A DNA stretch of 64,000 bases. Source: Antedon mediterranea (lineage: Eukaryota > Echinodermata > Crinoidea > Comatulida > Antedonidae). The notes beneath the pieces are model-generated. The model ran no database searches. It saw only the letters and a list, made by a program, of their open reading frames with translations, and was not told the DNA's origin. Below, in pieces: positions 1 through 64,000 of the stretch. The DNA lies in contig NC_092676.1 of the NCBI RefSeq assembly GCF_964355755.1, positions 21,062,288-21,126,287 on the forward strand, read 5' to 3'. The translations under genes were made by a program, and so were the position numbers. Numbering within the stretch: position 1 is the stretch's first letter; each line of letters begins with the position of its first letter.

Positions 1-161
1 TAAATGTTTTGTTGTATTAATAATAATAATAATAAATTTGGACTTTTAAGTGCATAATGCATAAAGCCTTTATGCACTTCACATGAAAATAAAAGTAATC
101 CATGAAATAAATAAAATAAAAAGGCTATTTTAATGTAATTCTTCATTTTGTTAATTTCTAG

Positions 162-858
162 GCTGAAGGTGAAACAGAAGTGCTTGTGGCTGGAGATCCA
201 GAGAGAAAACACATTGATAAAGTGAAGAAAGATGGAGGCTTATCTTATCACAAAAATCTTATTGAACACATTGTAAGTATACAGTGTATTTTATATATAT
301 ATAGCCGAGAATGTTAAAAAGTCGCTATCCAATCGAGTTTGAACAATACCATGAAAGCCCCAGTGGTCTAATGGTTAGGACATCTGCATATCAAGCAGGC
401 GGTCCGAGTTCGAGTCTCGGTAGGGGCGACTTTTTCTCATTCTCACAGATTTCCTCATCTTTATCGTTTCAAATTAATTAATTAAATTTCAGTATATCAC
501 CGGGCGGTTTAGAATTAATGTTCTTTGCCTGATGTGTTTATATATATATATATATGTATATCAATAAGCTTCACCATTGTTTGACATACCGCGTTCTACT
601 ATTTTGTGTCATTTATTCCTGGGCAGGGTGCAGGAGGCAAGTGTAATTTTTGTCCATATTTTCTTCAGTCTTCTTCTTTTTACTTTCGCTAGAGCTAGTT
701 TTGCAGGTGCATTTATTTAGTTTAATTTAGGTTTACTTTTAGAAGGCATTTTTCATCCAAGTTTAAATGCTAGCTATCTTATAATTTCTCTCTGATTTTG
801 TTTACAGAACACACTTGCCAACAGTCTTAATGTTGAGCCAATAAAGACCATAGATTAA
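162..858 (+). CDS. 3' end of a gene, possibly LDH2/MDH2-type malate/lactate dehydrogenase
   Basis: These are the last two coding exons of a gene entering from the left edge. Exon 162-272 follows an acceptor (TTTCTAG) and ends at a GTAAGT donor. Exon 808-858 follows TTTACAG and ends in TAA at 856-858. Both are phase 0 and join to encode 53 residues with pieces such as VLVAGDPERKHIDKVKKDGG, YHKNLIEHI and the C-terminus NVEPIKTID. The GDPE plus 'GG-YH-NLI' pattern recalls the C-terminal tail of the LDH2/MDH2 oxidoreductase family (NAD(P)-dependent 2-hydroxyacid dehydrogenases), but this rests on memory and no catalytic residue is in the window. An AATAAA at 992-997 is a plausible polyadenylation signal. 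The exon structure is fairly sure; the family is tentative. Confidence 0.6.
307..444. repeat. 19-bp imperfect inverted repeats bracketing the tRNA-like sequence
   Basis: GAGAATGTTAAAAAGTCGC at 307-325 is the reverse complement of GCGACTTTTTCTCATTCTC at 426-444 at 17 of 19 positions. The right arm overlaps the last bases of the tRNA-like acceptor stem and its T-run. The 138-bp unit could therefore fold as a large hairpin with the cloverleaf in its loop. Confidence 0.7.
357..428 (+). tRNA. tRNA-like sequence with apparent anticodon AUC (possible pseudogene)
   Basis: A cloverleaf can be drawn. The acceptor stem 357-363/421-427 has one A-A mismatch and one G-U pair. The D-arm is GTCT/GGAC with a Glu-like AATGGTTA loop. 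The anticodon stem 383-387/395-399 is intact and encloses a seven-base loop. The T-arm CCGAG/CTCGG is perfect and holds TTCGAGT. Loop positions 34-36 read ATC (would decode Asp GAU), while the body looks like tRNA-Glu; Asp tRNAs normally carry GUC. A TTTTT stretch at 431-435 could terminate Pol III. It lies in the last intron of the left-edge gene, on the same strand, between inverted repeats at 307-325 and 426-444. The mismatch and odd anticodon favour a pseudogene or tRNA-derived element. Confidence 0.55.
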
Positions 859-2996
859 TAGCAGAGTTTTATTAGTAATTGAGTATGTATACAAAGGTTT
901 TATACTTTTTATAATTCGTTTTACTAATTTTACTTGATATTTACAAGTATCAATAATAATAATAATGTTACTGTATGTCAACAATAATATCAATAAATAT
1001 TTAAAAAAATCAGATTATATATTACATTAATTTGATTGTTAACATTTAGATGAAAAAAATTAATAATATTATGCAACTGGGCTTTCATTATGGTATTTTC
1101 AAAGAGGCTAATGCGGTCATTGTTTTATGTTATGCTACCGTTACTATCTATTTTCCAGTAAACAGATGTCTTAAAAATATAAATCTATTAGGTGCTGCTT
1201 CTCTAACTGCAGTTTACCCGTCCATATCTAGGCTGTATCATGTTTATATCATATAAGTGTTTTGGTGGGTGTAGTATTTTCCTGCTTTAAAACAAATTAA
1301 TTATATTTTTGCATAACATTTTACCCACGCAATGAAAGTTATTTTAATTTAACGTTGGTTTTAAGATGTAATCATGTAAAGATAATGAAGTATTATTTTA
1401 AATCATGATCTAACATATATATTTTTAAATTGCTAAATTGTATTAACTTATAGTGTAAATACAGATATCAATAAACAATTATTCATAAATCCATAAGCTG
1501 ATTCTGTATTATGATGTAGACATTAGCGTATTCTGTTAGAAAAGCAACACTGACAGATTCCCTCTGCCTCTAGGTTATTTTGTACTTTTGTCTAGAAAAT
1601 GTGCAATTCAACACACTTGTAATTTTGTATATTTACAATGTACAATATCCACTTTACTATAGATGGTCCAACAAACAGTCCCCAACTCTTTTGAGTCGTG
1701 TTTCGTTTTTTTCTGTGTTTACAAAGATCGACCGCCTTTCTGAACGATGATGGCAGAATATAGGCTCTTTCTCATAAATGTTAATTCCTTACTGTACATC
1801 TTATTTAGATAAAGTAAAACAATTGAAAATGATAACACTTCACAAATCATTTTTTCCAAACAAATTTATTTGGTAAATAAGAGCAGCCTAGCAACCCTTG
1901 CTAGAAATTAAAATTTAAAAAATTTGCATAATAAGCTGAAAATTTTCAAGATATTGCCCCACCCCTCCCAGTACTTTGCAACAACATTTATTTTAGACTA
2001 AGTAGCACAACTAATACTAAATTTACTCATTAAAACATGCACCATATGATACTGTACTTTCAGAAAATCTTTGTTTTAATAGAAATCAACAATAGCAATT
2101 GAAAACCTGTTTCTATAAATGTTGATTGTCCATCAGAAATCAATCTCTAGGAAATGTTATCCACGATGTATGAACAATTATCATTATTTAAAAAGTTAGA
2201 TAGATAGAAAAACATTACTATACTACTTTCATGCAATCCAATAAGTACTATGCTGTTCACTAACAGGCCTTGTCTTTTGAAAATCATAGGTGTGCTACAA
2301 ATTGCACTCCTCAATACATTCAGGGGTGCTGTAGGTGTGCTGTTTGTATTTTCGGTGTAAAAGTTTACCAAATTAAGGCGTGTTGTAAATCACACTCCTC
2401 AAGGGCACTTTAGGAGGGTGTTAGGTGAGTGATCGCACTCACTCGCCTTAAAAGACAAGGCCTGCACTAACTGCTAAATTAAAATTTATTAAAATCTAAC
2501 ACAGGTACAACAAAACATGTTAACAAATTTAGAAAGTTTTTTTCGGTAAAAAAATATTTCTTATCAAGCTGAGCTTTATTGGCATAGTATTCAATGGTAT
2601 ATTTATCTTATAATTATATTTTTATCAAATGTACAAACTTACAACTTAAAGAATATGAACATTTACATTAAAAGTCACTGTTGATCACCTTTTGCAACTG
2701 TACCGAGCGACAATAGAAAGCATACAATTTTGATATCATTGTTTAATTCTGTAGATACTAATGCTTGTCATATGATGTTTGCTTTTTTAAAAATAAATAT
2801 ACAAGACCTGAGTACTCGGACGACAAACAATATAATGACTTATGGAGTTGACAAAAGTATTGACTTTGTTTAATGTACACTTATTTAACCTAATTTAAAA
2901 ATATGTTTAATAAACAGATTCAAATTGCTTCACTGCAGCAGAATTGTACAAAAATAGCACCATAGAAATAAAGTTTAAGATTTAAATTGAATGTAT
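859..2996. other. Convergent intergenic region and 3' UTRs
   Basis: This stretch separates the stop of the left-edge gene from the calumenin stop. It is AT-rich with AAT and TA microsatellites. It holds a polyadenylation signal for the left gene (992-997) and a minus-strand AATAAA (TTTATT at 2575-2580) that would give calumenin a 3' UTR of roughly 420 bases. The only structured insert is the MITE at 2264-2464. No credible coding sequence was seen. Confidence 0.6.
2264..2464. mobile_element. MITE with 15-bp perfect inverted ends (hAT-like)
   Basis: CAGGCCTTGTCTTTT at 2264-2278 is matched exactly by AAAAGACAAGGCCTG at 2450-2464. The six bases CACTAA abut both ends (2258-2263 and 2465-2470), as expected of a target duplication. 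The 201-bp element has no ORF, so it would need a transposase supplied in trans. A CAGG-type terminus recalls the hAT superfamily, which normally leaves 8-bp duplications; only 6 bp match here. It lies downstream of or within the calumenin 3' UTR. Confidence 0.8.
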
Positions 2997-5900
2997 TTAG
3001 AATTCGTCGTGCTTGATGAGAGCCTCTCCGAAGTCCGTGACTTGGCTGCCGACAAAGAGATCATACTGATCTAGAATTTCTTGTTTAGTAAGTTTCTCGT
3101 CCTACGCAAAAAAAAAAAATGAAATCAATATTAATATTATAACATTTCTTATAAGTGAGCTTACAGAACGTTTCGAAACGGGTTTTATTCTCAACTGACG
3201 TTTCCTCGTCTGGCGTTGTTTATCCTACGACAATGATGAGTTGGTATGGCACCACCAATAGGTCCAAAAGGACGTGCCCACCCTCCTCTTTCTTCAATAG
3301 TTGATCATATATGTGTGACAATTCATGGGCTCTCTTATCTCTGTTCATGATTTTCCCATGCTTCCTGATGTTAATCAACTCTTTTTTTCCCCTCTTTTGT
3401 TTGCGTATTGCATTCTTTTCCAAGAATAGCAGCATCCCAATCTAGGAGGTGATTGTGCTGTCACACAGATATGATTATGATTATCTACCTATTGTTACCA
3501 TTACTTACTTTATCTTTGTCTGACTCGTGTATTAAATGCTTTGCTTCAGCTTCAGCATGGTCGTAGTCTCTGGGCATAATCCAGTCGCCGATCTCCTCCC
3601 TGTCCATCTTTCCATCCTTGTTCTTGTCACGGTGTGTACTAAATTGTTCACGCTCCGTCTTTACCCAATCTGGTTCTTTTTCTCCGTTTTGAGCAACAAA
3701 CATATCGCCTGTAGGTTATCAAATTGAATGTTAAATAGTAAATAACAGGTAATATGTAGTTTCAAAATATGTAAAGAATTCGTAAGGCATTGGTGACACC
3801 CTGTTAGGTCCCAAAGGTGTCTTCTTTAATATGGCTTCTAATGTAAAGTAAGCCCCCTTTCTTTCTTGTATCATTCTGCCTATATGTTATTACTTTAACT
3901 GGCCACTTAAGACCAGAAAGATCACATCCAGCAGAACATTTTCTGGAAAACAAATATAGTCTTACCAATATATTCTTCGAGTGAGACAGAGCCATCCTGG
4001 TTCTTGTCAACATCTTCCATTGTCTCATCAATGACAACCTCTCGCATATGATCAAACTCTTCTGGATGAAGGAAAGCAGTTAACTCCTCTTTGTTCAAGT
4101 TGCCATCACCGTCTTTGTCAGCAGCTTTCCATCTCCTTTTATCTCTCCTGATCATCTGTTTGAAGTCTATTTGTTCAGCTTCATCAAGCTTTAGAAGTTC
4201 TTCCTCTGTTAAAAAAAAGAATTATCAGTAATAACTATTTGCAATTTTGCACATATAGAATTCAAATGGTAAAGACAGTTTTATCTGCTTAAGTAGTTCT
4301 TGGGTATAGTAATAGTATTGAACATTTGAAAGCATTGTAGTAGTTGTGTCAAATATAGCAGGTATCAATTTCAACAATTCAATTTGTAGGAGCATTTTTT
4401 TACAAGTACTGTAAATTTGTGGGAATAACTACATGTCTTTCTCAGTCTAAATGGGCTGAATTGCGCACAGAATTGGACAATGTACATAACATTGTTCATA
4501 TTGTACAGCTGCCATTCGTTTGTCCACAATGACAAGGGCTGAAATGGATCAGTACAACAGGGTAACCACCTATTCTTTGCAAAAATGTTTACAAGTTCAC
4601 ACAACCCATATAAGTACAGACTACACAAGACATCCAGTTTTATGAACTCCTCCGTTGAGGAGAGTCTTAACCACGTTTGTGGCGCTCCTGCCTTAACTAC
4701 ACTACCACTCGACAAATGATTTTAAGTAAGAGGATAGAACCCTCACCAGTAGTGGCATATGTAGACTTGATGTATTCATCCAACGTCACATACTTATCAC
4801 TATCAATATTGTGCAATTGCCAACGTTCATTGACTTGTATAGAGATGTATTTATTCTGTGTATTTAAAGCATATTATACATGTCATAGTTATCAACAATT
4901 CTAATACACAAACACATTTTCTACAATATTAACAAGTAGAAATATACAGAATTTAGACAAGATTGTGTTTTAGTACACAGTAGCTACAGTATACCATACT
5001 ATTTTTTTTTTGTTCCCTGGAGTGACAAATTTAATCAAAAGAATTTGGATGTGTTTATGTATAAAAACTGTTGATAAGACCTAACAAAAATAGTTTGTTT
5101 GCTGTCAATTATTACATTTACATTTAACCTTGGTAGCAGTTGACCCCTCCTCACCCCACTTTGACAATGCAAAAGATAAGAAACAATAGAATGACAATAA
5201 ACAAAGCAAGCTTTTTGTTAGGTCTAAATTTAGTCCTAATTTAAGGACTGAAATAGAAGCTCACCGGGTAACCCGCTGTATGATGTTTTATTATATTCAT
5301 CAAATGTAATTTTGTCGTCCCCATCCACATTGTGGCCGGTCCACTGGGTGTCAACATCTTTAAACACATAAGTTTTCTGAAAGTGAAATTACGAAAATAA
5401 GTCTGTATTTTGAAAAACAAATTTAGTAGTGGTCATGCAATAATATTTAAGCCAAAAATAATTTTAATTGGTAAACATGCATTTAAAGACCAACAAGTTT
5501 TGTTGTATGGTAAATTATGTTTGTGTAAGCACCAGAACAAAACCAAAAATAAATGGGAAATACTGTATGTACCAATTAATAATAAGACAAAATAAAATTA
5601 AAAAACAAGCTAGTAGTAGGTTGTTAATTTTGATATAAAATTTGCGGTACACCATGTGTATTAGTTCTGAAAAGAACTGTTGAGTTTCTCGACGTTTCGA
5701 TCAATATACTTTGTTAATTGTTAGTAAAGTACATCATTTATGACTACTGTGTAATGAATTTAATTGGTAAAGGTCAGGCAGGGAGTTGTAAAATAATCTA
5801 AAATTATTTTACAACTCCCTGGATCAGGCAAGCTTCTCAAAAGTATGAAATACAGAATGAAATAGTTATCAATGTCCTTCAGCATGACTCTATTCATGTG

Positions 5901-7151
5901 TTTTTAATTCTAGTAAATGAATCTTCATATGTTCATCCTGTACAGTATATTTGTTCCAATTCAATTTATTTGTCATGATTTTCCGAAAGAACCAATAAAT
6001 ATGAATTATTAATTGTCAAGAGATTATATGATTGTTTATAGGAAAACATTAAATTTGGTATAAATTGTTATTTTCTACCAAAATGTGTACACAAAAGATA
6101 TTGTATGTAATCATTCAATTGTTGTGTTGTGCCACGTTTTAATAGAAAGCACACATTTCTACTGGTATATATTTCTCTTGACCTCTGGGGCATAAACACT
6201 TAGAAGGTCAACAATTAGGAAATGCATGGTGATGATGTGGCACTAATCTATTTTAAAGCAACAGACTTTCCTTCCATGCAAAATATACATAATTGAACTA
6301 TGATAGACTATAAATAATATTTTTTTAATTGAAAGTATTCATTCTTTGTTTTCAATTACCCCATCCATCATAAACATACAAAAATAATATTTTATTTTTA
6401 TTCATATTATAGCAAATAGAATGGAGGCCTATGATTATACTAGCAGTTTAATATCAATGTATCAATATTAATTAAAATGTTTAAAAACTGAAAAAAAAGT
6501 GTTAATAAAAATAGCTAGTTAGTACGAGGTTTGAAGCATTTCAGTGTGATTTACTAATTAATCATTAATATATTAATGTAGTTTCTTACCTGCTGATTTT
6601 CAACCCATAATTTCAATTCATTGACATCAACTTTTTCATCATTATTGGTGTCAATTTTATCAACAATTTCACTGAAAATTTAAAATAAAACATTATTACT
6701 ATTGTCAAATATTTTATTATTTTAATAATTTATTTATATTATCTTTTCCATATCATCTTATTAGTTAGACTAGCTAGGAGGCTACTGTAGGTCTAATTAA
6801 ATTAGTATATTATATAATTGCTTCAAAAAAGAAATAATAAAAAGACAATTATTTTCAGTTTCAGTTATTGTTTAGAGGCTAGGATAGATCAAATTAAAAA
6901 AGGCTACTAACTACCACTTACCCGAGCCTGGCCTTGCTTTCTTCTGGACTAAGATCTTGAAATGTTCTTGCCTCTTCTTCGCCTAAAAATGCATCATGAT
7001 CATAATCGGCATTGTGTCCATCACCATGAAAATGATCTGCATGACTTAATTTGTGCCCCCGATTATTACCATTGGGTTGATTTTCGGCTGGCTTGGCAGC
7101 GACTATTCCAATCAAGAAACATGCTAGGCTGAGGTGTACGATTGTTTTCAT
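2997..7151 (-). CDS. CALU: Calumenin/reticulocalbin (CREC family), multi-exon
   Basis: An ER/secretory-pathway EF-hand calcium-binding protein of the CREC family. Coding exons, 5' to 3' on the minus strand: 7151-6922, 6671-6590, then either 5376-5265 or 4855-4747, then 4205-3966, 3708-3509 and 3101-2997. All have GT-AG borders and compatible phases, giving 322 or 321 residues (human calumenin 315). The N-terminus [20 protein letters not shown] is a signal peptide and the C-terminus HDEF is the ER-retention signal typical of calumenin. EF-hand loops include [24 protein letters not shown] and [12 protein letters not shown], with weaker ones in exon 2 ([12 protein letters not shown]) and across the last junction. 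Near-identical family stretches include [19 protein letters not shown] and [13 protein letters not shown] rather than RCN1/3 is favoured by HDEF and overall similarity. Confidence 0.93.
3155..3440 (-). mobile_element. Penelope-like retroelement 3' fragment in the last calumenin intron
   Basis: Minus-strand residues around 3290-3400 read [18 protein letters not shown] followed by [12 protein letters not shown]. This is the conserved tail of the GIY-YIG endonuclease domain in Penelope-like elements (pattern 'REAI-IR-...-LNRD-..-L--IYD'). Upstream, DWDAAIL-KE lies in a different frame, so at least one frameshift has occurred. Downstream is an ACGAGGAAACGTC stretch near 3200, the position where many such elements keep a hammerhead-like motif. 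It is a truncated, inactive copy. Confidence 0.6.
4747..4855 (-). CDS. CALU: Calumenin alternative exon B (EF-hand 2 duplicate)
   Basis: 109 bases, also phase 0 to phase 1, after an acceptor ending ATACACAG and before GTGAGG. It aligns residue by residue with exon A: NERW for DTQW, and the loop [12 protein letters not shown] for [12 protein letters not shown]. Loop position 6 is Lys, so calcium affinity may differ. The polypyrimidine tract is weak, consistent with regulated use. Splicing A to B gives GAA-TAA, an immediate stop; skipping both gives a stop within five codons of the next exon. Exactly one must be chosen. Confidence 0.75.
5265..5376 (-). CDS. CALU: Calumenin alternative exon A (EF-hand 2)
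   Basis: 112 bases, entered in phase 0 and left in phase 1 through GTGAGC. It encodes 37 residues ending in the EF-hand loop [12 protein letters not shown], with all calcium-ligand positions (1, 3, 5, 12) occupied. The preceding DVDTQW matches the 'VERQW' part of human calumenin. It is the upstream member of a duplicated exon pair. Confidence 0.85.
5655..5725 (-). mobile_element. Possible second Penelope-type 3' remnant with GAAACGTCGAG motif
   Basis: On the minus strand, TATATTGATCGAAACGTCGAG is followed by AAACTCAACAG in calumenin intron 2. It resembles the 3' half of the hammerhead-like module of Penelope-like elements (stem II arm, GAAAC, GTCGAG). The matching 5' core (CTGATGA) and stem partner are missing, so it would be truncated. 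The call rests on a short motif. Confidence 0.3.
5779..5821. repeat. Perfect palindromic hairpin, 19-bp arms
   Basis: CAGGGAGTTGTAAAATAAT at 5779-5797 and its exact reverse complement at 5803-5821 are separated by CTAAA. The end sequence CAACTCCCTG recurs at 45885-45894 inside another small hairpin, suggesting a dispersed palindromic MITE rather than a local structure. It is in calumenin intron 2. Confidence 0.8.
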
Positions 7152-9022
7152 CTTTCTTTTTGTCTGGCGGCGTTGATTGGGTTTCTCCGGCGGGACAACA
7201 GTTCAACAATGTGGTAAAACTAAAGGCCTTGAATCGTTTTGATGGGTGAGACTGCTTGCTGTTTATATTAAACCAACGAAATTAATTATAAAAATGTAAC
7301 AAAACAAAACAGTATTTGATGTTAAATTGACGTACCAACAAAACTAGGCCTACCTCTGAATTATACGAACACAATCTCAGCTACTTCGACGTTACAAATG
7401 AAGATAACCCAACTTTCGGAATTTTTATAGCACACGGCGTGCATAAACTTTGTGTATACTTCGTGTCAATGTTGCCAGCGTGGAAAACTAATTGACGAAT
7501 CACAAGCGTAGAACTGTACCATGTGTCAGTATTTGACGAATCCAGTGATACCTTTAAAAAAACTCCTTGAAAGTTAACCTTCATCCAAAGTATATATTAC
7601 GGTAAGTCTCATTGGATACATTTACCAGTGTTAGCTTAAACGTTTTTGATTGGTGCAATGTAGCCACGTCTTCAATCTCCCAGGGACGTTTTATTTTTAT
7701 CTTAAAGGCGGGAGGAAATCTACCCGGCAGGCGATAAATAACTAATGGAATTGATTTACTTAGGTTACTATTTACGGAAGATGACGTGCGAAAAGAACTT
7801 CTTTCATCATCCAAAACCGATGGTGATGTGGCAACCTAAAAAAAAAAAAAAAACACTTCCAAAAAGAGGCTATAAAATTATAATGATACGGATATAGGCC
7901 TAGATTGTTGTTTATTACTCCTTTTGGCTAAAATCATCCTATTATGATCCATTGGTTATTTTTAGGCAGTAAATTTCAAGTAGAAACAAATTGACCGCTA
8001 CTACTACAGGTTTATACATAGGCTACACCTAATTATACATTTTATTCATAAAAGTGAAATCAGCATTTATTACTAATCAATATGCCGTATATATACTGTT
8101 TACGTTCTTTATTATACAACATTCTGGAACTCAGAAAGTGATTAAAATTTCAACACAACTTTTGGTTTAATCAAAATTTGCATTTTCTATATCTTAATAC
8201 TAGTAGGGCCTATTTCATGAAATCCTGGGCTAACTACAATGTCTTTTTTAATTCTAAGTTATCAACTCATCATGATTGGTATACTGACTGGAAAAAACAT
8301 TGGCCAGAATAAGAATACTGTATTTAATTGGCGTCGGACCCTCGACTGGATCTTCTTTCCGTGGAACATTCTAGAAATTCTATTGCGTCATCTTCACAAT
8401 CTAATTCGTGAAACGGATTGAAATTAGTCAACAAAGGCCTCGATTACGTATTTTCAGTCCACTTTGGTCCCGCAGATATATGATGGCTTATTATTAGAAA
8501 CAATCCTTTTGGAGACGTGACATTTGGCTTTTATTTTGATTGAATTTTGCATGCGCACGTAGCGTAAAAGTTTAGTACCAATCATGGAGTAAAGAATAAG
8601 TTATTTACTCCATGGTACCAAATATTATTTTGTGATAACATTACAATTGTTGTTTATGTAATACAGTAGTTGCAAATGATTCGTATTTTTCATTTGATTT
8701 TTTATTGAAAAAAAAATAGTTTAGGCATATATTACTGTATATAAATTTGATAGCAATTAAACCCAAATCACAGTTAGCTATTAGACCACTATCGCAGAAA
8801 TGTGGAGAAAAAAAAGATCTGTTCCTAATTAGTTTAAATTAAGAATAATAAGGCCTACGGAAAAAGAAAACAATTTAAAGAATTCCAAATATGTCTGTAA
8901 ATGTGCCCGAGCGGTGGCGCACTTCAATTTAAATCCCACCCGGAAATTAAAAGGCGCTGAAATCAAAATAAGGCAGACGGTCATCGTGTAGCCTAGTACT
9001 ACTGCTCTGCACAACAAAAATC
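7152..9022. other. Divergent intergenic interval between calumenin and FBXO47
   Basis: About 1.9 kb separate the two outward-facing start codons, so both promoters must lie here. A CCAAT sequence lies about 25 bases upstream of the calumenin ATG on the minus strand. No TATA box was recognised close to either start. An exon-like minus-strand ORF lies at 7581-7835. The remainder is AT-rich with no recognised element. Confidence 0.5.
7581..7835 (-). CDS. Exon-like ORF of unknown function
   Basis: A minus-strand acceptor with a 15-T tract followed by AG opens into 84 codons without a stop, ending TGA at 7581-7583. There is no ATG in frame, so if real it is a terminal exon. It contains LVIYRLPGRFPPAFKIKIKR followed by PWEIEDVATL and has more balanced base composition than its surroundings. 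I do not recognise the family, and no convincing partner exon was found upstream (a short frame near 8340-8430 lacks a good donor). It may be a genuine small gene, an unannotated 3' exon, or chance. Confidence 0.25.
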   Translation of the reverse strand, partial: VATSPSVLDDERSSFRTSSSVNSNLSKSIPLVIYRLPGRFPPAFKIKIKRPWEIEDVATLHQSKTFKLTLVNVSNETYRNIYFG

Positions 9023-12000
9023 ATGAAGATCAAGAGTTTAAAGAGGTTAGTTAGGGATGTCAGAGTATATTTCCTATATTATAGTACTAGGCCTAGCCTA
9101 GGCCTAATTAATCTAAAATTATAAGGAATGGATAACAAAATCGTGAGGTTTCAGTGCGGTGATACTGCTGTTTTTTCAGGCCATCCATTCATGCATTATC
9201 GACCGAGAGGCCGAGGCCAAGTCGTGCAGCCGGCCCCACTATTTATTCCAATGTCTACTAGCCTAGGCCTATGAAGTACAATGCAATGGGGAAAATGATC
9301 TCGGCATACATACTAGTCCTAGGCTTATACTATGATAGATACTGACGGACTTAGGGATTAGGCCAAGTTGAGCCGCCGACAAGTTGAGCCGCCACCAGAA
9401 AAACGTTATTTTTTATGGAACGCCAAATGCTAACTTTCGCCGGTGCTCGTTCAATTTATATTATTAGGGATCGATGTACATTCAAAAGTTTATACTGTAT
9501 ATCATGGTTTTTAGTATATATATTATTAAATATATAATTAAAGAAATAATTATGAAAATCTGGCTTGTAGATTCCAAAATATAAAACATCACCGAAAGTG
9601 ATCGTTTTTAGCCAAAAATGACGTAAACATGTTGCCCCTCAGTCGGCAGTTGTATGAACTAGGCTTACTCCATTTTTCGGTAAAATAATTACATAAAATC
9701 ACGTTTTTTAGTAAAATATTTTGTGTATTAACATTGTAAAATTCAATAAAATATGATATTAAAAGATTAGTAAATAAAAAATAATATTTATTTAACCTCA
9801 TTCAAAGAATGTTAATACTCTATTAATTAGTCCTGAGAGAGGACAACGTGACTTTACGTGGTAGGCCTACACGTGGCGAGAAAAATTATGAGTGCACTGA
9901 ATTTTTTCCTCGAAAGATTAAAAACAATTACATTATTAAATATTACTTATGTAATATGAACTTATGTACTAGGACACCATCCTAATCGCTACGCGAAATG
10001 TCGTAAAAGACGGATGCACTGGGCGTTTCATAGAAATCACCGGCGGCTCAACTTGTCGGCGGCCCAACCGGTCATATCCCATACTGACAACTGTATAGCC
10101 TAGGCTAGGCGTCCTCCTAGCTAGGCCCTAAAGCTACCTAGCTAGGCATGGCTATAGTTGTGCCTAGCCTAGTCCTAGACTAGAGGCCTACCTATTTCCT
10201 TGCATTTCATTAAATTGGTCAACGCCATCCCCACCACCTTTAGGCCGAGCCTAGTTCTGCTAGGTTCTAGCAGTAGGCTCTTGTCTAAACCCAATAAATG
10301 AATACTTTATTCATATTCTTTGCAATATGAATAGGCTACTAGGCCTAGCCTAGGCCTAGAAGTACTATGCAGTATGACGAAAATATTAATAAAGTCAATT
10401 AATAAGCATTTAATAAATTTTTTTACAGAGATATACTTAAAAAGGACTCATCCAAGTCTTCTCTGAAGTTGCATACATTTGAATGTCGACGCAGTAAAAG
10501 AATTGAGAGACGTGTTTTAAGCCGATGTTACACAAAACTTGTCACTGAGAGTGTTCTTGGCTATTTTGAGATATTACCTGCTGAAATTCAATATCATATT
10601 ATGAAATTTCTTTCAGGTATATGCTGTTTAAATAGTATAGTTTTTTTTTCTAATACTGAGCCTGAAAGATGAAAAAAGCTGAACAAAAAAAATAATAAAT
10701 GAAAATTGCTAAATACAGTATAATATAATTAAACTTAAACATTGTTATTATTATTATTATTTTAATGTTTGTTTTAGTTGAAGAGCTAAGTATTCTAAGT
10801 TTGGTGAGCAAAGCTGTTAGAGATTTTGTACTGAAGTATATGTTAACTCCAATCAAAACAAATCAGTTCTACCCTCGTCCATGTGATTCGATTGGAAGAC
10901 AAACCAAATTACTGCGCATGTGGATTGTTGTTTCTAATCATTTTAAAAATCTTGGTAAGAAATTGTTATTAATATACCAGGTGATATACTTTCAATCAAA
11001 TACAAAAATCAATACTGTAGGCATTGGTATAACGCACAAGGCAAAGGTCCCTGATTTAGGCCCCTCCAACGCTGGGTAGTTGCATTGAGCTCTGGGGCCC
11101 CTTGGTTTAGCCAGAGAGTCCTCATAGCAGTTACGCCACTATATGTAGGCCTACTACTAACTTCATAACTCCAAAAATTACATTCTGAAAGAGTATTTGA
11201 AGTACAAGCTTAAATTCTTTTTATTTCTTAAACAGGACTTTTGGTTAAGAGAGCAACATGTCTTTTTCCAACAAAAGAAAGACTTAAAATAATGGAAAAG
11301 TTTTTTTCTCAGGTGGGTTCAATTGCAAAATAATTCACCATGTGATTCATTTACATGATATACAGTAATTCATTCAATCTTTTATTTCGGAATCTCTGGT
11401 CCACAGTTTAAATAACATGATCAATTCATTTAAGTAATTTGCAATGATAAATTTGTATTAAAAACACACATATTTGTTGGTGTAAACATTACAAATGTCA
11501 GTACTAGCTGTCAGTCCACCAAACAATGAAATGGGTGCATTAATTGTAGAAAGTAACAATGATAAACCTTCTATCTCTCACACGCATACTTAATGTATAA
11601 TATTTTGTGGTTTGTTGTTTATCAAGTCAATGCAAAAGTAACATTTAATATTTCAAAATTGATTGGTTGATTGTTGTGCCTTTTTATGTCACTAAAAATA
11701 TATTGATTGCATACTGTATTTCTTATTCATTTTTTTCAGCTTGCATATTTTTCCGATTCCACCTCACATGATGCTCTGAGTTGCTATGGCAGTTTCCTCT
11801 TTGTGTTTGTAAAAGGATGGGAAGAGAAGGAATGCCATAGAGCATTTACATATGTCTCAGATATGCACAATTTTTACAAAAAGCTTTGTAAGTTATAGTT
11901 TAATTTTTATTACTAAACTTAAAAACCCCCAAAAAGGTTTGTCTACATTATCAAATATAGTAGTGATATGCCCAAATATGGTAGTGATATGATATCATTA

Positions 12001-15000
12001 TGTCCATATATGGACCTGAGGCCCCTGGTAAAGAAATGTTAAGTGGCCCTCCAACCCTGGAGGCCTTTTTTGGCTTGTTTTAATGCCTTTTTTGCTGTTA
12101 CACCACTGAATGCAGCATATATTGCTACTGGCATCAAGGTATTTTTCAACATCCTCAAAGATTTCTGCAGAATTTGTTTTATGAGGTATATAAAGCAATC
12201 ATTATTATAGCATTATTCTTTTTTTAGTACCAGTTTTATCCAACAAGCCTGGTTTCCTAAAAGATCAAGAACTCTTAGTACGGTGTTTCTACCGATGTGT
12301 GTTCCTGGACAGATGTGAGAACAGTAATGAATTTGGTGTTTGGCTCAGCTTTATACTACGGTCACTTCCAATTGTCTACCAGGCCAGGTTGATATTCATA
12401 TTGTATGGACCACTTTCTAATGCTACAGGTATTATAACATCATTGAATTTTTTTATTGGTTACTGTACAAAAACTCTCCTACTATCAGAATTTTTAAACC
12501 AAACTCCCCGAAACCAGACTTCTCTTAAAGGCCAAAGGGTCCCAAATTAATTTTTACTATTAAAAACACATTCTGAATACCAGACTTTCCAGAAAACCAG
12601 GCAGATTTGGCCAGCCCAAGGATTCCAGTATTGGGAGAGAGCCCAAGGGTTTCTGGTATTGGAAGAGTTGACTATAGGTTTTTATCAAATTTTAGTAGTA
12701 CAGTAATGATATCTTTGCATTTTCATTTAAATGAAACTTCTTTTTTTAAAACATTTCTTCTTTTCTATTTCATCCAAAAAAAGGAGAGAAAACTACTACA
12801 CAAAAATGATCTCTAAATTATTTCCAAAAACAATAATTTTTATCTATATTTTCTCGTTGACAGAAGGCGTTAACTGGAATGCAATGAGTGAAGATTCTGA
12901 CTCGTATAGTAATGCTGGAGATCTGGCGGACCTAGCCTTAGCTATCAAGGCATTGTTTAAGCACAAAAGCTGCTCTGATGATGATATTATCAGTATTCTT
13001 GAAGAATTGACATGTAAGTCACTTATAGTTATTGTTAGAAATGTGTACGTGTTCTGTTTTTATAACTTATGATCTAGATGTGTGGAGCCATTGAAACACT
13101 CGCAATACTGAACAACCCTTTACTTTATTTACTCTCCACCCACGTGTACAAAATGGGTACCTGGTAAGGTCAAGACACAACTTTGTGCGCTGATTACCAG
13201 CTGCGTTGTGGGAGTTTGTTTCTATACATGTTTTATCCATGTGTAATAATAATAATTTATGTATAGAGCTTAAAAGTTTCACGCTTTATAAATACCGGAT
13301 GTTATGTTATTATTTAGTGTATAATCACTTTGCTGACACAATACTGTTTTGGTTTAGAAAAATTTAGTGCTCTATTTACCCGATTCTCAGTACTGCAGTG
13401 TATATAGATTTCTGCAGTATCATAGAAATATTTGATAATACAATATCACATGTGTTTCGCATGTATCATATACCATAACCTTACACAACTTAACCTTACA
13501 TGATACAGGCAACACATGTGATACAAATAAGAGGCTGTATTACTAAATTTTCCTACTATACAATTATTGTAGGATGTGGAGATAGAGCACTGAGAATTGG
13601 GTAATTGAAAAAGTGAATAATTAATAAGTGACATTAAAATGGCATATTCAACAACAACAAAAAACAATTTTTCTAGGGGGACAATATATCTTTAACAAAT
13701 AGTTCTTCCACAGCTTGTCCAAAAGAGTGGTTAATGGAAAACACATCATATCTGTTAATGCTCTGTGGTGAATCGATTTGTTACAAAGTACTGGGCAGCA
13801 AGGCTATCAATGGTAAAATGAAAGAACTTGGTAGAATAATAACTTCATTTGCCGTGGTGAGTACTTTCTTACTTTAGTAAGGTGTTCTTTGACTTTACTT
13901 AGGCCAAATAAAAAAATATACTTGTTAAGCGTCACACCCTCATAAATTTTCAGGGGCGGGGGGACGGTTTTTTTTTTTTTTTTTTTACTTTTTATAGAGG
14001 TATATTTTTGCGCGGTGGACGTTTTGCCCCACTTTTTTAGGACGAAACGTCAAACTTTTAAAATGCGAAACAGAACAAAATTGACTATGTATGAAATATT
14101 ATTGCTTATGACAAAATTGAGTTTTGTATTGTTTATATCCAGACGTAATTAAAACATTAAATTTAATTGCCACCAAGCGAAATTGTAGGCCTTAGGCTAA
14201 CTAATCCGTCCAAGGTGCTACCCCAACCTCACTCATCGGCCATCCGCCGTCTCTCGCTCGACTCATCTATCCAGGAAATTCCCTATCGCGAGAAGCATGA
14301 TTTGGTCTCAATAATACTAAATAGTGGGCTGATTTATAGTTTGAAAACAGCTTACGGTTGAATTTTTATTCAACGTATTCATTCTTCTTTGATGAATCCT
14401 TTGCCAATTGCTGTGTAAATCAGTATTTAAAGTTGTGATGCAAAAAGTGTATGTAATTATTCCAGGCAGGTAAACCAGGCATAAGGAAACCCATCGCCCA
14501 ACAGGACCTCGTGGTGTGCCGATCTCGAGCGCGAGATCATCGTAAACAAAATTGGTAGAGTCCATTATGTATGGGGTGTTTCCTATTTACGAACCTATAA
14601 AAAAACGCGCTTCGACCACTGTGTAGGCAAAATATTTATTTCGTTAAATCCCTAAATTGATAATCGCGTATTCTGTAATCACGTGACTGATGATGTAATC
14701 CTCAGCGACGTACTAAATGCACATGATTTAATGTGTTGGGGAAAAAGCTTGCTGTTTACCACATTACATGATTCACGGTGCTATTCGCGTTTCCTTTACG
14801 TAAATCGGCGGCGTGTAAATGAAACAATTGTTTTCACCAATTTGCCGTTGTCGACATAGAGCGATCGGCGGCTAGCGTTGTCTAAGCTAAAAAGTATGTA
14901 TTTTTTCAAAAATTACACTAGCCTAACAAACATTTGCTAGTTTTGAAATTTTCAAATAGCAATTATGAAGAATCTACTAGCAAAATGCTAGTTTGCTAGC

Positions 15001-16300
15001 GTGAATTTCGAGCCCTACTCTGGAGCTGGGTCGGGCCGCTGAACTTTCCGTTGTATATTGGTAAAAAAAAAATAAAAATAAAAAGAGAGGCGGCTGGATA
15101 ATCAAGAGCGGGCGGTGACGCTTAAAAAGTATGTTTTTTTATTTGGCCTTATCTCAAAACATTAATGAGTAAACAATAAGAATATTTATGGACACATAAT
15201 GTCATTATGCGAGTCTCAAAATAAAAATAAATACTTTGCGATGAGAGAGATTCAAGATTCAGGACATTTTATTTTACACCTCTGCATGAAGAATGACAAA
15301 TTTAACAAGATGACAACATATCCAAATTTAAACTACTGTTTTCCAGGTGTTTTTGCATGAGGAACTGTCAATTCACTGGGTTGTTAAACTTGTCTTGGAG
15401 ATAGCTTTCAATCTAGGAAGTACAAAGGAAGTAGGATCATTCTTCACCTCTATTATGCATACATTCTCGGACTGTCTGATGGCCCTCCATACAGAAGGTG
15501 AGTCACGGCATCCTGCCTGGTATTTCTTAGCTTCCACTAGGTGTCTGTAAATAAATTAGGCTTATCATTGTTTGTTCACTGGTGGTGTTATACTTATCAG
15601 TTTTGTAAGTAGGGACTTTATGAAACAGAACGGTTAAGGGAGGATGACAAAGATTCTGTTTTGGCTAGAGCGTAATATCATAAACAGACAACATAGCCAT
15701 TTTATTAGTTATTCATAAGCACTGTCCCATGGCTTCTCATTCTGTTTTGTATAGTCCCTATTGTTTTGTGAGTATACTTGGCCCTCTTGGTAATAGAATT
15801 GTACTGAAAAGATTTCCTAGTAAATAAAGAAAAAATAAATATAAAGAAAAATGGAAATGAAATAAATTTGTACACATACTTGTAAATATGTCGATATATA
15901 TAAAATGCTATACTTCATAATCATATTACTATATTTGATAAGGCATTTAATTCATTTGTTTATTTATTAATCTTTTTCAACCATTAGCGGTCAAACACTA
16001 CTGTTATGCCACAATTTGATCATTCATAAACGATATGAAAAATTGAATATTAACTAAAAATATTTTAGATTATTAATTTTTATATGATTTAAAGTATTAG
16101 TCAACACGTTTCACAAGTCTTTTTCCGCAAACGCAAAAATTAAATTAATTCATCCAATTTTGGAATAGATATTTTATAAACAAACTGTTTTGTTTGTAGG
16201 TTCCGATGCTGAGATACAGTCAATGCTGAGAGCGCAATCTGAAATGCTTAAGGAGTTTATGCTGCTGTCAATCAAATCTCAAGTTTGTAAAACAAAGTAA
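9023..16300 (+). CDS. FBXO47: F-box only protein 47
   Basis: Ten coding exons: 9023-9045, 10429-10616, 10778-10954, 11236-11312, 11740-11887, 12228-12428, 12864-13013, 13714-13856, 15347-15497 and 16200-16300 (TAA 16298-16300). All have GT-AG borders and agreeing phases; the total is 1359 bases, 452 residues, the same length as human FBXO47. The F-box is at about residues 53-95 (LPAEIQYHIMKFLS joined to VEELSILSLVSKAVRDF). Family stretches follow: LLVKRATCLFPTKERLK, CYGSFLFVFVKGWEEKECHR, YQARLIFILYGPLS and SKAINGKMKELGR. F-box proteins recruit substrates to SCF ubiquitin ligases through SKP1; in mouse FBXO47 acts in meiosis, at telomeres and the synaptonemal complex. The ATG at 9023 has A at -3, and exon 1 encodes only eight residues, making it the least certain exon. 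Confidence 0.93.
9046..10428 (+). other. FBXO47 intron 1
   Basis: Besides the 734-bp transposon, the flanks are unusually dense in TAGGCCTA and TAGGCTAG strings (9080-9110, 9260, 10090-10150, 10335-10360), giving local pockets of overlapping short palindromes. No coding sequence was found. Confidence 0.6.
9347..10080. mobile_element. 734-bp nonautonomous DNA transposon with GC-rich inverted ends
   Basis: The left end contains GCCGCCGACAAGTTGAGCCG at about 9372-9393. The right end, reverse-complemented, starts GGGATATGACCGG and runs into the same GCCGCCGACAAGTTGAGCCG; similarity covers about 40 bp. ATACTGAC at 9339-9346 and again at 10081-10088 looks like an 8-bp target duplication. The left end carries seven extra bases (GGACTTA) before the shared GGGAT. 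No transposase ORF lies inside. It fills half of FBXO47 intron 1; the 8-bp duplication suggests hAT-like mobilisation. Confidence 0.75.
11937..12013 (+). mobile_element. MITE copy (family of 18645-18776), right end lost
   Basis: It begins with a TIR-like GTCTACATTATCAAAT, followed by two tandem-like units of AAATATGGTAGTGATATG and ATCATTATGTCCATATATGG. The same body motifs are at 18685-18730 and 51335-51400. The right inverted terminus is not recognisable. It is in FBXO47 intron 5. Confidence 0.55.
13085..13316 (+). mobile_element. SINE-like remnant in FBXO47 intron 7
   Basis: The segment has CCACCCACGTGTACAAAATG followed by GGTACCTGG, a body with CTGATTACCAGCTGCGTTGTG, a TAATAATAATAATTTATGTA stretch and an end ACGCTTTATAAATAC before TTATTATT. 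This arrangement is typical of degenerate SINEs in marine invertebrates. The boundaries are approximate and no Pol III box is clear, so it may be 5'-truncated. Confidence 0.45.
13857..15346 (+). other. FBXO47 intron 8 with transposon debris
   Basis: The intron holds a poly(T) run near 13966-13986, an ACGTTTTGCC/GGACGAAACGT inverted pair around 14020-14051, and a comparatively GC-rich block (14200-14900) with no convincing ORF. At 14998-15016 the sequence CTAGCGTGAATTTCGAGCC, reverse-complemented, gives GGGCTCGAAATTCACGCTAG, like the common hAT terminus CAGGGCTCGAAATT. I could not find the matching left end. Confidence 0.45.
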
Positions 16301-18644
16301 GACAAACTTATATACTACATCGAGACTGTAAATATTTGTCAAGCTCAGGTAGGAAGAAATTATTGTTTTCTTTTGAAAATTAATGTTATTTATTTACTGT
16401 ATATACTGTATTTATATGTTATTTATTGCAGAAGTCGTTTTGGAATAATGTTATTAATGTTATTTATTTTTAACTGAATATGCAATGTATATTACAAAAA
16501 TAGATTTTTTATTACAGAAGATGTATAAATTTTATTTATATCAAAAGTTGAATTGCTAAATGCATATATTGTGCAATAATATATAATAATCTGCGAATAG
16601 TATAGGATTGAAGGAAAATATTTATTTATGCAGAGTACCTCGCTATGTTTCACAAGAGTGTGAACAAATTATTTTACTCAAAACAATAAAAAAAATATGT
16701 ATGTAGCAACATGCGCAGTATGTGCTGCTCAGCGTAAACTCACTTCAACAACGATTAGTCAATTATTTTTCATTTACTTTATCGATGCCAATTTGGTTTT
16801 ACAGTATTATTAATATTAACTTTTTGAAGACCCTTGAACAAATACATAAAGCATAGAGATATTATATTATTATTATTATATTATCTCTATGCATAAAGTA
16901 ACTAGAAAAACTTTAACTTTTCTGCTAATTTTAAGTATTTAGGATTAGGTAGTATAAGGAGGTGAGCCCTCTATAGTAATAATAGGCCTAATTGTAGTGT
17001 TAAAAAGTGTTCATTTTATTCTAATCGTTCTTTCACTTGTTGTCAGGTTAATTTAAACCAATTATGCACAATATTCTTGTTTTGAATTTTTTATCATAGT
17101 AAATATTACTTAAATTATGAAATACTTCAGTTGAGTATACTTCAAAGAGATTTTTATTTTGCAATTGACAAGTAATGGGAGTTTTCAAAACTACTATAGT
17201 ACTATTGTGCCTTGATTTATTATTATTCTAAACAATAACTGAGCAAGCAAAAACATTTATTGACGATCACAATACATTTAATTTTTTTCTTTTATAATAT
17301 AAAATGAATACGATTAATGTCAGAAAAAATTCAGATGTGTTATTTTCCTTTATAGCTAAAGTTGTCTAGATTTATTACTTAATTTAGTTACATGTTATGC
17401 ATAGTTTTGTAATATTATTTAATGTTTGAAAAAGAGGCCTTAAAAAATTATATCAATAATATAATAGAATTATTATATTATTAGTGTGTTAGTTAGAATT
17501 GACATGTTTTAATTTGTTTGTTAAAAAACTGAGTGAATAAAGTGCAATTTTAGAATCTATTATTATTTTAGGTTTTGTTTTGTGTTTAGATAGATGTGTT
17601 CATATTTAATCCTTAATAGGTTAACGGAGCATTATAATACAGTTCGTAGGCCATCCTGCTCATTTACTTATGGGATCACTTTAACCTTTATTGTAGAGTT
17701 ACTGCTGCATTATAAAACATTAAAAGTCCCTATTCTGAAATATAATAATGAATAGTAATACTTAATCATAGAAGAACAGAAAAATAAAGCCAAAATCATA
17801 TTTATAACTTAGTCAGTTAGTACATACCGGTTTCTAAAATGTAGTTCAGCAAAACGGTACCACCACAGACTAGCTGCTTAACTTTAGGGTTGGGCTTGTA
17901 TTAAAAAAAAAATAATTGATTAGTAAGGCTCCCATTTACTTTAATGCGATTATAATCATATGCTCTTTGTACAATACTAACAGTCCCATAATAATTCTTA
18001 ATCATAATAGGACAGACAACCATAACCTAGTCAGCAAGTAGTACCCATCGATTTCAAGAATGTAGTCCAGTTAACAAAATGGTTGTGATGTAGCCTGAAT
18101 AACTTTCAATATTGAGGTAGCTTGCAATCATTCTTTCATTCAATCTTTTATTTCAGAATTTCTGGTCCATAGTATGAAAGGTGATATTTTACTATAATAT
18201 TAATAGGAATGCCCGATTTCTTATTGGATTACTTTTATACTCATTATATAATTTGTATATTGTACAATATTAAAAATCTCTATTCTCAAATAGTATACAT
18301 AAATAGTTATTTTTAATTATAATAGGACAAAAAATTAAAGCGAAAACCATAACTTAGCAATTTACCGGTTGGTTCAAGGAATGGAATATAGCCAACGGTT
18401 CAACTGAGAATTGTAGGCAGACCACCATATTACCTCCTTAGCTTTCAAGATTAAAAGCTTACAATCATCAGAATAAATGGTTATTTTTCACTATACAGAT
18501 AAGACTGTATATTTAGTGTTGTCAGCAACTTCTGGTCGCAATTCATATTGTTTTATGCAAACCAACACGATGCGTTTCATTGGTATCTTCGTTACCGTTC
18601 ATTAAATTCATATCATCATCAGCATTGATATTGATTTAGTAGAC

Positions 18645-18776
18645 TAAAGCTCTGTCTGCACTATCAAACTAGTTGCCAAAAAAGTGTCCAAATATGATAG
18701 TAATATGACATCATTATGTCCATATATGGGCGCATCACATATTCACATAAAGTTTGATAGTGTAAACAGAGATTTA
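18645..18776. mobile_element. 132-bp MITE with about 25-bp inverted ends and TA duplication
   Basis: The left end AAGCTCTGTCTGCACTATCA (18647-18666) and the right end TGATAGTGTAAACAGAGATT (18755-18774) are reverse complements with three mismatches, and the complementarity continues inward. TA abuts both ends, typical of Tc1/mariner-mobilised MITEs. Related copies lie at 11937-12013 and 51331-51434. Confidence 0.75.
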
Positions 18777-18879
18777 CAATTCAAAATAACAAAAAGAAAA
18801 CTTCATACTAGTTTTAACGTATTTCAGATTGCTTTATTATTTGACACAGTGTTTTATTTCGTCAAATGTTACTAAACTT

Positions 18880-19062
18880 AATCTACGTTTACACTGAGCC
18901 CACGTTGATCGGATAGAAAATAGTGAAAATTGGTTAAGCGTGTCCGAATATAACCGTTCACGCTCATTCCGAATTCCATATAAACCGTACGTCGTGTGAA
19001 CCCGGAGTATCTCAAGCCATCGGACCGATTTCGTGGTCGCTCAGTGTGAACGTGGTTATATC
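18880..19062. mobile_element. Fold-back MITE-like element
   Basis: The left end has ACGTTTACACTGAGCCCACG and the right end, reverse-complemented, has ACGTTCACACTGAGCGACCACG. ATCGG follows in both arms. The interior is GC-richer than its flanks and has no ORF. A TTA/TATA context at the ends would suit a TA-type duplication. Confidence 0.55.
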
Positions 19063-20440
19063 CTACTAGCGTGTACTAGTTTTGTAAACGTTGAAGGAAT
19101 ATACAAATGTGTCTCCCTTCACGAACAACTTGAATAATACAGTTCAGTGTAAAAAGATTCTACCTGCTACAATGCTACACAATTCGTACAGTCGTCTTTT
19201 TCAAATATAAACACATAAATTATTTGACAGTATTTATTCACAAGTTTATTCTATTTTCAAATGTAAAAAAAATGAATTAAATGTAACATTTACTTATATC
19301 TACAAAATCTACAGATAAGGAAATAAACTAAAAAAAACCTCGCATTGGGATGATTTCGTGAGAGTTTAAATTTGTTACCCAACTTCCATTATTGCGTTTT
19401 ACGCAATGTTTATAAATCAGGGAAAAACTACAAATTTAGATTGAATTAGTAATTGAATTATTTATGTTTCTTTTTAAAACAAAAATAAAATGATTAAAAG
19501 AATTAACGTATTTTGATTGACCATACAATAACAAAATTACTACGGGTTTTAGAGACGAATTGTGATTTCCTCCGTGACGTAGTAATTGAGTTCACAGTAC
19601 TATGAAATCATCAAAATTAAAAGTTCCTAAAAATGAGTTACGAAATATTCAATTCTAAAAAATATGTTCCTTCTCACGAAGGATAGCACATTTAGATGGC
19701 AAGAGCGAAACTATTTACAATTATTTACATGTATCTTGTTTGTATTGTACAATTTATTTATTAAACCTAACGGTAATAACTAATAATAATATTAGTCAAA
19801 TAAAATACTATTCCCCGCAATCTAGTTTTGTAACACCCGTTTTTTGGTTATTAATATAAAAAAAGAATTATATAGGCCTAAGTTTAGAGGTCATCGATCT
19901 TTAATAATTTAATCCATTCAAATTCAACTCAATATGAGTGTAAATTTCTTCCAGTCGGTTTTTTTATTTATTAAACTGATGTTACCAGACACAACCTCCC
20001 CCCCCCCCCACCCCTCCACCCTTTCATGTGATATGACGGTAGTACGTATTAAGCCCCTACAAATGCGTCTTGCGCCTCAAAGACATGACCGGCGTAATTT
20101 ATTTGAAATTATATTGCAGCCAGAAATAGTATTTACCCTGTTTATAATAAAGCGAAATGATATGAAAGCATTATAATTTAAGTTACGATATACATTCGCA
20201 TTTCACCCTGTACTAATAAAGTTTAAAGCAGAACAGCCCAACCTAACTATAATGCACTTTTTAGCCGCTGAAAGTTCGTTTCAACGCTTTCAAATGAGTT
20301 GCGATGCACATTTGTGCGATGTTCATTTTATATCACGCCATTGGCAGTGTTGATGAGATGTATAAATAGTATTACTTCAATGGAATGATGCAGTCAATTT
20401 AAACTGGCATAAACGCTCAACTTTAGCAATATCTGACAAG

Positions 20441-20535
20441 TGACGTCTTCATCGCCAAAGTTGGTTGCTACAACGCAGAGAACCTGTGTTTCAACAACAC
20501 ACGACAATTGACGTCTTCAGCGACAAAGTTGGTGG
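20441..20535 (-). repeat. 68-bp-spaced direct repeat just past the PAX6 stop
   Basis: TGACGTCTTCATCGCCAAAG at 20441-20460 recurs as TGACGTCTTCAGCGACAAAG at 20509-20528, each followed by TTGGT or TTGGTGG. Both copies fall in the presumed PAX6 3' UTR, immediately 3' of the stop codon. Confidence 0.7.
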
Positions 20536-20560
20536 TGTGTACGGCCTATATAAAGTGTCA

Positions 20561-37159
<16,599 letters not shown>

Positions 37160-37292
37160 TTCTCTTAATTTTAACTTAAACTTGTTAGCCTGCTTGGATA
37201 GGTTTGCTATCGTTAATTTCACACTTTTTGACGAGACACTAGCAGTCTAGCGCGAAATGCAGCTCTCTGGACCAAAGTCGAATTACATTTGG

Positions 37293-37299
37293 TTTTATA
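37293..37299 (-). promoter_or_regulatory. Candidate TATA box for the short PAX6 first exon
   Basis: TATAAAA on the minus strand. A start about 25-30 bases downstream (near 37268) would give a 5' UTR of about 110 bases with no ATG before the MSMDIVHEQ start codon. Confidence 0.4.
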
Positions 37300-37338
37300 A
37301 TAATACAATATTCAGCGCACACTCGATTAGCGCAGCTC

Positions 37339-37346
37339 ATTTGCAT
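37339..37346 (-). promoter_or_regulatory. Consensus POU octamer upstream of PAX6
   Basis: A perfect ATGCAAAT octamer on the minus strand, 40 bases upstream of the TATA-like box. POU and SOX factors bind such sites in neural genes; use here is inferred from position only. Confidence 0.4.
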
Positions 37347-37538
37347 ACCAAAGGCTCTCTACCTCATATATCTAACAACCAACCGTGAATATCATAATTG
37401 GACCGAAAATTCTTTTCATAATTGTTTTGTTTCTTTAGTTATTTTGTTACGGTTTCGTAGAGATTTAGTTGATTTAATGCAGACTGTGGAAGCAGCTTGC
37501 TAAGTAAGAAGAAAGGGGAGGCTGAAAGAAAAACCCAC

Positions 37539-37566
37539 CGTTGGCGTCGGCCCTATTGTTCTCCAT
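37539..37566 (-). CDS. PAX6: Candidate alternative PAX6 first coding exon (MENNRADANG)
   Basis: An ATG in strong context (ACAATGG) starts nine codons, MENNRADAN, plus one base, followed by a GTGGGT donor. The phase (1) is the same as that of the other first exon, so joining to the paired-box exon gives [19 protein letters not shown], close in length to the vertebrate MQNS-HSGVNQ start. The frame stays open upstream to an earlier ATG at 37663-37665 (MPCSLFRKIG...), so the N-terminus could be longer. An acceptor-like TTTTTCTTTCAG lies only 16 bases downstream of the donor, so the two first exons cannot be consecutive. Confidence 0.5.
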
Positions 37567-40500
37567 TGTACCAGCCCACCGGCTGTGAAACGACTGGTCA
37601 CGAAATCTATAATTTTTCTTCAAAAATGCGAAAACACCGATTTTTCGAAAGAGTGAACACGGCATTCTGTGAGCTATGACATTAGAGAAAAATACTGTCT
37701 AATTATGATAGTCCTAAAATAGGCCGTCACCATAACTTGTGATTATGATGAAATGTTTCTTAGTGATACATCTAAAGTTACATATATCTTTTTGTAAACT
37801 TTCATTTTGGTGCAAGAAAGGTCGTGTGCATGTTATATCTGCCTTTTTACATGCGCAATTGAACCTAACAGGTAACTGATACCTTTTAATTTTATAACCC
37901 TTCGCTAAATCCAAGATTCACCATGACTTAAACCAACCATCCGGTTACAATTGAATCATTTCAGTCATTACTCTAATAAAGATCATGTTAATTTTGTTTG
38001 ATGACTTTAGTAAATTTGATAAATCAACTTTATAATCTCCAGAAACTTTTCGCTTCATTTCAAGTTTGAAATTGTATAATAATGGTATACTGTATACCTA
38101 AAACTTATTTGTTGTATCTCAGACAAGATCACAATGTAAAAAGGTATATTGAAATCATGAATAAATATAATTATATCAATTCAATTCAATTTTTATTTCA
38201 GAAAATTGTCTATATGGTATAATACATTACACAAAAAAAAAAGATGAAGGAGAGAGGACCAAAACTTTTATCTATTGGTATATAACGCCTCTCTCCATTT
38301 GTAGTACATGTTTGAATCAATCAACAAATATTTATATATACAAATTAACATTCTGTTTTCGCTTTTCATTATTCATTATATAAATATATAATAATAAAAT
38401 AGCTATACAATATTTTATTGCTTATTGTTTTGCTGAGGTCAATCTATACATACAGTATACAATTTAAAAAATTACTGTATGTTTCTTCGAAAAATGGAAT
38501 GAAAAGTTTGCAATTGTGTAATTGGTTCCTTTTCCAATACTATATCGTACTGTATGTTCTTTTATCCTTAATTGGAGTTTAATTGAAATCTTACAAATCA
38601 ATAAACTTCCCCGCAAGATTATTTATTTATGGAAACTCAATTTCTAAATTCAGTAATAATTGTGTATACCCTGCACTACTCAACACAAAGTTTTAAAAAA
38701 GAGAATTTACTAAAACTGTTAATTTAACAAGCTGTTAATCTCGGCTGAACGAATTTCTTCTATTTCATAAATACACCTCTGTCAGTTAATACGTTTTAAA
38801 CGTAGTTTTGTACCATCTAGGTTGCGTGACGCCATTTGGCCAATTACAAGTGATCATACAATCTTACGATTGTATTCAAATATGGCTCATCAAAAAAGAA
38901 CATTTCCATTTATCAATATTATCAAATAGTTGGTGATTAATCAATATGATTCCTTTCGCAACGTCATGATAAAACATTATTGCAACATAACTGAATTTGT
39001 TGACCACATAATTTGGATCCTTTGTGATATATTTAGGCCATCTCTATGTATTCGTTCCCTTTTTATATTCTGATTAAATTTATTGTAGTAAATTATTTAT
39101 ATCATTGGTACCCCTTAGGATTAAATACAGTTCGTATAACAGTATTACATAAGATCTGTCTTCAATATAACATTTTATAAAATGGTAATTAATTGAAAAA
39201 TTCCATTGAGTAATTGAAGTTATTGTTATTTGAATGGAAAGTATTGCATTGAATCATAACGAAAAGATGGTTACGGCTCACTAGCCACTAACACGATGGT
39301 TATTGTAACTTGTATTAAGAAAATGATTTGACAAATTGCTGCGAATTGGCTACTAAAAATGTCTTTCATTTCACTGAATGATTATTTCCGAATAGTTAAT
39401 CCTACCACGCATTGTACTTCTGTATAATTATTTTTGAAACCTGTACTAATGATCACTTGTAAATTACAGTACAGTACAATTGAAATAACAATAATGGTAA
39501 CAGCAACAAGTTTTGCTCAAAGAAGTTCAACTTTTCATGAAACATATCAAGAGATAGGCCTAATGTTTATTTTTTTTTCAAGTTTGTAAAACTAAAAAGA
39601 GAAACAAACATTGAATAAGAGTCTGAGATTATGTGCTCTTGATGATTTAAAAAAAAATAGACAGACAACAAATATATTATCATATTAAGGACTAATTTGA
39701 CACGAACATCTTGAAATAATTTCATTCGGATATAATACACAAGTCAGTCAATTCTTATTTGAAGTATACTCGTTTTATTTATGTAAATTGATAATTATAA
39801 TATTGTAATATTATCAACACCATCACAACCGCCATTGGGTGATGCTGTATTACGTAGGTAGTATTAAACTATGATAACATTATTAATTTACATTAGTCGG
39901 ATATTTGGAATTTCAATTTTTGTTATAATTAGAAGATGAATAAACTTAAAAATGAAACTAAAATTTGGATTATCCATTCATTCATCAATTTGTTTAGATT
40001 GTTAGTGTGATTTGGTTTATAATACTCTGATTTTTCATCTACTTCCCTTTCAACCTGTGCAGTTATTAGCTAGTATCGGCTTTCTCTCGTTCCTTGGGGA
40101 TACAAATTTAAAGTGCGAAGTATGGGCTAGAAATTGAATTTACTGTTAGTAGACCTCGCTGCAACGACCGCAGCACAGACGTAATCTAATAGTGTCACAG
40201 GCTAATGGGGAAAAGCAGACAAGGAACTGTAAAATGAAAAGACATCAAACTGACAAATATATTGATAATATGAACTAGCAATGAGATTTTAGATTCATTT
40301 AGTAAAAACCGTTGTTTTAATTCATAGATTTTTGAAGGATCGCTTAAACAGCTTCTCAACGTGAGACAATATTGCTTAAGACAGTAGTCGTATGCCTATT
40401 CTCTCTAACTGCCATAGGCCTATTACACCTAAAGTATTTTACAAATATTGTAGGTGAAACAGAGATACCTTGTTAATTATATAGCCCACAGTATATTGTA

Positions 40501-42809
40501 TCACTTTTGTAGGCATTGGAATATACATTCGCACAAAATCATGATTTTGATTTGAAGGCATCAGGAGGTGTGAAGTGCTGAACCTATAATAAATGCTCTG
40601 TATTTTGCCCTTCTTTTATATAAAGGCGTCCTGGATCGGATGGCGTCTCTCCCATTTTTGGATCCGTTAGGCCTACATATTTTATTTAGAATTTAGTTTT
40701 TCTTATTTTTAACTTAGGGATGATATGGTAAATAGGTAGAATTTTGTCGTGTGAAATCACCCAAGGCGCAGAACACACAACAATCACATTTCTTACGCAC
40801 TGTTTCATCCATAATTTACTAAATAAACTCTGTAGCAGGAGGTTAATTTACCTTGATGCTTTCATCGGATTTGTTTATTCTTCTAGTTAATACAAATACA
40901 TACAGATATATAAATATATACACAGTATATTGTGCATTCATTACTTTTTAATACAATATTGATGATCCGGAAGTTGTATATTCTGACTGTCAAACGAAGC
41001 ATCATCACCACTATGCAATTACATATACCAATTATTCTCCGTTTTCGAGTTGCAGTGTTGTACCACATAGAGGTCATATTAAAATACATTTGAAAGTAAT
41101 TTTAATAGGCCTACCAATAGAAAACTATGTATTTGTCATTACGAATTATGATTGCTTTTTACATGGTAAACTCATAGAAATAAAGAATTGTAAATCTTAT
41201 TAGAAATATAGGCCTAACATTTAGTAATTAAAACTAGGAGGCTTACTGTAGGCTCAATTCTTGGTACTGTATGATTGGACAGAATAATGGGACGCCCCCT
41301 ATCGATTGTGTTTTTACAATACAACTTTCTAACTGACCTAAACATGACCCCGCCCTCTAAAATTATACACATCTTTAGAAACCAAATCGGTTCGAACAAA
41401 CTCTACGACTGTAGAGTCTGTAACAATCTCAAGCGTGTTATAAAATATATTAATTGCGATTATGCTTTTTTAATGATTATTAATGTTTTTGTACTTAAGA
41501 CTGTTGACATTCATATTCAAAAACTTATGACCAGAGAACCAAAAATAGGTTTAATCACATGGAGGAATTTTAACCCAATTTGTATTAGACACTAGCATTA
41601 TTTTCGGATGAAAATCACTCCCCTATATAGAACATTGGCGTTAATACTATTATACATTTTTGTTAGTCGGTACCAAAATATTCTAGTTTTCCCATGAACC
41701 TGAGTGAGATGGTATATCCGGATACTGTACTGCATAATATGCAAATTAACTCTTTCCAATTTACCGACTTAACACAAACCGATACAATAGCGGTTAAAAG
41801 AACATGTTACTCTTTGTATTTCAGTTATTAGTGTATACACCTTGCACTTTTACTAATGCTATTTCTCTTAACAAATTGGCCAATAGAGGAAGTTATATAT
41901 CGGTCAAATCCGGTATAAAGAAATCAGCTCTTTATTGCTGACCGAACTATTATTTAGATTCTTAATGTTCGCGTACCACTATTTTAGCCTGAAATTAAAT
42001 GATTGTCATTTTAGTTTGCAAGATTCATTTTTATTAATTCAACTGCCAGATCTCTTTGTTTTTAAAACTTTTGCTTTTAGAGGAAACATACTATGTATAG
42101 AGTTATATATACCATTATGTTGGGCACGGCTTGATGTTCCGTTATATCATTTCAAGGAATTCTACTTAGAAAGATTAACTGGCTAACTATAACCAACTCC
42201 CTGCTATAACCATAACAGTATCTTTAAAATACAATCAACGATGTTGTTTTTCATGATTATCAGTCAGTGTGGTTTTGTTCATATGGATTCAATCTTGTTC
42301 GTTAAAATTACATAAATTATTTAGGATGTGACATGTCTAAAGGTTAATCCTATGTTTCACCTAGGTTAAATGGAAGAAGAAATAGTTAGTCTTTAGTATT
42401 TCCGTATGAATTGGTATCGTTGTTGTTTATTTTTAAACAGGTGAAAACCATCGCTTTGACTTTTGAATGTATCGAAATAACTTATTCATAACTATATCCA
42501 TTTTCCACCATATTTGTATTTTTATTTTAACTTTCTGGCAATTAACACAATTTTCATTATAATTCTATTGTTCAGTTAATGTTTTAGGTTGTTTTTTTAG
42601 GATTTTTTTAAAGCACTAGCTTGTCTAGTCTCTATAATTGTCAGATAGTCGATGATCTTTCTTTAATATTTCGTTTTATGTATAGAAACTAACACAAAGT
42701 AAGCATAGTGCATTACTGAACTCATGCAATGTTAAATTCTCTTAGAATAAATGGGCGTAACACATACCCTTTTTGTTATTAATGTACACAATGAAAAGGA
42801 GAAAATAAA

Positions 42810-43158
42810 GCGAGTGAGTGGCCGAGCGGTTAAGACAGTGGAACCGTAATTACGTAGCCATAACATCGGCAAGGGTTCGAGGCTCACTCGCTCCATGGTT
42901 CTGGTGGTAGAACGATTCTTCTCGGATAAGGACTATAAACCGTAGTTCCAGTGTACACATAGCTCATGCGCACTTTAAAGAACCTAGTACATCTTTCGCG
43001 ACGAGTAGGGGGTTACCCCGGTAGTCCACACAACACAGCCACTGTCACACACAGCCACTGTGCAAATTGGGACTGGACCGTTTTAGAGGTGTTTACCACC
43101 TGTTGGTCCAGATCCTTCACTAACTGAGTTAGTGAGAAGTCGAATAAATAAATAAAGA
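42810..43158 (+). mobile_element. tRNA-derived SINE, nearly complete
   Basis: A class II (Ser/Leu-like) tRNA head starts GCGAGTGAGTGGCCGAGCGG. It has GGGTTCGA as B-box core and an 8-bp closing stem (GCGAGTGA/TCACTCGC), and ends at 42891 followed by TCCA, as if a mature tRNA 3' end had been copied. The body has CTCGGATAAGGACTATAAAC and GCGCACTTTAAAGAACCTAG, resembling a central core shared by SINEs of several marine invertebrates. The tail is AATAAATAAATAAAG. The anticodon region is degenerate. The target duplication is ambiguous because both flanks contain AAATAAAG. Confidence 0.8.
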
Positions 43159-44072
43159 GTAATTTGAGAATAATAGCACAGTAACTTAATTACATAATCA
43201 CTTTGTTTTTAGTTTGAATGACTGGGAAAGGGTGCGGTATGTCCTGAATTTCCAGGAATTGTTTTTAACTTTTAACCTACCTATTGGAGAGTATTTTACT
43301 TTCCATGGAGGAAATGCTTTTAATTACTACTCAAATCATTTTAATATACCACTTTAGAAAAGATCAGAAAATACAATTTATAATCAATCAGAATTACAGA
43401 GCAAAAAATTATATTAATCTACAAAATATTGCCACTAAAACCAAACGTTTAACCACAATATAGTCAATAATTTTAACTGAATCTGAAATAATAATTTTCT
43501 AACCTTTATGCGGCATTTCCAAATACTTGATAGTGGCGTGGGTGTCCGTTGTGATTTCTTGGTATTGTAGTTAATGTAGAAATTTATCTTCTAACAGGAA
43601 TCTACATAAGAAATATAATTTGTTAGACATAAATAATACTTTATCATCAACGAATAAATGTACTTATCCCGTTCAGTTCGGAATCAGTTCTTCAAAAGGT
43701 GTTTGACATCGGTACAATTTAGGAATGTTACTTCGGAGTCATTCGTGTAGAAGAATGTACAGTAATATAAATCCCTAGTCCAATACATGAGCAGAGTTAA
43801 ATCAAATGAACCAGACAAGATCAGAGGTCATAGCATATACGGTACCTGATTGGCACTATGAGAGTACCCACCTTAAATGCTGTTGTTTTCATTTTATTCC
43901 TCTCAATGTAATACTTCATTCTATAGGCTTATAACTGTTTAGAATTAAACAACAATTATACGGTCTTATGTAACGAAGGAATTATATAATGTGTTCGAAA
44001 ACTGTTGGAATGAACCACAATTACCAGTAGTTATAGGACCCCTCGCATTATCCTATCCTGTGTTATATATTT

Positions 44073-44158
44073 GGACAGATAGGCCAAGTCGAGCACACTT
44101 CACGCAAATGAATATACTGTGGCTCATTTTTGGCGGCGGCTCAGTCAGTTATATCCCA
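44073..44158. mobile_element. 86-bp mini-derivative of the 9347-10080 transposon
   Basis: It begins GGACAGATAGGCCAAGTCGAGC, compared with GGACTTAGGGATTAGGCCAAG at 9347. It ends GGCGGCGGCTCAGTCAGTTATATCCC, compared with a right end finishing GGTCATATCCC at 10080. Almost all the interior is gone. No clear target duplication was seen. Confidence 0.5.
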
Positions 44159-45872
44159 CATATGTATAGAATGATTGGATTTACTATAATATTGTTTGTC
44201 ATGTGTTTGGTGTACGCATACCCGGTCGTGCCCACTCATCCATCCGGGATGTTCACCAAAGATTGTTAAATTAACCTAAAATATTGTCTGTCAAGCATAA
44301 AGATGCCCTTACAGTTCTAAACGTGTAGACTTTCTAAATATTACGGTGATTTGACCAGTTATAAATAAGTAACGGCAGAAAATAATTATTTGTTTTAGTT
44401 AGTAAGATTTGACAACCGCATTGAGGATATCTTTGCGACGTCTCAAGAACAGTTTGTCATTTGTACTGCTGGTTTTATTTCTGTGTCATCTGTACTAATA
44501 CTATATCTTACTAATGAAATAAATCCAAGTGTACATAAGAATAGGCTATAGTACTAATGCCCATTTAAACTTACTTGGCTCAATAACACAGAATTATACT
44601 CAATTAGGACAAAACACCATTGAAATGTTTAGTCAATTAGAAGTCAATTGAATGGTTACAGCTCTCTTTAGGTGTCTCGGTGAACAGATTAAAGGGATTC
44701 ATTAGACAATCATTATTCCTAAGAATTATTAGGAAAGTACTTCAACAGGGAATTCGTATTATAGTACAGTAACAGTTAATACAGTAATCATAGCTTAAGC
44801 GTTGTAATTTTAAATTACTATAGGAACAACATACAAAAACAAAATTAAATTTTAATTCGTCAATTTGACGAAATATATGTGATCTTTGCGATTGAAGATA
44901 TTGTTATTTAATTGCAATGTTTCGATCAGAAAATTGAAAATAAAAACAGTTACACTTATAAATATATATTCTGATCTATATGCTTTAATTACGAAATAAA
45001 ATGTAAAATACGTCTTTAGACTCTATATCTCTATTACAACTTTACAATTTTTTTTTTATTTGTCGACCTATTAATTAAAATCATGTAACTGTATCGTTGC
45101 ATAAGTAGAAAATAAAACATCAAGATCGCACGTGCATGAAACTTCTATAACAAATATGCTTGAGTGGGAAAACAAATATTGACCATAAGTGAACAAATAA
45201 TTATTTAACAACTTGATATTAAACTTAAATAAAGTAAACTTAATATAATATAACAACATGCATTTATGAAAATTTCTAACTGTTCTGTAAAACTGTTCTA
45301 ATAACATTCTAAGCGTACATACCAATTTATGAGTTCTTGAAGGAAGAATAGGAAGGACTATCGTGAGTTATGGAACCGATATCGTGCCTTGGTTTTGAAT
45401 GTTTTAAACTGCACATTAGCCTAACCAAGCAGATCAGAGCGTTTATAGCTCAGAGATAACAATGATGGACCAAAATTGGCGTCACTGTATATTAACGTCT
45501 GTCTATTACTGGAATAAGCAACTCCCAGTTGCTTTTAAATGAACAAAACGTGATTACGTAATCGTTATTTGAAAGTAAACTTGAGTGCCCGGATAAAATT
45601 GTAGATTGCAAATAAAGATAGGCCTACACTTAGCAAGCCTAATAATTAAAAATACAGTAGACTTTTACTGTAGGGTATTTTGTATTATTAATATTATTTT
45701 ATTTCATTTCAACTGATTTTGCATCGTTATTTAATTTATTGTATTGCTTAAAAAAAATCATTGATAGATTGAACGAAAGATTTTACAAAAATAATAAAAT
45801 ATAGATCATTATTATTAACAAACTAGGGATAAGTAGGCTTATTAGTATTTGCTAGCATAGGGCAGTTACAAG

Positions 45873-45894
45873 AGGGAGTTTTAACAACTCCCTG
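45873..45894. repeat. Small hairpin related to the palindrome at 5779-5821
   Basis: AGGGAGTT (45873-45880) and AACTCCCT (45886-45893) flank TTAAC. The run CAACTCCCTG is shared exactly with 5812-5821. Confidence 0.6.
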
Positions 45895-48800
45895 GTTCCA
45901 AGCATGAGTTACTAACGAAAAGCAATAAAAACAAACTAATATTTTGACGCATTATTCGTGTCCCTTTTTTTTTTAAATGTCTGCATGTATACTTGTTCTC
46001 AGTGACAGCCGTAGTGTCTATATTAGTTTTTACTTTTAGTCTCACTAAACAAGTAATTATAATCAATAAAAGAAATTACCAATTAGCTAATCTTATGATA
46101 ATGACACTAATTACGTGTTTATGGTGTTTAAAACCAGTCTATCACTATGCATTCAGATCTTTAGTGTTTAGTTTTTATTTGTAAGATGTCAAAATACTAC
46201 TGTGAAATATGCCTTTCTACAATCCATTTGCATAATTTATTTTTATTATTGCTTTTTCTATGTACAAATAGTCTATTGTGAGAGAAGGAAGATAAAATCT
46301 AAAACGCTGTATTCTAGGGATAGTTCTGGTTAAAAGTGAAACTTCGCCCAGGCCTAGCGTTTAAAATGTATTGACCAGGCAAAGGGCAGTACGTTTGTCA
46401 TAAAAACTGAAGAGAAACTTTGAGAGCTACATTTATACTACAATATATTTATGACATAGGTTTTATTTCTGTATAAAAAAAGCAAGATAAACACATAAAC
46501 CCTTCTGCTGTAACTAAATGTTCATAGAACCGAATTAGGCCTACTTTGTTTCTTAGATTGTTGGGAAAGAGTGATTTCAAACCTCAATTTATTTTATTTG
46601 ACGTTTTGGTGATAGTTTACTTTACAGTAGCAGTCTTTGTATTGCCCGTGTATCGCTAAACAAATTTACTAATCCTATTCTACAGTGTTTAGCGACATGG
46701 AGGTACATTATGCCAAATGTTTGCACGTCAAACATAGACGACAGAAAGCTTGGTCAAGCCAGGGAAGAGTGACACTCTTACCTGGTCAAGCCAACAACAT
46801 TATCATGATCCAACCATAGACCTATACCAAACTTGTTTATGAAATCAACAATGTAAAATAATTAATTTTATCAACTTATTTTAAAATCATGGTTAGAAAT
46901 CGCATATCATTTGTCACAATGTAGGCTTACGAATTATATAGCGATAGGTCTAGGTAAAATATGCTGCGTTGATTCGTTATAAATTCAAAGGCTGGATCGC
47001 AATGGAGATACAATATAAAATAAGCAGAAAATCGAAAACACAAAACAGCCAGAAATAAATTGCACAGCTTTAGGGTAACACTAGCCCTTATTCAGTGCAA
47101 GTGATTCTTTATACATATATACTAACTGTATGCTACTTCAAATATTTGCTTATTGTATATAAATGTAATAGTTAAAATTATAATATTATTAAATTATATT
47201 AGGCCTATGTGTCAGAGGTTAATAAAATTATTTAGATATAGCCAGTTATTTAATGAAAAAATATGAATTAACCCACAATAGAGAAAAACAAATATAATAT
47301 AAATGTTTTTTAACAACATATTCTCAAATTATATTGACATCTTTGACGGGCGTATATTATATTGATTGATTGACAGGCATTTCAACATAGTTTATGTCAT
47401 AAACGAATGTCATACCTCTATCAAACTTTTATAATTAGGTTGCGATATCTTTATCTGAATTGCGAGTTTGTTGTTTCATGTTTATTCGCCGTTTCCTTTC
47501 CATTATAAATGTTTATGATTGTCCCGTAGCATTATCCGAATCTTTACTTCTTATTGAATCAATAGGCCTAGATTATTATTACAGTGCTGTAGTGAATTAT
47601 ATTAATTAATTATTTCTCCATGGTTTTGTCAATAGAGACTAGATCATTTTTTTCCTTTTTTTTCTCAAAGGTGACTTAGGCCTATATTATTTGAAATATC
47701 TGAATACCAGTACTGAGTAATACAAATATGAATTTTTATAACTGCATGGCTCAAGAATGGACCTATTATACCTATAATATAGATCCATGAATCAAACCAT
47801 TTCTTTGATTATTTTATTTTATTCTTCTACTAAGTAGAAAGAATAATTTAATGACAAGAATAATTATAATGAAAAAGAAATTAGTATAAATTATTATAAC
47901 ATATTAGACATTATGTTTAAAGAATTATATTTTAAAAGATAGTAAAAACATTGAGAATTATTTCTCCATGGTTATTGTCTCGGGTGGTTAATATCCTTCT
48001 CAGATTTTATAACTACTGCTTAAGCCATTAAGTTACTGTATACATGGTTATTCATTCATTGTTCATGCCTAGGATAAAGAGAGACCGGATAAGATACGAC
48101 ACATTATTATTATATTATATTCCCGTGCCTTTATAAATGAAAGATGTACATCATGAAATGAAAACATACCAGTCATAATTATATTAGCTTAGATTAATAC
48201 GCCTATAGATTATTTATAGGTGTATTAGAGATTAATACACCTATAATACTTTTTTTCTTTAAAATGTTAAGCTTCAATGGACCTATCGAGGAAGTCCCAT
48301 TTTACACTCCACTACGCATGAAATACCTGGTTAAGAGCTCTGTATTAGATACGCTAAGTAAGTTTCACAAAAACAAGGGTTCCCCATTCTTGATCTGGTA
48401 TTAGATTATGTCAACGTATTTATAACATAACAAATAATTCCTCCATTATAATTATAACCACACCTGACTGGGCGGGACAGTAAATAAATGTTTTCTATTT
48501 AAACATTACGGTAGACCATGGGAGACTGTGTGTACGTGGATGTTGATTTTAGCGGTTTTAGCATGCCATACATTACCTTTATACCAAAGAAGAATTACTT
48601 AAATAATTAACTAAATAATTTCTCCATGCTATCTGTCTTAAATCTCTTACATAACAATAACATTGCGTGCATTATGTTAAAGTTTATAGTTTAGTTATCT
48701 TCTATCCCGACGCTTTGAAACATAAAAAGGTAATTATAGGTAGAGAACGATATTTAGACTTATAGTTCACGTTATAAAATGATCACCTTGTAAACATTTT

Positions 48801-48978
48801 TAGCATGGATAAATTAGATTATCTATGCTTTTACTATTAGGCCTATACAGCAAATCCCCCATGCTGTTACTTTTACGTTACATTAACATTTTGTATACAA
48901 GATCACCTAACATCGATATAGATGAGTCGTTAATAATAAATAATACATTTATATATTTATTTGATTAACATAGCTTAC

Positions 48979-49110
48979 CTTGATACCGCAAATGGATTCC
49001 TTTTAAATTTTCTGTTGTTGAATTAAATTCACTCTTTTGGTGGCAAAGTAAATGATAAGATTTGAAAACTTTCCAGCCGTCACCCTGCAGAAGAAACTTG
49101 ACTAGTCACT
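48979..49110 (-). other. Possible noncoding 5' exon upstream of PAX6
   Basis: On the minus strand a good donor (CAAG|GTAAGC) lies at 48979/48978, preceded by less AT-rich sequence and, near 49115, a GGGCGGG GC box. It could be a distal first exon of PAX6 splicing to the acceptor at 37522 or running to exon 1 otherwise. There is no transcript evidence, and the right boundary is arbitrary. Confidence 0.15.
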
Positions 49111-51330
49111 TTGCCCGCCCAACTAATTTCTCTGTTAATTATTCAGTAAGAAAAGTTCTTCTCGACCATATGTCGGCAAGATAGAGTTTCAGGGACGTAA
49201 GTTGAGATCCAATTCAAAGTGTACTGAAGAGACTGAAGACAAGAAGAAGAACTATGCACCGGTGATCGACGTTAATTTATCTGGCCGAATGCAACCCGAT
49301 AGAATCATGTGTATGTGGAGTGTGAAGCTAACAAATGGACCTCGTTTAACACTTTACTATACTACCATTCACTATTGTATGAATTCGCTAAAAGTTAACC
49401 TCACTTGAGATTTTTTTGTTTAGAGCTTAAGCCAAAACTTGGTGTTTAATAATCATGTTTATGCATGAGTTGGGCGGAGTTATGCTGACTCTGTTAACCA
49501 CTTTTTTCAAAGGATATCCGACTACTTTTTGAGACATAATTTCACCCGTTGTACTTTTCTGTTGCTTTGATTTCTAACGACTCCTTTCCTTTAGATGACT
49601 CAATGTGTATTATATTTTGAACATCTTCCTTTCATAAACAACGATGCGATCTTAGATAAGGCACTTATATTCTATTGTCCATTAATCATTCGTAGGTCCG
49701 TTTTCTCTGTTCCCGGTTATGGCTATGTAGTAAATATTAAAAAATAGATCTCATAACATGGTTAGGCATATTATTTCTGGCATATACTCATCATTCTGTA
49801 AAACCCATATTCCGCTTCTCCTGCTGTCCCTTACTACTCGTCCCTTCCACCGGACCCGAATATAAACGAAACACGCCGAAAAGTCTAAATTATGAAAGTA
49901 TTTCTTTATTTTTCGATGAAATGATAAGATGTTGCAATCTTTCCATTTTAAAGGAAATAACTGAAATGAAGAAACCCGTTCGAATCGTCTTATGAACTTT
50001 AAAACAATGCTGAGAACACTATTACCGGTGTATATTTTATGCTCATACTTACTGGCTTTAGTAATTTTTTCGTTTTACTGTGATATTTTAAACTTAATAA
50101 TTACGTAATAGGGCCTATATATAATATATACCTGAATTATTAGATAAACACAACTTCAAGTTCAAAACAATTAGGTTACGGTAGCTCACCTTTTTTGTGT
50201 GGAAAGATATTAAACATGGAATCATCAAAGTTAATGGCGCATTCAATAATTTCCAATTTTAACATTGTTTCGATAACGATTATAGTTACACGCATGAATT
50301 AAATATTTACTTTGGTTAAACCATGCAATACGCGCTTGTTCTAGACTTGTTTTTACGGTACTGATACTATTTTAACAGGTTAACATAAAAAACTAAATTT
50401 ACTGAGATGCAGAATCGGAAGAGATAACGAAAATGTGTATCACTTCAAATAAATCCTTAAATATTTCAACCAATTAGTAATATTAAGAGCCTTTTAATTA
50501 TTCTATTATTCATTTCGGTCCGATGATGTCCTTCTTTATACCAAAAAAAAAAAAAAAAATAAAAATAAACTGTAGACCTATAGAAGTAATGGAAATCTGC
50601 GACAGATGCCGAAAATGCAAAATGTAGCTAAATGGACGACTTGATAATAAACAATGAACATTTATTGGTAGCTAAAACTTGTATACAAACATCGATTATG
50701 CAGTAATCTACCATCAATAAATTATGCTTTCTTTTAACCTGTTTTTAACCAGTTGTTTATCATATAATGAAAATATAATTTAAATCTTGGCAAACCGCAG
50801 GTAACTATATAATGTTCATTGATAGTTTTAAATTAACTTTATTTCCTCTTTATTGCACTTTTAACAAATAAAGAAAAAAAAGCCTAGAGCATTTTTTACA
50901 ATATCTTTTTAGATTTGTTGAATAGTAGAAAGAAATTGACAAATGAGCGAACTTTAAATCAAATATATATTGTTAAATAAAAATTCATACAAAAAGAATG
51001 GGCTGAATAGCGATGATAATTAACTTGTTACCAGTTTGAAGAGCCTTCGCGTGAGCTATGAACAAGGAACCAAACGAGCGTTAAACCACAGATCAAAAGA
51101 AATAAAGCAATTATAAGTTATTATAAATTATAAGCAAATAAAACGAATACAAAAAACAAACCATAAGCATTATAATATTAGTTTACAGAATATCTTCGCA
51201 TCCGTTTTTTAAAAAGTGCAAAGATTGACTTATGAAAGTGGAAGATATTTTACCAAACGAATGATGTCACAAGTTTGTTCAAATTGTACTTTTATGTAAT
51301 TAGAACTAACTAGTTTGACCAAAAACAAAG

Positions 51331-51434
51331 TGTGGTGTGCACAAATATGGTAGTGATATGCTTAAATATGGCAGTGATGTCCATAGGCACATCAAATTTT
51401 GTTTGTCACATTTGATAGAGTAGAAAGAGCTTTA
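51331..51434. mobile_element. MITE copy (family of 18645-18776), left end lost
   Basis: It contains ACAAATATGGTAGTGATATG, a second AAATATGGCAGTGATGTCCA unit, and the right end TTTGATAGAGTAGAAAGAGCTTTA, which matches the 18751-18776 terminus. The left TIR is not recognisable. Confidence 0.55.
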
Positions 51435-52723
51435 GGAATTGCCAATACATTTTGATTTTACTTCTCTCATTATAGGCCTACAGTTTATACTATAGAAATA
51501 CTTCAATAGACAAACGCTGCTGTTAACCAATCACAATATTTTAATTGAGGTTTTTAAAAGAAATGAATAACGTCTTATTGTTTTATTGCACACAACTTTC
51601 AATAATTTATCTCCATAAATAGCACACTTTATTAAAGTGTAGTCTTAATTAATTAGGAATTTTGTTTTTCAAAGTGCAGTTGCTCATTATTGAATTGAAA
51701 GGGTACAAACTTAAATTAAGAAAAGTATTAATTGTCTGAATAGGAATAATCTCGTACAGAATAAATAATATCAATCCCGCCTATGGGTTGTACAATTCAA
51801 ACAAGGGTCAACTCCTTAAACCCCGCCATTGACCTTAGATGGTGCGCCAAAAGTTAAAGTGTACGGCGAAGTTCAAAGAGATAGAGGAACTAGGAAAAGA
51901 CTCACATGCAAAGCCGATTGGATCAAGCCCCGTAGCGAGGACGTGCAAATATACATAGAATAAATAGTTTTTAGCAATCATTATTCTTTTTATACTTGAA
52001 ATAAAACTGGAACAATTCAATACCGTAGGGTCCTCCCGATACCCCTTTCTTAAAACCAGACTCGCAGACGTTTGAAACTGGTTCAGTCATGGAGTCGGCA
52101 TTAAGCAAACATACATTTCTGTCATTCTTTGTTCACATTTAATGTTAATTGATGCATTTTCTTAAAGCACGACAAGAAAAAAAAATTGCACTAATCATGA
52201 CCTATCGGGCAATATTACAATTAATATTGATATTAAACAAAAGTTCAAATTCAAACTTCAAATAAAACTAGATAAACAAAGTTTGTTATAGAGAACGGAG
52301 CGTTTCTGAGTTGTTGAAACGACATTTTAAAAAACATTTGTATTTCTTTTCGAATAGGCCAATATAGGTCTAATACCGCGTACATCTTATCGTATTTAAA
52401 CCAATTTAGTTATAGAAACTCGTTTATTTAGATTTAAAATATTTTTAGAATTTTCAATAGCATAAAAGATTATGTGTTATAGCCTATAATAATTAATTAA
52501 AAATAGTGTGGATGTTGTTTGGTCCAGTTTTCTTATGAATGATATCTATCTTGGTGATCATGGTTAAAGTCTTAACTTTGGTAATATTACAAACTACTTT
52601 TATTTAAATCTGTTTATATTTGTTTACAATTTGTACACAGTTGTACCGAACATCTGTCTCTGATAATTGTTGCACTGTAGACCTAGATGTTTTATGTTTC
52701 CTTGACGTCACTCATGTAACGCA

Positions 52724-52759
52724 CAAGGTCAATATTCAATTAGGATGAGATTGACCTTG
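52724..52759. promoter_or_regulatory. Inverted pair of nuclear-receptor half-sites
   Basis: CAAGGTCAAT (52724-52733) and its exact reverse complement ATTGACCTTG (52750-52759) are separated by 16 bases. TCAAGGTCA-type sites bind monomeric receptors such as ERR and FTZ-F1/SF-1. The role is inferred. Confidence 0.3.
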
Positions 52760-54452
52760 ATCTTGCCACCTTATTATCTTTTTGACTACCCGACAATTAT
52801 CAAAGAATTCGACGCCATATGTATTTAGTTTATTTGTACCATTTAAGATATCTCTTTTCAATTTAGCTCAATGATTACCATTTTTTCAGTGTATTACCTC
52901 TTAGCCACAATGAACACCTGGTTGTTGTATGCAAATCAGAGAAGACCATATTTTAATGTCGTAGGCCTATTTCTGTTAAAAACAATACCTCCTTGGTATA
53001 ACATTATTACTTTAATTTTCATTTTGTGGATGAAAAGGAGGAGGATGTGATGGTCAACTGCGGGCGGGCTTGCTGGCTCTGTATAATTAAACTCGAGTTT
53101 ATGGGATTGTATGGAGGATCTGTCCAGGTAACACCTTTAAAAAAAGCCATTCTCGTCTAACTTACAATTTTTCTACACAGTTAAACTAAAACTAGTAGAG
53201 GGACTTAATTTCTCATGGTATTAATGTTTGTGTTGCACGTTGAAGTGGTGTTGAATTTTCTCACTTATAAGAACTTTTTTTGTAAAAGATTTTATTCAAT
53301 TAGGATTAATGTTCTCAGATTAAGGAGGTGGGTCAGACATTTAGGCACCACGCCCTCAGCACTTTAGGTAATCTATATGCAAACTACGGTATAGTGTTAT
53401 AAGTAAAAAATATATCAAATCTGAATATGGTATAGTTATAAGCTGGTTTGTAAATGCGATACCAAGACACAGCTGTTGGCTTAGAGAAGTTATCGTTAGC
53501 GATTAAGAGAAAAAGAAAATAACGATGAAATAATAGAACTTTGGTTTGGTAATGTTTGTTGGTATATTATGAGGTAAAAACAATATGTTTTAGCAAATGA
53601 TTGATGCAATAAACAAATAATATGTCCAGATAGCCTTTAGAAATATCAATAATATTAAGTAGTGTGTGTTTTGCCCAAGTAAAGAATAAACTAGTTTTGA
53701 TTTTGCATTGGAAATGGGATCAATGCCTAAACAAACAGTCATGGATAGATTAAAAATTCCTGCTAGATTCAGATAGGGCTGAATACACTTCTAGACTAGA
53801 TGAATGGTTCAGCTTTGAGAACCTCAAGCTTCTTCAACATTAGCCTAAATTGCTATAAATAATATGGGCCAGTTATACGATTTTATTTTCAATCTGATAA
53901 AACCGTTTTAAAATATATTCAACAAAACTTATAAGCGCAATGTAGAATGTATACATAGGACTGTACATCTGTTTAATTGTTTGGAGAAATGGAAAACTAT
54001 ATATTACACAGCAAATGTACTTTTTAGGTATAGGCCTATTATAATAATTCATTGGATATTGTGCTACTTGTTTGCTGTAAAACTGATCTTGAACTGTGTA
54101 AATATTTACTCGGAGTTGTTTAAAAGTACAGTTATATTGCATATAACGCATTGGATAGGCCTCGGGCAATATCGTTCTGTATTTAGGAACAGTAAGTATA
54201 TATATATGATTGTTACTCGCAGCTTTTGAATAAAACCCAAATAGCAAAATATTCGGTAACTGTTTCAATAGATTTGATAAGTCAATTGGTGTATATTGAA
54301 TTGTACACAAGCCAATGAAGGACATATTAAATAAAATGTTTTTAGAACTTAGGCCTATTTTGTAGCGTAACCAATTGATAATTGTGGTGGGGCACGATGG
54401 AGAATAGAAATACCGTAGTAGAAATAGGAATATTGAGTACTGTAGGCCTACA

Positions 54453-54897
54453 TAAGCATTGTGCTTGAATTATTATCTATTGATGACTTGTTTAAATTAC
54501 ATAGACTTTCATTAGGATTTAAGTTGTTGAAAGGTTACTGCCCCCATTCTTTCAATGAGTATATTAAAACTAGTGAAAGATGTCCGGGTAGGCTTTTACG
54601 TTGGAATTCGAAAGGCAATACTTTTCATAATTCTGTATTTGTTTCCTTTCCTAGACTATGGGAGCAAATACCAAATGACATAAAAGATTCACAAACAATT
54701 TCTAACTGCTGCTCTAACAAAACACTATATTTCATGTTATGTATAGTTTATTTGTATTTTTCTTGTATATGGTTTTATCTTAACTGTTTGTATTGTATGG
54801 AGTGATTGCAGAATCTGTTTGGGCTTTAGCCTATTCTCATTCCTGGTTATTTTTACATTGATGACCGAATAAATATTATTATTATTATTATTATTAT
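54453..54897 (+). mobile_element. 5'-truncated LINE 3' end
   Basis: A frame from 54461 reads LELLSIDDLFKLHRLSLGFK, then PHSFNEYIKTSERCPGRLLR, and later FVSFPRLWEQIPNDIK. This is the pattern of the C-terminal segment downstream of reverse transcriptase in CR1/L2/Rex-type non-LTR retrotransposons ('LL-I-DL--L', 'F---...-S-----P-LWN-LP--I'). A short 3' UTR and an ATTATTATT tail at 54874-54897 follow. The RT domain is absent, so it is a dead-on-arrival copy. Confidence 0.7.
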
Positions 54898-54988
54898 AGA
54901 TACCGATCCATGATATAAGTAACGAAAATGCAGCAGTAAAAAACAGCAATAGCAGTATTTGTCGTTAGTATAGACTTGTAACAAAACC

Positions 54989-55008
54989 ATGTAGGCCTAG
55001 GCCTACAT
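54989..55008. repeat. 20-bp perfect palindrome built from TAGGCCTA
   Basis: ATGTAGGCCTAGGCCTACAT equals its own reverse complement and contains two overlapping TAGGCCTA octamers, a motif strongly enriched throughout the window. Confidence 0.9.
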
Positions 55009-55049
55009 ATTGATACTGTGTAAATATTCTAATGTTGCGTAGAAATGTA

Positions 55050-55330
55050 TAGTAACTTGTGATTGTGCTGAAGTTTAACAAATTACGTAGATCTTTAGAA
55101 TTTAAAAAATAAACGATAATATACACTTGCATAAAGATAATCAATGATTACCAATAAACAGCTAGTTTGGTATTAGACCGACATTACTTACTATATTATT
55201 TAGGTCTAACATGATTTGTGATGGTGCAAACTAGTTTTTATAAATTGCGTAAGGACCTTTAGAATGTAACAAATAAACGATAACATACATGCATGAAGAT
55301 AATTGATGATTATTAATATAACAAAATAAA
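55050..55330. repeat. Two-copy tandem duplication, period about 162 bp
   Basis: AATTACGTAGATCTTTAGAA (55081) is echoed by AATTGCGTAAGGACCTTTAGAA (55243). Both continue into AATAAACGATAA(T/C)ATACA, then GCAT(A/G)AAGATAAT and GATGATTA-like sequence. The copies are diverged, so the duplication is not recent. Confidence 0.7.
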
Positions 55331-58300
55331 AACTTTTTATTTATATTTCGATATTAGAATACTGTATTTTATTTATAGGTGCAAAGTCTTGACAATTTCG
55401 ATCATTAACCAGATATAACGGATCCAAGGCAACATTAACTTTAGCATGTAGTTTTACTTTCCAAAAAACTAACAACGTATTGTTGTTTGTTTTAATCATT
55501 ATCATTCAATAAGGTTATTATGTGTAACGATACATTATGAACACAGGTAATTTAAGTTCTTTCTGATCTCTAACAACTCAAAAACTAATTATCTTTAAAT
55601 CAATTGTTTGTAATCAATTGTCTACTAATTCGGCAGTAGAATTGAACGCTATAACTTCGTATTTGGCAGTAAAGTAAGCCTAGTTAGCCTAATTAACCAA
55701 TGAAGGCCTTCATTAACCAATGAAGTCTGAATCAAAACATTAATTTTTCAACTCAGGTCTCCAAAATACAAAATAGATAGCTACAATCACCAAAAAATGA
55801 GGTCTTAGTAATTAAACTTGTCTATATTACGAATTTTAAGTAGGCCTTACTAATAGTACTTACGTTATTAGGTCTATATATGTATTTCCTTGATGGATGC
55901 GCAAATGGAAATGTGAATGGAAAGGTAGCGCTAAATAACTTGGACGAAGAATGCCTTTATATTTGACATTTCATTATCATTTTGGTCACATATTTGCTAC
56001 TGTAGGCCCTATATTTGTATAATATATAGGCATATCACATTTCGGGAAGTTCTATTTACTCGTATAATGTATATTTTATATTTGAATCATAATAATTCGA
56101 GGTACATGTCGTAATAATTCCTTGTTTAGCAACAGTATGCTTAATAGAATACCATAAAATAGAAATACAATTCATCTTGTAGGCTTGTTAATATACATAA
56201 ATATTGTTAAAATTTAACTAGCTGATCAGTTTTGTTCAGACGGAGATCCGTAATATGTGCAATAATAATATAAACTCCAACGGAAATAAGTTGTTTTTTT
56301 TTTAAATTTTTTTTTTGCCTCAGTATCTTGGCCTAAATATGTATTGTACGTCAATTAAACATTTTTTGTTACTTGGCCTACTGTAATTGGTTTTTAATCG
56401 CTATCTCATGCTTTTCTGAATTTTGATTTTATTGAAGTTTTATACAATGTAACTACCATTGTAGTGTATTGCTTGTAATCGTACTTGACAAAATGGAAAG
56501 TTGCAACATAATTATGTACTTTAAACGAAATATTGTTCTATATGAATATATTCACCTAAATTAGTTAATTAATGATAATAAATTTTGTTTTTGGATAATT
56601 TAAAAAAAAAATGAAAAAGGGGAATTTTTTTTCTGAGTGAAGTTGTTGTTGGAAGTTGTGAGCTTAAGACATTTTTGGAGACATACTTCTGTTTAACGGA
56701 CAAAAAGTAACCAATACTGTAACTTAAAGCAGATTAAGATATATGATAGTGTTATTTGATACATTATGTTATATAAGTCACGTGGGAAGAGAGTTACATA
56801 TTTTTAGCGTTTGATTCTGCCTCGTTTAACAACCCTTGTAAATCCGTATCTATTTTCGTTACAGAGTAGTTAAACGGACATTTTGGAAACCGTAGACGCA
56901 AACAATTTTTTTTCAAAATAACAATCATAATTCAAGCTTAAATTCACTAATTAAAAACTTCCCAAAGAAGGAACTGTAGTATTTTTCTAGATATTTTGTA
57001 GGGTTTAAGGCAGCCCTTGGCTATGATTACCGCAGTCTATTTAGAAACAACCTGTTGACTAACAAGAGCCATACAGGTAATCTACAATAGGTGTGTATAG
57101 GAATTGCTAGAAAATAACATTGACCCCGGCGTATACTATTGCGGCTGGGCTCAAGGTCACGTTATAGATTTCCGCAGCAATGCCCGCAGCGCATGCTTAT
57201 TCTTCTTATAAGGGCTCTGCGAGAGGGCTGTATAATACCAAGCTTACAGGAAGCTGGCTTTGTCAAAGCCTACAAACAGTATTCTTTCCATTTTGTTTTC
57301 TTTAGGCTTATCGTCGTTGCTACTTGGCATTTAAATTTCCCTTTACGGTAACCTTGGACCTAAAAGAAAAGCAAAGTTATCGAAAATAAATACGTCTAAA
57401 AAGTACAACACCATACACGCGATGCAGAGATATTAATGAAGTTTTACATCATCTTGTTGCACGCAATGCTAAAATAAAAAAAAAACTTTTGTAAAGATTT
57501 TAGTTTTCTCTTCCTGAATTTAACAGTTGGTTGGTTTCATAATTGGTTAAACAAATTATTTACTTTTTATTTAATCGCAATTATTATTAATATAACAATT
57601 AGAAAATTTCAATCAACAATCGTCGGCTTACCCCTCGGCTTCTGAACACATTAATGGCATTGATTGTAGAAGAAAGATGAATGAGCATATTAGCATTACA
57701 TAATTGTGCGTTGATGTGCATCCGACCTTAAAACAATAAGTGTCATCTTCAACAGCCACGCCCATTATTTAATTATATTCTACGATACCGGTATTTGAAA
57801 GTTTGATCGATAGAAATATTTCTTCCCTACCCTAGGATTTGTAGAACATTTTTAAATTTTGAAATAATAAAGGATGTTTTTTTTATAATGACATTAAAGA
57901 TATTTTCATTAAAAAGATACGGTAATAGGCCTACATTAGAAAATAATTTGTAGTTTTTTTTTAAATTTCGTATGGCACATATGACCAAACTAAAAATATT
58001 TATCTGATAAAATGTAATTTAAAACAAAAAAAAGTCATCAGAATCTCAAAATGATCTATTCAAAGATAAATTTTTATTGATCTTCATTTTTCATGTTTTG
58101 AAAATATTATTATTATATAATATTTATTTACATTTTACATTTGTTCTGATTATTTTGCTTGTTAAAATGTTAATATTTATATAAGCACATTTAATTTTTT
58201 TAAATGGAATATAATAGGCATAAATAGTTTGATGAATAACTATTGACCCTTAGATAAATACAGAGGGCGTAACATGCAAACTGATCAATATATTTAACTT

Positions 58301-61300
58301 AATTATTAATCAAATGCTTGCTTTTAACTTGTTCACAACGACGAGGTTCGACGAGGCTGAAGTTATCATGTTAAATGTACCAAAGAACTCCTTCGTAAAG
58401 CCTAAAGATTCGTCATATGGTACATTAATTAATTTTATCTCGTATCATCAGGTAAATATTAAAGATTGTTGGTTTCAATTACGATTTTCAAAATAAATAT
58501 TTCTCTTGTCCGTTGTATCTTTAGAATTTGGAAACCCTAATCAATTTACACTATTTATCAAGAATACAGGACTATTATTATTGTCTGAGTTGACATAGAG
58601 AAAGTTTTTTATTGTGGAAATCATCATCACCATAACTTCAAATACAAACACATTTCATTGAAGTTCTGTTGAAAAATTCACCTTTTAAATTTAACTTTTA
58701 ATTGGCTTATTTTATAATAATAATTATGATGTATTCAATTTAATAAATTAGTTACCGTATTCATTTTAAATTAGTTCATAAATGATTTATAAAAATAGTT
58801 TGGAAAACAGTACGGTACCATACTTACCGTACACCTTATTATTTATGAGAAATTTATAAATAACTTTTATAAATTAATTTAAAATAAAAAAGAGATAATA
58901 CCCGGCTAAATGTCACTTCTTGAACCGGGATATATAATAAAGAATTATTTAAAAAAAAATAAAATAAGGTAGGGGCTTAATTTGAGATAACATCACAAAT
59001 GATGTGGTAATTGCTTGAAACGTCTGGAAATTACCGGTAAACTTTAATTTGTTAACTTGTTACTATATTATCGTATTATATTAAAAAGCAAGTAATCTCC
59101 TTCAACAATACATGGTATAATACAAGTATATAACACTGACATTTAAGACAAGAAAAATAACGGTGTTTTGGGAATGTCTATTACTTAACCATAGAAAAAA
59201 TAGCAGACTGTTGTTTGACAAGTACTTTGTATATTTCATTTGGAGCCAGATTATGAATAAATTCAATTCAGTTTGTTTTTCATCAACACTTTATCAGTAT
59301 TGATTTCCTTACAAATTACATATATCTATTGTAATAAAAAACCAACATGTTTCGTAAGCACGTCAAATAGAGAATGATTCTAGCTTTTAGAAAAAAGAAT
59401 TAAGAAGTTTTATATCCGTGGTTAGTTGAGTTTGGCGCCGCTACTGTTTTGCTACGCCTCTGGCGGTACACGCTTGTACAATGAGCTTTGGCAATACCTG
59501 TGTACAGCATGGAAATTCTATCTTGTCGTTTATCCGTAACCAATTGTTGTCAATCCAATAACACTAACTAATATTGTAGAAAGGTGTCCAATTGCTCCTT
59601 AAATACACTTCGTAATTAATTACCTGTTACTAAATAATCCGAATGAGTGTTAAATTAATCGATACGATTAAGCAAATTTGGTATGTTTAATTTTTCAAGC
59701 AAGTAATAGGGATAAAATTGTGTAAGCGCGATGGTATATTCTAATTGGTTGCACTCGATTTAACTTAATGTTGTTTTATGATTTGGATGTGGTTATGTCG
59801 CATGCTCAACTGCTCCGGTACAAATGAATGAAGAAGATCTAGCCTACGATTTCACGCATCTTTTGATTTATATAGCAAGCAGATAGATCAAGAAACTCAG
59901 CGAATATACTTGCCTACCAATTCCTCCATGGGCTTTTACCATGGGTAATTTTACAGTAAGCCTAAAGTTTGAAAACGAAAGCACTGACCAAACTCGTTGT
60001 TGATATATGGAAACACGTTTTCCTTCAGAAAAAAACCCAATTTAAATCATGATGTACTTTTAATGTTCTGTTTCTCACTTCTTTCTTATGTGAGGGTACT
60101 ACATTCTATAAAGTGATACTAATCATTGTTTTTATCATAATCATCATATCACTCATGAACCTAATCACGACCGGACACGATTTACGCTAACATCATAACA
60201 AATTTGAAACATCTTCAAAGATATTTTTCCGAAGGTCACCAATATTGTTTGAATTAAATTTTCCACTTGAACTGAGCATGACATTCTAGGCCTACCTGTT
60301 AAGACAAAGACCAATTTCAAGGTCAGAATTTAGCAATCCAAAGAAGCCTAATCAACTAGAAACATTTCGTGCATACGACTGATTTTAAATTTTCCGGGTA
60401 ATAGCATAAACATAGCAATTTTACGTTGTTCATATATTGTTTTTACTATACAATAAAATTAATTACCGTAGACTGACACGCGATTATCATATCCTAATTT
60501 TAAATTTAAAATCAATTGGTGGCGGGTTTCATGTATTGTGCTTGAGTGTTAGGCCTATAGTATCTTGTATTAAGAATGATTAAATAACGAAATAATAGTA
60601 AACGCGAGTTAAATTGGCAGATTAACAGTGATAATGATAACTAAGTACGTGCATGTACTGACCTAAATATTGTCACGAATTATTTTGAGCAAAACCTATT
60701 TCTAATTTGCCAACAATTTCTACTTCTTTCAGTACACTAAGTAGGCCCTAGACCGTATTAATTTAAATAATCAATTACAAATTAAAAACAATTGTGGAAA
60801 TGGAACAAAATATATAGCATCCATTTAATCCTCAATAGGCCGATTTAATAGATATGTATTGTGTTGTAAAAACACATGCGCACCTAAAGTTCAAAAAAAT
60901 GGCAAGATCACATGGTTCTAATGACGTAAAATTTAGAATAGCACCTGAAATGTTGCATTTAGGCCTAATAACTTCACGAAATGGAATCAATCTAAATTAC
61001 CAATAGAACGCAAAGTCAGACTATAATACGATAGTACGACCTCTATACTAAGGGAGCTTTTCCGCCTTCGTGTCGGGAAGGCGATTTTATATACATGAAC
61101 TAACATACTCTCCCATCTAATATTGTTGGATATACAGTATTTGGGAAGTTTATTATATTGTAGAAAAAAAATCCTATGAATTGTACTTGTTAGATTTAGT
61201 ACATTTTATCAGTCTATACTGTACGGTACACTTTTATAGTAGTTACCAAGAAAATTAATTGGAATTCTATTTTCTGCTATGATACTCTGTTGATTTCAAT

Positions 61301-64000
61301 GTAAACTATTCCAAAACAAAAACACACAAAAAAACAAAAAAAAAACAAAGAAAACAAAAATTACAAAAAACAAACAAAAACAAATAAACTAAATCAAATT
61401 GATTTTTAAAGTTTGATGTAGGTTAAAAGATTCTATAAAAAGGTATTGTTTCGGGTTACTAACTTTGGTTCAGGTTTTCCAAATATCTTTTGAATAGCTT
61501 GTTTACAGGCCTAACGGGTACGGAAGGAGACATGGTCTAGTGTGTAAGTGATGATAGAGCCTAGGCTATTGTTACCAATTAATTAGTTTATTTAGATATG
61601 TTTTGTATCTAAAGAAATCAAATACAGCAATGCATTTACATTTTATTTTACTAGTAGCAAACACAGTGACAGCTCAATAGACATTTATTTTTCAATGTAT
61701 TTAACGAATAATAGCGTTACCACAAGATATGTTCTGAACCTACACTTTGAAAGTGGAAGTCGGCCATAAAAGAAACCAAACACTATAGCAATGTAGTCAT
61801 ATGTTATTTCAACTGACAATGTATTAAAAAATAGAAACAAAAAACAGCAATAGGCCTAAGTAATACAATATTTGATTCTTCTTCTAATTTGTCTTTATAA
61901 CAATAGCTTTACCACAACCCATATTAATACTTTAAAAAAATAAAAACTTAGACGCAAGATAATTCAATGTAGCAAATAAACGTTAACAAAACACTGTATG
62001 GTACGGTATACGTTTATAATTCGTAGGCCAATGACTAGTTGAATTAAACCAACTTGCTGTAAAAGAACCAAGCACGTAACAACCAGACTTAAACTTAATA
62101 TAGTATCATCATTCAACGAAATATAGAATTTTTTCAGAAATTTAAATCGTATACATACTCACTCACTTCAGCACAAGTTGAAAATAAATCGAAAGAATAT
62201 CTTTCCCAGCAATTGTTGACTTAAATGTAGAGATACTGTATACTTATAAGTAACGCTGTAAGCATGTGCTTTTCCAAAACTGGAATAAAATGCGCATTAC
62301 TATAAGTTTGGATAAAAGTTTATTAGGATTTGATTGGCTGTGTTGGTAATGCCTTTTCGATTGGTCAAATAGTTTCCGATCTGTTTCTCTGTCAGTAATG
62401 AACGAACTTAATTTTATTACAACTGTTTATGTTTAAAAATCAAGTTGAACCGAATGTGATTTAGAGATTTACCTAGAGATGATGACAGTTCTTGTTCTTG
62501 TTGAATGAAATGAGAGGTAGGCCTACAATTTAAAAATAATATTTCAACTAAAGAAGAAAAATATCAACACAATGGTTAAAGATATATTGTCACCTTAAAA
62601 ATATTTTTTTTTCTATTTTTTTGTTGAATGTGCCATTTTAATGTCACAAAATATTTGTTCACTTTGACCAAAAACTGGGTCGAAAAATATTATTTACCTG
62701 AAAAAATGTAATTTAAAGCAAAAAAAACAAACATATAACAAAACCCATATTGTCTGTCAGACAATTGTTTTTGGTTATTTATTTCTTTCGTCTTTTTATA
62801 AGTGAAATAATTGGGGTTTTTTGTGTTTTTTTTACAGAAGTGAATAACTTCAAAAACGACCTATAGAAAATCAGATTTTATTAATCTACATTTTTAAGGA
62901 AAGAAAATCGAATTTACTACCACACATAACATGAAGTAGTTCTAATTCTCGTTTCTTTGTTTAATGTTTTAGACTTGGCGTTACATAATGCCAAATAATT
63001 TTATTATCGTACCTTGAGCTTAAATGCCAAATTGACTGTTTATTCAGATACAGTACATGTTACGCACAATATATTGAATACGTAGTTTAGACTAAAAATA
63101 TAGCGCGAATTACTATAACTACAAAATTGGACAGACTATATTAATTCATTACAGGAACTGTGATAGTCTGGGCTCCAGACGGAGTTTTGTCTTAATATTA
63201 GTAAAAATATAAATATGTTTGCACATATGGCGTTTCATACGTGTATTACTTGAGTTTGTATTTTCAGAGAAAAATCGCGGTCGAAATAAAAACAAATAAA
63301 TATAAAAAAAAAGACAATAAATACAGACTTGGGGCAAGTCTAGAACTGTGATTAATCATTTAGTTAAAATTGCAGATTGTTTACATTGTTAGACATAAAA
63401 TGGCTAGATTTGTTTTTGTCTTGAGTGATGAAAAGCACACTCTTCCCTTTCCGCAACGTCATGAAAAAAGTACAGTCACGTGGAGTTTGAGTGTAGTGTA
63501 ATTGTTGAAGTTTCATCTCTTATTGTGTTAAAATATCAAACTTGACGCGAGAGAAAAAAGATCTTATTTAAAATCGAGATTCAAAGAAATAAACTACTTC
63601 CGGTTTAGAAGTGCTTCAATTAAAAAGTGAACAAATAAAGGAAATTCAATGACATGTAATTCGCTCTTGAAAATTAACCAATATTACATAAGACAGTTAA
63701 TTAAGTACTTAACTTGTTGCGTGTAGTCTTTTTTGGTGTTTTTGTTTTGATTTTTTTCGAAAAATGGTCAAATGTCATATTCTTATTTTAATGTTTATTT
63801 TACTCGTACGATTTGGTATTCTCATTTTCTCGTTTTGCTAATTGACAGTAACGGTATTGTTTCTAAACAATTTACTCTACTGTTAATTACTATTTTTTTA
63901 AATATTACATTGACAATTTGTTTTTGGTTAATTCTTTATGTGATAAATAATTATATGTTGAAAAAATCGTAGGCTTAGGTAACACTCATCAAGATTGCCA

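Follow-up and report, generated by a model that had tools for sequence, protein, structure and literature searches.

A putative frame-enforced pair of alternative EF-hand exons in a calumenin-type gene, probably independent of the vertebrate CALU pair

In the window (the whole 64,000-nt stretch of DNA analysed here), a calumenin-type gene encoded on the minus strand carries two neighbouring exons, A and B, that we read as tandem-duplicated alternatives for EF-hand 2 of a luminal calcium-binding protein, with mature mRNAs predicted to carry one of the two. Adjacent homologous exons with compatible phases are what characterizes tandem-duplicated, mutually exclusive exons, and the anatomy of A and B is best explained as such a pair. 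Taken as a whole, we find it reasonably probable that the reading frame enforces the choice between A and B, that A may be the default, that the choice would switch glycosylation, and that the pair arose independently of the one in vertebrate CALU. According to PMC9741552, genes that are orthologous between human and fly have frequently acquired mutually exclusive exon pairs separately, and the pairs treated there resemble A and B in being neighbouring homologous exons of equal phase of which one per mRNA is expected. Neither "calu" nor "calumenin" occurs in the main text of that paper (0 occurrences), and no alternative EF-hand exons in an invertebrate calumenin came up among the titles and abstracts listed by searches of open-access papers. 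If the reading is true, a calcium-binding luminal protein would join the genes in which either-or exons were invented separately at the same site, and the repeated invention would suggest that there is something to gain from tuning the second EF-hand of calumenin.

The gene, located on contig C7 of a 354-Mb genome, is complete from ATG to TAA at window positions 7151-2997. Exon E1 (6922-7151, all exons on the minus strand) is coding from the ATG for 230 nt, encodes a putative leader peptide, whose hydrophobic character was judged by eye, and the N-terminal region, and ends in phase 2; E2 (6590-6671, 82 nt) encodes part of EF-hand 1, is present as a single copy and ends in phase 0. Exon A (112 nt) and exon B (109 nt), both passing from phase 0 to phase 1, encode two versions of EF-hand 2 and are separated by an intron of 409 nt (4856-5264) that contains two adjoining inverted repeats. 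Downstream follow E4 (3966-4205, 240 nt) with EF-hands 3 and 4, E5 (3509-3708, 200 nt) with the EF-hand 5 region, and the coding end in E6 (2997-3101), which closes with KHDEF and a TAA at 2999-2997. Both isoforms match the Pfam EF-hand family PF13499 in three stretches (E ~5e-25), and both end in the retention signal HDEF. From this ending and the overall likeness we provisionally call the gene a calumenin, and orthology to CALU, as opposed to RCN1 or RCN3, is presumed. The same signal, HDEF, is given for human calumenin in the relevant part of PMC12516920. A search for a solved CREC structure returned, among the matches listed (60 of 138), other EF-hand proteins, and relatives of a 181-aa C-terminal part were sought in two collections, where neither the 2 candidate stretches from viral_contigs nor the 47 from genome_contigs could be confirmed. 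A COX1 query for a mitochondrial contig had no match.

We spliced the possible transcripts in silico, and the sequence-only reading, which had claimed that only a single choice gives a complete protein, proved right in its particulars: exon A at 5376-5265 and exon B at 4855-4747 have the coordinates, AG/GT borders and phases (0 in, 1 out) it had assigned them. Joining A and B produces a premature stop after 142 amino acids, with GAA-TAA at the junction, and omitting both produces one after 108 amino acids through AGG-AAG-AAC-TTC-TAA, while either exon alone gives a full-length protein with no internal stop (322 aa with A, 321 aa with B). The stop falls at coding nucleotide 429 in the A+B mRNA, 544 nt before its last junction at 973, and at nucleotide 327 in the mRNA with neither exon, 425 nt before its last junction at 752. 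With so much sequence between each stop and the last junction, both mRNAs are predicted to be degraded, and exclusivity at the protein level would then be achieved through the reading frame, with transcripts containing both exons or neither passing to nonsense-mediated decay. Such enforcement is automatic once an exon running from phase 0 to phase 1 has been duplicated, so it is no separate evidence of a switch.

That human CALU has mutually exclusive exons in this region, as the same reading had stated, is borne out: exons 4 and 5, belonging to calumenin isoforms 1 and 2, are homologous and mutually exclusive according to PMC4465641 and PMC5877393. RNA FISH in MCF-7 cells gave about 50 cytoplasmic CALU copies with exon 4, 10 with exon 5 and 9 with neither, in the section of PMC5877393 reporting those counts, and the existence of CALU mRNAs lacking both exons means that exclusion need not be strict. 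A 2025 review gives a different human arrangement, in which exon 2 distinguishes two copies of the gene (PMC12516920). Between the probe coordinates in PMC5877393 there is a gap at 1189-1382, and these 194 nt would correspond to the human alternative exon. Since 194 nt equals the sum of E2 (82 nt) and A (112 nt), the human duplicated unit would include EF-hand 1. The human segments, in provisional sequences, and E2 plus A both amount to 64 codons. The two pairs are thus alike in gene family, region and the possession of homologous either-or exons, but the human unit, by the probe coordinates, is one 194-nt exon matching E2+A, whereas here only the 112-nt exon for EF-hand 2 is doubled and E2 stays single.

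These comparisons bear on the further suggestion, also made from the sequence at first reading, that A and B are homologous to the vertebrate CALU pair, so that the switch would predate the vertebrate–echinoderm split. On that view the exon unit would since have been altered by intron gain or loss. The gene family, the EF-hand and the exit phase are all the same, and the human exons are likewise mutually exclusive, all of which would fit a shared origin. We nevertheless consider it unlikely, as the duplicated units differ (194 nt, from the probe coordinates, against 112 nt with a single E2) and the trees, if not in all tests, point away from it. A stretch of weakly E2-like DNA upstream of B could be the remnant of a larger shared unit; 14 of 1000 shuffles were as good at the DNA level in the best of 8 comparisons, but the likeness is unsupported at the protein level, where 159 of 500 shuffles did as well, and we did not accept it as an E2 remnant.

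We made 14 tree comparisons, all on the same 37 alignment columns, with provisional human rows entered by hand and a long branch for B. Every one of the 14 gave the lower likelihood to topologies that match A and B to the two human exons; the AU test put p below 0.05 in 12 of them and the SH test in 7. The 2 AU and 7 SH results that stay above that level are the part of the outcome that a shared origin can claim: the AU exceptions arose under WAG, where one shared topology had p 0.118 and 0.164, and not one of the six SH tests on four sequences fell below 0.05. A and B did not each group with a different human exon, in comparisons that use these provisional human rows and are not independent of one another; the favoured tree separates A and B (and, where included, the paralogous exon A') from the human rows, and the L003 row, when used, falls on the human side. 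L003 is presumably RCN2-like and L002 Cab45-like, both being other CREC-type genes of this genome, and in gene models drawn by eye L003 has no intron at the point between E2 and A and L002, on contig C3, has an intron elsewhere. An intron of L002 (2718-4912, minus strand) appears by eye to hold a copia-like retrotransposon, with frames of 361 and 415 aa and repeated flanks.

Convergence is a better reading than shared ancestry, and the A/B pair probably arose independently of the 194-nt vertebrate CALU pair. As the trees are unrooted and leave B itself undated, B could be old and have been lost in vertebrates, and even then the human pair would have arisen separately.

Several lines of comparison indicate that B is a genuine exon copy. 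A and B are identical at 13 of 36 aligned residues, and their alignment scores 75, against a mean of -0.3 (sd 7.4) and a maximum of 28 for 2000 shuffles of B. We also scored against A all open segments bounded by AG and GT, 100-124 nt long and of length 1 mod 3, that both strands of the window and three further loci contain, 433 in total. Exon A scored 208 against itself, its counterpart A' in the sister gene 186 (161 with another end) and B 75 (73 with another end), while the best unrelated segment reached 12, so B is no chance open frame; high scores were confined to A, A' and B, and the scan thus yielded no further exon copies. With B as a protein query, the whole genome returned three places at E<=10, namely B, A and A'.

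The divergence between the two exons carries a coding pattern. Codon positions 1, 2 and 3 are identical in 20, 25 and 10 of 36 codons, respectively (Fisher p=0.0008 for position 2 versus 3), and when A was allowed to decay neutrally to the divergence of B in 20000 simulations with assumed base frequencies, 1642 results stayed open, 10 showed the codon pattern and none did both; 5 of the 20000 kept an open frame and matched at 13 or more residues. Codon pattern and neutral control together reveal coding constraint on both versions, as far as one genome can tell, and B very probably functions as an alternative exon.

We weighed whether B might instead be a decaying or unused copy, a relic with no protein function. 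Its GC content of 0.339 is intron-like, between 0.296 and 0.355 for the flanking introns, and with constitutive E2 at 0.28 GC gives no mark of an exon for B; its acceptor is pyrimidine-poor, no B was found in the paralog, and B may never be spliced in. We hold this to be quite improbable, given that the frame is open, the splice sites are intact, the EF-hand residues are kept and the divergence is biased to third positions in a way that no neutral simulation reproduced together with an open frame. It is very improbable that B serves mainly as a poison exon, by which A-to-B joining would bring an early stop and less calumenin mRNA with no separate isoform: the stop after 142 amino acids does lie well upstream of the last junction, but an EF-hand frame need not persist in a poison exon, yet B keeps its frame and loop ligands and by itself gives a full-length protein.

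Returning to A and B as working alternatives, we examined how the splice choice may be made. The acceptor of B has the fewest pyrimidines of the gene's six (10/20), compared with 15/20 for A; this contrast is weak, since two working acceptors, those of constitutive E5 and of sister E4, stand at 11/20. The only yUnAy branch-site candidate for B in the scanned stretch lies 37 nt upstream of B and is covered by an inverted repeat of 29 nt (5077-5049/4917-4889, 86% complementary), which is adjoined by a perfect inverted repeat of 14 bp (5225-5212/5090-5077). The A-B intron folds with a z of -5.0, with 0 of 100 shuffles as stable; a second run on the intron gave z -3.6, and the intron together with exon B z -4.7. 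Among control stretches, 2 of 60 fell below z -4, and low values also came from the 3' 600 nt of intron 2, upstream of A in the same gene (z -3.6), and from the sister gene, in one intron (z -8.0) and part of another (z -5.7); the best inverted repeat alone was equalled by 11 of 300 shuffles. Because strong structure is not rare here, the stem over the branch site of B is a candidate at most. We suggest that this stem may make A the default, with the likely branch site of B closed within it and the acceptor of B the pyrimidine-poorest of the gene, and that B would be used when the stem opens or when a splicing factor helps.

Other devices for keeping the exons apart were tried and set aside. 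Docking-selector pairing of the Dscam type between introns was matched in strength by 11, 12 and 4 of 20 shuffles for three intron pairs; none of the donors is of the U12 type; and with 409 nt between A and B, an intron long enough to splice, steric exclusion is unlikely. A 245-nt part of that intron matched only itself when it was compared as a possible repeat family. The intron upstream of A holds an inverted repeat (5779-5821) whose 19-bp arms pair perfectly across a 5-nt spacer. The donors of A and B both read GTGAG (5260-5264 and 4742-4746), and the remaining donors in both calumenin genes read GTAAG, GTAAA or GTATG; the common donor is possibly a shared inheritance from the duplicated exon.

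The clearest difference between the predicted isoforms is an N-glycosylation sequon. Exon A encodes the single sequon of isoform A, N133-K-T, isoform B has none in the whole protein, and the sister protein has the same single sequon at N133. In human CALU, by contrast, we take both alternative exons to carry a sequon; here one is found only in A. A potential glycosylation site at Asn-131 of human calumenin is noted in the relevant part of PMC12516920. Since isoform A has the single sequon of the protein and isoform B has none, a glycosylation switch is likely, and the choice between A and B would likely change glycosylation and the helix surface, with the calcium-chelating residues left as they are. 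Loop positions 1, 3, 5, 9 and 12 of EF-hand 2 are N, D, D, T and E in both versions, and both loops fit the EF-hand loop consensus, of which 12 residues come from PMC9177970 and to which we added a 13th position, once position 1 is relaxed. The emphasis that had been laid on loop position 6, Asp in A and Lys in B, stands as an observation and recedes in importance, as the consensus allows both residues and the sequon difference is clearer. At residue 84 of the sister protein, the EF-hand 1 loop (DNDGDGKLDVQE) fits the strict consensus, and the loop of the window gene does not. Glycosylation is the most testable consequence of the choice, and any tuning would be open to a direct test, as the A and B isoforms differ by one sequon, which can be counted.

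The sister gene, L001, lies on the same contig at C7:8130019-8135788 and encodes a protein of 322 aa. Its exons E1, E2, A', E4 and E5 equal those of the window gene in length (230, 82, 112, 240 and 200 nt), and A' is identical to A at 33 of 37 residues. Neither protein nor DNA comparison detected a B exon or a remnant of one in L001: against two introns of the sister gene, the DNA of B was matched by 185 and 156 of 200 shuffles, and against four introns of its own gene by 14 of 200 at best. A match of the B isoform to sister E4 extends past the exon into the intron for about 20 residues, few of them identical, and we read it as an alignment artefact. In the sister intron after A', a stretch at about 5097-5115 of L001 (by eye) resembles the end of exon A with its donor (score 30, a marginal match with 1 of 200 shuffles as good). 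A gene with both A and B and a sister that has only A are thus available in one genome.

The relative divergence of the exons bears on the age of the pair. Third codon positions are equal in 24 of 37 codons between A and A' and in 10 of 36 between A and B, and among codons for the same residue, Met and Trp excepted, the identical ones number 5 of 12 between A and B, 6 of 12 between A' and B, and 150 of 208 when the two genes are compared across the five exons E1, E2, A, E4 and E5. This pattern suggests that A and B were duplicated before the gene was, B being lost later from the sister gene, with faster change in B as the alternative explanation of the divergence. The fullest version of events, in which EF-hand 2 became either-or at least twice in animals, A is glycosylated and B is not, calcium ligands are unchanged, the stem sets A as default and the sister lost B, remains a tentative and somewhat doubtful possibility.

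A sea urchin, too, is reported to have two calumenin genes on a single scaffold (PMC3034685). Elsewhere in the window, on the plus strand at 357-428, we detected a tRNA gene called as tRNA-Asp with anticodon ATC. An A at the first anticodon position is, we presume, unusual for Asp, and this gene may be a variant or a tRNA-derived copy.
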